Positions 1 to 64,000 of a DNA stretch of 64,000 nt are shown here, one piece after another. Position 1 is the stretch's first letter. Each line of letters starts with the position of its first letter. Origin of the DNA: Mangrovivirga cuniculi (lineage in GTDB: Bacteria; Bacteroidota; Bacteroidia; Cytophagales; Cyclobacteriaceae); contig NZ_CP028923.1 of NCBI RefSeq assembly GCF_005166025.1, positions 981,001-1,045,000 of the forward strand. The letters are read 5' to 3'. Under the pieces are notes generated by a model. That model made no database searches. It was not told the origin of the DNA and saw only the letters and a list, made by a program, of their open reading frames with translations. A program made the position numbers and the translations under genes.

Positions 1-1
1 C

Positions 2-46
2 GAAGTGAGTCTGTATTTACTTCACGATCCTGAGAGAAAACACTGA
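2..46 (+). CDS. possible 3' end of an upstream gene (partial)
   Basis: Reading from base 2 gives a 14-codon tail ending in TGA at 44-46. A second open frame ends at 31-33, so the frame is not certain. In related genomes an LPS-assembly or other envelope gene often precedes this amidase/MlaD pair, but this tail is too short to identify. About 100 AT-rich bases then lead to the amidase. Confidence 0.25.
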   Translation, partial: EVSLYLLHDPERKH

Positions 47-144
47 AAGTTGATAATAATAAGAATATGTTAAAAAATCTCGTTATCAAATAAGCGGGTG
101 ATTTTTTATACTTTGACGAAAAATTTACAATTTTGTGTAAAGTT

Positions 145-957
145 ATGCGATTCGGCAAAAACAACAGTACAATAGTGAAAAATAATATACTATTATTCAG
201 CATTTGTTTCATTTTATTTTTTGGTTCGTTTATTCCATTGGACAGAGCCGAGAATAAAATTGATGTTATAGTCATTGATGCTGGTCACGGAGGTAAAGAT
301 CCGGGGACCCATGGCGAAATTTCTAAAGAGAAAAAAGTTGCGCTCGAAATAGCGCTCAAACTTGGTGCCACAATTGAAGAATATCTGGATGGAGTCAGAG
401 TCATTTATACTCGTGATAACGATTCCTTTCTTGAGCTATACCAAAGGGCTGAATTGGCAAATAGAAATAATGCAGACCTTTTTGTTTCGATTCATTGTAA
501 TTGGGTAGGTAATCCCCGGGTTCATGGTACTGAGACCTATGTTATGGGACTCCACAAGTCAGAAAGTAATATGCAGGTCGCAAAAAGGGAGAATGAAGCT
601 ATTCTATTTGAAGATAATTACCAGGAAAATTATGAAGGATTTGACCCTAACTCGCCCGAAAGCGCAATACTTTTTTCACTTTACCAGGACGCTTATCTTG
701 AGAATAGCCTAAAGTTAGCCGAGCGAATTGAGACGCAATTTTCTAAACGGGCAGGGCGTAGAAGCCGAGGAGTTAAGCAAGCGGGTTTTGCTGTACTTTG
801 GAGAACATCGATGCCTTCGGTATTAGTGGAAACTGGATATTTAAGTAACCAAAAGGAAGAAAAGGAGTTAAATAAGGAGCTGATCCAGGAATACATTGCA
901 TCGGGAATATTTCGTGCAGTGAGAGACTATAAAGAGGAGATTGAATCAAGAAATTAG
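145..957 (+). CDS. N-acetylmuramoyl-L-alanine amidase (Amidase_3 family)
   Basis: Zinc amidase that cuts the amide bond between N-acetylmuramic acid and L-alanine of peptidoglycan, used in cell separation and wall turnover. Residues 14-33 form one hydrophobic signal or anchor segment, so it works in the periplasm. The catalytic domain starts at about residue 38 and shows the family zinc ligands: His48 in DAGHGG, Glu68 and His117 in SIHCNW. The catalytic Glu229 lies in VLVETGYLSN. The protein has 270 residues with no AMIN or SPOR domain. A TTG codon at 133 is in frame, but ATG 145 fits the signal sequence better. The MlaD-like gene follows after 69 bases; amidase plus MlaD is a common Bacteroidota pair. 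Family and active site are clear; the exact substrate bond is inferred from the family. Confidence 0.92.
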   Translation: MRFGKNNSTIVKNNILLFSICFILFFGSFIPLDRAENKIDVIVIDAGHGGKDPGTHGEISKEKKVALEIALKLGATIEEYLDGVRVIYTRDNDSFLELYQRAELANRNNADLFVSIHCNWVGNPRVHGTETYVMGLHKSESNMQVAKRENEAILFEDNYQENYEGFDPNSPESAILFSLYQDAYLENSLKLAERIETQFSKRAGRRSRGVKQAGFAVLWRTSMPSVLVETGYLSNQKEEKELNKELIQEYIASGIFRAVRDYKEEIESRN

Positions 958-1026
958 TGATTGGCTTGCATAGAGTCAATAATAGGCTCAACTTTATAAC
1001 AGCTTATGCTTTAAAATAAAAAGCCT

Positions 1027-1958
1027 GTGAAAATATCAAAAGAATTAAAAGTTGGACTTTTAGCTGTAGTTGCCTTAGCATTATTTTATTACGGCTTTAA
1101 TTTTTTAAAAGGAATAGATTTTTTCTCTTCAACGAATCAATATCATGTTGTTTACAAAAATATTGAAGGATTGACTGTGTCAAATCCTGTGTTAATAAAC
1201 GGATTTACAGTTGGAAGAGTGAGTGAAATTAATTTGCTACCTGAAAGACGAAATGAAATTGCCATAACAATTGATGTGGATAAAGATATCCCAGTAGGGG
1301 ATTCTACGATAGCCGAGATAATTTCCAATGACCTTTTAGGAAGTAAGGCGGTTGAGCTTAAACTCAAAAAAGACTCTGGTTTTTTTCAGGATGGAGATAC
1401 CTTATATGGATCTGTTCAGGAAAACCAAATTGCAGAATTACAAAAAAGGTTCTTCCCGTGATGGATGAATTCAAACAGCTTTCTGTAGAGTTTCAGGCCA
1501 CAGCTCGCAAAGTCAGAGAAAGTCTGGATACTTTTGAGAATACTGCAAACTCAGCTACTACCGAATTAAACCGCACAGCTCCGGAAATCAGAAGAACACT
1601 TGTAAGTTACAGAGAGCTATCTGATAAATTATCAGATGAAGATAAAGGACTTCCTAAAGTAATAGCCAACCTTTCAGAATTAAGTCAAAACCTGAATGAT
1701 GCCAATTTAAAAGCAACCGTTGATTCAGCGAATGTTGCCTTAAGCAGTTTTAATAAAACAATGGCGAAAATCAATGACGGCGAAGGGTCACTTGGTAAGT
1801 TACTCAATGAAGACTCTATTTATAACAACCTTAACACTTCTTTAAAGAGCCTCGATAGCCTTTTAACTCATATGAATTACTATCCTAAACACTTTTTTGG
1901 TCCTTTAGGGAAGAAGCATAAAAAAGTAGTCAGAGACCTCGAAAAAGCACAAGATTAA
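1027..1958 (+). CDS. MlaD/MCE family lipid-transport protein, interrupted by a one-base frameshift
   Basis: Periplasmic MCE-domain protein, the substrate-binding part of Mla-type ABC systems that move phospholipids between outer and inner membranes. The first part (GTG start, 144 codons) has an N-terminal membrane anchor (VGLLAVVALALFYYGFNFL) followed by the MCE domain, including the typical VLINGFTVGRVSEI stretch. It stops at 1459-1461. The second part (to 1958) continues with the usual coiled-coil tail. The break is at a run of six A (1442-1447): one extra A joins the frames and gives the normal junction ELQKKVLPVMDEF, for about 311 residues. The missing base is probably a sequencing deletion. 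Ribosomal slippage on the A run is possible but unproven. Mla ATPase and permease genes are not in the window. Confidence 0.85.
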
Positions 1959-2021
1959 TTCTTACCCTAACAACTGTTAGCTTTAATAGGTTTTGCTTAA
2001 ATTACGCAAAATCATTAACCC

Positions 2022-3647
2022 ATGGACATAACTTTTAACAAAAACGAAGATCAAAACAAACAGCTAGTAAGTACTTTAAACCGTCGCCTCGAAAAAGTTA
2101 AGTTAGGAGGGGGTAAGAAGCGGATAGAAAAGCACCATGCTAAAGGTAAGTTGACCGCCAGAGAACGAATAGACTATCTTCGGGATGATGATACAGAATT
2201 TTTAGAAATTGCCGCATTTGCCGGAGAAGGAATGTATGAAGAAGAAGGAGGTTGTCCTTCAGGAGGGGTTGTTACAGGTATAGGATACGTCGATGGCAGG
2301 CAATGTGTATTAGTGGCCAATGATGCTACAGTAAAAGCCGGAGCATGGTTTCCGATCACCGCAAAAAAGAATTTAAGAGCTCAGGAAGTCGCAATGGAAA
2401 ACAGGCTTCCAATCATTTATCTTGTTGATAGTGCGGGTGTATACCTTCCTATGCAGGATGAGATTTTTCCTGACAAAGAACATTTCGGAAGACAATTCAG
2501 AAATAATGCAAAGATGAGTGCAATGGGAATTGTGCAGATTGCAGCTATAATGGGATCTTGTGTTGCAGGTGGAGCATATCTTCCTATAATGTCTGACGAG
2601 GCTTTAATAGTAGACAAAACAGGGTCAATCTTCCTTGCAGGTTCTTACCTGGTTAAAGCAGCAATAGGAGAAGATATTGACAATGAAGAGCTTGGTGGCG
2701 CAACCACTCACTGCGAGATCAGTGGAGTAACAGATAACAAATATCAAACAGATGAAGAATGTCTGGACGCCATAAAAAGAATCATGGATAAAATCGGTAA
2801 ATTTGATAGTGCCGGTTTTAGTAGAAAAGAATCTGCCCAGCCTGAAGAACCTGTAGAAAATATCTATGGCCATTTTCCTTCAGACAGAACCAAACCTTAT
2901 GATGTTCGCAACATTATAAAATGTCTGGTAGATAAGTCAGAATTTGATGAGTACAAGGAATTGTATGGTAAAACCATTGTATGCGCAACCGCAAGAATTG
3001 ATGGCTGGTCGGTAGGAATAATTGCTAACCAACGTCAGATTGTAAAGACGAAAAAAGGTGAAATGCAAATGGGTGGAGTAATCTATTCAGATTCTGCTGA
3101 TAAAGCCGCCAGATTTATTATGAACTGTAACCAACGTAAGATACCTTTGGTATTCTTACAGGATGTAAGTGGATTCATGGTAGGAAGTAAAGCCGAACAC
3201 GGCGGAATAATTAAAGATGGGGCTAAAATGGTGAATGCCATGGCTAATTCCACAGTGCCTAAGTTTACTATTATTATGGGTAATTCTTATGGTGCAGGGA
3301 ATTATGCAATGTGTGGTAAAGCATATGATCCTCGATTAATTTATGCCTGGCCCTCTGCACAGATCGCAGTAATGAGTGGAGCTTCTGCAGCGAAAACATT
3401 ATTGCAAATCAGAGTATCGGCATTAAAATCTGCCGGAAAGGAAATTACCGATGAAGAAAAGGATAAATTACTGAAAGAAATTACTGATAGATATAATAGT
3501 CAGTTAAGTCCTTATTATGCTGCATCAAGAATTTGGGTTGATGGAATAATAGACCCTACAGAGACCAGAAAGGTAATTTCCATGGGTATAGAGGCTGCTG
3601 ATCATGCTCCGGTTGAAAAATTCAATGTTGGAGTACTGCAGACCTGA
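2022..3647 (+). CDS. acyl-CoA carboxylase carboxyltransferase (beta) subunit, methylcrotonyl/propionyl-CoA type
   Basis: Transfers the carboxyl group from carboxybiotin to an acyl-CoA in the cytoplasm. The 541 residues show both crotonase-fold halves of the family. The N half has VAGGAYLPIMSDE and the GGATTH motif (about residues 175-236). The C half has DVSGFMVGSKAEHGG (about 380) and GNSYGAGNYAMCG (about 420). Length and motifs are closest to methylcrotonyl-CoA carboxylase beta (leucine breakdown), with propionyl-CoA carboxylase as the alternative. The biotin carboxylase/carrier alpha subunit is not in this window, so the holoenzyme cannot be assigned. ATG 2022 begins a normal N-terminus. 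The SirB1-like gene starts 13 bases after the stop and may be co-transcribed. Confidence 0.88.
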   Translation: MDITFNKNEDQNKQLVSTLNRRLEKVKLGGGKKRIEKHHAKGKLTARERIDYLRDDDTEFLEIAAFAGEGMYEEEGGCPSGGVVTGIGYVDGRQCVLVANDATVKAGAWFPITAKKNLRAQEVAMENRLPIIYLVDSAGVYLPMQDEIFPDKEHFGRQFRNNAKMSAMGIVQIAAIMGSCVAGGAYLPIMSDEALIVDKTGSIFLAGSYLVKAAIGEDIDNEELGGATTHCEISGVTDNKYQTDEECLDAIKRIMDKIGKFDSAGFSRKESAQPEEPVENIYGHFPSDRTKPYDVRNIIKCLVDKSEFDEYKELYGKTIVCATARIDGWSVGIIANQRQIVKTKKGEMQMGGVIYSDSADKAARFIMNCNQRKIPLVFLQDVSGFMVGSKAEHGGIIKDGAKMVNAMANSTVPKFTIIMGNSYGAGNYAMCGKAYDPRLIYAWPSAQIAVMSGASAAKTLLQIRVSALKSAGKEITDEEKDKLLKEITDRYNSQLSPYYAASRIWVDGIIDPTETRKVISMGIEAADHAPVEKFNVGVLQT

Positions 3648-3660
3648 TTAAACTGTTGGT

Positions 3661-4506
3661 ATGGAAGAAAAAGAACTGAAAGCATTAGTTTCTCTTCTTG
3701 ACGAAGAGGATGAAAATATTTTAGGTCATGTAGAGCAAAAGATCCGGTCACTTGGTGATCGGATCATTCCTGTTCTGGAAAAGGAATGGGAAAGAAATCT
3801 CAACCCTGTAGTACAGGAAAGAATCGAAAATATAATCCATTCTCTTCAGTTTGAGAATCTTAAAGAAAAGCTTACTGAATGGTCAGAAGAGGAGGAGCCT
3901 GAATTACTAGATGGACTTTTTCTGGTTGCCAAATACCAGTATCCGGATCTTGAATACCAATTGCTTACCGATAAGTTAAATGACATCTATCTGGACACCT
4001 GGTTGCTTTTTAAAGATAATATGCATTATTACGACCAGATCAGAACACTGAATAGCATATTTTTCAACAAATATAAATTCTCAGGTAATACAAAAAACTT
4101 TCATTCCCCGACAAATAGTTTTATTAATGCCGTATTAGAATCAGGAAAGGGTAATCCGATATTATTATGTTCCATCTATATGATAGTAGCCAACAGGTTA
4201 AATATTCCTCTTTACGGAGTTAACCTACCCAACCTTTTTATTCTGATGTACAAGAATAAACAAACAGAGTTTTATCTAAATGTATTTAATAGGGGGTTGA
4301 TTTTCCGAGAAGAAGATATTGATAATTACCTTGAAAATATTCATGTCCCTAAAAAACCGGAATATTATCAACCTTGTACTAATAAAGATATTATTAAGAG
4401 AGTGTTGAGAAATTTGATCATGGCCTTTGAAAGCTTGGAGGATCAGGAAAAGACCGAAGAAATCCGGGAATTGCTTCAAATTTTTATGCCATTGCCGGGT
4501 CTTTAG
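3661..4506 (+). CDS. SirB1-like transglutaminase-related protein
   Basis: A 281-residue cytoplasmic protein of the SirB1/transglutaminase-like type. Recognisable family features are the LNSIFFNKYKFSGN segment, the SPTNSFINAVLESGKGNPI segment and the GVNLPNLFILMY segment, in that order (about residues 135-200). The Cys after GNPILL sits where transglutaminase-fold proteins carry the nucleophile, but the His position (usually in PGHF) reads PNLF, so ordinary catalysis is doubtful. The N-terminal 100 residues are acidic and helical, possibly HEAT-like. The biochemical role of the family is not known to me. It lies 13 bases after the carboxylase gene and its stop overlaps by four bases the end of the convergent phosphopantetheinyl transferase gene. 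Confidence 0.75.
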   Translation: MEEKELKALVSLLDEEDENILGHVEQKIRSLGDRIIPVLEKEWERNLNPVVQERIENIIHSLQFENLKEKLTEWSEEEEPELLDGLFLVAKYQYPDLEYQLLTDKLNDIYLDTWLLFKDNMHYYDQIRTLNSIFFNKYKFSGNTKNFHSPTNSFINAVLESGKGNPILLCSIYMIVANRLNIPLYGVNLPNLFILMYKNKQTEFYLNVFNRGLIFREEDIDNYLENIHVPKKPEYYQPCTNKDIIKRVLRNLIMAFESLEDQEKTEEIRELLQIFMPLPGL

Positions 4507-5153
4507 AATGGGTCTGGTTTTTCTCTAATAGTATAAGTAACTATTTCATCATTGCTGAAGAAAAAATGCACCTTCATCAGCTCAACCAGTTGTTCCTTTA
4601 CAATCCGGGCTGTGATGATGCCAGTATGATAATCTATTCTGATCAGGTCTATGTCATCTTTAAGTGAAAGGCTTTTTCTCCCGTAAGCTTTATATATTGA
4701 TTCTTTCGCTGACCATGCAAGGGTCATTAATTCAAGGTTTTCACAATAAACCTTTTTTTCCTCACCAGTCAAAAATTTATTTTCCACACGATATAATTGT
4801 TCTCTTGGTTTTTCTATATCTATTCCTACTGACGCATGGGGGTGTATAAGTAGTCCTGCCTGAGTCTGAGAGTGAGTATAACTTATACCACCTTCGAATC
4901 CCGGAAGATGAGGTTTTCCGTATTCATCTTTTACTACCGGAGAATATTTGATGTTGAATTTATTACAGGCTTCAAATAAAAGGTTTCTAATAGTTAACCA
5001 TTCTCTTTTCCTTTGCGTAGTTTTCATTGAAGAAAGAATTACCTGATCATGGGATGATTTGGATGATTCGTAAGTATTGCTATTTAAATCATCTAATTGT
5101 CTGATAAACAGAAAAGAGTTCTTATCTATATTTTTTACATTTGTGTCTGACAT
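4503..5153 (-). CDS. 4'-phosphopantetheinyl transferase superfamily protein
   Basis: Transfers 4'-phosphopantetheine from CoA to a serine of carrier proteins. The 216 residues show the superfamily core: KDEYGKPHL (residues 75-83), SYTHS (91-95), the magnesium-binding VGIDIE (Asp112 and Glu114) and WSAKESIYK (147-155, Glu151). The two-half Sfp-like layout suggests it can serve fatty acid ACP or secondary-metabolite carriers, but no polyketide or peptide synthase lies nearby. It is divergent from the WD40 gene with only 26 bases between the two start codons, so their promoters must overlap or lie inside the neighbouring genes. It is convergent with the SirB1-like gene. Confidence 0.9.
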   Translation of the reverse strand: MSDTNVKNIDKNSFLFIRQLDDLNSNTYESSKSSHDQVILSSMKTTQRKREWLTIRNLLFEACNKFNIKYSPVVKDEYGKPHLPGFEGGISYTHSQTQAGLLIHPHASVGIDIEKPREQLYRVENKFLTGEEKKVYCENLELMTLAWSAKESIYKAYGRKSLSLKDDIDLIRIDYHTGIITARIVKEQLVELMKVHFFFSNDEIVTYTIREKPDPF

Positions 5154-5179
5154 CTCAATAGGATAATAAATTAAAATTA

Positions 5180-6085
5180 ATGTCGAAAGTTCAAGTATCC
5201 AAAGTTCATACTTTTAAGGGCCATAAAGATTGTATTTATGCACTTGAAGATCTCGGTGATGGTCATCGGTTTGTTTCATCCGGTGGAGATGGAATGATTG
5301 CGGAGTGGGATATAAGGGAGCCTGATAAAGGAAAGCTTCTGGCAAAAGTAAATAGATCTGTATATGCTCTGCATAAGGCCGGTGATCGACTTGTAATCGG
5401 AGAAAATTTTGAAGGAATTCATGTTGTTGACCTTCAAAGCAAAAAAGAAATTGGATCTTTGAAATTATCTTCTGCAGCATATTTTGATATTCGATCTTTT
5501 CAGGGCAATTTTATAGTGGGAGATGCTGATGGAACGATTTTTATTATAAAAGGAGATAGTCTTTCTTTAATAAAAACTATAACCGAGTCTCAAAAAAGTG
5601 CACGAACCATATCTATTTCTGAAAAAAGGGGAGAGATGGCAGTCGGATACAGTGATAATCACATAAGAATTTTTTCTTTGGAAAATTTTGAGTGCCTTTA
5701 TTCGTATCTGGCACACGACAATTCAGTGTTTACCGTTGAGTATTCAGAAGATGGGGAAAAACTGATAAGTGGAGGTCGTGATGCAAAAATAAAAGTATGG
5801 AATGCTCAGAAAGGATATGAATTACAGGAAGAAGTTGTAGCTCATATGTACACAATAAATAATCTTGCATATAGAGCGGACTTTAAATATTTTGTATCGG
5901 CTAGTATGGATAAATCCATTAAAGTCTGGGATGCATCAGAGATGAAGCTTTTAAAAGTTATCGATAAGGTACGACATGCCGGGCATGGGACATCAGTAAA
6001 TAAGCTATTATGGCTTCCGGAAACCGATTTAGTTGTCTCTGCAGGTGATGATAGGATTGTTTCTATTTGGGAATTATCTCTATAA
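5180..6085 (+). CDS. WD40 repeat beta-propeller protein
   Basis: Composed almost wholly of seven WD40-like blades (301 residues). The clearest repeat ends are GMIAEWDI, AKIKVWNA, KSIKVWDA and RIVSIWEL. Blades 2-4 are diverged. There is no signal peptide or membrane segment, so it is probably cytoplasmic. Propellers of this kind are binding scaffolds and the partner cannot be told from sequence. The gene is divergent from the phosphopantetheinyl transferase gene and lies 48 bases before the DivIVA-like gene on the same strand. Confidence 0.85.
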   Translation: MSKVQVSKVHTFKGHKDCIYALEDLGDGHRFVSSGGDGMIAEWDIREPDKGKLLAKVNRSVYALHKAGDRLVIGENFEGIHVVDLQSKKEIGSLKLSSAAYFDIRSFQGNFIVGDADGTIFIIKGDSLSLIKTITESQKSARTISISEKRGEMAVGYSDNHIRIFSLENFECLYSYLAHDNSVFTVEYSEDGEKLISGGRDAKIKVWNAQKGYELQEEVVAHMYTINNLAYRADFKYFVSASMDKSIKVWDASEMKLLKVIDKVRHAGHGTSVNKLLWLPETDLVVSAGDDRIVSIWELSL

Positions 6086-6133
6086 TAGTTAATATTGATT
6101 ATTTGATTTTTTATAATTTTTAATAGATCGCGG

Positions 6134-7096
6134 ATGAAAGTTACACCATTAGAAATACGCCAGAAGACTTTTGAGAAAAAGCTCAGAGGATATGACAAAG
6201 AAGAGGTTCAGGCGTTTTTGCTTTCACTTTCCCAGGAATGGGAGAAAGTTATTGAAGAGAACCGCGAACTGCGGATCAAACTTCAGACGTCGGAAAAGGA
6301 GGTTGAAAAGTTAAGGGAGGTGGAAGAATCACTATTCAAAACCCTGAAAACGGCCGAGGACACCGGCGCTAACGTGATAGAGCAAGCTAATAAACAGGCT
6401 GACCTCAATGTTCGCGAATCTCAATGGAAAGCTGAATCTATAATTAATGAGGCTAAAGGAAAGGCAAAAGATTATTTGATTGATGCTGAAAATAAAGCAA
6501 AATACATCCTTGATGATATGCTGGAAGAATTGCGCAAGCTGGAAAAAAATTACAGTGTGCTCAAAGGATATAAGAATGATCTGTTAACTGAGATTAAATC
6601 TATCTCAAATGAAATTGCTGATAAGGTATCAAGAATAGAACAAAGTGGTGAAAAGGACATTGACAAAGCAATCAGAGATGCGAAGGAAGAAGTGAGGTCA
6701 CTAAGGCCTGCAAATGACATCATTAGAGATGTTCTTTCTTCGGAAGGAGGGACTAAAAACACAAAGTTCGAACCAGATGATATTGCTGACAATACTGAAA
6801 AAGAAAATGAAGAGGTAGCCAGAAAACTCGAAGAAGAGAGAAAAGCGATAGAAGAAGAAGCCGAGAGATTACGGCTGGAGGCAGAAAGACAGAAAGAAGA
6901 AGCCGAAGTAGCTAAGAAAAAAGAAGAAGAGCTATTAAGACTAAAGGAAGCAGAAGAACGAAAAAAAGCGGAAGCTGCGAAATTGATCAAAGAACAGGAG
7001 GAGAAAAAATCTAAAGCTGAAAAAGAAAGAAAAAGCAGAGTGTCATCTGATCCAAATGATGAAGAGGAAGGATCGTTTTTTGATAATCTGGATTGA
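6134..7096 (+). CDS. DivIVA-domain coiled-coil protein
   Basis: The N-terminal 35 residues match the DivIVA/GpsB membrane-binding head: TPLEIRQKTFEKKLRGYDKEE then VQAFL. A long coiled coil follows (about residues 36-180). After a linker comes a very charged Glu/Lys/Ala/Arg helix (about 215-300) and a short acidic tail ending FFDNLD. DivIVA proteins sense membrane curvature and organise division or polar growth in Gram-positive bacteria. The Bacteroidota versions have no role known to me. The stop codon is two bases before the FolB ATG, so the two genes are probably co-transcribed. The domain call is firm; the function is open. Confidence 0.82.
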   Translation: MKVTPLEIRQKTFEKKLRGYDKEEVQAFLLSLSQEWEKVIEENRELRIKLQTSEKEVEKLREVEESLFKTLKTAEDTGANVIEQANKQADLNVRESQWKAESIINEAKGKAKDYLIDAENKAKYILDDMLEELRKLEKNYSVLKGYKNDLLTEIKSISNEIADKVSRIEQSGEKDIDKAIRDAKEEVRSLRPANDIIRDVLSSEGGTKNTKFEPDDIADNTEKENEEVARKLEEERKAIEEEAERLRLEAERQKEEAEVAKKKEEELLRLKEAEERKKAEAAKLIKEQEEKKSKAEKERKSRVSSDPNDEEEGSFFDNLD

Positions 7097-7098
7097 TA

Positions 7099-7467
7099 AT
7101 GGGATTTATATCTTTAGAAGGAATAGAGTTTTTCGCTTATCATGGATACTATGATGAGGAAAGACGCATCGGAAACAAATATTCTGTAGATATTACAGTG
7201 GAAGTTAATTTCAGAGATGCCGCCGAGCATGATAAATTAGCCGAGACACTAGACTATGAAGATCTTTATAAAATAATAAGGGATGAAATTAACATTCCTT
7301 CTAAATTATTAGAACACATTTGTAAGCGGATAATCGATAGTGTATTTACCCGTTTTGCAAAATCCACTTCTGTAGAGGTTAGCATCTCAAAATTCAATCC
7401 ACCAATCGGTGGTGTATGTCAGCGTGCCAGAGTTACAATGAAAAGAAATCGGGATGAAACCATTTAA
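7099..7467 (+). CDS. folB: dihydroneopterin aldolase
   Basis: Folate biosynthesis enzyme that turns 7,8-dihydroneopterin into 6-hydroxymethyl-7,8-dihydropterin plus glycolaldehyde. The 122-residue size is typical. Family signatures are IEFFAYHGYYDEERRIG near the start, including the conserved Glu after the YHG segment, and ISKFNPPIGG near the end with the active-site Lys. A TTG six bases upstream is in frame, but ATG 7099 gives the normal N-terminus. The last 14 bases overlap the start of the ChaN-like gene, which suggests coupled translation. Other folate genes, except folD at 39 kb, are not nearby. Confidence 0.9.
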   Translation: MGFISLEGIEFFAYHGYYDEERRIGNKYSVDITVEVNFRDAAEHDKLAETLDYEDLYKIIRDEINIPSKLLEHICKRIIDSVFTRFAKSTSVEVSISKFNPPIGGVCQRARVTMKRNRDETI

Positions 7468-8323
7468 GTCAATACTGATTCTAATATTTTTCTCTTCATT
7501 TTCTATCCTTGCACAGGAAAATCATTTTAAATTATTCAAAGCATACGATAGAAATGGCAATCAGGTCGAGATCAGTGATAAAATCGAAGATATTAAAAGC
7601 TCTGATGTCGTTTTTTTTGGTGAATTACACAATCAGGCTATTTCTCACTGGCTTTCACTTCGCATATTAAAATCACTACCTGTAGATAACCTGGTTGCTG
7701 GCTTTGAAATGTTTGAGACAGATCAACAGATATTTCTGGACGAATTATCAAAAGGCTTAATCAAAGGAAATAAGCTTGAAGATGTAACTCATCTATGGTC
7801 AAATTATAAGACTGATTATGCCCCTTTAGTAGAGTATTGTTTAAAAAATGATATTCGGGTGTTAGCTACTAATATTCCCAGAAGATATGCCTCTATCACT
7901 GCAAAAGTAGGTTTGGATTCTCTATCTAAGCTTGAACTGTCATCAGAAGTTGTTCCGAAAACAAATTTTGATTTACCTGAAGATTATAAAACCTATGATC
8001 AGATAAAAAATATGGGAGGACACGGGCATGGAATGACCATGGAATATTTTGTGCAAGCCCAGGCTATAAAGGATTATACTATGGCCACAATGATCTCAAA
8101 TGCGTTGAATTCAGGTGCAAAAAGAGTTTTTCATCTAAATGGTTCTTTTCATTCTACCCAATTTGAAGGAATCGTTGGCTTTTTGACAAACATAAACCCT
8201 GGTATTTCCGTTTTCACTGTGGAGGTCGTAATTCAGGGCGACCTTGCTGAATTAAATGAGGAAAACAAAGGGAAAGCTGACCTTATCATAGTTTTACCTT
8301 CGGATTCTCCTGTAACTTACTAA
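7454..8323 (+). CDS. ChaN family haem-binding/iron-regulated protein
   Basis: Secreted or envelope protein of the ChaN/Tiki-like fold. Residues 1-20 are a signal peptide (hydrophobic core ILILIFFSSFSIL, then AQE). There is no lipobox Cys, unlike many ChaN lipoproteins. Family motifs are VVFFGELHNQ (about residues 50-60), the FEMFETDQQ segment, LATNIPRR and the late NGSFHS motif. ChaN of Campylobacter binds cofacial haems and takes part in iron uptake; whether this protein binds haem is an inference from the family. It overlaps folB by 14 bases, yet the functions look unrelated. Confidence 0.83.
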   Translation: MKPFKSILILIFFSSFSILAQENHFKLFKAYDRNGNQVEISDKIEDIKSSDVVFFGELHNQAISHWLSLRILKSLPVDNLVAGFEMFETDQQIFLDELSKGLIKGNKLEDVTHLWSNYKTDYAPLVEYCLKNDIRVLATNIPRRYASITAKVGLDSLSKLELSSEVVPKTNFDLPEDYKTYDQIKNMGGHGHGMTMEYFVQAQAIKDYTMATMISNALNSGAKRVFHLNGSFHSTQFEGIVGFLTNINPGISVFTVEVVIQGDLAELNEENKGKADLIIVLPSDSPVTY

Positions 8324-8376
8324 CCGGAGAAAAATCATTTTTATATTTTTGTATCCATAATTAATTATTGACCAAT

Positions 8377-9450
8377 ATGGTATTTGGATTATTTAAAAAG
8401 AAAAAGAAAAAACCTTCAGGTCCGGATTATGTGGACCTTTCAGTTAAAGATATTATTAAAGAAACACCCGATGCCATCACTATCGTTTTTGATGCCCCAG
8501 ATATGGATTATAAGCCAGGGCAATTTCTAACTTTAATTAGTGATATTAACGGAGAGGAAATCAGGCGATCATATTCTCTTTGCACGTATAAAGAAATAGA
8601 TGAATATCCTGCAGTGACTGTAAAAAGAGTGCAGGGTGGAAAAATGTCTAATTATTTAAATGAAGCTCTTCATATAGGTGATACAATTACTGTAATGAAG
8701 CCAAAAGGCCATTTTACGGTAGAGACAAATCAGGCAAACGGTCGTCATATAGTATTATTTGGTGCCGGAAGTGGTATCACTCCATTAAAAGGTATTGCTT
8801 CTCAGGTATTAGAGGACGAACCAAATTCAACTGTTTCATTGATCTATGCCAACAGAAACCATGAATCTATAATTTTCAGAAATGCCTGGACAGAAATGAT
8901 AGCAAAATATGAAAATAGATTGAGTGTAAGTCATATCTTGGAAGAGGCATCGGATAATTTTGAAGCGAGAACGGGGCTTCCCTCAAAAGAAATGCTTGTT
9001 GAGCTGGTGAATGATCTGACCGGTAAAGATCCTGCATATTATTTCATGTGTGGACCTGCTCCTTTTATGGAAAAAGTAGAAGAAGCACTGGAAGAACTTA
9101 ATGTTCCGAAGGAAATAGTTAAGAAAGAAAGCTTTACTCCTGCAAAGAAAAAAGAAATTGAAACGGACCAGTCTGTACAAAGGACTGTAAAAGTGATTAT
9201 AGATGATGAAGAACATGATGTAACTGTTCAACCCGGGCAGAGTATCCTTGAAGCAGGTTTAATCATGGATCTTGATATGCCTTTTAGTTGCCAGAGTGGT
9301 ATGTGTACGGCTTGCAGAGCTAAGTGCCTGAACGGAAAAGTATCAATGGAAGAAAGTGATGCTTTGACAGATGAAGAATTAGAAGAAGGATATGTGCTTA
9401 CGTGTGTAGGCCATCCTGAAACAGATGATGTAAAACTGGAATTTGACTGA
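8377..9450 (+). CDS. FAD/NAD(P)H- and 2Fe-2S-containing oxidoreductase (PaaE-like ferredoxin reductase)
   Basis: Flavoprotein reductase passing electrons from NAD(P)H through FAD to a plant-type 2Fe-2S cluster. Order: FAD-binding barrel with RRSYSLCT (about residues 63-70), nucleotide-binding domain with GAGSGITPLKG and YFMCGPAPFM, then a C-terminal ferredoxin domain. The cluster ligands are Cys305, Cys310, Cys313 and Cys343. The layout matches PaaE of the phenylacetyl-CoA epoxidase and similar monooxygenase reductases. No paaABCD genes are here, so the partner oxygenase is unknown. ATG 8377 is preferred to an in-frame TTG at 8368. A TAnnTTTG box (8344-8351) lies 26 bases upstream and could be the -7 element, though no -33 TTG is properly spaced. 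Confidence 0.88.
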   Translation: MVFGLFKKKKKKPSGPDYVDLSVKDIIKETPDAITIVFDAPDMDYKPGQFLTLISDINGEEIRRSYSLCTYKEIDEYPAVTVKRVQGGKMSNYLNEALHIGDTITVMKPKGHFTVETNQANGRHIVLFGAGSGITPLKGIASQVLEDEPNSTVSLIYANRNHESIIFRNAWTEMIAKYENRLSVSHILEEASDNFEARTGLPSKEMLVELVNDLTGKDPAYYFMCGPAPFMEKVEEALEELNVPKEIVKKESFTPAKKKEIETDQSVQRTVKVIIDDEEHDVTVQPGQSILEAGLIMDLDMPFSCQSGMCTACRAKCLNGKVSMEESDALTDEELEEGYVLTCVGHPETDDVKLEFD

Positions 9451-9451
9451 A

Positions 9452-11179
9452 ATGATTGATACTACAAATACAACTGATAAACCTGAAAGACATTTCCTGC
9501 CACAGGAACTGAAGGTGAATAGCTGGGATGAAATTAAACCATTTTTTGATAACCTTGTTGAACGCGAAATCGGAACTGAGGAAGACCTGAGAAAGTGGTT
9601 TCGAGATAGAAGCGAGTTAGAAGCAGTTATTTCCGAAAACCTTGGATGGAGATATATCAGAATGACGACGGATACCGGGAATGAAAAATATGTAGAAGAT
9701 TATAAAAATTTCATTCAAAATATTCAGCCCCATATCTCCCCATATTCAGATAAGCTTAATAAAAAGGCTGTAGAAAGCGATTACCTTAAGAATATCGAGA
9801 AGGAGAAGGCCTATTTCATTTTATCCAGGGGGATGAAGGAAAACATTAAGATTTTCAAGGAAGAAAATATCCCTCTTCAAACTAAGGCTCAGACTAAATC
9901 ACAGGAATATGGCTCGATAACCGGAGGAATGACTATCGAGCTTAATGGAGAAGAATTAACACTCCAACAGGCAGGCGATTTTTTATTGAGTCCTGATCGA
10001 AATTTACGCGAAAAAGTTTATAAGAAAATTAGTGAGAGGAGGCTTCAAGATAAGTCAAAGCTTGATGATATTTTTAATGAGCTAATTACCCTGAGAGATC
10101 AGATGGGTAAAAACTCAGGGTTTAAAAACTACCGTGATTACAAGTTTTCAGCAATGGGTAGGTTTGATTATTCTGTTGAAGATTGTTTTGCTTTCCATGA
10201 TTCTGTTTCTAAAGAAGTCGTGCCACTATTAAATAAAATGGCTGAAAGGCGAAAAGAAACTCTTGATGTTGACCATCTGAGACCATGGGACAAAAGCGTG
10301 GACCCGGAAGGCAATACTCCTTTAAAGCCATTTGAAGGAGGAGAAGAGTTACTCGAAAAGACAATTAAAGTATTTGATAAGCTTGATCCTTATTTAGGTA
10401 AATGCCTCGTTCGAATGAAAGAAATGGGGCATCTCGATCTTGAAAGCAGAAAAGGCAAGGCTCCGGGTGGATATAATTATCCATTATCTGAGACCGGTGT
10501 TCCATTTATCTTCATGAATGCTACTACCAAATTGAGAGACATGGTAACACTTTTACATGAAGGAGGACATGCCGTACATTCATTTCTGGCCAATGATCTC
10601 GAATTAACTGATTTTAAACATACTCCATCAGAAGTTGCTGAATTGGCGAGTATGTCAATGGAGCTTTTGACTATGGATTATTGGGATATATTCTTCACAA
10701 ATGAAGAGGAATTGAAGCGAGCAAAAAAGGAACATCTTGAACAAATAATCCAGACGTTACCGTGGGTTGCAACAATAGATAAATTTCAACATTGGATCTA
10801 TGAAAATCCCGGGCATACTGTAGAAGAAAGGGATGCCGAGTGGGTAAAGATCTTTAGTGAGTTTGCAGACAATGTAACAGACTGGTCAGGATTAGAGAAA
10901 TTCAGAAAGAACCTGTGGCAGCGACAGCTTCATTTATTTGAAGTTCCTTTTTATTACATTGAGTATGGAATGGCTCAATTAGGTGCGGTTGCTGTCTGGA
11001 AAAATTTCAAGGAGGACAATGAGCAGGGGCTTGATAATTATAAAAATGCCCTGAAACTTGGATATACTAAAACAATTCCAGAGATATACGAAGCTGCTGG
11101 TATCTCATTTGATTTTTCATCTGAATATATCAGTGAATTAATGTCTTTCGTAAATGATGAATTGAATAAGATCGTGTGA
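9452..11179 (+). CDS. M3 family oligoendopeptidase (PepF-like)
   Basis: Zinc metallopeptidase of family M3 that cleaves short peptides in the cytoplasm. The 575 residues are the expected size. The active site is HEGGH (His369, Glu370, His373) with downstream EVAELASMSMELL supplying the third zinc ligand, and IEYGMAQLGA near the C-terminus is a family feature. There is no signal peptide. The ATG lies one base after the reductase stop; an in-frame TTG at 9443 would overlap that gene and is less likely. A strong hairpin terminator follows. Confidence 0.92.
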   Translation: MIDTTNTTDKPERHFLPQELKVNSWDEIKPFFDNLVEREIGTEEDLRKWFRDRSELEAVISENLGWRYIRMTTDTGNEKYVEDYKNFIQNIQPHISPYSDKLNKKAVESDYLKNIEKEKAYFILSRGMKENIKIFKEENIPLQTKAQTKSQEYGSITGGMTIELNGEELTLQQAGDFLLSPDRNLREKVYKKISERRLQDKSKLDDIFNELITLRDQMGKNSGFKNYRDYKFSAMGRFDYSVEDCFAFHDSVSKEVVPLLNKMAERRKETLDVDHLRPWDKSVDPEGNTPLKPFEGGEELLEKTIKVFDKLDPYLGKCLVRMKEMGHLDLESRKGKAPGGYNYPLSETGVPFIFMNATTKLRDMVTLLHEGGHAVHSFLANDLELTDFKHTPSEVAELASMSMELLTMDYWDIFFTNEEELKRAKKEHLEQIIQTLPWVATIDKFQHWIYENPGHTVEERDAEWVKIFSEFADNVTDWSGLEKFRKNLWQRQLHLFEVPFYYIEYGMAQLGAVAVWKNFKEDNEQGLDNYKNALKLGYTKTIPEIYEAAGISFDFSSEYISELMSFVNDELNKIV

Positions 11180-11191
11180 TAAAGTAAAACT

Positions 11192-11226
11192 AAAAAAAAG
11201 GGTGTTCAATTGAGCACCCTTTTTTT
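11192..11226. terminator. bidirectional rho-independent terminator
   Basis: The hairpin 11200-11219 pairs GGGTGTTC with GAGCACCC (one G-T pair). It has eight A before it and seven T after it, so it can end the peptidase transcript and the convergent receiver transcript. Confidence 0.9.
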
Positions 11227-11704
11227 ATGCAGTAAATATTCCATACAATATCACACCAATTATTATGGCCAGAAGAATCAATCCAAAGAATACATTTACT
11301 TTTTTTCTTTGCCCGGTGTAGTAACTTCTAAGTTTCTTTTCAATTTCAATTCCAGCTTCTTCATTAGAAGTAATTGCTCCTTCTGCTCCAGCTTTGATCG
11401 ATTCTTCAATGATCACTTCATTAGTTCCTTCTTTGAAAAGAACATAAATTGGCAAATTTTTATATTTCTGTCTGATTCTTTTGATCAGATCAATTCCATT
11501 CAATCCCTTAATGTTAATGTCGGTTACAACAGCCCAGGGTCGGGTATCATCAAGGTAGCTCAACAACTCATTACTTTCGGTAAAAGTCCGGATTTTCCTG
11601 AATCCTTTGTCTTCAAGATGCATTTTTATGAGTTCCAGCTTCATTTCCTCATGAGCACCGATAACCAGCGGCTGATGTCTTGTGGTTAACATGCTTATTC
11701 CCAT
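11225..11704 (-). CDS. tail-anchored response-regulator receiver-like protein
   Basis: Residues 10-115 resemble a CheY-like receiver. The probable phosphoacceptor is Asp62 in VVTDINIKGLNG. The usual acidic pair on strand 1 is replaced by GAHEE, the switch Ser/Thr is not in its usual context and the Lys-Pro near the end is absent (AITSNEE), so the domain is partly degenerate. Residues 138-157 form a single membrane helix at the extreme C-terminus, with a basic RKK before it. This makes a tail-anchored protein with the receiver in the cytoplasm. There is no output domain. The stop codon lies in the terminator region shared with the peptidase gene. It is followed upstream by a lipoprotein and a membrane protein on the same strand. 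Confidence 0.7.
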   Translation of the reverse strand: MGISMLTTRHQPLVIGAHEEMKLELIKMHLEDKGFRKIRTFTESNELLSYLDDTRPWAVVTDINIKGLNGIDLIKRIRQKYKNLPIYVLFKEGTNEVIIEESIKAGAEGAITSNEEAGIEIEKKLRSYYTGQRKKVNVFFGLILLAIIIGVILYGIFTA

Positions 11705-11727
11705 TATAACTCTGGTTAGTGAAAATC

Positions 11728-12327
11728 TTATTCAGACGGAATAGTAAAAACTCCTTTTTCTTCAGGTTGTGTGCCGTTTTCAAAGCCTGCAATTGAATCG
11801 GGATAAGTAACTATGATCTCATTATATACTTTAGTATGAACATCATGATCAATTCGAAGCATTAAACGGTTATTATTTGCAGCTTCGATGCTATCCATCA
11901 GAGCTTTTGCATCTTCTGATTTTTCTTCAAGATTGATTTCATCAGCTGCTTCAAATAAATTCATCGTAAAGGTATCCGTGGCTGAATCATATTCGTCAAT
12001 TTTTTCAGAATCTTTTAAATCCTCTCTTGAATATTGTAATTCCTTAAGATCGTTAAGGTTGTTTTTAAGTTCCTCAGCTTTTTCTGATGAAAGGCCTTTA
12101 TTTTCCATTTCACTGATCAGTTGATTCATAAGATCAAATTTATTTTCATCTTCACTGATCATATTTTCCCAGCTACTGTCAGATTTGAATTTAACAGTAT
12201 TATACAGGGCATAAACCGAATCATAATTCACTAAATTTTCAGCTTTATCATCAGTTTTTGTACCACATGAAGCTGTAAATAATATTAGAAATACGATAAT
12301 CAGGTCACTAAAATGTTTTGTTCTCAT
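11728..12327 (-). CDS. hypothetical lipoprotein, acidic and helical
   Basis: I do not recognise a family. Residues 1-21 form a lipoprotein signal with lipobox TASC (Cys21). The mature part is about 178 residues, rich in Glu, Asp, Asn and Lys, and mostly helical by pattern (repeats of ENK, SEKAEEL, EEKSEDA). It ends with a short extended segment near VTYPDS and GVFTIPSE. It lies two bases from the membrane-protein gene upstream and 23 bases from the receiver gene downstream, so the three probably form one operon. Confidence 0.7.
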   Translation of the reverse strand: MRTKHFSDLIIVFLILFTASCGTKTDDKAENLVNYDSVYALYNTVKFKSDSSWENMISEDENKFDLMNQLISEMENKGLSSEKAEELKNNLNDLKELQYSREDLKDSEKIDEYDSATDTFTMNLFEAADEINLEEKSEDAKALMDSIEAANNNRLMLRIDHDVHTKVYNEIIVTYPDSIAGFENGTQPEEKGVFTIPSE

Positions 12328-12329
12328 AG

Positions 12330-12854
12330 TTAAAAAATTTTCCTTATTTCATTTTTTAAAGTGATCATAGCAGAAATCACAGGATTACTTTCGTCTTGCA
12401 TGCTTTCATTAAGCACGATTTTAGCAAGTTCAAGCCCGGGAGCATTTTTATCGCAACGACTAGCCGCATCATTAATCGAACTGATCATGAATTCTTTGGC
12501 ATTTTTGATTTGTTGCCAGGAATCATCGCTCATATAAATTTGTTGAGCGAGGTTGTGCTGATACTCATTGCTTATTTCATTGATAGCGACATATCTTAAC
12601 TCATCCGCTGTCAGATCATTTCTGTTAATCCTTGGGAATAAATTGTCTGGAGATATACGCTCTAAAAATAATGTCATCCTTTCGAAGGCTTGTAATCGTA
12701 TTGGAAGAGCTGCTTCGGCATTATTTGCTTTAATTTTAAGCTCTTTTTTATCGAGTTCCCTGGCAATAAATGATTTTGTAGCAAGATACATTGCTGTTAA
12801 AACCAATGCTGCCGGGATTGTGATTTTTAAAATATCACCGATAATTCCTTCCAT
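12330..12854 (-). CDS. conserved hypothetical membrane-anchored protein
   Basis: A 174-residue protein with one N-terminal membrane segment (about residues 8-28, KITIPAALVLTAMYLATKSF) and a helical cytoplasmic part. The stretch LPIRLQAFERMTLFLERI followed by a DELRYVAINEISNEYQHN segment looks conserved and similar proteins occur in Bacteroidota, but I cannot name a function. It is the first gene of the probable three-gene minus-strand operon; only two bases separate it from the lipoprotein gene. Confidence 0.7.
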   Translation of the reverse strand: MEGIIGDILKITIPAALVLTAMYLATKSFIARELDKKELKIKANNAEAALPIRLQAFERMTLFLERISPDNLFPRINRNDLTADELRYVAINEISNEYQHNLAQQIYMSDDSWQQIKNAKEFMISSINDAASRCDKNAPGLELAKIVLNESMQDESNPVISAMITLKNEIRKIF

Positions 12855-12931
12855 AAATTAAAAATTAAATTAACAAAAACTGAAATATTACGATATACTA
12901 ATAAAACCTAAAATTATAAAGAAATTTGTAT

Positions 12932-12964
12932 CAGATTGACAATCTGTATGAATTATTACCTTTT
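12932..12964 (+). promoter_or_regulatory. candidate promoter with palindrome upstream of the hesB-like gene
   Basis: CAGATTG-A-CAATCTG (12932-12946) is a perfect seven-base inverted repeat. Its TTG (12936-12938) is 18 bases from TACCTTTT (12957-12964), which differs by one base from the Bacteroidota -7 box TAnnTTTG. The start codon is 27 bases further on. Promoter call is by pattern only; the repeat could be an operator. Confidence 0.45.
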
Positions 12965-12991
12965 TAGACTTTTTTAAACAGAGGTTGAAGA

Positions 12992-13303
12992 ATGAAAACA
13001 ATAGAATTTAGTAAATCTGCTTTAGCAGAAGTAAAAAATATCATGACCAAGAAAGGTATACCGGAAGGATATGGACTTAGAGTAGGAGCCAAGGGAGCCG
13101 GCTGCGGGGGTATGTCTTTTGCTCTTGGTTTTGATAAGAAAAAGGAAAATGATGACCATTTTGAGATAGAAGGTATTCCGGTATATGTTGAAAAAAAATT
13201 TGTTATGTATTTACTGGGAATGGTTGTTGATTTTTATGAAGGAAGTGAGGCGAGGGGCTTTCTTTTTCTGAAAAAGGAAGATTTTGAAGGTGAGCTGGTT
13301 TAA
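12992..13303 (+). CDS. HesB/IscA-like protein lacking the C-terminal Cys-Gly-Cys
   Basis: A 103-residue member of the HesB/IscA iron-sulfur assembly fold. The region RVGAKGAGCGGMSFALGFD (residues 26-44) aligns with the family GGCSG segment and contains Cys38, the only cysteine. The later DFYEGSEARGFLF matches the family segment before the metal-binding CxC, but the protein ends soon after with no CxC. Canonical IscA uses all three cysteines, so iron or cluster binding would have to differ here or be lost. The stop is real and no downstream frame supplies a CGC tail. Alone on its transcript, with a palindrome upstream. Confidence 0.8.
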   Translation: MKTIEFSKSALAEVKNIMTKKGIPEGYGLRVGAKGAGCGGMSFALGFDKKKENDDHFEIEGIPVYVEKKFVMYLLGMVVDFYEGSEARGFLFLKKEDFEGELV

Positions 13304-13360
13304 ACTTAATTGAATTGGTTATTTTTGGCTCTTTATTAATTATTCGGATAAGATCACATC

Positions 13361-14704
13361 ATGGAATTAACAGATTTAACTGCAATATCACCTGTAGATG
13401 GTAGGTACAGGTCAAAAACAGATTCATTAGCTGAATATTTTTCGGAATATGGCCTGATAAAATACAGAGTGAGAATAGAGATTGAATATTTTATCGCACT
13501 ATGCGAACAAAAAATACCTCAATTATCTTCTGTAGATGCAGATAAGTTTGAATCACTAAGGTCAATTTATAAAGAATTTACTCTCGATGATGCAAAGGCT
13601 ATCAAAGAGATAGAAAAAACAACCAATCATGATGTGAAAGCAGTTGAATATCTTATTAAAGAGAAATTTGATGCTTTGGGACTAGAGGATGTTAAAGAAT
13701 TTGTTCATTTTGGCCTTACCTCTCAGGATATTAACAATACTGCAATCCCATTATCTATTAAGGAAGCACATGAAAAAGTATTGTTACCTGCCCTTAATAA
13801 TGTTATTGAATTGATGTCAGGCATTGCAGAAGACTGGAAAGATATTTCGATGCTGGCAAAAACACATGGACAGCCTGCCTCTCCAACGAGATTGGGTAAA
13901 GAGATTGAAGTTTTTGTTTCCAGATTAACAGAGCAATTAAAGCAATTGGAAGCAGTTCCTTTTGCCGCAAAGTTTGGCGGGGCTACAGGTAATTTTAATG
14001 CACATAACGTAGCTTATCCAGGAGAGAACTGGCATAAGTTTGGGAATAAGTTCGTTACTGAATACCTGGGTCTTAAAAGAAGTTACCCGACAACTCAAAT
14101 TGAGCACTATGATCACCTGGCAGCTTATTTTGATGCCTGGAAAAGAATTAATACGATACTTCTGGACTTCAGTAAAGATATATGGCAATATGTTGCAATG
14201 AATTACTTTAAGCAGAAGATAAAGAAAGGTGAAGTAGGGTCTTCTGCTATGCCACACAAGGTTAATCCAATAGATTTTGAAAATGCAGAAGGTAATCTTG
14301 GAATTGCTAATTCCCAGCTAATATTTCTTGGCGGAAAGTTACCTGTGTCAAGATTACAAAGAGATCTTACTGACAGCACAGTTTTAAGAAATGTAGGGGT
14401 TCCTTTTGGTCACATATTAATATCACTGGCCTCGTTAACAAAAGGTATTGGTAAGCTTGAGTTGAATAAGTCTGCTATTGATCATGATCTTGAAGAAAAC
14501 TGGGCTGTTGTAGCTGAGGCAATTCAGACAATTTTACGAAGAGAAGGATATCCAAAACCTTATGAAGCCCTGAAGTCTTTGACCAGGAAAAATGAAAAGA
14601 TCACAGAATCAACAATCAAAAGCTTTATCTCAGAACTGAATGTAAACGAGAGTATAAAGAAGGAATTAAGCGACATAACACCATTTAACTATACAGGAAT
14701 ATAA
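13361..14704 (+). CDS. purB: adenylosuccinate lyase
   Basis: Purine biosynthesis enzyme with two steps: SAICAR to AICAR plus fumarate, and adenylosuccinate to AMP plus fumarate. The 447 residues have the superfamily signature GSSAMPHKVNP (from residue 293), the KTHGQPASPTRLGKE region and TSQDINNTA. Overall it resembles the E. coli-type PurB. ATG 13361 is well placed, and a TATTTTTG box at 13320-13327 may be its -7 element. A small membrane protein gene starts 12 bases after the stop. Confidence 0.95.
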   Translation: MELTDLTAISPVDGRYRSKTDSLAEYFSEYGLIKYRVRIEIEYFIALCEQKIPQLSSVDADKFESLRSIYKEFTLDDAKAIKEIEKTTNHDVKAVEYLIKEKFDALGLEDVKEFVHFGLTSQDINNTAIPLSIKEAHEKVLLPALNNVIELMSGIAEDWKDISMLAKTHGQPASPTRLGKEIEVFVSRLTEQLKQLEAVPFAAKFGGATGNFNAHNVAYPGENWHKFGNKFVTEYLGLKRSYPTTQIEHYDHLAAYFDAWKRINTILLDFSKDIWQYVAMNYFKQKIKKGEVGSSAMPHKVNPIDFENAEGNLGIANSQLIFLGGKLPVSRLQRDLTDSTVLRNVGVPFGHILISLASLTKGIGKLELNKSAIDHDLEENWAVVAEAIQTILRREGYPKPYEALKSLTRKNEKITESTIKSFISELNVNESIKKELSDITPFNYTGI

Positions 14705-14716
14705 ACTCCTTTAATT

Positions 14717-15184
14717 ATGAATAATAAATCATTCATAACCAGGATGTCATTGTTATATTATTTTACTCTGGCATTACCACTGGGATTTTTTGTTTACGTC
14801 TGGCTTCATTTCTATGATGGTTCACTACAACCTTTGATGCCTGAAGTGGATATTACTACAAATCTCATGATAATCGCAATAATCTTATTGAGTGCTGTTG
14901 GAGGGATTATTTATTATAAGAGATCAATACAAAACGCAATTAATGCACAGAATCTCAGGTTAAAGCTAACAGGTTTTATGACTTCAAATATTGTTTTGTT
15001 TGCAGCTTTTGAAGTAGCCTCCCTGGCTGCTGTATTCGGTTACTTTCTTTCTGAAAGTGGATTGTTTCTGGCGGTGTATGTCGGTTTGCTATTTTATTCG
15101 ACAACAAAATTACGACCTGAAAGGGAACGGGTGATAAAAGATCTCAAACTGAGTGAAGAAGAGAAAGAACAATTGGAAATATAG
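14717..15184 (+). CDS. hypothetical four-helix membrane protein
   Basis: I do not recognise a family. The 155 residues contain four membrane segments: about 10-30, 48-66, 87-107 and 111-128. A charged C-terminus with LKLSEEEKEQ follows. Helix 3 begins in the TGFMTSNIVLFAAFEVASLAA stretch. It lies close behind purB and before a strong terminator, so it is probably the last gene of that transcript. Confidence 0.7.
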   Translation: MNNKSFITRMSLLYYFTLALPLGFFVYVWLHFYDGSLQPLMPEVDITTNLMIIAIILLSAVGGIIYYKRSIQNAINAQNLRLKLTGFMTSNIVLFAAFEVASLAAVFGYFLSESGLFLAVYVGLLFYSTTKLRPERERVIKDLKLSEEEKEQLEI

Positions 15185-15196
15185 AAAACAGAAAAA

Positions 15197-15219
15197 GGGG
15201 GCGAATCGCCCCCTTTTTT
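15197..15219. terminator. bidirectional rho-independent terminator
   Basis: GGGGGC (15197-15202) pairs with GCCCCC (15208-15213). It is flanked by A on the left and six T (15214-15219) on the right. It separates the convergent purB and outer-membrane protein transcripts. Confidence 0.9.
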
Positions 15220-15221
15220 AA

Positions 15222-16307
15222 TTAGAATATGAATCCAAAGCTTACTGCATTTAAATCCGGGGCATTTACATCATCAAATACCGGGTTAAGATCATAGTCC
15301 ACAAAGAAGTTAAAGTTTCCATAGCCTATTTGAGCTCTTAATCCATATCTGAAATTATTCATGTTAAAGCTTGAGAAGTCTTTATCTTTCTCCTTGTCAC
15401 CCTCAAAATTGTAAGTGTATTTTGAATAGCTGGCTAGTCGGTAACCTACAAAGCCTCCAAAACCTACTCTAAAGCTTTTCTTATTATATCTTGTCACATT
15501 TCTAATACTTCCGTCACTCAATTCTATTGGTTTCTTTTTGTATGAGAAATCAAGCATTGGAACAAAGTGCATTGTAGCATAAGAAGCTGTTAGTTTACTT
15601 TTTATAAAACCAAGCTCAGGATTTTGATCCTGCGTGAAAACTACTCCTGTTTCAGTTTTGGAAATTCGGGTAGCAGGATCATCAAATTTAAAGTTGTACC
15701 AATGGATACCAGCTCCCCATAATAGAAACAAAGGTCCACCGAAAGATGATTTATTCTCGATAGTACCTCCTATGCGAGCACTATGCCATGGTTTCACTGC
15801 ATATTGGGAATTACCTGAAGGGAAATCAGATCCTTCAACCCAATTATTTAATCCATATTCAATATGACCTGTAGTTTTTGTACCAGGCCTTTTCCTGTTA
15901 TCTTCAACTTTGCCATGTTTTCGAGGATATTGAATAACTAATTCCTCATCGCCCTGATCATCTTCGTAATCTTCACCTTCTACCAATACCTCAGTGGAGC
16001 CATCAGATTTGATGATATAAATTTTTCCTTTATCCTCTTTTATGATTCGAGCATAATCAGATTCATTTTTAATTATAATTCTTTTGAATTCATCCGAGTC
16101 ACCAGAATCAAGATGGTACCGATAATCATCAACAATCTTATTTAGATTGTAATTTCGTATTACCTCAAGCCCCAAAGTATCGTTATATTGAATTATGACA
16201 GTATTATTGCCAGGGAATTCAAGTTTTAGAGTATCGGGATTCTGACCATAAGAATTTGTAGCTGTAAGAAATATTGAAGCCAGAATAAAAATTATTTTCG
16301 TTTTCAT
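15222..16307 (-). CDS. putative outer-membrane beta-barrel protein of an ECF-sigma operon
   Basis: Residues 1-22 are a signal peptide ending near SYGQ. An acidic N-terminal domain of about 110 residues contains DKGKIYIIKSDGSTEVLVEG. The rest has alternating aromatic strands (for example FRVGFGGFVGYRLASYSKY) and ends in FGFIF, a barrel-like C-terminus. No known enzyme motif is visible. It is the third gene after the ECF sigma factor and the anti-sigma-like gene (two bases apart from the latter), a layout common in Bacteroidota where the barrel may be the main target or a sensor. Function unknown. Confidence 0.7.
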   Translation of the reverse strand: MKTKIIFILASIFLTATNSYGQNPDTLKLEFPGNNTVIIQYNDTLGLEVIRNYNLNKIVDDYRYHLDSGDSDEFKRIIIKNESDYARIIKEDKGKIYIIKSDGSTEVLVEGEDYEDDQGDEELVIQYPRKHGKVEDNRKRPGTKTTGHIEYGLNNWVEGSDFPSGNSQYAVKPWHSARIGGTIENKSSFGGPLFLLWGAGIHWYNFKFDDPATRISKTETGVVFTQDQNPELGFIKSKLTASYATMHFVPMLDFSYKKKPIELSDGSIRNVTRYNKKSFRVGFGGFVGYRLASYSKYTYNFEGDKEKDKDFSSFNMNNFRYGLRAQIGYGNFNFFVDYDLNPVFDDVNAPDLNAVSFGFIF

Positions 16308-16309
16308 AC

Positions 16310-17110
16310 CTATTCAGTTTCTAAGTTTTTGTTTTTACCATTGAATGCGAGTAACTGACTGGTAGTGTTTTTGATCGATTTAAAAATCTTTTTACTTTCA
16401 TTGGTAGCCTTTGAGTCAGAGGCAAGTGATTCAAGCAATGAATCATCACCCCACATCTGCTCTTCACCTAAGTTTCCTTGATCCGTAGGTTCAGGCTTTG
16501 TTGTTTTTGTAGCAACCTTTCCGAAGGTTAAAGTAACTGATTGAGACTGATCAGATATTTTTTCCTCCATCTGTGGTTCTGTAATATTTTTTAATTCTTT
16601 TCCGTCAGCAAGCATATTTTTTGTTTGAATTTGTTCTGTCTGCTCAACTGACTCCTGCATGTTAATTTTTTTAGGGTTTGATGATTTTGTATTATTTGCT
16701 ACTTCGATTTGTTTTCCGGAATCGGTAGCTGATTTGCTTGTAATCGCTTCGACCTTTTTTCCTTCATTTTCATTTTCAGTTATTGTAGAGTTATTGGTAT
16801 TATCCGCAATTAATTCTTCAGTTTTTATCGGAGTATTTAATTTTTCATCGTTCTTTTCAATTTGTGGAATGTTCAATTCTTCAGTTTGCTGAACCAAAAT
16901 ATCTTCTTCTTCAGGTAACTGAAATAACACTATTGAAGCAACTCCAAGGAATAAAATAGCGGCAGCCACCCTGTAAAATATCCGTTTTTTGGACTTGCTT
17001 TTTTTCTGCTTCAGCATTTTATCCAGATCCTCCCACGCTTTTGGTGACGGATCAGACTCATGGGTGCTGAGTTTATCTCTAAAGAGCTTGTCTAAATTTG
17101 AATTATCCAT
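16310..17110 (-). CDS. putative anti-sigma-like single-pass membrane protein
   Basis: The cytoplasmic N-terminus (residues 1-42) has the Bacteroidota pattern LFRDKLSTHESDPSPKAWEDL. It is followed by one membrane helix (about 46-65, AAAILFLGVASIVLFQL) and a long low-complexity periplasmic region rich in Glu, Asn, Thr and Lys. Its gene overlaps by eight bases the end of the sigma factor gene. Position and layout suggest it holds or modulates the sigma factor, but there is no HxxxCxxC zinc anti-sigma motif, so this is inference. Confidence 0.65.
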   Translation of the reverse strand: MDNSNLDKLFRDKLSTHESDPSPKAWEDLDKMLKQKKSKSKKRIFYRVAAAILFLGVASIVLFQLPEEEDILVQQTEELNIPQIEKNDEKLNTPIKTEELIADNTNNSTITENENEGKKVEAITSKSATDSGKQIEVANNTKSSNPKKINMQESVEQTEQIQTKNMLADGKELKNITEPQMEEKISDQSQSVTLTFGKVATKTTKPEPTDQGNLGEEQMWGDDSLLESLASDSKATNESKKIFKSIKNTTSQLLAFNGKNKNLETE

Positions 17111-17699
17111 GGTGGTCCTCCTTTAAATTTTTATTAATGCGTTCCTCTTCATAAGAAAGCATTTTTTGTAACTGTGACCTTGCCCTGCTTAATTGGCTTT
17201 TACTGGTGTTTTCACTTATGTTGAGTTTTTCTGCAATTTCTTTATGAGAAAACCCATCGATAGCATACAATGAAAAGACAGTTCTATAGCCTTGGGGTAA
17301 TTTATCAATCAGTTTTAAAAGGTCTTCTGCTTCGAGAGAATTGGATAGTGAATTATAATCCTGAACATTTGAAGCTGCATTCAAGTCAGACTCAGGCCAC
17401 ATATTTTTATTCTTCCTGAGATACATTAATGCTTCATTTACCATTATCTTTCTCATCCATCCTTCGAAGCTACCTTGAAATTCATATTGATCTATTTTTT
17501 CAAAGATCTTCATGAATCCTTTCACCATAACTCCTTCTGCCTCGAGGCTATCAGATATATACCGCCGGCAAATGGCATGCATTCTGCCGGAATACCGATC
17601 ATATAGCTCTTTTTGCGCATTTCGTTTCTGCTTTTTACAATCCAGAACAATTTGCTCAAGTGAGTCGTTATGTGAAATTTTTAGTCTCATTACTCGCAT
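17103..17699 (-). CDS. ECF-type RNA polymerase sigma factor
   Basis: Sigma-70 family group 4 protein of 198 residues. Region 2 runs through ELYDRYSGRMHAICRRYI and FEGWMRKIMVNEALMYLRK (about residues 30-95). Region 4 is LPQGYRTVFSLYAIDGFSHKEIAEKL with the helix-turn-helix ISENTSKSQLSRARSQL (about 135-185). It directs RNA polymerase to a stress or envelope regulon not identifiable here. ATG 17699 or the in-frame ATG at 17690 could be the start. It leads the operon with the anti-sigma-like and barrel genes. Confidence 0.9.
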   Translation of the reverse strand: MRVMRLKISHNDSLEQIVLDCKKQKRNAQKELYDRYSGRMHAICRRYISDSLEAEGVMVKGFMKIFEKIDQYEFQGSFEGWMRKIMVNEALMYLRKNKNMWPESDLNAASNVQDYNSLSNSLEAEDLLKLIDKLPQGYRTVFSLYAIDGFSHKEIAEKLNISENTSKSQLSRARSQLQKMLSYEEERINKNLKEDHHG

Positions 17700-17751
17700 T
17701 CAATAGGAAGATGCAGAAGTATAATCAGAGGTTGCTTGGCCTTGAAAAAAA

Positions 17752-18213
17752 TTAATAAGCTGCTTTATAGTCTAGCTTAACTTCTATTTCTGTCCACTTA
17801 TCTTTATCGACTTTAACGGGGTTAATTATATTGTCTCCATCAAACCTATTAACGTAATATCCTTTTTCCTCTTTGGAAACAATAGTGTATTTACCAGGAG
17901 GTAAGGAAACTTTAAAATTTCCAGACTCATCTGACTTTACTGTTTTAAATGGCTTTTTATCAATGACACTTAACCAAACTCTATTGGTGATATCAACTGA
18001 TTCAGCACTAATCGGCTCGAAAATATAAAGTGTTCTGGAAATCCCAACGGGCTTACTTCTATTTGCATCATCTCCAATTGCAGGCATAAAATTCCCTTCA
18101 TACCACATTACTTTACCCGTAATACCCTGATCATATTGTTTTTTATTTGCTGCACATGAAATAATAAAAATCATGAGTAAGCTTAAATTTATTAATACTG
18201 GATACTTGAACAT
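17752..18213 (-). CDS. lipoprotein with carboxypeptidase-regulatory-like domain
   Basis: Residues 1-20 are a lipoprotein signal with lipobox IISC (Cys20). The mature part has a beta-sandwich of the CarboxypepD_reg/transthyretin-like type: ITGKVMWYEGNF near the start and VKSDESGNFKVSLPPGKYTIV (about residues 95-115). Such domains act as binding or spacer modules on surface proteins. It stands 52 bases upstream of the sigma factor gene on the same strand, with a terminator before it, so it may be the first gene of that operon or stand alone. Specific role unknown. Confidence 0.7.
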   Translation of the reverse strand: MFKYPVLINLSLLMIFIISCAANKKQYDQGITGKVMWYEGNFMPAIGDDANRSKPVGISRTLYIFEPISAESVDITNRVWLSVIDKKPFKTVKSDESGNFKVSLPPGKYTIVSKEEKGYYVNRFDGDNIINPVKVDKDKWTEIEVKLDYKAAY

Positions 18214-18250
18214 ATTAATGATTTTAGTTGTTGCAATTTAATATAAAGCA

Positions 18251-18275
18251 AAAAACCGGCCTAAAGCCGGTTTTT
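18251..18275 (-). terminator. rho-independent terminator
   Basis: AAAACCGGC pairs with GCCGGTTTT around a CTAAA loop, with A before and T after. On the minus strand it ends the PadR-PspC transcript just before the next gene. Confidence 0.85.
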
Positions 18276-18298
18276 GATCAGAAATGTTACAAAATTTA

Positions 18299-20724
18299 TT
18301 ATTGATTATATTGTCCGATATTTTCAATCGATCCGTATTGAGATATAGTTTCGTTTAATTCTCCTGTTACATTTACTTTTGCTCGTGCTGCTCCGGAAAC
18401 CTTGATTTCTGCTCTATTTGTTTCGAGTTCTTTTGCTTGTAAAGAACTACTACCTGAAATAGTCGCTTGCAAGAAGTTACAGTTTCCTTCCAAATCAATT
18501 TTAGATATGCCCGTTGCGTTTACATATAAATTTTTAACATCGCCGGTATAAAATATCTTGGCTTGATTGGATGCTTCAATTTCAAAAGTTTCCTGTCTCA
18601 GGTTATTTAAATAAACCTTACTTTTTCCTGTTGATTTAAGAGATTGCAATTCAGGAACGGTTACTTCAATATGAACTTTATCGCTTTCATCCATCCATGA
18701 ATTACCATCGCTATCATAATCCATCGTTAGGACCCCATCGATATTGGTCAGCTTTACTCTGTCAATATATCTTTCAGAGTGACTGTTAATCGTAACAGAA
18801 TACTTATCTCCCTGATTGATCTTAACATTGAAGCCTTCATCGATAACAAGATTTGAAATGCTATCGAATTCGATGGTGTCGGATTCGTTAGTCCTGTATT
18901 CATACCTGTATTCATCATCTGAATCATCATCTGACTCACATGTTAAACACTGTAATCCATCCGGATTGAAGACCCAGGTATTTTTGGAAAATTCTGATCT
19001 TCTGTAACCGTACTTGCTCAAAGTTCTTGAAATCACCTGGTTAAAGCCTTTTTCAACATGAACAGGGGTTTGATATGGGATATATAATGTTACAGTAACC
19101 TCCTGAGCTCTCCAGTTTGATTCTTTGTCAAACTCGATCTCCCTGTCAAATACTATTACAGAATCATTTTGTACAACGCCATAGTTTACTTTTTCAGCAT
19201 ATTCACGGGCGTTTTCAAAAGAGCTACCCCTCGCAGATATTTTTTTCACCATCTTCACGTAATTTTCATCGTGACCGCGTAGCTGTAATCTGATTTCATT
19301 ATAATCATTGATGTCTCTGCTGAAGAGGTTGTTATCATCATTATATTCGTCAGAAAGTCGCAATACTATTTGTTTGCCTTCTATGCCACTATAAATTTCC
19401 TCAGTTTCAACATGTCCTTCATCACTCCATTGTGAGATAGCCTTAGGAAGAGTTGCAGCAACAATAGCAATTGATATAAACCATGCTGCCAGAAAACTCC
19501 AGCCTACTCCTGTATTTAAGACCCATCTTCTGGAGATAATAGATATGCCAGCAATTGCAAGCATAACACCAGGGATTGTAACTATAAGGAAAACACCTAG
19601 TATTCCGATTGCAGGAAACATCTCAGTAAATATGCTTATTGGAATACCATCGATAACAGTATTTTCAGGTGCTGCGGTAATACCTAAGGCAGCTGCTAAT
19701 CCAATAATTGAAGAGACAGAAACAACAAGTCCTACAAAGGTTATGAATACTCCTATTATTACTCTTATGGCTTCTACCAAAAACTTTAATAAAGGACCAA
19801 GAACCCTTGATAACCAATGAAAAAACATGGCGATGAGTCGGAAAGGGAAAAGAAGAATCTTAACTAATAGATTTTCCTGATCGTCTTCTTTCAGGTTTAA
19901 CCCTTTCTTAATATTCGACTCTATATTAGAAAGGGTTACCGGCTCCCCCCGCATTTGAACCTTTTCAGTGATTGTCGAGGCCATTGGAGTTATGATCCAT
20001 AACACCAGGTATAATATAAGTCCTGCACCACCGGCAAATATTCCCAGAATAAACAGTACTCTGATTAGAGTCACGTCTGTACCAAAGTATGCTGCAATAC
20101 CTCCTGATACACCGGCTATTACCTTGTCATCCGGATTTCGGTAAAGCTTTTTAATCTGTTTGTTTTCTTCAAGGGTATAGTTAGGTGGAACAATTATCCA
20201 CATAGCTATATATCCTACAACTACCAAAACAGGAGTTGCTTCAAATATTAGCCCCCGAAAGTTAGAATCAGAAAAATTAGACGGATCCAAAGTGCATCCA
20301 CATTAAAGTAATGCGCAAGTCCGCTACAAACACCTCCGATTAATCTGTTGTTCATATCACGGAACAGTTTTCTGGAAGCAGCCGAAAAACCTTCATAAGA
20401 TTTTTCTTTATCCTTATGACTGAATTCTTGATTGAACGTTCCGTCGTCCAAAGTTTCTTCTAATGCTTCGAAGTCTTCTATGCTACCCATAGTGCTTATT
20501 AGTGAAGCAACATCTTCTGCATTGATAACTTGTTTGCCTTCATTTAATTTGGCCAGGAATATTTCCGCAATTCGATTCTCGATATCTGCGATAATTTCAC
20601 TACTGTCCTCATAGGTAGAAAAATACTTGTTTATTGAATCCAAATAGGATTTCAGACTTTCATATCCTTCTTCCTCTATGTGGAATATGATTCCTCCAAT
20701 ATTTATACTTATATTCTTTTTCAT
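18299..20724 (-). CDS. PspC-domain membrane protein with GIN/DUF2807-like C-terminal domain, interrupted by a one-base frameshift
   Basis: A large envelope protein related to phage-shock protein C. Order: helical N-terminus (SINIGGIIFHIEEE), first PspC domain (RLIGGVCSGLAHYFNVDALW), second PspC domain (KVIAGVSGGIAAYFGTDVTL), several more membrane helices, then a large beta-rich region ending in a DUF2807/GIN-like domain with repeated short strands. The first frame stops at 20248 after LTFGG. The second begins inside the membrane helix. They join with one extra C in the C run at 20252-20256, giving about 808 residues and an uninterrupted helix. It follows the PadR gene by 13 bases. PadR plus PspC is a known Bacteroidota pairing, so it is probably PadR-controlled and responds to membrane stress. 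The precise role is inferred. Confidence 0.82.
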
Positions 20725-20737
20725 GACGATTCTTCAG

Positions 20738-21070
20738 TTATTTTTCCTGGATAATTTGGTTTGTCGATAAAACGAGGTCATCCCATGTGTCATTTAAGCT
20801 CTTCAGGAATGATTCGCCCTCTTCAGTAAGAGTATAATATTTACGGGGTGGGCCTGATTGAGACTCAACCCATTTATACTCAACTAATCCAGCTTTACGC
20901 AAGCGTGTCAGTAACGGATATAAGGTGCCTTCCACAACCATTATCCGTGCTGAGGTTAATTCATCCAACATGTCTGAAGCATAAACTTCACCTCTCGAAA
21001 TTATATGCAAAATGCAAAACTCCAAAATTCCTTTCCGCATTTGCACTTGTGTATTTTCCACTTTCATCAT
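20738..21070 (-). CDS. PadR family transcriptional regulator
   Basis: Winged-helix DNA-binding protein of 110 residues. Typical PadR segments are KGILEFCILHIISRGEVYASDML (helices 1-2), VVEGTLYPLLTRLRKAGLVEYKW (recognition helix and wing) and GPPRKYYTLTEEGESFL. PadR proteins are usually dimeric repressors that control themselves and a neighbour. Here the neighbour is the PspC-type gene 13 bases downstream. The palindrome at 21132-21145, inside the probable promoter, is a good candidate for its own operator. Confidence 0.92.
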   Translation of the reverse strand: MMKVENTQVQMRKGILEFCILHIISRGEVYASDMLDELTSARIMVVEGTLYPLLTRLRKAGLVEYKWVESQSGPPRKYYTLTEEGESFLKSLNDTWDDLVLSTNQIIQEK

Positions 21071-21406
21071 TTATTTATTTTATGCATCTGCCTTAAACTT
21101 TATTTCTGGTAACTATAGTTGCTAAAGTAATACAATGTACTTTGTAATGCAAGGTACTGTTCTTTGTCATGTTCCTTGTTATATTTTACGCTTAGAAGAA
21201 TTGCGGGTTATTTGTAACACTGATGAACATAGTGGTGTGCGATTATGAACAATAATTAAAAGCTGATTTTTGTTAAGCGTTTGATTATCAACACTTTGCT
21301 TTTGTAGCGGTCATAAGGCAAAAAAAAATTGATTTTTTTTAAAAAAAATTAAATTTTTATTAGAAAATCTTTTTTGTTGAAGCATTTGATTTCAGTAATT
21401 TGCTTT
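21071..21406. other. 336-base divergent intergenic region
   Basis: Holds the padR promoter/operator on the left. On the right, before the PorV-like gene, are dense A and T tracts (about 21321-21360). I see no RNA gene or further coding frame. A promoter for the PorV-like gene must be here, but no convincing -33/-7 pair is visible. Confidence 0.6.
21122..21152 (-). promoter_or_regulatory. probable padR promoter with overlapping operator palindrome
   Basis: On the minus strand a TTG (21152-21150) lies 20 bases from TACTTTAG (21129-21122), one mismatch from the -7 box TAnnTTTG. Between them is the near-perfect palindrome ACAATGTACTTTGT (21132-21145), centred on GTAC. A half-like CAAGGTAC lies at 21150-21157. 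A repressor bound there would block the promoter, which fits PadR self-control. By pattern only. Confidence 0.6.
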
Positions 21407-22486
21407 ATGATGAGATTGTGTTGGTTGATTTTTTTTCTACCTTCCCTGCTTTTTGCTCAGGTTAGTACCCCGAAATATGCTAATGAATACCTCGCTCTGG
21501 GAGTCGGGGCAAGAGCGTATGGAATGGGTAGTGCCTTTCAATCTGTTTCCTCTGATGTTTATTCAGGTTATTGGAACCCGGCAGGACTTATGGGAATTCC
21601 AACGGATGAGTTACAAGTAGCTGCCATGCATACCTCGTTGTTTGCAGGAATAGCAAATTACGATTACGCCTCGATCGCTGCGCGAACAGATTCATCCACC
21701 TCTCTTGCTTTTTCTTTTATCAGGTTGGGAGTGGATGACATTCCGGATACCCGGTTTTTGTACGATGCCGATGGCTCGATAAATTATGATAACATAAGGT
21801 TTTTTTCTGCCTCTGACTATGCCTTTATTTTTTCAGTTGCCCATATTTTCCCAAAAACTCCTGACCTACACTTCGGAGCAAATGTTAAAGTATTGTATAG
21901 AAATGCAGGTGATTTTGCTACTGCCTGGGGATTTGGGTTTGATCTCGGACTTAAAACGAAACTTGGTAAATGGGATGTGGCAGCGAACTTAAGGGACGCG
22001 ACCGGTACATACGTGGCATGGTATCATGAAACAAGCTTGCTATCACAAATATATGCGCAGACAGGGAATGAGATATCTGATCAAAGTCTGGAGATTTCTC
22101 CACCCAGATTGATTATTGGAGCCAGCCGAAGATTTAATCTATTAGAAGAAAAAATAGGTATAAGGCCTGCCCTGGACCTGTTATTTACTTTTGATGGTAA
22201 GCGAAATACTTTAATCTCCGGAAGTTTTACCTCCATTGATCCTTATGCAGGGGTTGAATTTGATTATAAACAAATGATATTTGTGAGGGGTGGGGCCGGA
22301 CAGGTTCAAAAATCAAAAAACTTTGATGGCACTGAATCATATAAAGTAACACCATCAGCAGGAGTAGGGCTAAAAATCAAAAATTTTTATATTGATTATG
22401 CTCTGACAGATATGGGCAATGTCAATGATGCTCTTTATTCTCATATATTCAGTTTAAAAGTAGATTTTAGTCTTAATAATGAATAG
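21407..22486 (+). CDS. PorV/PorQ family outer-membrane protein
   Basis: Beta-barrel protein of the PorV/PorQ type linked to the type IX secretion system. After a signal peptide (about residues 1-18, ending LLFAQ) comes the family hallmark EYLALGVGARAYGMGSAF, then YSGYWNPAGLMGI. The rest is alternating strands ending in FSLKVDFSLNNE. PorV proteins shuttle T9SS cargo to the sortase and PorQ-like proteins are related; which subtype this is cannot be settled by eye. ATG 21407 is preferred to an in-frame TTG at 21374 because it gives a normal signal peptide. It overlaps the PorU2-like gene by eight bases, a strong sign of a joint role. Confidence 0.82.
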   Translation: MMRLCWLIFFLPSLLFAQVSTPKYANEYLALGVGARAYGMGSAFQSVSSDVYSGYWNPAGLMGIPTDELQVAAMHTSLFAGIANYDYASIAARTDSSTSLAFSFIRLGVDDIPDTRFLYDADGSINYDNIRFFSASDYAFIFSVAHIFPKTPDLHFGANVKVLYRNAGDFATAWGFGFDLGLKTKLGKWDVAANLRDATGTYVAWYHETSLLSQIYAQTGNEISDQSLEISPPRLIIGASRRFNLLEEKIGIRPALDLLFTFDGKRNTLISGSFTSIDPYAGVEFDYKQMIFVRGGAGQVQKSKNFDGTESYKVTPSAGVGLKIKNFYIDYALTDMGNVNDALYSHIFSLKVDFSLNNE

Positions 22487-25400
22487 AAGCAAAACATATT
22501 TACTTCTTATAGTTTTCACAGCTTTTATTTTTCCAGTAAGAGCTCAGTATACTAATGACTGGATAAATCCAAACCAGGATTATTATAAGCTTAAGGTTGC
22601 TGAAACAGGGTTTTACAGTGTTACTTATGAAGATCTTCAGGATAATGGTATTTCCATTGATGAAATTGATCCACGACTCTTAAAGTTATATTTCAGAGGT
22701 GAAGAGCAATCTATTTTGATAAGAGGTGAGTCAGATGGAAGTTTCGATCCGGGTGATGAACTGATATTTTACGGACAAAGGAATGATGGAACTCTGGATC
22801 AGCAAATATATTCAGAACCCGGTGACCAGCCTCACCAGTTTTATAATATCTATACTGATACAGCTTCATATTTTTTAACTTCAAGTTTTGATGGATCGCT
22901 GGGTAAAAGAATGCCATTATATTCGGGCAATGACCCGGGCAATTTACCTGTAATAGAATCTCATCAAGCAGAAGCACTTAGAGTTTTTACTGATCAGGCT
23001 GCCACTGGTGTCAGGTATATCGGTGATATTATGCTTTCTGCATTTGATCAGGGTGAGCAATGGACTGGTACCAGAGTTCGCCGTGGACAATCATTTGATT
23101 TTTCATTAGCTCCTGTTGCCTCAGGTATAACATCTTCCCCAAATCCTGTTTTCACTATTCAATTGACAGGCCGAAACAACAGGGATCACATTGTAGATGT
23201 TTATGTCGGACCATCACCGTCTGAATTATCTTTGATCACAACTCTTTCTTTTAATGGTTTTATAAATGCTACATATACGGGAGAAATACCCTGGTCGTTG
23301 GTAGGACCAAATGATGAAGTTGTAGTACAGATTACAGTGAATAATACTACTGCGGATGATGTATCGGTATCCTATGCGAATCTAGTTTATACCCAAAATG
23401 CAGATATGCTTGGTGAGCCGGCTAAGATGTTTTCTTTTCCCAGGCAAAATACCGGGGATGCTATTGGGAGAATTAGAAATGCTTCACTGGTGGAGGAATT
23501 GTTTGATATAACAGATCCCGATAATATCAGAAGGGTTTCATATCAGAATGTTCAAAATGATATCGAATTTATTTATGATGGTGCATTAATTGAACGCGAT
23601 TTTTATGCTACATCAAATTTTCTGTCAGTACCTGAAATTCAATCAGCATCATTTAAGCAACTGGATTTAAATGCTGATTACCTGGTTATCACGAATAATC
23701 TGTTACGAGTACCGGCACTGGATTATGATGATCCGGTAGAAGCTTATGCATCATACCGGGCTTCTGCTGAAGGAGGTAGTTATGATACTTTAATAATGAA
23801 TGTTCAAACCATTTATGATCAGTTTAATTATGGACAGCCAGGTCCTGGTGGAATTTATAATTTGATTAAATATCTACATGACAATGGTAACCTAGAAATG
23901 ATTTTTATAGCTGGTAGGGCACTTTATTGGTTTAGAAATTACTATCGCAATGGCCCTATAACCAGCGATGGAGATGATGTGCTCCATGATTTAGTGCCAA
24001 CAGCAGGCTTCCCCGGTAGCGATGCTCTTTATACTGCTTATTTAGATGGAAATAATCCCTATGGCACCATTCCCATAGGAAGATATCCTGCCAAAAACGC
24101 TCAAGATATTGCAGTATATCTAAACAAAGTTAGAGAAATAGAACAATTACCATTTGATGCTCTTTGGCGAAAAGATTTTTTGCATTTAAGCGGTGGACTT
24201 ACCGAAAATGAGTTAATCAGTTTTAGGCGTTATGTAAATAATTTTAAAGTAGATGCCGAATCTCATTTCATGGGAGGAAAGGTTACGACACAAGGTAAAA
24301 GCACTAATAACTCTATTGAGGAAATAAATATTGCTGAAGCAGCGAATAGCGGATTAGCCATGATAACCTTTTTCGGGCATTCCGGCACTGTAGCTTCTGA
24401 TATTGATATAGGAAAAGCCTCAGATCCTACCCAGGGATATGAAAACCAGGGGAAATATCCATTCATGCTGATCAATGGGTGTAGTGCAGGAAATTTATAT
24501 AGTTCGGCAATAGCCTTCAGTGAAGATTGGTTGATAATTCCTAATAAAGGGTCTATTGGTTTCATAGCCCATGCAAATTTGGCGTTTAGTACTGATCTCA
24601 GACGGTATTCAGGTTTGATTTACGATTATGCTTTTTCGGACAGTGTTTTTATCAATAAATCGATAGGAGAAATTAAGGCCAAAACAGAGAGAGAATATTA
24701 TAATAGTATTTTTCCAAGCGAAAGGCATTTGGCTCAGATACACCAGATGGTTTTGTACAGCGACCCGGCAGTACAATTATTTGGTGCGAAGAAACCCGAT
24801 TATGCAGCGATAAGTGAAACTTTTTCAATTCAGGATGCGAGAGGAGGAGCTTTAAATGATCAGTCAGATTCGATTTCAATTAATCTTGCATTTCACAATT
24901 TTGGGACAACTGTAAAAGATTCAATTAATTATCGTATAACCAGGATACTGGAAGACGGAACTACCTTTTTTTACGATGATTTTTTCAGGCCATCCATACT
25001 GTATAGTGATACTATAACTTTTAATATACCGAATGTATCAGGAGCTTTTGGAAACAACATTTTAGAGATCACCGTTGACTCGGAAAATTTTGTTGATGAA
25101 TTAAACGAGGTAAACAACACAATTAGAGTCCCTATTTTTATTCCTAAAAGTGGTGTGTTGACTCTTTTACCTCCTGAATTTTCAGTTTTATCTGATACAC
25201 AGACTGATCTTATTGTTAGTTCCTCTGACCCGAGTGAAAGGAACAGAACTTTTATTGTAGATATTGATTCTTCCTTCTTTTATAACAGTCCTGTTTTTAA
25301 TTCAGAACAGGTGTCTGGCGAAATTATTGCTGAAAGGTCCTATACTTTAGCTGAACAGGATAGTGTGAGTTGGTATTGGAGATCGAAATATGCAACTCCT

Positions 25401-27494
25401 TCACCTGAAGAGGACACTTCATTTGTAAGGAGTTCTTTTAGTTATATAGATGGCCATCCTGAAGCCTGGGCTCAATTGAATTCCGGTCAGTTTACTTTTA
25501 ATGATCTTGAAGGAATTGAAATAGATCCGATAACAGGTGAATGGAATTTTGAGAATACAGAAGCATTGGTGGGTTTGACAACTTATGGTGCTTCTAACCC
25601 CGATAGTGATCCGGAAAATATACGTTTGTTCATTAACGATTTGAACTATATCATTACAGATGATCCTCGAAAAGTATGTCGTAATAATAGCTTAAATGCT
25701 ATCGCTTTTGATCGACAGAATGCCAATCCTTTTGCAGTTCTTGATAATGGCAATTTTGATCTTTTGGACCCTAATCGATGCGGAAGGAGACCTCAGGTAA
25801 TAAATAATTTCCTCAATTCTCAGTTGAACGAGAGAAATGGGCCAGATCTTGTAGATTATATTAATGGATTAAAAAATGGTGATAAAGTAGTTATTTTCAG
25901 TATAGGTTCTGCCTCTTATACCACTTTAAATGATCAGACTAAGCAAGCATTATCAGAAATTGGAGTTCAGGTTTCTGCCTGGAATGATTTCTCAGATGGA
26001 GATCCGATTATTATTATTGGAGCAAAAGGATCATCAGCAGGGGATGCCCGGGTAATTAAAGCTGAGGTTTCTCCGGAGGAGCTTCAGGAGATCAGTTTTG
26101 ACGGAATCATTACCGGGAGATTTGATGAAGGAGAGCTGATCTCTTCAAGAATTGGTCCAGCCACCAGTTTTTCCACTCTTAAAATAAAGGCAATAACCGG
26201 TGCCACAGATAATTATTCAGTGGATCTGATTGGTGAGAATTTTTCCGGAGATCAAACAAATATATCCGGATTTACCGAATTGCAAAATGGAGAGTATGAC
26301 GTAAGCTCAATAAACCCTCAGGATTACCCCTATTTAAGGCTTAAATATAATATTAGTGATTCTGAAAATAGGACGCCCGCTCCTTTGGATTATTGGTTTG
26401 TTACATTAAGTTATCCGCCGGAGGGAATTTTATACCCAGTAAACGAAACACAAGTAGAGCGAACTGAATTAAATGAAGGTGAGTCAAAAGTAATAGATTT
26501 TGCCTTCAGGAATATATCAGAAAAAGAATTTGCTGATTCGCTGAAAGTGTCCCTGAGAATGAGAAACCAGGAAACCGGGAAAATTTTTAATGATACTATA
26601 AAGATTAATTCTCCTCAACCAGGTGAGGAAGAAGTATTTAGTGTAGAATTTAATACAGAAGGCTTTGCAGGTGAAAATGATCTTTCTGTTTTTGTTAATC
26701 CGTATGTCCAACCTGAAATATATTATACTAACAATGTATTTTCGGGTGATCGATTGCTTTCTGTAAAGAGGGACACATTACAACCTACACTTAAAGTGAC
26801 GTTTGATGGAAGAACAATAATGGATGGTGAAATAGTTTCTCCGGATCCTTTAATATCGATAAAAGTCCGTGATGAACAGAATTCATTGAGGAAAACAGAT
26901 ACAACAGGAGTTGAGTTATTATTTAAGCCTGATTGTGAAGGGTGTAATTATGAACAAGTTATCCTGGCTTCAGATCAGGTTGAGGTTTTACCAGCACTCG
27001 ATGATAGAGATTTTACCTTAAACTTTCGGCCCGGGCCCCTGGAGGATGGAGTTTATTCCCTTTGGGTTAAAGCTGCCGATGGCTCAGGAAATCAAACAGG
27101 CAGCGAACCATATGAGATTTCGTTTGAGGTAATAAATGAGTCAACAATTACAAATTTTTATCCATATCCGAATCCTTTTTCAACATCAACAAGGTTTGTT
27201 TTCACATTAACTGGCTCTGATATACCCGAAGAAATTAAAATTACCATAATGACTATTAGTGGAAGAATAGTTAGAGAGATCACCCAGGATGAATTAGGCC
27301 CTATTCACTCAGGTAATAATATCACTGAATTTTCATGGGATGGGACTGATGAATTTGGGGATAAACTGGCAAATGGTGTTTATCTTTACAAAGTTTCTAT
27401 TCAAAATCAGGGGGAACAAATAAAACAAAGAAGTCTGGGGCCAGACGCCAGGGCTTTTAAAAATGGTTTTGGGAAACTTTATATCTTAAGATAA
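22479..27494 (+). CDS. C25-family type IX secretion sortase, PorU2-like
   Basis: Very large (1671 residues) secreted gingipain-fold protein. After the signal peptide (to about residue 22) comes a beta-rich N-terminal part. Next is the C25 catalytic domain with His634 in FFGHSGTV and Cys668 in LINGCSAGN, followed by a CARDB-like domain. A segment around residues 1080-1240 (FINDLNYI, NGLKNGDKVVIFSIGSAS) resembles the ILEI/interleukin-like EMT inducer fold. More Ig-like domains follow, and a FlgD-like/T9SS C-terminal domain from about 1560 (YPYPNPF, NGVYLYKV). PorU cuts and attaches T9SS cargo at the cell surface; PorU2 is the larger relative found in Cytophagales. Cys and His are intact, so it should be active. 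It overlaps the PorV-like gene by eight bases. Confidence 0.82.
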   Translation: MNRSKTYLLLIVFTAFIFPVRAQYTNDWINPNQDYYKLKVAETGFYSVTYEDLQDNGISIDEIDPRLLKLYFRGEEQSILIRGESDGSFDPGDELIFYGQRNDGTLDQQIYSEPGDQPHQFYNIYTDTASYFLTSSFDGSLGKRMPLYSGNDPGNLPVIESHQAEALRVFTDQAATGVRYIGDIMLSAFDQGEQWTGTRVRRGQSFDFSLAPVASGITSSPNPVFTIQLTGRNNRDHIVDVYVGPSPSELSLITTLSFNGFINATYTGEIPWSLVGPNDEVVVQITVNNTTADDVSVSYANLVYTQNADMLGEPAKMFSFPRQNTGDAIGRIRNASLVEELFDITDPDNIRRVSYQNVQNDIEFIYDGALIERDFYATSNFLSVPEIQSASFKQLDLNADYLVITNNLLRVPALDYDDPVEAYASYRASAEGGSYDTLIMNVQTIYDQFNYGQPGPGGIYNLIKYLHDNGNLEMIFIAGRALYWFRNYYRNGPITSDGDDVLHDLVPTAGFPGSDALYTAYLDGNNPYGTIPIGRYPAKNAQDIAVYLNKVREIEQLPFDALWRKDFLHLSGGLTENELISFRRYVNNFKVDAESHFMGGKVTTQGKSTNNSIEEINIAEAANSGLAMITFFGHSGTVASDIDIGKASDPTQGYENQGKYPFMLINGCSAGNLYSSAIAFSEDWLIIPNKGSIGFIAHANLAFSTDLRRYSGLIYDYAFSDSVFINKSIGEIKAKTEREYYNSIFPSERHLAQIHQMVLYSDPAVQLFGAKKPDYAAISETFSIQDARGGALNDQSDSISINLAFHNFGTTVKDSINYRITRILEDGTTFFYDDFFRPSILYSDTITFNIPNVSGAFGNNILEITVDSENFVDELNEVNNTIRVPIFIPKSGVLTLLPPEFSVLSDTQTDLIVSSSDPSERNRTFIVDIDSSFFYNSPVFNSEQVSGEIIAERSYTLAEQDSVSWYWRSKYATPSPEEDTSFVRSSFSYIDGHPEAWAQLNSGQFTFNDLEGIEIDPITGEWNFENTEALVGLTTYGASNPDSDPENIRLFINDLNYIITDDPRKVCRNNSLNAIAFDRQNANPFAVLDNGNFDLLDPNRCGRRPQVINNFLNSQLNERNGPDLVDYINGLKNGDKVVIFSIGSASYTTLNDQTKQALSEIGVQVSAWNDFSDGDPIIIIGAKGSSAGDARVIKAEVSPEELQEISFDGIITGRFDEGELISSRIGPATSFSTLKIKAITGATDNYSVDLIGENFSGDQTNISGFTELQNGEYDVSSINPQDYPYLRLKYNISDSENRTPAPLDYWFVTLSYPPEGILYPVNETQVERTELNEGESKVIDFAFRNISEKEFADSLKVSLRMRNQETGKIFNDTIKINSPQPGEEEVFSVEFNTEGFAGENDLSVFVNPYVQPEIYYTNNVFSGDRLLSVKRDTLQPTLKVTFDGRTIMDGEIVSPDPLISIKVRDEQNSLRKTDTTGVELLFKPDCEGCNYEQVILASDQVEVLPALDDRDFTLNFRPGPLEDGVYSLWVKAADGSGNQTGSEPYEISFEVINESTITNFYPYPNPFSTSTRFVFTLTGSDIPEEIKITIMTISGRIVREITQDELGPIHSGNNITEFSWDGTDEFGDKLANGVYLYKVSIQNQGEQIKQRSLGPDARAFKNGFGKLYILR

Positions 27495-27506
27495 TTTAAT
27501 AAGAAG

Positions 27507-27794
27507 ATGATGAAGAATTTATTTTTTGTGGGGGTAATAATCATAGGATTTGCAGCTTGTAATATCGGACCTTCAAATAATGAACGACCTGAGCCCCCAT
27601 TGGAATTAGGTCAGGTTACACTTTTTAACGGGTTAGATAACAGGCCATACACCGTAGTGGGATATAGAGATACCTATGAAGGCAAAACCACTCAATATTG
27701 GGATGAACAAGATTATGTTGTGTTCATTTACCAGGATGATAATCACGAAATTCATGATGCGGTGATTCATAGAAATGCACTTATAAAAAAATAA
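27507..27794 (+). CDS. small hypothetical lipoprotein
   Basis: A 95-residue protein with a lipoprotein signal and lipobox FAAC (about Cys18). The mature part is about 77 residues, Pro- and Asn-rich at first (GPSNNERPEPP), then a small likely beta domain with VVGYRDTYEGKTTQYW. No family is recognised. It starts 12 bases after the sortase and ends four bases before the M42 peptidase, so it is probably on their transcript. Confidence 0.7.
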   Translation: MMKNLFFVGVIIIGFAACNIGPSNNERPEPPLELGQVTLFNGLDNRPYTVVGYRDTYEGKTTQYWDEQDYVVFIYQDDNHEIHDAVIHRNALIKK

Positions 27795-27798
27795 TCAC

Positions 27799-28848
27799 AT
27801 GATAAACGTTTCATTACTTAAAGATATTTGCGAAGAAGCAGGAGCTCCGGGATTTGAAAAAAGGATAAGAGATCTTGTAATCAAAGAAGTGTCACCTCTG
27901 GTAGACGAAGTCAATGTTGATAATCTCGGAAATGTCTATGCAGTAAAAAAAGGTAAAAATAATCCTGATGGCAAAAAAGTAATGGTTGCTGCTCATATGG
28001 ATGAAATTGGCTTTATCGTTACTCATATTGATAAAGAAGGATATCTGCGATTTCATACTTTAGGAGGGTTTGATCCGAAGACACTTACTGCTCAAAGGGT
28101 AATTGTACACGGTAAAAAGGACTTTATTGGTGTAATGGGTACAAAGCCTATTCATGTGATGAGCCAGGAAGAGAGAAATAAAAATCCAAAAACCACTGAT
28201 TACTTCATCGATCTTGGATTATCAAAAGAAGAAGTTGAACAGTATATTTCAATTGGCGATCCGATTACAAGAGAGCGCTCTTTGGTTGAAATGGGTAATA
28301 GTGTCAATTGTAAGTCTATCGATAACCGGGTGAGCGTATTTATCCTTATTGAGGCACTTAGAGAATTGAAGGATAATGATATTGATGTGTATGGTGTATT
28401 TACCGTACAGGAGGAAGTTGGAATCCGAGGGGCAAATGTCGCTGCTCATAATATAAACCCCGACTTTGGTATCGGATTGGATACTACAATTGCTTATGAT
28501 TCCCCTGGTGCTGCCGAACATGAAAAGGTTACAAAGTTGGGTGGTGGTACAGCGATTAAAGTAATGGATGCTTCTACAATTTGTGATTACCGTATGGTTG
28601 AGTTCATGAAAAAAGTTGCTGACAAAAATGAGATCAAATGGCAACCTGAGATCCTGACTGCCGGAGGTACTGATACTGCCGGACTTCAGAGAATGGGGAA
28701 AAAAGGAGCCATTAGTGGAGCAATTTCAATCCCAACACGTTATTTACACCAGGTTATAGAAATGGCAAATAAAGACGATATTGGAGATAGTATAAAACTA
28801 TTAAAATTTTGTCTCGAAGAAATTAATAATCACGACTGGAGTCATTAA
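27799..28848 (+). CDS. M42 family metallopeptidase (glutamyl aminopeptidase/endoglucanase M type)
   Basis: Cytoplasmic dinuclear metal aminopeptidase of 349 residues. Metal and catalytic positions are all present: His66 and Asp68 in AAHMDE, Asp175 in SIDNRVS, catalytic Glu205 with Glu206 in VQEEVG, Asp228 in GLDTT and His317 in YLHQV. M42 enzymes form large tetrahedral assemblies and trim peptides from the N-terminus. There is no signal peptide. It sits at the end of the PorV-PorU2-lipoprotein run, before a hairpin terminator. Confidence 0.92.
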   Translation: MINVSLLKDICEEAGAPGFEKRIRDLVIKEVSPLVDEVNVDNLGNVYAVKKGKNNPDGKKVMVAAHMDEIGFIVTHIDKEGYLRFHTLGGFDPKTLTAQRVIVHGKKDFIGVMGTKPIHVMSQEERNKNPKTTDYFIDLGLSKEEVEQYISIGDPITRERSLVEMGNSVNCKSIDNRVSVFILIEALRELKDNDIDVYGVFTVQEEVGIRGANVAAHNINPDFGIGLDTTIAYDSPGAAEHEKVTKLGGGTAIKVMDASTICDYRMVEFMKKVADKNEIKWQPEILTAGGTDTAGLQRMGKKGAISGAISIPTRYLHQVIEMANKDDIGDSIKLLKFCLEEINNHDWSH

Positions 28849-28857
28849 AATTTGAAG

Positions 28858-28879
28858 CCCCTGTTTAATCAAACAGGGG
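28858..28879. terminator. hairpin terminator
   Basis: CCCCTGTTT (28858-28866) pairs with AAACAGGGG (28871-28879) around AATC, followed by a T-rich stretch ending TTTTTT. The convergent minus-strand gene stops immediately beside it. Confidence 0.8.
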
Positions 28880-29628
28880 TTAATTTTTTAATGGAGAAAA
28901 CAACTCAGGGTCATCCGGAGAGATCTCATTCAGCGTTTCAGCAGATTTAAGATCTTTTATTTCCACATCAATAAAAAGTATTTCATGTGAAGTAGAAAGT
29001 AGGGCTCCGGAATTGATCTCTGTCCAATCTTCCCACGTTGCTTTCAATCCTTTGACAGGTAAAATACTTGCCCACATTTTATAATACTCAGGCAATCCAT
29101 TCTCATCCAGAAACCATAAATAGGAGTCACCGGGAGTAGTTCCGCCGCTAGTATAGGTAATTAACAGAGTCTTTCTACCCTCGTAGTCGACTATCCTCCT
29201 TTCCGTGCCGGGATCAAAAGCTTTTGCTGGTGCATTTAACCAGAACGAATCATTATTAAAATGGTCTATGGCTTTTTTCACAAGCTTAGCATTGTCAGAA
29301 GGATCTTCAATTAATTTGCCGTCATCGTAAACAATTCCTTGCGACTTTTTAAGATCAATTAATGCTTTGTAATCATCCCATTTCACACAAGCTAAATGAG
29401 ATTTTTTATCCCAGATAAATGAGTGTCTGTCTGAGAAATTCCAGGATACATATTTAGTGTTTTCCCATGAATCATGATTAATCGCATAAAGCATCTTTTT
29501 CGCGAGGCTATCTGCCTGAGGTCCTTTTTGACCTGAAGGAAGTGCTTCGCTCGCTAAACTGGTTCCTACAAAAAAGTGATTATTAATGCCAGCAAAAATA
29601 TTATAACTACTAGAAAGACTTTCTTCAT
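28880..29628 (-). CDS. conserved hypothetical secreted/anchored protein, interrupted by a one-base frameshift
   Basis: The main frame starts inside the gene at 29494 (204 residues), but the true start is probably ATG 29628. From there MKKVFLVVIIFLLALIITF forms an N-terminal membrane or signal segment. That frame hits a stop at once. Adding one A to the run of six (29570-29575, plus strand) joins it to VGTSLASEALPSGQKG and the main body, giving about 249 residues. The body has no motif I know; conserved-looking parts are WENTKYVSWNFSDRHSFIWD, GRKTLLITYTSGG and LPEYYKMWASILPV. It may be a periplasmic or outer-envelope protein. Its stop touches the terminator of the M42 gene. Confidence 0.7.
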
Positions 29629-29702
29629 AAATGGGACAGTTTATTTTTCAGAGAAGACAATATAATATCTGAATGTGGTCAATGCAATTTTAAGGCATTG
29701 GA

Positions 29703-30071
29703 TTACTTTGATAATTCAAATCCACCCCAGGCAAGAAGCAGCCCGCCAATAAAACTTACTAAAGTATATATTGCAGCGATTGAATAATTCTGGTCTTTAA
29801 TTAAAATAAGGTTCTCAAAAGAAAAAGTTGAAAATGTTGTGAAGGCCCCACAAAAACCGGTTACAATAAATAATTTATAATTATCTGATGCCACTCCATT
29901 CTGGGAAACAATACCAAGAGTGAATCCAATTAAAAAACTACCCACAAGATTTACTAATAAAGTAGCCCACGGGATGTAGAATAAAGTATAGGTATGTAAC
30001 CACTTTCCGATTAGAAACCGGGAAATAGCCCCAAAAAAACCTCCGGCTCCAACTAATAAAATTGCTTTCAT
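29703..30071 (-). CDS. crcB: fluoride exporter CrcB/Fluc
   Basis: A 122-residue inner-membrane channel that lets fluoride out of the cell. It has four membrane helices. Family motifs are GGFFGAISRF near the start, LLVNLVGSFLIGF (the helix with the conserved Asn) and TGFCGAFTTFSTFSFE, which holds the pore-lining Phe residues. It acts as a dual-topology dimer. The start overlaps the preceding membrane-protein gene by four bases, so they are co-translated. No fluoride riboswitch is recognisable upstream. Confidence 0.93.
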   Translation of the reverse strand: MKAILLVGAGGFFGAISRFLIGKWLHTYTLFYIPWATLLVNLVGSFLIGFTLGIVSQNGVASDNYKLFIVTGFCGAFTTFSTFSFENLILIKDQNYSIAAIYTLVSFIGGLLLAWGGFELSK

Positions 30072-30505
30072 TGTTTTACTCTTTTTTTAGGAGCCTTTTT
30101 TTCGAAAAATTGTTTGAACTTCTTATAATTCCCATTTTCTGGCAGGTTTAAGGAAAATTTACCGTTTGTAAAAAGTGCTTTGATTTCTTCAAATGGTTGT
30201 TTACCCGTTTCAATGATTATTATTTCCCATTGGATCAGATCATTTAATAAATAACTTTCACGTCGAAATCTAAACGGATAATAGACCAGAAATTTATTTT
30301 TTTCTGCTTTGATAACCTTATATCCAAACATGATCTTCAAAACTAAAGCAACCGCTATAATCCCCAGGAAAGTGATGCCTATCAGCCAACCCCAATGGCC
30401 ATTTTGATTATACAGGTTTAATAAAAAATATATTCCTGCTATTAGAATTATAATAAAAATAAAAATAGAAAACAGGGTGTTTCTTCGTGGTCTGCTTATC
30501 AACAT
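30068..30505 (-). CDS. hypothetical membrane protein with two helices
   Basis: 145 residues with two membrane segments (about 12-30 and 38-61), then a basic, beta-rich cytoplasmic domain ending in KKAPKKRVKQ. The pattern (two helices, then a small soluble domain with KFLVYYPFRFRRESYLLNDLIQWE) is like PH-domain-type membrane proteins, but I cannot confirm a family. Overlaps crcB by four bases. Confidence 0.65.
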   Translation of the reverse strand: MLISRPRRNTLFSIFIFIIILIAGIYFLLNLYNQNGHWGWLIGITFLGIIAVALVLKIMFGYKVIKAEKNKFLVYYPFRFRRESYLLNDLIQWEIIIIETGKQPFEEIKALFTNGKFSLNLPENGNYKKFKQFFEKKAPKKRVKQ

Positions 30506-30621
30506 AATGATTTTAGCTAATTATATTTTATCTTGGTTCAAATATACCTTATTTTCCTTACAGGAATTGAAACCGATGTTTTAACAGTGTGATACCGTTT
30601 TAAATTTAATTAACTGCAAAT

Positions 30622-33441
30622 ATGAAAAAAAATTTTACATCAATCCTATTTATAGTTCTACTTGCCTTTTATAGTATTTCATTATTAGGGCAAGTAAAAC
30701 CATCAGGTCCTGATGTCTTTGGTGAGGCATTTAAAAAAAGGCAGGCCCTTGAAGAAAGTTCTCCGGTAAAAGAACTGCCAGTAAGAAATATTGGTCCTAT
30801 CGTTCAGGGAGGTAGAATAGTTGATATTGCTGTAAATCCTGAAAACATAAATGAATTTTATATAGCTTATGCCTCTGGTGGCGTTTTTAAAACAACCAAT
30901 AACGGCCAAAGCTTTGAATCTGTCTTCGATAATCAACGGACTATAGGAATTGGTGATATAGCTATTGCCCCATCAAATCCAAAAATAATTTATGTAGGTG
31001 GCGGGGAAAATAATTCAAGTAGAAGTAGTTATGCAGGCGATGGTGTATATCGATCTGATGACGCAGGCAAAACCTGGACATTTCTTGGGCTGGAAGGTAT
31101 CCAACACACTGGCAGAATAATAGTTCATCCGGAAAATCCTGAAAAAGTATGGTTAGCTGCCATGGGAAACCTGTATTCATCAAATGAAGAAAGAGGGGTT
31201 TATTTATCTGAAGATGGAGGAAAGAATTGGGAGAAAACATTATTTGTAAATGACAGTACAGGGATAATTGATCTTGAAATTAATCCCGCAAACCCGGATC
31301 AGTTATGGGCTTCTTCATGGGAAAGAACCAGAAAAGCATGGAATTTCAAAGGTAGTGGCCCTGGATCATCAATATACAGATCTGACGATGGGGGAAAGAC
31401 CTGGAAAGAATTGGATAACGGTTTTGCCGAAAGACAAAATAGAGGAAGAATTGGACTTGCAGTTAGTCACGAAGATCCTTCTGTGATATATGCCTTACTT
31501 GATAACCAGAAAGAGGAAAAGAAAAAGAAAGACAGGGAAAAGGATGAATTATTAGCATCAGATTTCCTGGAGATGTCGAAGGACGAGCTGTTAGCACTTG
31601 AAAATGAAAAATTAAATAACTACCTGAAAGCCAATAATTTTCCTGAAAAGTATGATGCTCAGAGAGTAAAAAAAGAAATTAGAGAAAATGATTATACCCC
31701 AAAAGCACTTTCTGATTACTTAGGTGATGCGAATAATGCATTGTTTGAAACTTCAGTTGTAGGAGCCCAGGTATATAGATCTGATAATTCCGGAGAATCC
31801 TGGGAACTGGCTAATTCATATCCAATTGAAGGCCTTTATTATACTTATGGATATTATTTTGGAGAAATAAGAGTAAACCCTAAAGATGATAGTGAATTAT
31901 TCATCATGGGAGTTCCGATGCTTAAAAGCAATGATAGTGGTGCAACCTGGCACAGGCTGGACTCAGCAGGGGATGTTCATGTAGATCATCAGGCATTATG
32001 GATTAATCCGGATAACCCTATGCACATGCTCCTTGGTAATGATGGTGGTTTATACAGAACTTATGATGGTGGAGGGCATTGGACTCACATCAATAACCTG
32101 GCTATTGGTCAGTTTTATACTGTTTCAGTCGATAATCAGGAACCCTATATGGTTTATGGCGGACTACAGGATAACGGATCATTAAGAGGCTCAAGTAAAT
32201 CTATTCCAAATAAAACTAAATCATGGGAAAGAATATTCGGAGGAGACGGAATGTATGTTTTTCCTGACCCTTATGATCACAACCTTATTTATACCGGATT
32301 TCAATTTGGGAATTATTATCGCATCCAGATGGATGAACAAAAATATACCAAAATTGGACCTAGACATGATATCGGTGAAGATCCCTTGAGATTTAACTGG
32401 AGAACTCCTTTAGAGATGAGTCCGCACAACAATAAAATCCTTTACATGGGTGCTCAAAAAGTTTTCAGATCTATGAATCAGGGAGATTCCTGGGAAGAAA
32501 TCAGTGATGATCTTACTAAAGATCTTCCTCAGGGCAATGTACCCTATTCTACGATCACGATAATTGAAGAATCACCGTTAAAATTCGGATTGATCTATGC
32601 CGGAACTGATGATGGAAATATATGGGTTACGATGAATGGAGGAGGAAACTGGGAAAAGATAAGTGAAAACCTTCCTGAAAGACTTTGGGTAAGTAGTATT
32701 CACCCATCTAATCATCAAAAAGGCGAAGTTTTTGCCACTTTGACTGGTTACAGAGAAGATAATTTTGAAACCAGGGTTTACAAAAGTGGAGATTACGGCA
32801 AAACCTGGACATCGATAAGAGACGGTCTTCAATATGAAGCCGCAAATGTAATCGTCCAGGATACTGAGGAGCCAAATCTGCTATTTATGGGGACTGATGG
32901 AGGTTCGTATGTGAGTTTTGATGCCGGGAACAATTGGGATATCATGGCTTCTATTCCAAATGTAGCATCTTACGATATGGTAATACAGCCTCGAGAGGGC
33001 GAACTTGTTATAGCTACTCACGGACGCAGTATTTATGTCGCAGATATTAAACCATTGAGAAAGGTAGTTGCAAATCCAGATAAAGAACTAATAGCTTATG
33101 AAATTGAATCACTGACTCATTCTGAGAAATGGGGTGAAAGGACTTTTCAATGGCAAGAACCAAATATTCCGGTAGTCACCTTAAGTTGGTTTTCTAAAGC
33201 TGCTGGTGAATTGCAAATTCGCATATTAAATCCTGAAGGAAAAGAAATATCTGCATGGACCGAAGATATTGGAGAAGGCTATGGAAAGATAAAATATGAC
33301 CTGAAAGGCTATTCCTTTGAAGGCAGGAAAAAGTCTGATAAAATGGATTATCTCGAACCGGGAAAATATACTGTTGAATTTGGGTTAGGACGCTTAAAAG
33401 AAACTCAATTTCTGGAAATTAAAGAGCGCAAAAAAAGATAA
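30622..33441 (+). CDS. secreted BNR/sortilin-like beta-propeller protein
   Basis: 939 residues with a signal peptide (about 1-23, ending LLGQ). The body is built from BNR/Asp-box repeats with the pattern SxDxGxTW (for example SDDAGKTW, SEDGGKNW, SDDGGKTW and SGDYGKTW), as in Vps10/sortilin-type propellers. A charged helical insert (about residues 297-374, many Glu and Lys) breaks the propeller between repeats. The C-terminus ends in LEIKERKKR with no T9SS sorting domain, so export is presumably Sec plus retention in the envelope. Such proteins are often named glycosyl hydrolase in databases, but no glycosidase active site is visible. Role unknown; possibly binding or peptide handling. Confidence 0.8.
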   Translation: MKKNFTSILFIVLLAFYSISLLGQVKPSGPDVFGEAFKKRQALEESSPVKELPVRNIGPIVQGGRIVDIAVNPENINEFYIAYASGGVFKTTNNGQSFESVFDNQRTIGIGDIAIAPSNPKIIYVGGGENNSSRSSYAGDGVYRSDDAGKTWTFLGLEGIQHTGRIIVHPENPEKVWLAAMGNLYSSNEERGVYLSEDGGKNWEKTLFVNDSTGIIDLEINPANPDQLWASSWERTRKAWNFKGSGPGSSIYRSDDGGKTWKELDNGFAERQNRGRIGLAVSHEDPSVIYALLDNQKEEKKKKDREKDELLASDFLEMSKDELLALENEKLNNYLKANNFPEKYDAQRVKKEIRENDYTPKALSDYLGDANNALFETSVVGAQVYRSDNSGESWELANSYPIEGLYYTYGYYFGEIRVNPKDDSELFIMGVPMLKSNDSGATWHRLDSAGDVHVDHQALWINPDNPMHMLLGNDGGLYRTYDGGGHWTHINNLAIGQFYTVSVDNQEPYMVYGGLQDNGSLRGSSKSIPNKTKSWERIFGGDGMYVFPDPYDHNLIYTGFQFGNYYRIQMDEQKYTKIGPRHDIGEDPLRFNWRTPLEMSPHNNKILYMGAQKVFRSMNQGDSWEEISDDLTKDLPQGNVPYSTITIIEESPLKFGLIYAGTDDGNIWVTMNGGGNWEKISENLPERLWVSSIHPSNHQKGEVFATLTGYREDNFETRVYKSGDYGKTWTSIRDGLQYEAANVIVQDTEEPNLLFMGTDGGSYVSFDAGNNWDIMASIPNVASYDMVIQPREGELVIATHGRSIYVADIKPLRKVVANPDKELIAYEIESLTHSEKWGERTFQWQEPNIPVVTLSWFSKAAGELQIRILNPEGKEISAWTEDIGEGYGKIKYDLKGYSFEGRKKSDKMDYLEPGKYTVEFGLGRLKETQFLEIKERKKR

Positions 33442-33451
33442 TAATCTAAAA

Positions 33452-33480
33452 AGTGGATGGCATAAGCTATCCACTCTTTT
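33452..33480. terminator. bidirectional hairpin terminator overlapping the acpH stop
   Basis: AGTGGATGGC (33452-33461) pairs with GCTATCCACT (33466-33475) around ATAA, with A-rich and T-rich flanks. The minus-strand stop codon of acpH (33467-33469) lies inside the stem. Confidence 0.8.
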
Positions 33481-34056
33481 TATTTAAATAAGACTCTGAA
33501 AACCTTATCAAATCAGGGAAAAACTCTCTGAATTCTGATTCATAATCATCATAATCCTTCAAAAGGTCTTCTACTGAGCTATCAATTTTATTAGCAAAAC
33601 TACTCCTGCGCGACATTCCCTGCATTACTCTTCGAATACCATCTATCTCAGCATAGGAAGTCAGCCAGTCTTGTTCTACCATAAAGGGTAGCATATGTTT
33701 TGTTTTAGGAGGTAAAAACTCTTCGTGATTTGCCAATAGCTGGTAATTTCGATGAGCAAAACTTTGAAGTTTTTCATCGTGATATTCATGCCATAATGCT
33801 GCCAGGTAGTGATCGTAAAAAATATCGACAATTACCGGAGCATAATGACTATGTCGTTCGCGCAATCGAATTTTACTTTTTAGCACAGTTTCATGCGAAT
33901 CGGTAAACTCATCAATAGCCCTGTGTAGCCTGATTCCTTGTTGAATAGTTCGGGATAATTAAATATTTCGGCACCTTTTACAAAGTCACCGATAAAATTT
34001 CCCACAGCAATTCCTTGATGGTCACCACTTAAATATAAATGTGCTAGAAAATTCAT
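33467..34056 (-). CDS. acpH: acyl carrier protein phosphodiesterase, interrupted by a one-base frameshift
   Basis: Removes 4'-phosphopantetheine from acyl carrier protein. The first frame (ATG 34056, MNFLAHLYLSGDHQGIAVGN, then FIGDFVKG) matches the AcpH N-terminus, then runs into nonsense. The second frame carries SHYAPVIVDIFYDHYLAALWH, the family's central motif with metal-binding Asp and His residues. One extra C at 33936-33937 (plus strand) joins them with the expected segment GIRLHRAIDEFTDSH, giving about 196 residues. The stop codon lies within a terminator hairpin. It is the functional opposite of the phosphopantetheinyl transferase at 4.5 kb, but not linked to it. Confidence 0.87.
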
Positions 34057-34136
34057 ATAGTTTACAAGTTGATTAAATTTAATTAAGCAAGGATGCTTTA
34101 GCAAAATTTATTTAAATTCGGGTAAATTGTTTGTTT

Positions 34137-34544
34137 ATGATACCCACGCATATCAAAATTCTTATACAACTTGCCAAAGCTGATGGTCACATCCACGATA
34201 AAGAACGTGGAATAATTGAAAGAATAGCTGTCAGACACGATGTCGATAAGGAAGAAGTGGATAAATTTTTTGAAGAAATAAATACCGATGATAGTCTTCC
34301 TGATAAACACGTACTCACCAGCGAACAGAAAATTGAATATCTGTATGATATAATTGCTCTGATGAAAGCTGATGGCAAACTTGAAAGAAGCGAAGTTAAC
34401 TATTGCCTTAGGGTGACCAAATGGCTGGGGTACGACGAATCAGTATTTTTTAATTTTATTACCACAATTTACATGCAGCCCCATCTTCTGGATGACAAAG
34501 AATCATTAAAGGAAACAATTAATGGGTATTTAAAAGAAATTTAA
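34137..34544 (+). CDS. TerB-like (tellurite-resistance-type) domain protein
   Basis: A small all-helical acidic protein of 135 residues. The segments ILIQLAKADGHIHDKERG and DIIALMKADGKLERSEVN are the two repeated metal-binding-like motifs of the TerB fold (ADGxxxxxE). TerB-like proteins are widespread and often membrane-associated partners, and their exact job is unknown. ATG 34137 is chosen over an in-frame TTG six bases upstream. Its stop is followed after one base by the ATG of the next gene, so the genes 34137-36994 look like one transcript. Confidence 0.8.
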   Translation: MIPTHIKILIQLAKADGHIHDKERGIIERIAVRHDVDKEEVDKFFEEINTDDSLPDKHVLTSEQKIEYLYDIIALMKADGKLERSEVNYCLRVTKWLGYDESVFFNFITTIYMQPHLLDDKESLKETINGYLKEI

Positions 34545-34545
34545 A

Positions 34546-34983
34546 ATGAGATTTACTTTTTTATTTTTTGTCATACTTTTTAGTCTGAATTCAGATCTGA
34601 AGGCACAATCCGGAAATATTCAGGACAGGAAAGAAATAATGATGATTCTAGCTGATCAGACAATCGCCTGGAATGAAGGAGATATCACCAAATTTATGGA
34701 TGGATACTGGAAGTCAGATTCACTGGTATTTGTAGGTAGTAGCGGCGTGACGAGGGGCTGGCAAAAAACACTGGATAATTATAAAACTTCATATCCGGAT
34801 AAATCAACAATGGGGACTTTAAAATTCGATGTTGTTGACTTATATCCTATTGCAGAAAACACTTATTTCATGATTGGTAAATGGCACCTGACGCGAATCA
34901 AAGGCAATGTGGGTGGGCATTTTACATTAGTATGGAAAATAATTAACGGTCAATGGAAAATTGTTTCTGACCACTCTTCTTAA
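34546..34983 (+). CDS. secreted NTF2-like/DUF4440 protein
   Basis: 145 residues with a signal peptide (about 1-21, ending LKAQ) and one cone-shaped NTF2/SnoaL-like domain. The segments IMMILADQTIAWNEGDITKF, FMDGYWKSDSLVFVGSSG and TLVWKIINGQWKIVSDHSS are typical of the DUF4440 type. These proteins bind small molecules or act as simple isomerases; no catalytic role can be assigned. Lies one base after the TerB-like gene and two bases before the methyltransferase gene. Confidence 0.8.
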   Translation: MRFTFLFFVILFSLNSDLKAQSGNIQDRKEIMMILADQTIAWNEGDITKFMDGYWKSDSLVFVGSSGVTRGWQKTLDNYKTSYPDKSTMGTLKFDVVDLYPIAENTYFMIGKWHLTRIKGNVGGHFTLVWKIINGQWKIVSDHSS

Positions 34984-34985
34984 TA

Positions 34986-35699
34986 ATGACAGTGGATAAG
35001 AAATACGATATTCACGGCAAAGCCATATCAGATTATTTTAATAATACTCAAAAAGGCCCTCTGAAGATCCATAACTATTATGGTGAAGCAGAAGAAATGC
35101 CTCTAATTCATTATTTTAAAGATCCGGAAGATTTCTCTTCAATAGAACAGGAAGCTTTATTAGAGTCGACAAGAGAAAAAATTTTAGATGTAGGAGCTGC
35201 AGCAGGAACACACGCACTTTTTTTGCAGTCTAAAGGTTATGATATAACAGCGTTGGATGCTTCAAGTCACTGTTGTGAAGTCATGAGAAAAAGAGGGGTT
35301 GAAAAAGTTATTTGCGCTGATTTTTTTTATTTCCACCCAACAGAAAAATTTGATACCATTCTACTTTTGATGAATGGTATTGGTTTTATTGAAAAGCTTT
35401 CAAATCTTGAAAAATTTCTCGAACGATGCGATGAACTTCTGACTGAGGATGGAATTGTTTTATTTGACAGTTCAGATATTTCCTATTTATATGATGAAAC
35501 CGATCTCGAGCCCGGAAAGTATTTTGGTGAGATTGATTATCGATATGAATATAATGGAGAAAAAGGAGAATGGTTTAAATGGTTGTATTTAGACCTGGAA
35601 ACACTTGAAAATATTGCTTCAAAAAAAGGCTGGAAAATTGATGTAGTAGAGGAAGATGAAGAAACCGGGCAATATTTAGTTAAACTTGAAAAACAATAG
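34986..35699 (+). CDS. class I SAM-dependent methyltransferase
   Basis: Cytoplasmic methyltransferase of 237 residues. Motif I is ILDVGAAAGTHALFL (about residues 60-75), the acidic end of strand 2 is ITALDAS and motif IV lies near DTILLLMNGIGF. The substrate is unknown; the N-terminus (HGKAISDYFNN, then EAEEMPLIHYF) is shared by a Bacteroidota subgroup. It lies in the tight run of genes between the NTF2-like gene and the amidohydrolase. Confidence 0.82.
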   Translation: MTVDKKYDIHGKAISDYFNNTQKGPLKIHNYYGEAEEMPLIHYFKDPEDFSSIEQEALLESTREKILDVGAAAGTHALFLQSKGYDITALDASSHCCEVMRKRGVEKVICADFFYFHPTEKFDTILLLMNGIGFIEKLSNLEKFLERCDELLTEDGIVLFDSSDISYLYDETDLEPGKYFGEIDYRYEYNGEKGEWFKWLYLDLETLENIASKKGWKIDVVEEDEETGQYLVKLEKQ

Positions 35700-35707
35700 T
35701 CAAAACC

Positions 35708-36994
35708 ATGAAGAATATTTTTATAATCATTTTATTTTCCCTGGCATGTATAGTCAATGCCCAGGATGAAAAGGTAACTTATATTCATTGCGGTACTATT
35801 CTGGATGTGGAGGAATTAAAAGAGCTGGAGGAATATACCATTATCGTTGAGGGAAATAAGATAAAATCTGTCGAGAAAGGGTTTGAAAAAGTGCCAGCAG
35901 GAGCAGAATATATTGATTTAAGTGAATATACAGTAATGCCAGGGTTGATGGATGCCCACGTACATCTTGAAAGTGAATCTAATCCAAAAAAATATTTGGA
36001 GCGATTTACGCTGGAAGATGCAGATGTCGCCTTTCGAGCCGCTGAATATGCAGAAAGAACATTAATGGGAGGATTCACTTTTGTAAGAGACCTCGGAGGC
36101 TCAGGAGTTAATATCTCACTAAGAAATGCAATTAATTCCGGATGGGTTGATGGTCCGAGAATTCTTACCGCCGGCAAAAGTATCGCAACTACCGGAGGTC
36201 ACGCAGATCCGACGAATGGAATGAAGAGAAGATTTTCAGGAGATGCTACACCTATGAATGGAGTGGCAGACGGACCTTACCAGGCGAGAGAAGCAGTGAG
36301 GTTTAGATACAAAAATGGTGCAGATGTTATTAAAATCACAGCTACAGGGGGAGTGTTAAGCGTAGCAAAAGATGGTCAGGGACCTCAATTCAAGGCTGAC
36401 GAGCTTGAGGCTATAATCACAACAGCTAATGAATATGGCATGACTACTGCTGCTCATGCTCATGGTGCAGAAGGAATGAAAAGAGCAGTTGAAGCCGGGA
36501 TCACTTCAATTGAACACGGAACTCTTATGACCGAAGAAGTTATGGATTTGATGATAGAAAAGGGAACTTATTTAGTACCTACTATCAGTGCAGGGAAATT
36601 TGTAGCTGAAAAGGCAAAAATCGATGGATACTTTCCTGAGCTCGTTGTTCCAAAAGCCCTGGAAATCGGACCGAAGATTCAGGATACCTTTGGTAAAGCC
36701 TATAATAAAGGAGTAAAAATAGCATTTGGTACTGACGCTGGAGTTTCTCCACATGGTGAAAACGGTAAAGAATTTATTTACATGGTGGAAGGTGGAATGC
36801 CGGCTTTCGAAGCAATTAGAGCAGCAACTCTTACCACGGCTCAATTATTTGAAGTAGAAGATCAGGTAGGAATGATTAAAGAAGGGCTTCTTGCTGACAT
36901 CGTTGCAGTAAAAGGAAATCCCTTAACTGATATCGAAATAATGACAGATGTATCTTTCGTAATGAAAGACGGAAAAATTTATAAGTCTGAATAG
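35708..36994 (+). CDS. secreted amidohydrolase family protein (imidazolonepropionase-like)
   Basis: Metal-dependent hydrolase of 428 residues with a signal peptide (about 1-19). The active site is complete: His84 and His86 (DAHVHLE), Lys209 for the carbamylated bridge (VIKITATGG), His250 (AAHAHG), His270 (IEHGT) and Asp343 (FGTDAG). Relatives include secreted Xaa-Pro dipeptidases and imidazolonepropionase-like enzymes, so hydrolysis of a dipeptide or cyclic amide in the periplasm is likely. The exact substrate is not predictable. It ends before a hairpin terminator. Confidence 0.87.
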   Translation: MKNIFIIILFSLACIVNAQDEKVTYIHCGTILDVEELKELEEYTIIVEGNKIKSVEKGFEKVPAGAEYIDLSEYTVMPGLMDAHVHLESESNPKKYLERFTLEDADVAFRAAEYAERTLMGGFTFVRDLGGSGVNISLRNAINSGWVDGPRILTAGKSIATTGGHADPTNGMKRRFSGDATPMNGVADGPYQAREAVRFRYKNGADVIKITATGGVLSVAKDGQGPQFKADELEAIITTANEYGMTTAAHAHGAEGMKRAVEAGITSIEHGTLMTEEVMDLMIEKGTYLVPTISAGKFVAEKAKIDGYFPELVVPKALEIGPKIQDTFGKAYNKGVKIAFGTDAGVSPHGENGKEFIYMVEGGMPAFEAIRAATLTTAQLFEVEDQVGMIKEGLLADIVAVKGNPLTDIEIMTDVSFVMKDGKIYKSE

Positions 36995-37020
36995 ATCATA
37001 CCTGATAATAAAATATTTAA

Positions 37021-37050
37021 ACGGAATGGCTAAAGCTATTCCGTTTTTTA
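37021..37050 (+). terminator. rho-independent terminator
   Basis: ACGGAATGGC (37021-37030) pairs with GCTATTCCGT (37035-37044) around TAAA, one G-T pair, followed by six T and A. Ends the TerB-to-amidohydrolase transcript. Confidence 0.87.
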
Positions 37051-37188
37051 TTTAAAGATCCACTGAGAATTAGAGTTAAGAATATAATTATTATATCCTA
37101 CTGTATGAGTTGTAAAATATTGACTAATTTTGCAGTTCGTTAGAGTAGGCCCTTTGATGTCTGACTCTGAATTTGAAATAATTTCTAT

Positions 37189-38973
37189 ATGAAGAACATT
37201 CGCAATTTTTGTATAATAGCCCATATTGACCACGGTAAAAGTACATTGGCTGACAGGTTATTGCAAACGACAGGTTCTGTTACAGAACGTGAGATGCAAG
37301 ATCAGTTGTTGGACAATATGGATCTTGAAAGAGAAAGAGGGATAACCATCAAATCTCATGCGATTCAGATGAATTATCCTTTTGAGGGAGAAGAATACGT
37401 GTTAAACCTTATCGATACACCTGGTCATGTCGACTTTTCGTATGAGGTTTCAAGATCTATTGCTGCTTGTGAAGGGGCATTATTAGTTGTGGATGCAGCT
37501 CAGGGTATCGAAGCTCAGACGATTTCGAATCTATATCTTGCTATAGAACATGATCTGGAAATTATTCCTGTTCTGAATAAAATTGACCTTCCTGGTGCAA
37601 TGCCAGAGGAGGTGAAAGATCAGATTGTTGACCTTATTGGTTGCGATCGCGAGGATATTCTAATGGCCAGTGCTAAAGAGGGTATAGGGATTGAAGAAAT
37701 TCTAAGTGCGATTGTTAAAAGGATTCCTTCACCTAAAGGTGATCCTGAAGCTCCGTTGCAAGCAATGATCTTCGATAGTGTATTCAATCCTTTCAGAGGA
37801 ATAGAAGTTTATTTCAGAGTCTTCAATGGTTCTCTAAAGAAGGGCGATAAAGTTAAGTTCGTCAATACCGGTAAAACATACGATGCCGACGAAATTGGAG
37901 TCTTAAAACTTAAGCAGGAACCCAGAAAAGAGATCGGGACAGGGAATGTAGGATATCTGATTTCAGGAATCAAAGTCGCAAAAGAGGTAAAAGTCGGTGA
38001 TACGATTACACATGTCGAAAGGCCATGTCCTCCTGTTAAAGGTTTCGAAGACGTAAAACCGATGGTCTTCGCGGGTATATACCCTGTTGAAACAACCGAC
38101 TATGAAGAATTGAGAGCCTCTATGGAAAAACTCCAATTGAATGATGCCTCATTAGTCTGGGAACCGGAAACTTCATTGGCACTTGGCTTTGGGTTCCGTT
38201 GTGGATTCCTCGGAATGCTTCATATGGAGATCATACAGGAAAGACTTGAAAGAGAATTTGACATGACCGTGATCACCACTGTTCCATCGGTGAGATTTGA
38301 TGTCCATGAAAAGGATGGAGAGGTGATCCAGGTAAGTGCTCCATCTGAAATGCCCGATCCGGGAGATATTTCACACGTAGAAGAACCTTTTATCAGAGCT
38401 CAGGTTATTACCAAGTCTGAATTTGTAGGAAATATTATAAATTTATGTATTGATAAGCGAGGTGAGATTAAAAACCAGGTTTATTTAACTCAGGATCGCG
38501 TCGAGTTAACTTTTGAACTTCCTTTATCAGAAATAGTCTTTGATTTCTTCGATAAATTAAAGACCTTATCTAAAGGTTATGCTTCTCTCGATTACGAACT
38601 TATGGGGTATAAGACCAGTAATATGGTTAAGCTCGATATAATGTTAAATGGTGATCGGGTTGATGCTCTTTCTGCCATTGTTCATAGAGATAAAGCATAT
38701 GAGTGGGGAAAAAAGCTTTGTGAGAAACTTAAAGAGTTAATGCCACGTCAGCAATTTGAAATTGCTATTCAGGCAGCAATTGGTACTAAGGTAATTGCCC
38801 GTGAAACTGTGAAAGCATTAAGAAAGAATGTTACCGCTAAATGTTATGGTGGTGATATTTCTCGAAAGAGAAAACTTCTTGAGAAACAGAAAAAAGGTAA
38901 GAAAAGAATGCGTCAGGTTGGAAACGTAGAAATTCCTCAGGAAGCATTTATGGCAGTATTAAAAATTGACTAA
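37189..38973 (+). CDS. lepA: translation elongation factor 4 (LepA)
   Basis: Ribosome-associated GTPase of 594 residues that back-translocates stalled ribosomes. GTPase motifs are AHIDHGKST (residues 11-19), DTPGHVDF and NKIDLP. The LepA-specific C-terminal domain follows (GYASLDYE, then [20 protein letters not shown] and [18 protein letters not shown]). A TAATTTTG box at 37125-37132 is a possible -7 element. folD starts 30 bases downstream. Confidence 0.96.
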
Positions 38974-39003
38974 AAATATATATAAGGTATAAGAAGCAAC
39001 AAT

Positions 39004-39879
39004 ATGGCTACAATCATTGATGGAAAAGCTACCGCTTTAAAAATTCAGGAAGAAATTAAATATGAAGTTGACCGGAGAAAAAAGGCAGGAATGAAAGTTC
39101 CTCATTTGGCTGCGGTTCTGGTAGGAGAAGATGGTGCGAGTCATACATATGTAAATGCGAAAGTAAAAGCTTGTGAACGAATTGGCTTTGAGTCTACCTT
39201 AGTGAAGCTTCCGGAAGAGACCACTGAAATCGAGTTATTAGATAAAGTGAATGAACTAAATAATGATCCGAAAGTGGATGGATTCATCGTTCAGGTTCCT
39301 CTTCCTGATCATATAAATGAGGAGAAAGTAGTAGAAGCGATAATTCCTTCAAAAGATGTAGACGGCTTTCATCCATTGAATATGGGCAAAATGCTTCTTG
39401 GACTTCCCGGATTAGTGCCAGCGACTCCAAAAGGGATTATGATGCTTCTGGAAAAAAACGGGATTGATACTGAAGGTAAACATGCTGTAGTGTTAGGCAG
39501 AAGCCATACTGTAGGAACTCCGGTAAGTGTATTACTTTCCAGAAATGCAAAGCAAGGAAACGCTACAGTTACTTTAGTACATAGCCGAACTAAAAATTTA
39601 AAAGAAATAGCTGCCCAGGCCGATATTCTGGTTGTTGCAATCGGTAAACCTGAATTTGTAACTGCAGATATGGTCAAAGAAGGAGCGATAGTGATAGACG
39701 TTGGAATTCACCGAGTGGATGCGCCTGAAAAGAAAAAAGGGTTTAAACTTAAAGGGGATGTTGCTTTTGATGAAGTTTCAGAAAAAGTTTCAGCCATTAC
39801 TCCTGTTCCTGGAGGTGTAGGTCCCATGACTATAACTGCTTTGCTTCACAATACGTTAAAAGCAGCAGATAAGAAATAA
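39004..39879 (+). CDS. folD: bifunctional methylenetetrahydrofolate dehydrogenase/cyclohydrolase
   Basis: One-carbon metabolism enzyme (291 residues) that interconverts methylene-, methenyl- and formyl-tetrahydrofolate with NADP. The active-site YxxxK motif is Tyr49 to Lys53 in the HTYVNAKVKACE segment. The signature GFIVQVPLPDHI, the PATPKGIM segment and the C-terminal GGVGPMTITALLHNT are all present. Cytoplasmic. It lies 30 bases after lepA and 42 before queE, on the same strand. Confidence 0.95.
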   Translation: MATIIDGKATALKIQEEIKYEVDRRKKAGMKVPHLAAVLVGEDGASHTYVNAKVKACERIGFESTLVKLPEETTEIELLDKVNELNNDPKVDGFIVQVPLPDHINEEKVVEAIIPSKDVDGFHPLNMGKMLLGLPGLVPATPKGIMMLLEKNGIDTEGKHAVVLGRSHTVGTPVSVLLSRNAKQGNATVTLVHSRTKNLKEIAAQADILVVAIGKPEFVTADMVKEGAIVIDVGIHRVDAPEKKKGFKLKGDVAFDEVSEKVSAITPVPGGVGPMTITALLHNTLKAADKK

Positions 39880-39921
39880 ATTGTTTAATAGCGGTTCCAG
39901 CCACCCGCTTAAAAAAGTTGT

Positions 39922-40559
39922 ATGCAAAATCAAATTAAAATTAAAGAGGTAGAGATGACTTCAGAAACTCTACCTGTAATGGAATCATTTTATACCATCC
40001 AGGGGGAAGGTGCCTATCAGGGACAGGCAGCTTACTTTATTCGGTTAGGAGGATGCGATGTTGGATGTCATTGGTGTGATGTGAAAGAATCCTGGGATGC
40101 GTCAGTCCACCCACAAAAACAGTAAAGACTTTACTTGATGAAGTCGATGAAGTCGAAGGCGATATCGTTGTTATTACTGGAGGAGAACCTTTAATGCACG
40201 ATCTTGATGTGCTGACTGCAGCAATTCAAGAAAGAGATAAAAGAACACATATCGAAACTTCCGGCACACATAAGATCACGGGTTCGTGGGATTGGATTTG
40301 TTTTTCTCCTAAAAAGTTTAAAAAGCCATTAGATGAAATTTATTCCAAAGCCGATGAATTAAAAATAATTATATATAACAAATCAGACTTTGAATGGGCT
40401 AAAATGCACGCTGAACGAGTTAATAGCGGTTGCAAGCTGTATTTACAGCCAGAGTGGTCTAAGGCTGATGAAATGATTCCGGCAATAATAAATTTCGTAA
40501 AATCTAATCCAGACTGGAATATTTCCCTTCAGGTGCATAAATTTATGCAGATACCATAA
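39922..40559 (+). CDS. queE: 7-carboxy-7-deazaguanine synthase, interrupted by a one-base frameshift
   Basis: Radical SAM enzyme of queuosine/7-deazaguanine synthesis, acting on 6-carboxytetrahydropterin from QueD (a QueD gene lies at 62.4 kb). The first frame holds FYTIQGEG and the cluster motif LGGCDVGCHWCDVKESWD, then stops at 40125. The second frame has VVITGGEPL, ETSGTHKI and the C-terminal SLQVHKFMQIP. One added base at the CCC run (40110-40112) gives the continuous segment ASVHPTKTVKTLLDEVDE and about 212 residues. Start at ATG 39922, or ATG 39955 in the same frame. Confidence 0.87.
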
Positions 40560-40568
40560 TTATTATTT

Positions 40569-42504
40569 ATGTCAAAAAACTCTTTATTTTTTGTTTTTGC
40601 AATTATTGCATTTTTAAACTTATCGCTTTTTGCTCAAAGAGGACAAAGCAACTATTCTACCAGAAATAAAAAAGCAATAGAATATTTTGAAGGAAGTGAA
40701 AATTACATGATCAGGCGTCAATATGATCAGGCGATCGATCTTCTTCAGCAAGCGATTAAGAAAGATGATGACTTTATTGAAGCATATTTGAGATTGGGCC
40801 AGTGTTACCAGGCCACTTCAAAACCAGATCTTGCTTTACAAACTTTTCAAAAATCATTAGAATTAGACCCAAATAACAATTACCCGATAATTCGGCTTCA
40901 ATTAGCTGAATTATATTTTAATGATAATGATTACAATAAAGCGAAAGAGTATTATGAAGAATTTATATATAGCAAACCAAATCAACGATTATTAGGATTG
41001 GCACAGCAGAGATTAGAAAATTCTAACTATGCTATTAAATTCTTTAAAACAAATAAGGATACTTCTAATGTGAAAAAAGTTAGATTACCAGATCCCTTAA
41101 TCAATTTCAATTACAATATTTCCCGGCATTATCAGCTGATGAAAAGCAGATATTTTTTACTGGCAGGAAAGGATTTTATAATTATCACGATGAAGATCTC
41201 TACGTATCTGTAAAAGATGACCAGGGAAACTGGTCAGTCCCTGAATCAATAAGTGAAAATATAAATTCTGAAAAGAACGAGGGAACATGTTCAGTGTCAG
41301 GTGATGGACGAACAATAATTTATACGTATTGTCATGAAAGAGAGGGATATGGCAGTTGCGATTTGTATATAAGTTACAAGGAGGGTGCAAAGTGGACAAA
41401 GCCTGAAAACCTTGGCCCCGAATAAATTCATCAGCCTGGGAATCTCAGCCATCATTATCAGCAGATGGTAGAATATTGTATTTTGTAAGTGACCGAAAAC
41501 CATCCTTTGGAGGGAAAGATATATATGTATCCTATAAAAACTCTAAAGGAGAATGGTCTCTTGCTGAAACATTAGGAGAACCTGTCAACACTAAGGGAGA
41601 CGACTCGGGACCTTTTATCCATGCAAACGGGCGAACATTATTTTACTCAACTGATGGTTTAAAAGGATTTGGAAAACAAGATCTTTTCTACAGTAATTTA
41701 AAAGATGATGGTAAGTGGACCGACCCTAAGAACCTTGGCTGGCCGATCAATGATAGTCAGGATCAGCCTTCGATATACATAACTCCTGACGGAGAGAGAG
41801 GATATTTCAGTAGTGAGAGACGACTAAATACTTATTATGAAGGATTTCTTTACAGATATGATTTTTCAAAAGATCTCTTCGATATGGAAGAGGCAAGGCA
41901 TCTAACCGGAATAGTTTCTGATAAATATGAAGAAATTCCCCTCAAAGCTACGGTGAGTTTAATAGATCTTGAGAAAGATAGCATCGTACAGGAAGTAGAA
42001 TCTGATCGCTTTACAGGAAGGTATTTGATTGTACTTCCTGAAGGTAAAAAATATGGATTGTTCACCAAGGCAGATGATTACCTATATAAAAGTGAATCAA
42101 TAAATCTTGTCGATGATGAAATAAACACATTTAACAAGGACATAGAATTGGTACCAATAAAATCAGGAGAGTACTATAAACTTGGGAATGTATATTTTGA
42201 CTTTGATGATTTTAAGCTTAAGCCGGAATCCATTCCTGAACTCAATAATATTGTTTCTTTACTTAATGAGAATCCTGAAATAAAAATATTGATAGAGGGG
42301 CACACTGATAATAAGGGTGAATCAGCTTATAATCTAAAACTTTCAGAAAAAAGAGCAAAAGCTGTTTATAATTATCTAGTTGAAAACGAAATCAATCCAG
42401 ACCGACTTAAGTATGAAGGATTGGGAGATACACAACCTGCTGTACCAAATACTTCAGATGAGAATCGTGCTGAAAACCGACGAATAGTTGTCAAAATATT
42501 GTAG
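40569..42504 (+). CDS. OmpA-family outer-membrane protein with TPR and PD40 domains, broken by two one-base frameshifts
   Basis: Domain order: signal peptide (about 1-22), TPR repeats (EAYLRLGQCYQATSKPDLAL, about residues 75-150), PD40/WD40-like propeller (SADEKQIFFTGR, LSADGRILYFVSDR) and a regulatory-like beta domain. The C-terminal OmpA domain that binds peptidoglycan includes VYFDFDDFKL, IEGHTDNKGE and LSEKRAKAVYNYL. The frame breaks at about 41111 and 41421. Adding a T at the first and an A at the second gives FNLQYFPALSADEKQ and LGPEINSSAWESQPS, for about 645 residues. The fold order is that of Bacteroidota envelope proteins anchoring gliding or T9SS parts (PorE-like), but that role is inference. 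Confidence 0.82.
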
Positions 42505-42741
42505 TATTCATAGAAATCATGTCATAATATTTATAATTATTGGTGATCTCATTCATTTCTTAAAATTATATTTCATAAAAAGTGTTTAATAAATTGAAAT
42601 ATAAATTCATAATTTTCAATAAGTACCGAATTAAATTTCGAATTACGGATTAAATCAGAATTACAAGTAATTATTTGCAGATAATTTTTTTTTAACATAA
42701 ATTATCAATTAGATTTGAAAGGAAACTTTATTTAAAACCGT

Positions 42742-42761
42742 TAAACCTAAACCTAAACAGT
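42742..42761 (+). promoter_or_regulatory. leader motif before susC-1
   Basis: The leader just before the start codon repeats TAAACC/TAAA (42742-42757). A TAGATTTG -7-like box (TAnnTTTG) lies at 42710-42717, with no TTG at proper -33 spacing. A similar CTAAACCTAAA leader precedes the second SusC gene. Confidence 0.4.
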
Positions 42762-45700
42762 ATGAAGAGAATTTTCCTCTTATCATTCTTTTGGGCTATT
42801 AGTTTTTTAGCAATAGCACAAGAGAAATCGGTATCCGGTACAGTAACCGGCGAAAATGGAGAAGGCATACCGGGTGTGAACGTTCTTGTAAAAGGAACTA
42901 ACCGCGGTGTGGTCACAGACATTCAAGGTAGCTACAGTATTACAGTGCCTTCGAGTGATGCAGTATTACAATTTTCATCAATTGGATATATTACCGAGGA
43001 AGTTACCGTCGGTAGTCAATCTTCAATTGATGTTGTAATGGAAGAAGACATCGAAGAATTAACTGAGGTAGTTGTTACAGCCCTTGGTGTTTCAAGAGAA
43101 AAAAGATCGGTAGGTTCTGCCGTTCAGAACGTAGATGGCGAAACTTTAGCCCAGGCCAAAGAAACTAACATCGTAAACAGCTTGCAAGGTCAGGTTGCCG
43201 GTGTTCAGATTCAAGGTTCTCAGGGTGCATTAGGTGGAGCATCTCGTATTACAATCCGTGGAGCAAACTCGTTCTTAGGAGAAAACCAGCCATTATTCGT
43301 AGTGGATGGAATGCCAATCAACAACGCAAACTACGCTTCTAGTGATCAGCAAGCTGGTTTCGGTGGTGGTGCTTACGATTATGGTAACGCTGCTGCAGAT
43401 ATCAACCCTGATGACATCGAATCAGTGACTGTATTGAAAGGTGCGTCAGCGACTGCACTTTATGGTACTCGTGGATCAAATGGTGTTATCTTAATTACTA
43501 CTAAAAGTGGTAAAGGTAAAAAAGGAATTGGGGTTTCTGTAAACTCTACATGGACTTTTGAAGAGCCATTAGCATTGTTAGAGCATCAACAAAGATATGG
43601 TGGTGGTGCAATTACATCATCTCCTTCTGGATTTGTTGAATTTAACGAAAATGGTACTGATTATTTAGCTCCAGTTTACTCTAAAGATGGTGCATGGGGT
43701 CCAAAATATGATCCAAGCGTAAATGTTAGACACTGGGATTCTTGGGATCCTCAAGCTGCAAATTATGGCGAAACTAGACCATGGGTTGCTCCTCCTGTAG
43801 GATACGAAGCATTCTTCGAGACTGGTATGACAGCTCAAAATTCAGTTGCTTTTGGTGGTGCTAATGAAGAAGGATCTTTCAGACTTTCTTATACTAACTT
43901 GAGTCAGGAAGGTATTATGCCTAATTCAGAGCTTCAGAGAAATACTGTAAGTTTCAACGTTTCGTATAACCTTACTGAGAAATTAACTGTTTCTGCTGCT
44001 GGTAGTTTAGTTAACCAGGGTGCTGATGGACGTAACGCTACTGGTTACGACAACAAAAACCCAATGCAGGCATTTACTCAGTGGTGGCAAACACAACTTG
44101 ACGTTAATCGTCTTGAGCAAAACCAGACCTGGATAGATGGTACTCACTACACTTGGAACCCTGCAGGTCCGATCATCAATGATGCTGGAACCCTTATCGG
44201 ATTCGATCCAAGCCCTTACTATTTTGATAACCCATACTGGGTAAGAAATAATTTCCTTCAGGAAGATTCTCGTGACCGTTTCTATGGTAACCTTAATTTG
44301 AACTATGAAATCGTAGAAGGTCTTAGCTTTAACTTCAAAGCGATGAGAGACGGATATACTTTCCAGGCAAAAGAAGGATCTCCGATTGGTACAGTTGGAC
44401 AGTCTAGCTACAGTGAAGTAACTAGAACTTTCGCTGAATCTAACTACGAAGCAAAATTATTATATGAGAAATATTTCAATAATGATTTCTCACTTAATGC
44501 AATGATTGGTGGTAACTTGATGAATCAAAGCACTACTTTCGAAAGCATTGAGACAGTAGGTGGATTAACTATTCCTAATTATTTCAACATTGCAAACTCT
44601 GCTGATAACCCTGCTGTTGATACTTATGAAACAGAGCAAGCGATTAGATCTGTTTTCGCTACTGCTTCATTTGGATTCAGAGAAATGTTATTCTTAGATC
44701 TTGCAGTTAGAAGTGACTGGGCATCTACATTGCCTGCTGATAACAACCAGTATTATTATCCTTCAGTTTCAACAAGTTTTGTATTCACTGAACTTGCTGG
44801 ACTACAAGGTGTTGATTGGTTGAGCTTTGGTAAAGTGAGAGCGGGTTATGGACAGGCAGCTAATGCCCCTAATCCTTACGCATTATCTCCTTACTATGTA
44901 AACCAGCAACCAGCTTTTGGTGTGCCAAGATATACAGTACCTAACACAAACCCTAACCCGGAATTAGGTCCTGAAAAAACAAATGAGATAGAATTCGGTA
45001 TCGAATTAGGATTCTTCCAGAACAGACTTTCATTAGATCTTTCTTACTACGACAGAACTACAGAAGATCAGATTTTCACAGTTCCAACATCTGCAACAAC
45101 AGGTTATACTGCTAGATATCTAAATGCAGGATCAATGAAGAACAGTGGTATTGAAGTAGTGTTAAACGGTACTCCAATCAAAACTGATGATTTCGCATGG
45201 GATATGTCGTTAAACTTTGCAACATATAACAACGAAGTTGTTTCATTAACTGAAGGTGTTGATAACATTATCGTAAATAACACTTGGGCAGCAGACGTAA
45301 GAGTACAAAAAGGATATCCTTACATGGCTCTTTTCGGTCAGGAATTCCAGAGAAATGAAAATGGTGAATTAATCATCGGTTCAAATGGTCTTCCAATTGC
45401 TGAAAGCAGCAGAAAATTCTTAGGTTCAGCTATCGCTGATTTCACTGGTGGTTTCAGAAACACATTCACTTACAAAGGTCTTTCTTTAAGTGCATTAGTT
45501 GACTTCCAGGGTGGTGGTGTAATTCACTCTACTTCTCTACAGTGGGCTAAGTATTCAGGAATGCTTCCTGAAACTGCTGAAGGCGATATCCGTGAAGGCA
45601 TGGTAGTAGAAGGCGTGAAGGAAGATGGTACACCTAATGACATTGAGGTTGATGCTCAAACTTATTACCAGAGCACTTGGTCGGTTGCCGGACCTAACGT

Positions 45701-45950
45701 TTACGATGCTTCTTTCGTGAAATTAAGAGAAGTAAGATTAGGTTACACTTTACCAAAATCTCTATTAGGAAATCTTCCGGTAAGAGATGTTACTATTGGT
45801 GTTCTGGGTAGAAACTTAGCTATTCTTTATAGCGATCTACCTTACCTTGATCCTCAAGGTGTTACAGGTTCTGGTAACGTTCAGGGATTAGAGAACGCTC
45901 AGGTACCAACTACTAGATCTCTTGGTTTTGATCTAAGCTTTAAGTTTTAA
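42762..45950 (+). CDS. SusC/RagA family TonB-dependent outer-membrane transporter (first pair)
   Basis: TonB-dependent active transporter of 1062 residues. Order: signal peptide (about 1-20), CarboxypepD_reg-like domain (VSGTVTGENGEGIPGVNVLV, about 24-100), TonB-box region (LTEVVVTALGVSREKRSVGS), plug domain (GANSFLGENQPLFVVDGMPI, then TVLKGASATALYGTRGSNG) and a 22-strand barrel ending in LSFKF. It imports the ligand handed over by SusD. Codons are strongly biased (many AAC, TTC, GGT), unlike the AAT/TTT-rich neighbours, suggesting heavy expression. The SusD gene follows after 48 bases. Ligand unknown. Confidence 0.94.
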   Translation: MKRIFLLSFFWAISFLAIAQEKSVSGTVTGENGEGIPGVNVLVKGTNRGVVTDIQGSYSITVPSSDAVLQFSSIGYITEEVTVGSQSSIDVVMEEDIEELTEVVVTALGVSREKRSVGSAVQNVDGETLAQAKETNIVNSLQGQVAGVQIQGSQGALGGASRITIRGANSFLGENQPLFVVDGMPINNANYASSDQQAGFGGGAYDYGNAAADINPDDIESVTVLKGASATALYGTRGSNGVILITTKSGKGKKGIGVSVNSTWTFEEPLALLEHQQRYGGGAITSSPSGFVEFNENGTDYLAPVYSKDGAWGPKYDPSVNVRHWDSWDPQAANYGETRPWVAPPVGYEAFFETGMTAQNSVAFGGANEEGSFRLSYTNLSQEGIMPNSELQRNTVSFNVSYNLTEKLTVSAAGSLVNQGADGRNATGYDNKNPMQAFTQWWQTQLDVNRLEQNQTWIDGTHYTWNPAGPIINDAGTLIGFDPSPYYFDNPYWVRNNFLQEDSRDRFYGNLNLNYEIVEGLSFNFKAMRDGYTFQAKEGSPIGTVGQSSYSEVTRTFAESNYEAKLLYEKYFNNDFSLNAMIGGNLMNQSTTFESIETVGGLTIPNYFNIANSADNPAVDTYETEQAIRSVFATASFGFREMLFLDLAVRSDWASTLPADNNQYYYPSVSTSFVFTELAGLQGVDWLSFGKVRAGYGQAANAPNPYALSPYYVNQQPAFGVPRYTVPNTNPNPELGPEKTNEIEFGIELGFFQNRLSLDLSYYDRTTEDQIFTVPTSATTGYTARYLNAGSMKNSGIEVVLNGTPIKTDDFAWDMSLNFATYNNEVVSLTEGVDNIIVNNTWAADVRVQKGYPYMALFGQEFQRNENGELIIGSNGLPIAESSRKFLGSAIADFTGGFRNTFTYKGLSLSALVDFQGGGVIHSTSLQWAKYSGMLPETAEGDIREGMVVEGVKEDGTPNDIEVDAQTYYQSTWSVAGPNVYDASFVKLREVRLGYTLPKSLLGNLPVRDVTIGVLGRNLAILYSDLPYLDPQGVTGSGNVQGLENAQVPTTRSLGFDLSFKF

Positions 45951-45998
45951 TTAACACAGGTTAGATTATTTTTTAGAGATTAAAAAAGAAAATTAATT

Positions 45999-47429
45999 AT
46001 GAAAATATCTTTTAAAATATTAGTTGCGTTGTTTGTTATTCTGGGAATGACAACAGCATGTGAGGATTTGTCAGAAATAAATGACAACCCAAATAACCCG
46101 ACAAGGGTTGATCCAGCATCTTTATTCGCTGATGCGCAATTAGACCTTTCTACTTTATATTGGGGTCGTGCATTGAACTTCGAATTTGGTATGTTGATGG
46201 TTCAGCATTTTGCACAAAACGAATATGCTGAGGATTCAAGATACAATCAGAATGTATCTACTTTCAACGGTTCTTGGAATGGTCTTTACTCAAGACCTAT
46301 GATGGACTTGATGGAAGCTAAAAAGTTAGTTGAAAACCAAAGAGAACAATTTGGTGATGCAGTAACTGATAACAGATTAGCTGCATTAACTATAATGGAA
46401 GTTTTTGGAATGCAGGCAATCACTGACCTATGGGGTGATGTTCCTTACTCAGAGGCTTTCCAGGTTAACGAATTCCCTAATCCTTCTTATGATGCACAGT
46501 CAACTATCTATGCTGACCTTATCTCTAAATTAAATAACGCTATTAACTCGATAGATGAAAATGCTTCTGGTTTTAGCGCTGGAGATAACCTTTACGGCGG
46601 TGATATGGCAATGTGGAAGAAGTTTGGTAACTCATTGAAATTAAGAATGGGTATGAGACTTGCAGATGTTGAAAGTACGACGGCTTCTACAGTAGTTTCT
46701 GAAGCAATTGCATCTGGTGTATTTGAATCAAATGCTGATGCTGCTTATTTAGTATTTGGCTCAGATCAGAGAATTGCTAATCCATTTTATATAGACGAAA
46801 CAGTAAACGCACGTGATGATTTCGCTATTTCATTAACGCTTACTGACTATATGGAAGCATCAAATGATCCAAGATTAGAGTATTATGCTAAGCCTACTCC
46901 AAGCGGAGATATCGTTGGTATGCCTTATGGTCTTACTGATGGTGAAGCATTCGAATTAAAAGGATCAACTTCCAGACCAGCTGACGCTATTCGTCAGGCT
47001 ACTGCTCCTGCTAAGTTAATGACTTATTCAGAAGTACTTTTCCTACAAGCTGAAGCTGTAGAAAGAGGTTATGTATCTGGAACTGCAGTAGATTTATTCA
47101 ATGATGCTATTCTTGCTTCAATGGAAGATTGGGGTGTTGATGGTGCTGACGCTGCTACTTATGCTGCGGCTAGAGTTGCTGCTTATCCTTCAATGGACTG
47201 GGAGCAAGCTATTGGTGAAGAAAAGTGGGTTGCACTTTACACTAATGGTCTTGAAGCTTTCGCTGAATGGAGAAGACTTGATTACCCTCAGTTAACTGTA
47301 CCAGAAGCGGCTGTAATTACTGAAATTCCTACTAGAGCGCTTTATACCTCTGATGAATTAGGTAACAACGCCAATTCTGTACCAGAAGCTAATAGCTTAA
47401 CTGGATCAGTTTATTGGGATGTAAACTAA
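45999..47429 (+). CDS. SusD/RagB family surface lipoprotein (first pair)
   Basis: Outer-membrane lipoprotein of 476 residues that caps the SusC barrel and binds its ligand. Lipobox MTTAC gives Cys21. The segment LSEINDNPNNPTRVDP and the tandem helical repeats fit the SusD-like_2 group, which in many Bacteroidota pairs serves peptide or unknown ligands. Codon use matches the SusC gene. A strong terminator lies 40 bases downstream, closing the two-gene operon. Confidence 0.92.
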   Translation: MKISFKILVALFVILGMTTACEDLSEINDNPNNPTRVDPASLFADAQLDLSTLYWGRALNFEFGMLMVQHFAQNEYAEDSRYNQNVSTFNGSWNGLYSRPMMDLMEAKKLVENQREQFGDAVTDNRLAALTIMEVFGMQAITDLWGDVPYSEAFQVNEFPNPSYDAQSTIYADLISKLNNAINSIDENASGFSAGDNLYGGDMAMWKKFGNSLKLRMGMRLADVESTTASTVVSEAIASGVFESNADAAYLVFGSDQRIANPFYIDETVNARDDFAISLTLTDYMEASNDPRLEYYAKPTPSGDIVGMPYGLTDGEAFELKGSTSRPADAIRQATAPAKLMTYSEVLFLQAEAVERGYVSGTAVDLFNDAILASMEDWGVDGADAATYAAARVAAYPSMDWEQAIGEEKWVALYTNGLEAFAEWRRLDYPQLTVPEAAVITEIPTRALYTSDELGNNANSVPEANSLTGSVYWDVN

Positions 47430-47469
47430 GAATGTAAATAATTAATAATTTATATTCAATAATATTAAA

Positions 47470-47494
47470 GCCACCCTTTTGGGTGGCTTTTTTT
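47470..47494 (+). terminator. rho-independent terminator after susD-1
   Basis: GCCACCC (47470-47476) pairs with GGGTGGC (47481-47487) around TTTT, followed by seven T. Confidence 0.93.
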
Positions 47495-47687
47495 GTTTTA
47501 AGATCTTAAACGAATACAGCTATATCTACCTCTTGTTAATTCTTCGAATTAACAAGTATTCCTTAGTGGTTATAAGGCTGTACATCTATAATTAAATTTT
47601 TTTATATTTTAACTATTTCATTTACAAGGAAAAATCGTTAGTAGTCATTAATTTTATAAATCTTTAAATTTTAGATTTAAATTATTT

Positions 47688-48098
47688 GTGAATATACGTT
47701 ACTTTTTAATTCTTATTTTTTTAACTGTTCTATTTTCTTGTACAACTAATAAATCCAATAGTTCAACCATTCAATCATCTATATTAGAAGATATAACAGG
47801 TAATAATAAATGCGATTCGTTAGTAGTACTAGAAAATAAACCTAAAACATATTCACTATATAAGTGTATAGTAAACAATGAACACCGTTCCGCGGTCAAT
47901 TTTTTTATTTATTCCAATAACTCAGATTCATTAATTTATCAAAACTCAATAGCAAACGGAGATGTTTATTGGGTTACAGATGATGTAATTAAAGTTGATA
48001 GAGTTGAAGGAATAGAATCAGAATCAGATAACAATGATTACTTTTTTAATGTTTCAAATTCTAGCAGGACAGCAAAACCAATCTTTAACCAAAAATAA
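47688..48098 (+). CDS. hypothetical lipoprotein paired with the BNR cargo gene
   Basis: 136 residues, GTG start, lipobox LFSC (about Cys18). The mature part is Asn- and Ser-rich with no known motif. Its base composition is very AT-rich, lower in G+C than the neighbouring SusCD genes. It is three bases from the large BNR gene, which suggests it acts with that secreted protein at the outer membrane. No function can be named. Confidence 0.65.
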   Translation: MNIRYFLILIFLTVLFSCTTNKSNSSTIQSSILEDITGNNKCDSLVVLENKPKTYSLYKCIVNNEHRSAVNFFIYSNNSDSLIYQNSIANGDVYWVTDDVIKVDRVEGIESESDNNDYFFNVSNSSRTAKPIFNQK

Positions 48099-48101
48099 AA
48101 T

Positions 48102-51100
48102 ATGAGGAAACTTTTACTATTTACATTAATCTTCTTAACCACCATTTCGGTAGTCTTTCATTTAAATAAAGAACGCAGTTCTTCTAATAGGGAACCATCT
48201 TTGAAAAATGAATATGAAGATCAGTTTACACATTGGTGGAATAATAAAAAAGAAGCTAAGAGAAACGGGGCATCTAAAGCAGATAAACCCGAAGAATTTC
48301 TTAATTATTATAATTCTATTCGTACTAAATACGGTGATAATGGCCCGAAATACGGAGTGAATTATTTATTGGAGGAATCTGAAAAATTAGGATCTCAGAA
48401 TTTTATAAAAAATAAGTTATTAGTATTTGACGAAAGAGGTCCTGCTAATGTACCAGGCCGTACCAGAGGATTAATAGTAGATCCAAGAGATGCGACTGGA
48501 AATACTTGGTTTGCAGGATCTGTTGGTGGTGGTATCTGGAAAACCACAGATGCGGGTACAACCTGGGAAAATAAAACGCCTGAACTACCAAATATCGCCA
48601 TTAGTTGGTTGGTGATGGCACCTTCTGACAACCAAATATTATATGCTGGCACAGGTGAAGGATTTTCTGCTTCAGCTGGATTTATAAAAGGTGCCGGAGT
48701 ATTTAAATCAATTGACGGAGGTGAAACCTGGAATCAATTGCAATCAACGGCAAATGAGAATTTCCAAACAATTAGTAGAATAATAGTTGATCCTGAAAAT
48801 CCGGATGTTGTATTAGTTTGTGCTAATAATGACCCACTAAATGCTGATACGTTTAATAGTGGAATCTTCAAAACGACTGATGGAGGTGATTCCTGGAGTC
48901 GAGTTTATGATGCACAGCGTTCTTATGTTCAGGACCTTGATTACGAACCAGGTAACTTCTCAGTTATTTATGCTGCTGAAAGAAGGTTTGGAGTATTGAA
49001 ATCTACTGACGCAGGAGAAACCTGGGAAAGTGCTAATACAGGAATGCAACCTTCAGGAAGAGTTGAAATTACTGTTTCTCCAGTTAAAACGGACAGACTT
49101 TTTGCCTCTGCAGAAGGTGGTCAAACCGGAAATGGTTCTGATCTTTATATCTCTGATGATGGTGCTCAAACATGGAATTTGTTATTAGAATCTTCTAAGA
49201 GTGATAACATAGAAAACAATGTAGACTTTCTTGGTGGTCAGGGATGGTATGACAATATTGTTATGCCGCACCCGTTTGATAAGGATATTGTTTATGTAGG
49301 AGGTGTTAACTTGTGGAAGTTTTCTATATCAGATGGAGATATTGAGACTACTCCGACTGTTCAGGGTACTAATACAGAAGGAGAAACTCTTTTTCAATTG
49401 GTTCAATTTGGTGGTGAGTATGAAAATGGAACTATTGGCAGTGGTACTGCAGAAATTGCAGATATATCTTCTGTAGAAGTTCGATTTGGCCCGGGGTTAT
49501 CTCAGATGGCTCATCGTTTTACTGTACCAGAAGGTCGAGGAGCCGGAGTAGCTGCAGGTGATTACACCTACCAGGACTATGTTGAAGTTCCATTTGAAGT
49601 TTGGGATACTGATAATAATCGTCAGCTAATGGTTTCTTTCAGAGATCAGCAGAAAGATGGTGAATTTAATCTGATTAATCTTAATACAGCTGAGGGAGAG
49701 GAAGAAAACCATTCCCGTGAATATATTTATATCCATACCACGGACTATAAAACAACAGCTGATTCAAGTATCGCAGTAGATGGAGGTCAGGAGGCTTCAA
49801 ATTCATATTTCATATGGCCATATCTGGATGGAAGTGCTTCGTGGAATCCTGATAATTTACCTTCAACTGTATTTTCTATAAACTGGGGAAGCCTGAGTGG
49901 AAGAATTAAAGATACTTATGTAGTTGCAGATGCATATGGACAGTTCACTGGCGTAAATTCATTCAGCCAAACAACTGGCGCTACTACAGTTACAGGGGTA
50001 CATCCTGATCACCATAATCTTGTACCAATCATTACTGATGAAACATTTAAGGAATTTAAAATATTGAATGCCAGCGATGGTGGAATTTATGTTACTAATT
50101 CTGGTAAAGACCCGGGCGTTACAGATGGAGATTGGAATTATTCAGGCAATGGATATAACACTACTCAATTTTACTTTGTAGATAAAGCACCTGGAGAAGA
50201 CAGATATGTAGGTGGAACACAAGATAATGGAACCTGGCTGACACCACCTTATGAGGAAAGTGATGAAACTACTAAGTATAAAAGAGCACTAGGTGGAGAT
50301 GGCTTTGGTGTGGTATGGCATTACACCGATCCTTCAAAGATTTTGGGATCTGTATACTACAATAGTATCAATAAATCAGAAAATGGAGGAGCTTCCTTCC
50401 AAAGCGCAACAGAAGGATTGTCAGATGTAGGCGCTGGTTCTGCTCCATTTATTACGAGATTGGAAAATTCTAATTCTCAGCCTGATGTTGTTTATGCAGT
50501 AGGAGCCAGTGGTGTTTGGAAATCTTCTGATTTCGCTGATTCCTGGAGTTCAGTATACCAGGGTGATGATTGGAGAATGACCACCTTTGCTCAGGTTAAA
50601 ATTTCTGAGGCTACACCAATGGTTGTTTATGCTGGAGCTGGAATGGTTGAAGGAATTACAAATCTTATCGTTTCTAAAGACAATGGTAATTCTTTCGAGC
50701 CGGTAAACAACTATACTGAAGTTGAGATGGGCCTAATTTCAGGATTAGGGACTCATCCGAATGATCCGGCTCAGGCTTTTGCATTATTTTCATTTGCGAA
50801 ATCACCAAAAGTGCTTCATACTACTGATTATGGTCAAACCTGGAAGGATATTTCTGGTTTCGGGACCTCAGAAGTGTCTTCTAATGGCTTCCCGGATGTA
50901 GCTGTATTTGATTTACAGGTTATGCCATTTGATAACAATATTATTTGGGTAGGGACTGAAATCGGAATAGTTGAATCTACAGATGGAGGCGAAACCTGGC
51001 ATAAGCTGAATTCAAGCTTACCGGCTGCATCAGTTTGGGATATAAAGATTGAGGATGATCAGATTGTTATGGCTACACATGGTCGAGGGATATGGTCAAT

Positions 51101-52178
51101 AACTATTCCTGAACTACCGGAGACAATTTTAGCTCCTCAACTAAAAGATATTGGTTTTTCTTTAAGTCTTGATCCTATTTTTGATATCGAGTCAAGAACT
51201 GATTTTGATAGTGTAGGAATATTAATAGAAGGGTACGATAGCCTGTTTACTGATGGATTACCTTCAGGAGTTACTTCGGTATTAGTTGATTTAGCCGGTG
51301 AGGAAAATGAAATAAGTTTTAGTTTCGTTGGTTACAAAAATGGATTGGCTTTTCCGGGTAAAAATTATATCCAGACAATAGGAAGTTGGCCAGAACCAGT
51401 TAATGAATATGTGAATTATTTTACTAGTTCAACAGAGGATTTTGGTACAAAAGATATAAAACAAACTTCTTCTTCAGCTTTTAAAGGTAGACCATACCAA
51501 ACTCCACATAATTATAAAGCAGATACTGAATATGAATTGCTTTTGGAAATCCCGATTAGGGTCAGTCAGTCAAATGCATTTATAAGCTACAAAGATGTTG
51601 CAATTGTTGAACCAACCCTCAATGAGGATAATTCTCTAAAAGATTATGTGGTAGTAGAAGCTTCTAATGACGGATTTAATTGGATTCCTTTAGAAAATCC
51701 TTACAATGCTTCTTATGATGAGACATGGCTTGAACTTTATAATAATGGCAGTAATCCTGACGAAAGCCATTTTAAAGAACATTACATAGAACTTGATCAG
51801 TTTTTCGAAGCCGGAGAGATTATTCTTGTTAGATTTAGAATGATATCTGATTCAGAAACAACTGGTTGGGGATGGGTCGTTGATGATCTGATTATTCAAA
51901 GTAGAAATAGCTATTTATCGATAGAGGATGACCTTATCGACAAGGTGACACTGTATCCAACTATCTTATCAAATGGAAATCGAATTAATATAAATACGAA
52001 ACAAGATTTAGATTCATATTCCATATTCAGGCTTTCGGGTCAGGAGGTCCAAGCAGGAAAGTTAAATTCTGATAATTCAATTACATTAACTAATTGTTAT
52101 TCTAAAGGGATTTATATTGTTCGATTGTTTGATCCTTCAGGAAATGCGACTGTATCAAGAAAGATAATTGTAAATTAA
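48102..52178 (+). CDS. giant T9SS-exported BNR/Vps10-like beta-propeller protein
   Basis: 1358 residues. A signal segment (about 1-20) is followed by many Asp-box repeats with SxDxGxTW-like cores (TTDAGTTW, SIDGGETW, TTDGGDSW, STDAGETW, STDGGETW), arranged as two propeller halves around a beta insert (about residues 400-640). From about residue 1275 comes a T9SS type A sorting domain (TLYPTILSNG, then GIYIVRL and KIIVN). Relatives are surface binding proteins or peptidase/sialidase-like propellers. No catalytic set is recognisable. It follows a small lipoprotein by three bases and ends before a hairpin terminator. Confidence 0.85.
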   Translation: MRKLLLFTLIFLTTISVVFHLNKERSSSNREPSLKNEYEDQFTHWWNNKKEAKRNGASKADKPEEFLNYYNSIRTKYGDNGPKYGVNYLLEESEKLGSQNFIKNKLLVFDERGPANVPGRTRGLIVDPRDATGNTWFAGSVGGGIWKTTDAGTTWENKTPELPNIAISWLVMAPSDNQILYAGTGEGFSASAGFIKGAGVFKSIDGGETWNQLQSTANENFQTISRIIVDPENPDVVLVCANNDPLNADTFNSGIFKTTDGGDSWSRVYDAQRSYVQDLDYEPGNFSVIYAAERRFGVLKSTDAGETWESANTGMQPSGRVEITVSPVKTDRLFASAEGGQTGNGSDLYISDDGAQTWNLLLESSKSDNIENNVDFLGGQGWYDNIVMPHPFDKDIVYVGGVNLWKFSISDGDIETTPTVQGTNTEGETLFQLVQFGGEYENGTIGSGTAEIADISSVEVRFGPGLSQMAHRFTVPEGRGAGVAAGDYTYQDYVEVPFEVWDTDNNRQLMVSFRDQQKDGEFNLINLNTAEGEEENHSREYIYIHTTDYKTTADSSIAVDGGQEASNSYFIWPYLDGSASWNPDNLPSTVFSINWGSLSGRIKDTYVVADAYGQFTGVNSFSQTTGATTVTGVHPDHHNLVPIITDETFKEFKILNASDGGIYVTNSGKDPGVTDGDWNYSGNGYNTTQFYFVDKAPGEDRYVGGTQDNGTWLTPPYEESDETTKYKRALGGDGFGVVWHYTDPSKILGSVYYNSINKSENGGASFQSATEGLSDVGAGSAPFITRLENSNSQPDVVYAVGASGVWKSSDFADSWSSVYQGDDWRMTTFAQVKISEATPMVVYAGAGMVEGITNLIVSKDNGNSFEPVNNYTEVEMGLISGLGTHPNDPAQAFALFSFAKSPKVLHTTDYGQTWKDISGFGTSEVSSNGFPDVAVFDLQVMPFDNNIIWVGTEIGIVESTDGGETWHKLNSSLPAASVWDIKIEDDQIVMATHGRGIWSITIPELPETILAPQLKDIGFSLSLDPIFDIESRTDFDSVGILIEGYDSLFTDGLPSGVTSVLVDLAGEENEISFSFVGYKNGLAFPGKNYIQTIGSWPEPVNEYVNYFTSSTEDFGTKDIKQTSSSAFKGRPYQTPHNYKADTEYELLLEIPIRVSQSNAFISYKDVAIVEPTLNEDNSLKDYVVVEASNDGFNWIPLENPYNASYDETWLELYNNGSNPDESHFKEHYIELDQFFEAGEIILVRFRMISDSETTGWGWVVDDLIIQSRNSYLSIEDDLIDKVTLYPTILSNGNRININTKQDLDSYSIFRLSGQEVQAGKLNSDNSITLTNCYSKGIYIVRLFDPSGNATVSRKIIVN

Positions 52179-52242
52179 GGTATGACAATGACTTAAATTT
52201 CAGTGTTATGCTATTTCTATAACATATTATATTTACTAAAAA

Positions 52243-52272
52243 AGGCTGTCCGATAATTGACAGCCTTTTTTT
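52243..52272 (+). terminator. rho-independent terminator
   Basis: AGGCTGTC (52243-52250) pairs with GACAGCCT (52259-52266) around an eight-base loop, followed by a T run to 52272. Confidence 0.9.
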
Positions 52273-52727
52273 ATGAAAATTAGTTTATATTGTCATTTTA
52301 TTTTGTGATAAATTCAATGATGGTAAGATTTTTCTTGTCGTAATAACTTATATGTGTTATCTATAATATTTTTAAAAAAATCAGATTCAGAAATTAATAT
52401 TTCAATCATTCTTGCCAGATTTATATTAAATTTGATTTGTCAGCTATTTGACAATCTTAAATTTTATATGTAATATTAATTTCGTTTTCAATTTTAATTT
52501 TTTTATTTTTATAAAGTCGAAGAAGTTTTTCAAACCGCTAAACAATCAAAATTAAATTAGTGTTAATAAGAATATTGGAGTAGAAATTAATCTTTTGCAA
52601 ACAATTTATAGAACGTTTTGTTAAAGGGTTTATCGTGATAGATAATACTATGTTCAAGAATTTTATTTTTTAATTATAAATCTAAAGTAATAGTCAATTC
52701 AATTCTAAACCTAAATCTATATTAAGT
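52273..52727 (+). other. 455-base AT-rich leader of the second SusC gene
   Basis: No gene or RNA motif seen. Contains a TAAATTTG -7-like box at 52427-52434, but the nearest TTG upstream is only 12 bases away, so it is not a firm promoter. The CTAAACCTAAAT motif (52705-52716) just before the ATG resembles the first SusC leader. Confidence 0.5.
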
Positions 52728-55687
52728 ATGAGGAAAAGTTTACTGTTTTTCAGTGCTTTCCTGTTTATGGTTTTTCAAACCGTAGCACAGGATCGGACAG
52801 TTACCGGTAAGGTAACTGATGAGTCCGGTGAAGGAATTCCCGGAGTAAACGTGGTAGTTAAGGGTACAACACAGGGTACTGTGACAGATGTTACTGGTAA
52901 TTACTCATTAAACGTTTCAAGTGATAATGCGACACTGGTATTTTCTTCTATAGGCTACTTAGCTCAGGAAATTCCAGTTGGAAGTCAATCTACCATAGAT
53001 GTAACTATGGAATCAGACATTACTGAACTTACAGAAGTTGTGGTAACAGGATATTCGTCAGAAACAAGAGATAAGCTTTCTGGTTCGATTAGTACAGTTA
53101 ATGCCCAGCAAATGGAAGAAGTTCCGATTCCTTCATTTGATCAGGTACTTCAGGGTCGATCTCCCGGTCTGTACGTAAGTTCAGGATCTGGACAGCCAGG
53201 TTCAGCAGCCAATGTTCGAATCAGAGGTAATGGTTCAATCAGTGTTGGTAATGACCCACTTTACATATTAGACGGCGTGCCAATTACAGGTGAAGAATTT
53301 TCTGCTCTTAACAGCAATGATTTTGAGAGTGTATCTGTTCTTAAAGATGCATCTGCAACTGCTATTTATGGTTCTAGAGGTGCAAACGGTGTAATTGTAA
53401 TTACTTCCAAACAAGGAAAAAGAAACTCATCAAATATTTCTTACAGATATCAATTCGGTGTTACCGAGCAAGCTCGTGAGAAATTTGAAATGATGAACTC
53501 TGAAGAAAAAGTTGCTTTTGAACAACTTGTTGGAAGAGGACCTGCTGGTGGTTTAGATCCAAATGATCCGGATGATGCTGCTTTATTAGAGCAATACAGA
53601 AATACAAATACTGATTGGAAAGATATTTTCACAAGAAATGGTACGCTTCAAAATCATGAAGTAGCACTAAGTGGAGGTTCTGACAGAACTACGTATTATG
53701 CATCAGTAGGATATCTAGCACAAGATGGTCAGGCTATCAATTCTGATCTTGAAAGATATACTTTCAGATTAAACCTGGGAACTGATGTAACTGAAAAGTT
53801 ACGACTTGACTTTAACTCAACTGTTGGTTATAGCATTTCTAATACACTACCTTCTGAGGGTGCTGTTGCATTGGCAAACCCATTTGCCGCTGTTTATCTT
53901 GCAAACCCATATGAAGATCCTTATGATGATGAAACCGGAGAAATTGTTACTGGTGGTGGTCGAACAGGTTCGAATACTCTTGAATTGGTACAAACCGGTA
54001 CTCGTGAAACTAGCCAGTTGAAAGGTGTTATTTCAGGATCATTAAAGTATCAAATAGTCGATCAGTTTTATTTAAAAACAACATTGGGTGTAGATTATAC
54101 TCAGGATGACAGACAATTTTATACTGATCCGGAATCATTCTATGGTAGAAACGAGCAAAATGGTAACCAGGGTAGTTATCAGCAGGATTTCACTAAAGAC
54201 TGGGGATATGTATGGACTACTATTGGAGGTTATGATCAAATTTTCGGCAACCATGCGATCAGTGTAATTGGTGGTATGGAAGTTATTGAGAATAGATTTG
54301 ACCAATTTGGATATGAAGGATATGGTCTAAATCCAAAATTACCTTTAACACCTGATGGGTTAACTCCAGGGTCTGCAGAAGAAGGATTTATTCCAGTATT
54401 CTTTGGTGGAAAAACAAATAGTTCTCTTTACTCATTATTTTTGGTAGGTAATTACACTTATAATGATAAGTATAATTTCAAAGCAAGTATTCGTAGAGAT
54501 GGATCATCTAGGTTTGGTGAAAATAACCAATATGCAGTATTTTGGTCTTTAGGGGATCATGGAATATTTCTCAGGAATCTTTCCTTGAAAACTCTGAGGT
54601 CGTAAGTAACCTAAGGTTAAGAGCTTCATATGGTACAACTGGTAACCAGGATGGTATTGGGAATTTCCAGTCTTATGGATTATATTCTACAAATAGTTAC
54701 GGTGGTACTCAGGGTCTTGCAGTTTCACAGTTAGCAAACCCAGATCTTAAATGGGAGCTTTCTTCTCAGGCAAACGTTGGGTTTGACTTTGGTTTCTTAA
54801 AAAATAGAATCTCTGGTACATTAGATTTATATAACAATATTACATCTGATCTTTTCGTAAGTTATCAGTTATCAAGAACAACAGGTTTCACTCAAATTCT
54901 TAGTAACGAAGGTGAAATGAGAAACCGAGGTATTGAGTTTAGTATCAATGTTGATGTACTAACTATTGGAAACTTTAACTGGAATGTCGGAGGTAACATT
55001 GCTTACAATGATAATGAAATTCTTGATCTTGGTCAGGTAAATGAATTTGAGCAGGGAACAAGTATTATCAGAGTAGGTCTTCCTTTAGGATCTCACTATA
55101 TTGTTGAGTGGGCAGGTGTTAACCCTTCAAATGGAGAACCTTTATACAGAGACCTGGAAGGTAACGTAACAAACGTTTTTGATGCTAGTAATTCTAAAGC
55201 AATTTTTGGGACTTCAACTCCTCCAACTACTGGTGGATTTACAACTGAGTGGTCTTACAAAGGTCTTTCATTAAGTGCTTTCTTTACCTTTGCACAAGGT
55301 TACAGCAGATTTAACAACCAGACCTTCTTCCAGGAAAACCCGAATTTCGCTCAGTTTAATCTTTCTAGCATAATGAATACAATGTGGAAAGAGCCAGGAG
55401 ATATTACTGAAGTTCAAAGTTTCAGATATCAAAGACAATTCTCTAGTAAGGATATTGAAGATGCTTCATACCTAAGATTGAGAAATGTTAGGCTTAATTA
55501 TAACCTACCTTCGTCTTTACTTAACAGAACTGGGTTCTTAAAGCAAGCTTCGATATTTGCTCAGGGCCAGAACTTGTTTACCTGGACAGAATTTACTGGC
55601 TTTGATCCGGAAGATGATAATAACATCGCTCAGTATGAGTACCCGGCATCAAAAGTTTATACTGTAGGGTTAAATGTTAAATTTTAA
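52728..55687 (+). CDS. SusC/RagA family TonB-dependent transporter (second pair), interrupted by a one-base frameshift
   Basis: The first frame (to 54605) has the signal peptide, the CarboxypepD_reg-like domain (VTGKVTDESGEGIPGVNVVV), the TonB-box region (LTEVVVTGYSSETRDKLSGS), the plug (NDPLYILDGVPI, SVLKDASATAIYGSRGANG) and half of the barrel. The second frame (to 55687) has the rest, ending in YTVGLNVKF. One extra G in the GGGG run (54553-54556) joins them as SLGGSWNISQESFLEN, giving about 986 residues. Its N-terminus closely resembles that of the first SusC, but the barrel differs, so it has another ligand. The paired SusD gene starts 16 bases later. Confidence 0.92.
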
Positions 55688-55703
55688 TTAAGGAGTTACT
55701 GAG

Positions 55704-57140
55704 ATGATAAATAGATTAAAAATATTTGCACTAATGCTTTTTGGTGCATCCATAATAAGTTGCTCTGATGTACTGGATATTGAACCAGTCAATAGCATTC
55801 CTCAATCAAGGGCATTTGAATCACTTGATGATATTGAACAGGGAATTATCGGAGCCTACGGAATTATTAACGAACAAATCTTGATTGGAGTTAGCTCCAG
55901 AGCAAGTGATGACACCCGATTATCACCTGAAAACAGGGGTCAGGGTGTACAGATCCATTCATGGACATATGTTTCTACTAATACTGAGATGGAAAATATC
56001 TGGTTAAATACTTATAGTACCATCGCTCAGATAAATAGAGTTTTAAATGGTTTAAATAACCTGGTAAATGGAGGTGTGATTTCAGAATCAGAAGCGTCTG
56101 CTCCTAGAGGAGAATTGTTAGCTCTTCGTGCATTTATGCATTTTGAATTATTCAGAGCAGCTGGAGATTATACTAGTGGTGGAACAGCCATTCCTTATAT
56201 CACTTTACAAGACTTAGACGGAAACGGAGTGCCAGATGGATTGGAAACTTTTGGTCAGCCGGTAAGACAATCTACATCAGATTTTTATAATCTTTTATTT
56301 GCTGATATCGATGATGCTAAATCGTTAGTACCAGCATCTTTTGGTTTAGATAATACCAGTAGAATGAACTATTACGCTATCAGGGCTCTTGAAGCTCGTG
56401 CTGGTTTATATGCCCAGGATTATAATAGAGCAATCAGTGGTGCAACTGATGTAATTGATGCAGTAGCACTTGCAGATTCTACAGAGTACAGAGCTATTTG
56501 GACAGACGAGGGTAATACTGAGGTGTTATTTGAGTTAGCTAGAGTTTCAGGAGATGGAAGAATTGGTACTTTATGGCAGGATACGAATGGTGATGTATTT
56601 TTCGCACCTTCAGATGAAGTAATCTCAATTTACGATCCGATTAATGATGTTAGATACCCATCGTTTATCCTGATTGATGGTGACAGAGATGGAGAACCTG
56701 AATTAGTTAATAAGTATCCTGGAAAACCAGCTCTTGATAAACTTAATGACATTAAGATTTTCAGGGTATCTGAAATGTATTTGATTAGAGCGGAAGCATA
56801 CGCAAGATCAAGTACTCCTGATATTGCTGCTGCAAATTCTGACTTACAGGATATAAAAGATGCAAGATTAACTAACTATATCCCGAGTGATATAAATGAT
56901 GTAAATGCATTATTAGATGAAATCCTACTGGAAAGAAGAAAAGAACTCGCTTTTGAAGGACATAGATTCTTTGATCTTAAGCGTTTTGGATTTGCAATAG
57001 ATAGATTGCCTACTGATTGTGAACTGTCTTCTGCTTGTGAATTACCTGCAGGTAACTTTAGATTTAATCTTCCAATACCTCAAAGTGAGATATTTGCGAA
57101 TGATAACATGGTTCAAAATGATGGTTACACTTCAAACTAG
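55704..57140 (+). CDS. SusD/RagB family surface lipoprotein (second pair)
   Basis: Ligand-binding surface lipoprotein of 478 residues with lipobox IISC (about Cys20). It shows the canonical RagB/SusD features: PQSRAFESLDDIEQGIIGAY, the TPR-like region ALRAFMHFELFRAAGDY, then SEMYLIRAEAYARS and the RRKELAFEGHRFFDLKRFG motif near the end. That last motif marks the classic SusD_RagB group, unlike the first pair. The ligand cannot be predicted. Seven bases separate it from the next lipoprotein gene. Confidence 0.93.
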   Translation: MINRLKIFALMLFGASIISCSDVLDIEPVNSIPQSRAFESLDDIEQGIIGAYGIINEQILIGVSSRASDDTRLSPENRGQGVQIHSWTYVSTNTEMENIWLNTYSTIAQINRVLNGLNNLVNGGVISESEASAPRGELLALRAFMHFELFRAAGDYTSGGTAIPYITLQDLDGNGVPDGLETFGQPVRQSTSDFYNLLFADIDDAKSLVPASFGLDNTSRMNYYAIRALEARAGLYAQDYNRAISGATDVIDAVALADSTEYRAIWTDEGNTEVLFELARVSGDGRIGTLWQDTNGDVFFAPSDEVISIYDPINDVRYPSFILIDGDRDGEPELVNKYPGKPALDKLNDIKIFRVSEMYLIRAEAYARSSTPDIAAANSDLQDIKDARLTNYIPSDINDVNALLDEILLERRKELAFEGHRFFDLKRFGFAIDRLPTDCELSSACELPAGNFRFNLPIPQSEIFANDNMVQNDGYTSN

Positions 57141-57147
57141 AAACAAA

Positions 57148-57915
57148 ATGAAAAATATATTTAGATTTTTATTTATAGCTTTAGTGGCTATGGGGTGTGA
57201 ACCTGATCCAGATATATACGATGGACCGGGACAGGCACACTTCCCTCAGTCATCTTATGATTACTTTGTTACCTCAGCTGAAGGAGCTTATGAAGTTCCG
57301 GTATACTTAACCAAAGCTGTAGGTGAGGATAGAACTGTTACTGTAGAGGTTTCAGGAGAGAGTACAGCTGAAGAAGGTGTTCATTTTTCCATAGCATCTA
57401 AATCAGTTACTATTCCTGCAGGTGAATTATCTGCACCTGTTTCCATAACTGGAGACTTCGAAGCTCTTGGTACTGACGGGCCTCAGGAACTGGTATTAAC
57501 AATTACTCAAACTGAAAATACAGCTGGTTTTAGACAGCAAACAACTGTTAACCTGATTCAGTTTTGTGAGTATGATATAAATTCTTTAGCTGGAATTTAT
57601 ACGATGAATTCATCTTTCTTTGAAGCTCAATATCCTGTCGTTTCACAAGCAGGAGATGGAGATGCTCTGGATTATGAGTTTTTATATCAGGCAGATTATC
57701 CAATAACCATTGAGATTATTCAAATTGACGATGTTACTTTTGAAGCGTCTATAGCTGATCAGGCAGCCTGGTATAGTGCATTCTATGAAACAGACGTATA
57801 CATAAGAGGTTCAGGGCAGGTAAATACTTGTGGACAATTAACTCTTAGTATTGAGCATTATATTCCAGGATTAGGTTCATTTGGATCTTACACGGAAGTG
57901 TTAGTTTTAAATTAA
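57148..57915 (+). CDS. lipoprotein with Calx-beta-like domain, third gene of the second SusCD operon
   Basis: 255 residues with lipobox VAMGC (about Cys16). A Calx-beta/DUF4843-like domain runs from about residue 30: YFVTSAEGAYEVPVYLTKA, then STAEEGVHFSI and SVTIPAGELSAPVSI. A second beta domain follows. Proteins in this position (SusE/SusF-like) sit on the surface and help bind the SusCD ligand. The frame is open to 57019, inside the SusD gene, but ATG 57148 gives the lipoprotein signal. A terminator follows. Confidence 0.8.
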   Translation: MKNIFRFLFIALVAMGCEPDPDIYDGPGQAHFPQSSYDYFVTSAEGAYEVPVYLTKAVGEDRTVTVEVSGESTAEEGVHFSIASKSVTIPAGELSAPVSITGDFEALGTDGPQELVLTITQTENTAGFRQQTTVNLIQFCEYDINSLAGIYTMNSSFFEAQYPVVSQAGDGDALDYEFLYQADYPITIEIIQIDDVTFEASIADQAAWYSAFYETDVYIRGSGQVNTCGQLTLSIEHYIPGLGSFGSYTEVLVLN

Positions 57916-57968
57916 ATTTTCATTATTCGTCATCATAAATATGACGAGTGATGAGGATTAAAAAATAT

Positions 57969-58000
57969 AACCGAAGAAGGATTCCTTCTTCGGTTTTTTT
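57969..58000 (+). terminator. rho-independent terminator after the second SusCD operon
   Basis: AACCGAAGAAGG (57969-57980) pairs with CCTTCTTCGGTT (57984-57995) around ATT, followed by a T run to 58000. Confidence 0.93.
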
Positions 58001-58364
58001 ATGTCGTTTCGGTCCAAACTCTGATAATTATGTTGCTTTTCGAACTATTTAATAAATATTCTTGTTTTAATTATGGTTAATTTTAATTGATATCAGGCAA
58101 TCTGTTTTATTGCTTTATCGACTTTGTAATAATACGAGAATGGTTATTTAGGGAAGATAAATCGTTAATATTCGCTTAAATAATATGTAGAATTAAATAT
58201 TTACACGACACCAATATTAAATAAAGATTTTATGTGAAGATTTTTAGATTCTTTTTTATCTACACCCTGGTAAAAAGTACCTATTATATATTATTTTACT
58301 TAATTTAGTATATGAAAGTCACTTTTTAGTTGCCTTTTTTATTTTCAAACTTTCTCAATTTTAT
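58001..58364 (+). other. 364-base AT-rich upstream region of the subtilisin-like gene
   Basis: I see no gene, RNA or clear promoter pair here. Confidence 0.5.
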
Positions 58365-61300
58365 ATGAAGAAGCCTCTACTTTTGATTCTTTTTATTTGT
58401 TTTACAACTGTTCTCTTTGCACAAAAGAGATACGTAATAAAAACTAAGAATTATGTTCCTCCGGTCGAATTGGAATCAGCTATAAAATCTAAAATTACAG
58501 ATAATGTGAAATTACTCCCGTTCCGAAGTATCACTCCATTATCAGTAAAGCGTAGCAAAAAGACTTTAGTAGATGAACTACACTATATAACTAAACCAGA
58601 AAACTTAACTGAGAAACAATTTCTAAACAAATTAATTGAAATTGATGCCATAGAAATAGTTGAGGAAGATATCGTGTATGAAGTGTATGATGAACCTAAT
58701 GATCCACAAACTTCACTTCAATACTACCTCGATTTAATAAGGGCTTATGATGCCTGGGATATATCAAAGTCTTCTTCCGATGTTGTAATAGGGATTGTTG
58801 ATGGTGGAATTGATATAGATCATGAGGATTTAGCACCAAAATTATCTACAAACGATGATGAAATTCCAGAAAATGGAATAGATGATGACAATGATGGATA
58901 TGTGGATAATTATTTAGGATGGGATTTTGCCGGTCCTGATACGTTGCAATTTGATTACCCGGGTGATGGAGATGTAGGGATAACAAGGGATATACCCGGA
59001 GCTAACCACGGTAACCTTGTTGCTGGTGCCGCTGCTGCTGCTACTAATAATAGTATTGGTATTGCAGGAGTTGGCTACAACGCTAATTTGTTAATAACTA
59101 AACATTCGTACGACAATCAGGCAGCTGATGATAGAAGCGTATATTTTACTTTAGCGGGGGTGTTGTATATGATTGAACAAGGAGCAGATATTGTTAATAT
59201 GTCATTTGGTGGTCCGGGAAGGAGTGATATCTGGCAAAATGTAATAGATTTTGGAGTGGAAAATGGAGTTCTTTTTGTAGCAGCAGCTGGAAACTCGGGT
59301 ATCGAGAGAGAAGAATACCCAGCGGCGTATGACGGAGTATTTGCTGTTGCTTCTTCAGATATTAATGATAATAAATCTTCTTTTTCTAATTTTGGATATT
59401 ATGTAGACATAATTGCTCCAGGTTCAACAATTTTCAGCACCTCTTTTGGAAATGAATATAAAACCACAGATGGCACAAGCTTTTCTGCACCTATCGTAGC
59501 TGGAGCAGCCGCTTTAATTAAGGGTCGGTATCCTGACTACACACCTAAACAAATCGCTGAATTACTCAGGGTTTCTGCAGATACTTCAATTTATTCTAAT
59601 GTGGCCAGCAGATTTAAGGACAAATTGGGTTATGGGCGTCTGGATATTTTTAATGCCTTAACTTTGAGATCGCCTGCACTTACATTCGAAAATATTCAAA
59701 TAAGAAATGAAAAAACGGGACAAGTAGCAAAAGCGGGTGATACTGCGGTAGTTTATGGAACAATCAAAAATTCATTATGGGAAACTACTAATGCAACAAA
59801 GATAGAATTATCTACCCAATCTTTTTTTGTTGAAGTATTAGAATCGGAGATTTATCCGGGAGTAATAGATAGCACTACTAATTTGAATACCGAAGATATA
59901 CCATTTAAAATTGCTATTAATTCCAATATCCCTAATGATACCGAAGTTTCATTTAAAGTAACTTTTACTGATGGAAGCTATAAGGATTTTAGGTATATAA
60001 CATTATTATTAAATCCTACTTATCTGAATATCCAGCGAAATCTGGTGTCAACTACGGCTTCTGCAAAAGGAAGAATTGGGTTTGATGATCCATTGAGTAA
60101 TGCGGAAAAAGGTATTGGGTTCCTATACGATGATAGAAACTTGTTATTCGAAATGGGATTAATATTGACCGCTAATGATAGCATTTCGAATAATGTCAGG
60201 GGCTCTGGCGCTTCAATTGATGATGATTTTAATGTTGTTGAAAGGATAAATGAAAGAATTCCAGGCTTATCATCAACAGAAGAACTTTTTGGTGCTTTTG
60301 ACGATAGTAATTCCGACAAGCCTCTTGACGTTCAGGTTAATTATCGTACCATGGTATGGAATGAAGAACCAAACGATAAATACATCATTTTTGAATACGA
60401 AATTGAAAATCAGTCTCAAAATAATTATGATGATCTTTTTGTTGGATTATATGCAGACTGGGACATTTCGGAACTTGCAGGTCCCCCGGATAGAGCAGGA
60501 TATTATTCTGGTGGAAATATCAATTTTGGATACGTTCATAATCTCAAAGAAGCAGACAGTATTTATGCTGCTATCCAAACACTGACAGGTGATTTCAATT
60601 ATTGGGCTATTGATAATGATTCAGATGTACCCAATAATCCCTGGGGTGTTTACGATGACTTCACTGATGAGGAAAAAATTGAATCAATGACATCAGGAAT
60701 AGGTCGAGGTCAGGCTGGTACAAATCCGGATGGAAGGGATGTTTCACATACTGTATCAATCGGTCCTGTAGCAGTCGATGCAGGGCAAAGTGTTAAAGTC
60801 GCATTTGCCGTGCATGCAGGTGATAGTTTAAGAGATGTAATAGAATCTGCACAAGCGGCTTATTCTATGTATAATCAGACTTTAAATGCTCCTGTGCCAT
60901 CAGTTGATACTATTTATGCGTGTTATAATGATAACGCTACTTTAATTGCTAACGGAGCAAACAGATACAATTGGTATAATTCTTTTACCGGAGGGGAACC
61001 ATTTTTAACCAATACCGATAGGATCGTTCTCAATAATATTAAAAATGATACCATTTTATATGTTTCGAATGCTGAACAGTCTTATGAAAGTGTTCGTGCC
61101 GCAGCAGTTGTAGAAGTTGTTGGAAAGCCTGACATCCAATTATCAAAAGCATCCGCAACGATTTGTGAGGGAGATTCGATTACATTATCAGCTCAACCTG
61201 GCAATGAATATCAGTGGTCTAATGGTAGTACAGAAAGATCAATCACAGTAAAACAAGCAGGTATTTATACAGTGAATGTGTCAAATTCACAGTTTGGTTG

Positions 61301-61838
61301 TACCGGAACAGTAGGAGAAGTTGAAATATCTCTTAAACCAAAACCAACAAGTTTATTTTCCAGTAATGTTGATGAAGTGTCTATTTTCGATCAGGACCCT
61401 ATTCAATTTACTGATCAAAGTACAGATGCTGTAACCTGGTTTTATAATTTTGGCGATGGTACAATTTCCACTGAGCAAAATCCGACACATATTTTCGATG
61501 AATCCGGCACTTTTAATGTTTCATTAACAGTGACGGCAGATAATGGATGTCAGGATGTAAGTGTAATTCCACTGATCGTAACTTCAGTTGATGATGAGCT
61601 TCAAAATAATATTCTAGTTTATCCTAACCCAAGTAGAAATGGTGTTTGGAAAATAGCTAATTTACCTCATGATGCTTTCAGTGTAAGAGTAATAGACCTT
61701 CAAGGTAAATTTATCTCAGAACTAAAAGTCAATAACAATTCAATAAATATTGATGGAAGGTTATGGTCTGACGGCATGTATATAATAGAAGTAGTGACAC
61801 CGGAAGAAACAGCAAAATATAAACTTGTAAAACATTAA
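58365..61838 (+). CDS. subtilisin-like S8 serine protease, T9SS-exported, with PKD domain
   Basis: 1157 residues. Signal peptide to about residue 19 and an I9-like propeptide (about 30-110). Catalytic domain with Asp146 (GIVDGGID), His215 (GANHGNLVAG), the oxyanion Asn in AAAGNSG and Ser372 (DGTSFSAPIVAG), so the triad is complete. Two more beta regions follow, the second with acidic Asp/Asn-rich loops likely to bind calcium. Then comes a PKD domain (about 1003-1061, FGDGTISTEQNPTHIFDESG) and a T9SS type A sorting domain (from about 1083, ILVYPNPSRNG, then DGMYIIEVV). Exported through T9SS and held on or released from the cell surface; it should digest protein outside the cell. Stands alone after the second SusCD operon. 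Confidence 0.9.
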   Translation: MKKPLLLILFICFTTVLFAQKRYVIKTKNYVPPVELESAIKSKITDNVKLLPFRSITPLSVKRSKKTLVDELHYITKPENLTEKQFLNKLIEIDAIEIVEEDIVYEVYDEPNDPQTSLQYYLDLIRAYDAWDISKSSSDVVIGIVDGGIDIDHEDLAPKLSTNDDEIPENGIDDDNDGYVDNYLGWDFAGPDTLQFDYPGDGDVGITRDIPGANHGNLVAGAAAAATNNSIGIAGVGYNANLLITKHSYDNQAADDRSVYFTLAGVLYMIEQGADIVNMSFGGPGRSDIWQNVIDFGVENGVLFVAAAGNSGIEREEYPAAYDGVFAVASSDINDNKSSFSNFGYYVDIIAPGSTIFSTSFGNEYKTTDGTSFSAPIVAGAAALIKGRYPDYTPKQIAELLRVSADTSIYSNVASRFKDKLGYGRLDIFNALTLRSPALTFENIQIRNEKTGQVAKAGDTAVVYGTIKNSLWETTNATKIELSTQSFFVEVLESEIYPGVIDSTTNLNTEDIPFKIAINSNIPNDTEVSFKVTFTDGSYKDFRYITLLLNPTYLNIQRNLVSTTASAKGRIGFDDPLSNAEKGIGFLYDDRNLLFEMGLILTANDSISNNVRGSGASIDDDFNVVERINERIPGLSSTEELFGAFDDSNSDKPLDVQVNYRTMVWNEEPNDKYIIFEYEIENQSQNNYDDLFVGLYADWDISELAGPPDRAGYYSGGNINFGYVHNLKEADSIYAAIQTLTGDFNYWAIDNDSDVPNNPWGVYDDFTDEEKIESMTSGIGRGQAGTNPDGRDVSHTVSIGPVAVDAGQSVKVAFAVHAGDSLRDVIESAQAAYSMYNQTLNAPVPSVDTIYACYNDNATLIANGANRYNWYNSFTGGEPFLTNTDRIVLNNIKNDTILYVSNAEQSYESVRAAAVVEVVGKPDIQLSKASATICEGDSITLSAQPGNEYQWSNGSTERSITVKQAGIYTVNVSNSQFGCTGTVGEVEISLKPKPTSLFSSNVDEVSIFDQDPIQFTDQSTDAVTWFYNFGDGTISTEQNPTHIFDESGTFNVSLTVTADNGCQDVSVIPLIVTSVDDELQNNILVYPNPSRNGVWKIANLPHDAFSVRVIDLQGKFISELKVNNNSINIDGRLWSDGMYIIEVVTPEETAKYKLVKH

Positions 61839-61858
61839 AGAAAGAAATTAAAAGTAAA

Positions 61859-61887
61859 ACCCGGATCGAAGGATCCGGGTTTTTTTA
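61859..61887. terminator. rho-independent terminator
   Basis: ACCCGGATC (61859-61867) pairs with GATCCGGGT (61872-61880) around GAAG, followed by a T run to 61887. Shared with the convergent gene on the right. Confidence 0.93.
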
Positions 61888-61894
61888 TTAAAAA

Positions 61895-62302
61895 TTAACT
61901 TCTATTTTCAATGGATGAGATCAAACTTTCAAATTGATCCTCTTCGGTCATTGTATTCCAGTTTAGTATTTTACAGAAAAAAGGATGTTTATCAGGTTTC
62001 TTAATACTTCCATTTTCCGTATTAATTATAATCATTGGCAGTTGAATATCTGAACAAAAATACGACACTTCAGTCAGGTTCAACTTATTTTTGTGGCTAT
62101 AAATAAAAATGAAAAACTCTGCCTCCCACTGATAATTTATTAGAGTTTCATGTAGTTGGGTGATTGAAATATTTTCAACGAAACTATAATCAGAAAGAAA
62201 TTTTCTCTCACCAACAAGCATTAGGTTCTTGTAATTCTGCTTATTTAGAATTTCAATAACGTATCCGGCTATTTGATTATTAATATCCTGTATAAATATC
62301 AT
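61895..62302 (-). CDS. hypothetical protein, possible degenerate Rossmann-fold remnant
   Basis: 135 residues with no signal peptide. The start MIFIQDINNQIAGYVIEILN, followed by YKNLMLVGE, has the strand-helix-strand rhythm of nucleotide-sugar epimerases of the HldD kind, but the GxxGxxG nucleotide loop is lost. No other enzyme motif is visible. It may be a non-catalytic relative or an unrelated small protein. It is convergent with the protease gene and divergent from queD. Confidence 0.55.
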   Translation of the reverse strand: MIFIQDINNQIAGYVIEILNKQNYKNLMLVGERKFLSDYSFVENISITQLHETLINYQWEAEFFIFIYSHKNKLNLTEVSYFCSDIQLPMIIINTENGSIKKPDKHPFFCKILNWNTMTEEDQFESLISSIENRS

Positions 62303-62388
62303 AGTTAGGACAAATATAATGTTTAGGATTAAATGAATGGAAGTCCTTATTCTATCTTTTCATATATTTGCATTATAAATCAATTGAG

Positions 62389-62808
62389 ATGATATACGTT
62401 AATCGGAAAGAACACTTTAATGCAGCTCATAAGTTGTATAATGATAATTGGAGTGAGGAAAAAAATAAGGAAGTGTTTGGGCCTTGTGCAAATTCTAATT
62501 GGCATGGTCATAATTTTGAGTTGATTGTCACAGTAAAGGGTAATCCGGACCCGGATACGGGGTTTGTTGTCGATATGAAAAAACTGGGTGACCTGGTGAA
62601 TAAAGAAGTCATTGAAAAAGTTGACCATAAAAATCTAAACTTAGATGTAGATTTCATGAGGGGCAAACTTCCAAGCTGTGAAATCCTGATTGCTGAAATA
62701 TGGAAAATATTAGCTCCCTCAATTAAGGATATGGGAAAAGACAGCACCCTACACAAGTTAACTCTTTTTGAAACTCATAAAAATTACGTTGAATATTACG
62801 GTGAATAA
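62389..62808 (+). CDS. queD: 6-carboxytetrahydropterin synthase/6-pyruvoyl-tetrahydropterin synthase-like
   Basis: A 139-residue zinc enzyme of the T-fold family, forming the pterin precursor of 7-deazaguanine. Zinc ligands are His14 (FNAAHKL), His39 and His41 (NWHGHN), with Cys33 in GPCANSN as the catalytic Cys. The C-terminal LTLFETHKNYVEYYG holds the conserved Glu. An in-frame TTG at 62368 is less likely than ATG 62389. It would supply the substrate for queE at 40 kb. lpxB starts 17 bases after the stop. Confidence 0.9.
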   Translation: MIYVNRKEHFNAAHKLYNDNWSEEKNKEVFGPCANSNWHGHNFELIVTVKGNPDPDTGFVVDMKKLGDLVNKEVIEKVDHKNLNLDVDFMRGKLPSCEILIAEIWKILAPSIKDMGKDSTLHKLTLFETHKNYVEYYGE

Positions 62809-62825
62809 AATCTAATTTTCTATCT

Positions 62826-63941
62826 GTGAAATACTTTTTGATTGCCGGTGAAAGATCCGGAGACATGCATGCAGGTAATCTCATAAAGGCTTTGGCTTCT
62901 ATTGATAATGAAGCTGAATTTTTTGGCTGGGGAGGAAACTACATGGAAGATGCAGGTATGGATCTTTTGCAGCATTATCAATCTATTAGCTTTATGGGTT
63001 TTTGGGAGGTTATTCAAAACTTCCGCACAATTAAAAAGGCAATTAGAAAATGTAAATCAGATATTTCATCTATAAAACCGGATGCGATAATTTTAGTGGA
63101 CTTTGCAGGATTTAATTTACGGATTGCTGCTTTTGCAAAAAGTCTGGATATACCTGTTCATTATTATATTTCACCAAAGATCTGGGCCTGGAATACCAAA
63201 AGAGCTTATAAGATTAAAAAGCTTGTGGATCATATGTACTGCATCCTGCCCTTTGAAGTAGAGTTTTATAAGCAGTTTGATTATTCTACAGATTATGTTG
63301 GTAATCCCTTATTCGATCAGATCAGGAATTTCAACCCCGATAAGACGTTTGCAAATCAGATTAAAGGAGAGGAATCTCAAAGAATTATAGCACTTCTGCC
63401 GGGTAGTAGGTACCAGGAAGTATCGACGATGCTAGATGAAATGCTTGATGTGATTCCTGAGTTTCCTGAAGCGACATTTGTAGTTGCTGCAGTAGATAAC
63501 TTGCCCGGTGAGTTATATTCAAAGGTTGATAAGTTTGATAATGTGAAACTGATCAATGGTCAGACCTATGATCTCTTGAATGTAGCGGATGCAGCTCTCG
63601 TTACCAGTGGAACAGCAACATTGGAAACAGCCTTATTTAATGTGCCACATTTAATTTGCTATAAGGCGGGTAAGCTTAGTTATTTAATTGCGAAGCAACT
63701 AATCAAGGTGGATTATATAGGCCTGCCAAATCTAATTGCAGGTAAAGAGGTAGTTCCTGAATTAATACAGGAAAAGATGAATTCAGGAGAAATGATAGCA
63801 GGGCTTAAATCGATTATCAACGGGAATCGTAGAAAGGAAATGATCGATGGATTCAAAGAGATAAAGGATATACTTGGCAATAAAAAAGCTTCCCTGGAAG
63901 CAGGGAAGCTAATATTTTCAAGACTTAATTCTAAAAATTAA
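62826..63941 (+). CDS. lpxB: lipid-A-disaccharide synthase
   Basis: Inner-membrane-associated glycosyltransferase (371 residues) joining lipid X to UDP-2,3-diacylglucosamine to make the lipid A disaccharide. Family features: YFLIAGERSGDMHAGNLI at the start, ILVDFAGFNLR, YISPKIWAWN, the nucleotide site LLPGSRYQEV and SGTATLETALF. GTG start. It lies behind queD on the same strand, with an unrelated function. Confidence 0.94.
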   Translation: MKYFLIAGERSGDMHAGNLIKALASIDNEAEFFGWGGNYMEDAGMDLLQHYQSISFMGFWEVIQNFRTIKKAIRKCKSDISSIKPDAIILVDFAGFNLRIAAFAKSLDIPVHYYISPKIWAWNTKRAYKIKKLVDHMYCILPFEVEFYKQFDYSTDYVGNPLFDQIRNFNPDKTFANQIKGEESQRIIALLPGSRYQEVSTMLDEMLDVIPEFPEATFVVAAVDNLPGELYSKVDKFDNVKLINGQTYDLLNVADAALVTSGTATLETALFNVPHLICYKAGKLSYLIAKQLIKVDYIGLPNLIAGKEVVPELIQEKMNSGEMIAGLKSIINGNRRKEMIDGFKEIKDILGNKKASLEAGKLIFSRLNSKN

Positions 63942-64000
63942 GCTACTTTAAGTTTTCTGAAATTCGACTTATCAAATCTGGATTGAGCATATTCTTTATC
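63938..64000 (-). CDS. 3' end of a minus-strand gene cut by the window edge
   Basis: A 20-codon open frame plus TAA (63938-63940) reads in from the right edge, ending NFRKLKVA. The stop overlaps the lpxB stop, so the two genes are convergent. Too short to identify. Confidence 0.4.
   Translation of the reverse strand, partial: DKEYAQSRFDKSNFRKLKVA

Follow-up and report, generated by a model that had tools for sequence, protein, structure and literature searches.

A tail-anchored pseudo-receiver in Mangrovivirga cuniculi that may act as a phosphorylation-independent docking protein

What can a response-regulator receiver do if it has no output domain, has lost most of its catalytic residues and appears to be fixed in the membrane by its tail? 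Such a protein is encoded in the stretch of Mangrovivirga cuniculi DNA analysed here (64,000 nucleotides, contig NZ_CP028923.1, positions 981,001 to 1,045,000; hereafter the window). A sequence-only reading had grouped it with a lipoprotein and a membrane protein. The ORFs of all three were found where that reading placed them, on the minus strand, and the locus contains the following features.

9443-11179, convergent to the run of three: M3 peptidase gene (PF01432)
11193..11226, no strand assigned: strong A/T-flanked hairpin separating the receiver gene from the convergent M3 peptidase gene, found by folding
11225..11692, minus strand: tail-anchored pseudo-receiver gene, 155 aa (PF00072, E 5.9e-14; orthologues 97% and 77% identical; start as in the orthologue)
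11225-11704, minus strand: longer form of the receiver ORF, 159 aa, starting at ATG 11704
11234..11299, minus strand: predicted transmembrane helix at the C-terminus, spanning roughly residues 136-157 of 159 (hydropathy; within the last helix of the structural model, which has mixed confidence)
11519..11521, minus strand: codon of Asp62 (Asp58 from the second ATG), the sole catalytic residue kept (alignments; codon read directly)
11728..12327, minus strand: gene 2 of the run, putative lipoprotein (Cys21, nearly invariant) of an unnamed family
12330..12854, minus strand: gene 1 of the run, DUF7935 membrane protein (PF25589, E 6.5e-60)
From 12992, divergent from the run: HesB/SufA-type gene (PF01521)

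The run is read in the order 12854-12330, 12327-11728 and 11704 (or 11692)-11225, with gaps of 2 bases and then of 23-35 bases, depending on the receiver start chosen. This spacing suggests that the three genes are co-transcribed as an operon. The hairpin, folded as the minus strand, has a stability of -15.5 kcal/mol (z -4.96, 0 of 200 shuffles equally stable) and is probably a two-way terminator; it is absent from the list of a pattern-based scan. A promoter-like pattern had 10 matches against 8.1 expected, one of which (11/12) lies upstream of the DUF7935 gene at 12942-12913. For the Bacteroidota-type consensus pattern 8.4 matches were expected in the window; there are 6, and the region upstream of the run has none.

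Some other genes of the window can be mentioned here. The start of the M3 peptidase ORF is overlapped by a few bases, as listed, by a flavin/2Fe-2S oxidoreductase ORF (8368-9450), which from its domains we take to be PaaE-like. A WD40-repeat protein gene (5180-6085), in a bacterial genome, lies just upstream of a DivIVA gene (6134-7096). In the region 15222-17699 the gene of an ECF-type sigma factor (minus strand, 17103-17699) is followed by one with no Pfam match and, by eye, one apparent membrane helix, which is anti-sigma-like by its position, and by a 361-aa gene that likewise matches nothing in Pfam and whose product seems to carry a signal peptide. At 22479-27494 there is a 1671-aa protein with a Peptidase_C25 domain, a domain also present in PorU, the type IX secretion peptidase; the ORF of this protein runs into the end of the upstream 370-aa ORF.

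The receiver assignment is well above chance, the PF00072 match reaching 52.6 bits as compared to a curated cut-off of 30.2. The domain is also degenerate, as had been read from the sequence: Asp62, counted from ATG 11704, aligns with the phospho-Asp position, while Ala17-His18 stand at the acidic pair and Ser113 at the conserved Lys. The Thr position, which the earlier reading did not mention, is also lost (Phe90), i.e. four of the five catalytic residues are gone. The internal ATG 11692 is the more likely start, because the Marinigracilibium pacificum orthologue begins there, and the Asp would then be residue 58.

The same picture is seen in all three orthologues of the genus. Aligned on canonical relatives, their five catalytic positions are Ala, His, Asp, Phe and Ser/Ala/Thr, with Lys/Asn at T+1 and Ala/Val at K-3; only the Asp and the Gly at D+8 survive among the positions checked, and a PDB profile alignment gives the same register for the catalytic positions. 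In a canonical phospho-receiver the DD pair is accompanied by D, T/S and K; each orthologue here retains one of these five. As the coupling and catalytic residues are listed by Bourret et al. (PMC12632262, section 7), these changes mean that the metal pair, the Lys and both Y-T coupling residues have been removed. The same paper defines a pseudo-receiver (PsR) by the lack of at least one of the five residues, and the window receiver, lacking four, falls under this definition. The aspartate-less receiver (ALR) class does not fit, the Asp being present in 3/3 orthologues. On these alignments we class the window receiver as a pseudo-receiver and not as an Asp-less one.

A receiver-like fold had been proposed as well, and structure prediction bears this out. 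The AlphaFold2 model, built from three sequences, is modest to weak (mean pLDDT 60.6, residues 87-122 below 50), and its best PDB matches are receivers (Foldseek best E 6.6e-6); compared with CheY structures it gives VIA Z 12.4, at 2.6 A across some 100 residues. The predicted fold is thus the CheY-like alternating beta-alpha one, with low confidence in the beta5-alpha5 part. The single membrane helix of the earlier reading is likewise predicted from hydropathy: one hydrophobic stretch closes the protein, with a 19-residue Kyte-Doolittle mean of 2.92 from residue 138 of 159, the highest value anywhere in it. Hence the protein is tail-anchored in the sense used throughout, i.e. a single C-terminal hydrophobic helix is its strongest hydrophobic stretch. 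It consists of the receiver domain and this tail only, with no output domain, again as first described. The tail is preceded by a basic stretch, QRKK. According to the positive-inside rule a basic flank marks the cytoplasmic side of a membrane helix, which would place the receiver in the cytoplasm, with the tail as the probable membrane anchor.

The receiver is under strong purifying selection. Compared with Mangrovivirga halotolerans its dN/dS is 0.017, next to 0.018 (DUF7935), 0.023 (M3 peptidase), 0.051 (HesB) and 0.120 (lipoprotein); in the comparison with M. pacificum dS is saturated for the receiver, DUF7935 and M3 genes, and no ratio is given. Pseudogene decay of the receiver was considered and is ruled out by the value of 0.017. 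The gene has a narrow distribution. Orthologues (77-97% identical) are present in 3/3 genus genomes, and a scan of genome contigs returned only M. halotolerans and Marinigracilibium pacificum. A viral origin was rejected, as one pattern-based scan gave no relative on a viral contig. The first receiver search had matches in 53 of 59 genomes, and those listed from outside the genus are receivers of many kinds with 19-37% identity. Among the 44 PF00072 matches of its own genome the window receiver alone has an open frame of 140-210 aa and, judged by frame length, is probably the only tail-anchored one there.

The distribution of the changes along the protein is uneven. Against M. pacificum the segment from beta1 to alpha4 differs at 14 of 104 residues and the beta5-alpha5-linker segment at 14 of 28 columns (Fisher p 1.0e-4, with segment boundaries chosen after viewing the alignment). 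The contrast implies that beta5-alpha5, part of the usual output face, is free to change, whereas alpha1, alpha4 and the loops on the active-site side are fixed. In these three orthologues this mildly favours docking through alpha1 and the active-site-side loops; the position of alpha4, part of the usual output face, within the conserved segment counts against the argument.

Do the three genes belong together? Of the two accompanying envelope genes, both said to be of unknown family, the lipoprotein has indeed no match below E 0.1 in Pfam or NCBIfam. The membrane protein, in turn, belongs by its profile match to DUF7935, a family of unknown function (201.9 bits, cut-off 27, full length at 3-171 of 171 profile positions). 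DUF7935 was found in 57 of 59 genomes of relatives and lipoprotein homologues in 30 of 59. The predicted structure of DUF7935 is uninformative (mean pLDDT 43.1). In the aligned rows of the lipoprotein family (window 11728-12327; L064-L090) Cys, Trp, Tyr-Asp, Arg, Asp and Asn positions are nearly invariant.

For the neighbourhood survey that the sequence-only reading had suggested, we fetched loci for 30 of 57 DUF7935 matches and for 30 of 31 lipoprotein matches, each with flanks of about 1.5 kb (less in three loci). The order and orientation of the trio are kept in 3/3 genus genomes. The sequence-only reading had named a lack of co-occurrence elsewhere as its refutation, and in the loci fetched from outside the genus the module fails by this standard. 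Of the 60 loci, only the 6 from the genus contain a receiver match or the DUF7935-lipoprotein pair; neither was found, within about 1.5 kb on each side, at any of the 54 loci outside it (27 DUF7935 and 27 lipoprotein), where the lipoprotein search, which recovered 28 of 30 known lipoprotein loci, could miss very divergent copies. Moreover, each partner has recurrent neighbours of its own. A HesB-like cluster lies near DUF7935, usually in the opposite orientation, in 28 of 30 fetched loci (25 of 27 outside the genus). The 27 lipoprotein loci outside the genus have a PaaD-like cluster in 14 cases, a PaaC-like one in 13 (both names rest on the Pfam matches of one representative each) and an M3 peptidase in 5.

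These data bear on the possibility that the trio is a dedicated membrane signalling module with DUF7935 and the lipoprotein as the receiver's sensor and outer-membrane partner. The arrangement within the genus speaks for it, being retained despite synonymous sites near or at saturation against M. pacificum, as do the short gaps; with 0/54 outside loci holding the receiver or the pair, and with DUF7935 so regularly near a HesB-like gene, we consider this quite unlikely. The loci covered outside the genus and the different neighbours of each partner lend no support to the trio as an ancient unit, and as a conserved one we reject it beyond the genus. The genus arrangement looks as if an M3/lipoprotein and a DUF7935/HesB neighbourhood had been joined, the receiver gene separating the M3 gene from the lipoprotein gene. 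Thus, of the membrane-bound, possibly non-phosphorylated signalling module first proposed, the tail-anchored degenerate receiver, probably without canonical phosphorylation, survives, and the three-gene module does not.

We note that in a protein which lacks an output domain and is tied to the membrane, it is the receiver surface itself that has to do the work there. The reading that we prefer, and to which we give an even chance, is that of a membrane-tethered docking protein independent of phosphorylation. The C-terminal tail anchor would fix the single-domain pseudo-receiver to the inner membrane on its cytoplasmic side, where the protein, constitutively folded, would offer a docking surface that needs no phosphorylation of the Asp. 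At the membrane it would recruit, or compete for, a partner, which may be a histidine kinase, another receiver or a membrane enzyme; the contact surface would be formed by the conserved alpha1 helix and the active-site-side loops, and the amount of receiver would be set by transcription with the two upstream genes. Here we infer membrane topology, lack of phosphorylation, docking and co-transcription alike. A point against this reading is that a search of about 1.5 kb around the genus loci gave no histidine kinase gene.

The retained Asp could also be phosphorylated by an unusual route. The protein would then be a working phospho-acceptor of uncommon type, brought by its anchor to a membrane kinase, and the chemistry would come from that kinase or from other acids, such as Glu19/Glu20. 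Neither the Asp nor its GLNG loop varies among the three orthologues, but the same is true of most of residues 1-104, and the invariance of the Asp by itself says little; the loss of the acidic pair, the Thr and the Lys, together with the residues at T+1, also argues against this role. Other tail-anchored receivers, most with intact chemistry and some with a kinase gene nearby (see below), are in its favour, and we regard it as unlikely.

Such receivers were sought with L005, a tail-anchored receiver that was a weaker hit of the first receiver search, and with a combined profile, after which the loci were read. By the hydropathy criterion there are 26 tail-anchored receiver ORFs, of which 3 belong to the genus and 23 to 19 further genomes in the order; the combined profile included five canonical tail-anchored receivers, so the set is enriched for canonical ones and is no census. 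The 23 include three with weak helices (L130, L131, L132; 1.78-1.99) and three near-copies (L141, L142, L196). All five catalytic residues are present in 18 of this enriched set, four in 2 and three in 3, i.e. the three genus orthologues are the most degenerate among the tail-anchored receivers found. Milder tail-anchored pseudo-receivers are L183, L186 and L188 (K lost, DD2 Asn) and L184 and L187 (DD2 Lys/Arg); all five continue for a short tail past the hydrophobic helix, and the ends of L183, L186 and L188 resemble one another.

The flanks of the 23, with neighbour reference proteins typed by Pfam, contain a Wza-like polysaccharide-export gene in 8 cases, 4 of them with an NtrC-like regulator. 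A histidine kinase gene is found in 5 others, a receiver-Hpt protein in 1 (L185) and none of these in 9. The neighbours of L130 (truncated by the locus end) and of L185 have receiver and Hpt domains only and are left out of the kinase count. The Wza-adjacent tail-anchored receivers (L128, L130, L131, L132, L140, L143, L191, L192) have intact catalytic residues, and some also have Wzc-like and NtrC-like genes nearby; short receivers with no clear helix, judged by eye, adjoin Wza-like genes in further genomes as well (L126, L129, L133, L135, L136). At the three genus loci no Wza-like, Wzc-like or NtrC-like neighbour was matched within about 1.5 kb.

Descent of the window receiver from these exopolysaccharide-locus receivers is attractive from the architecture, but the tree gives no supported grouping and the HMM of tail-anchored receivers is not the one that scores it best. 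The tree, of 137 receivers on 133 columns, leaves many forks unresolved and carries a warning that long branches meet at the window protein, for which it has no supported neighbour beyond the genus; the starred branches alone force at least three changes of the tail-anchored label. HMM scores for the window receiver, biased in that many rows were fetched by similarity to it, are 68.8 bits for short soluble receivers, 57.1 for those of DNA-binding length, 52.0 for all tail-anchored, 45.7 for NtrC-length and 42.4 for 11 tail-anchored ones (mostly exopolysaccharide-linked, some kinase-linked). One might suppose that the protein is a relic of such a receiver, moved beside unrelated genes and now of little function. 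The Wza-like neighbours of 8 of the 23 fit this, but the strong constraint on the gene, the tree and the higher score with the short soluble HMM speak against it, and we find it highly improbable.

A wider proposal is that tail-anchored single receivers are a distinct membrane-bound class of response regulators in Cytophagales-type bacteria, often at polysaccharide-export loci, and that in the Mangrovivirga lineage one such receiver turned into a membrane adaptor that needs no phosphorylation and is part of a DUF7935-lipoprotein operon. We put this forward as a speculation that is probably not right in full. If it were true, the two kinds would be a natural before-and-after pair for a receiver that loses its chemistry yet keeps a function. 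The window protein, tiny, highly constrained, with a membrane anchor and no output domain, is a clean case, and the other tail-anchored receivers, mostly with intact chemistry and several of them near polysaccharide-export genes, are intact counterparts for comparison. We found no description of tail-anchored single receivers in Bacteroidota in the parts available to us of the open-licence literature searched; a membrane-anchored archaeal output domain, MetOD3, is named in PMC5847659.

Among known systems, the closest in architecture are the canonical exopolysaccharide-locus receivers of the order (L128, L140, L192), which are likewise single receivers of about 155-165 aa with one C-terminal hydrophobic helix; they have the five residues intact and Wza/Wzc-like neighbours, whereas the window receiver has lost four and sits elsewhere. 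FrzS of Myxococcus xanthus is a multidomain protein. Together with PleD and WhiI it is among the pseudo-receivers reported to act by protein contacts (PMC12632262, section 19), and it resembles the window receiver as a pseudo-receiver serving as a docking surface; it is a polar protein, whereas ours is a tail-anchored single domain. EpsW, a single-domain response regulator of M. xanthus, is reported in the abstract of PMC12802240 to bind a membrane enzyme; it shares the lack of an output domain, but is active when phosphorylated, and that abstract mentions no tail anchor. In the main text of Bourret et al. (2025, PMC12632262) a word search gave one hit for 'membrane' and none for 'single domain' or 'Bacteroid'. 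The bacterial pseudo-receivers, or atypical response regulators, treated in that text are similar to the window protein in matching PF00072 without the catalytic residues, in keeping the Asp and in being probably independent of phosphorylation; the window protein differs from them in its tail anchor, in having no output domain and in the loss of four of the five residues.
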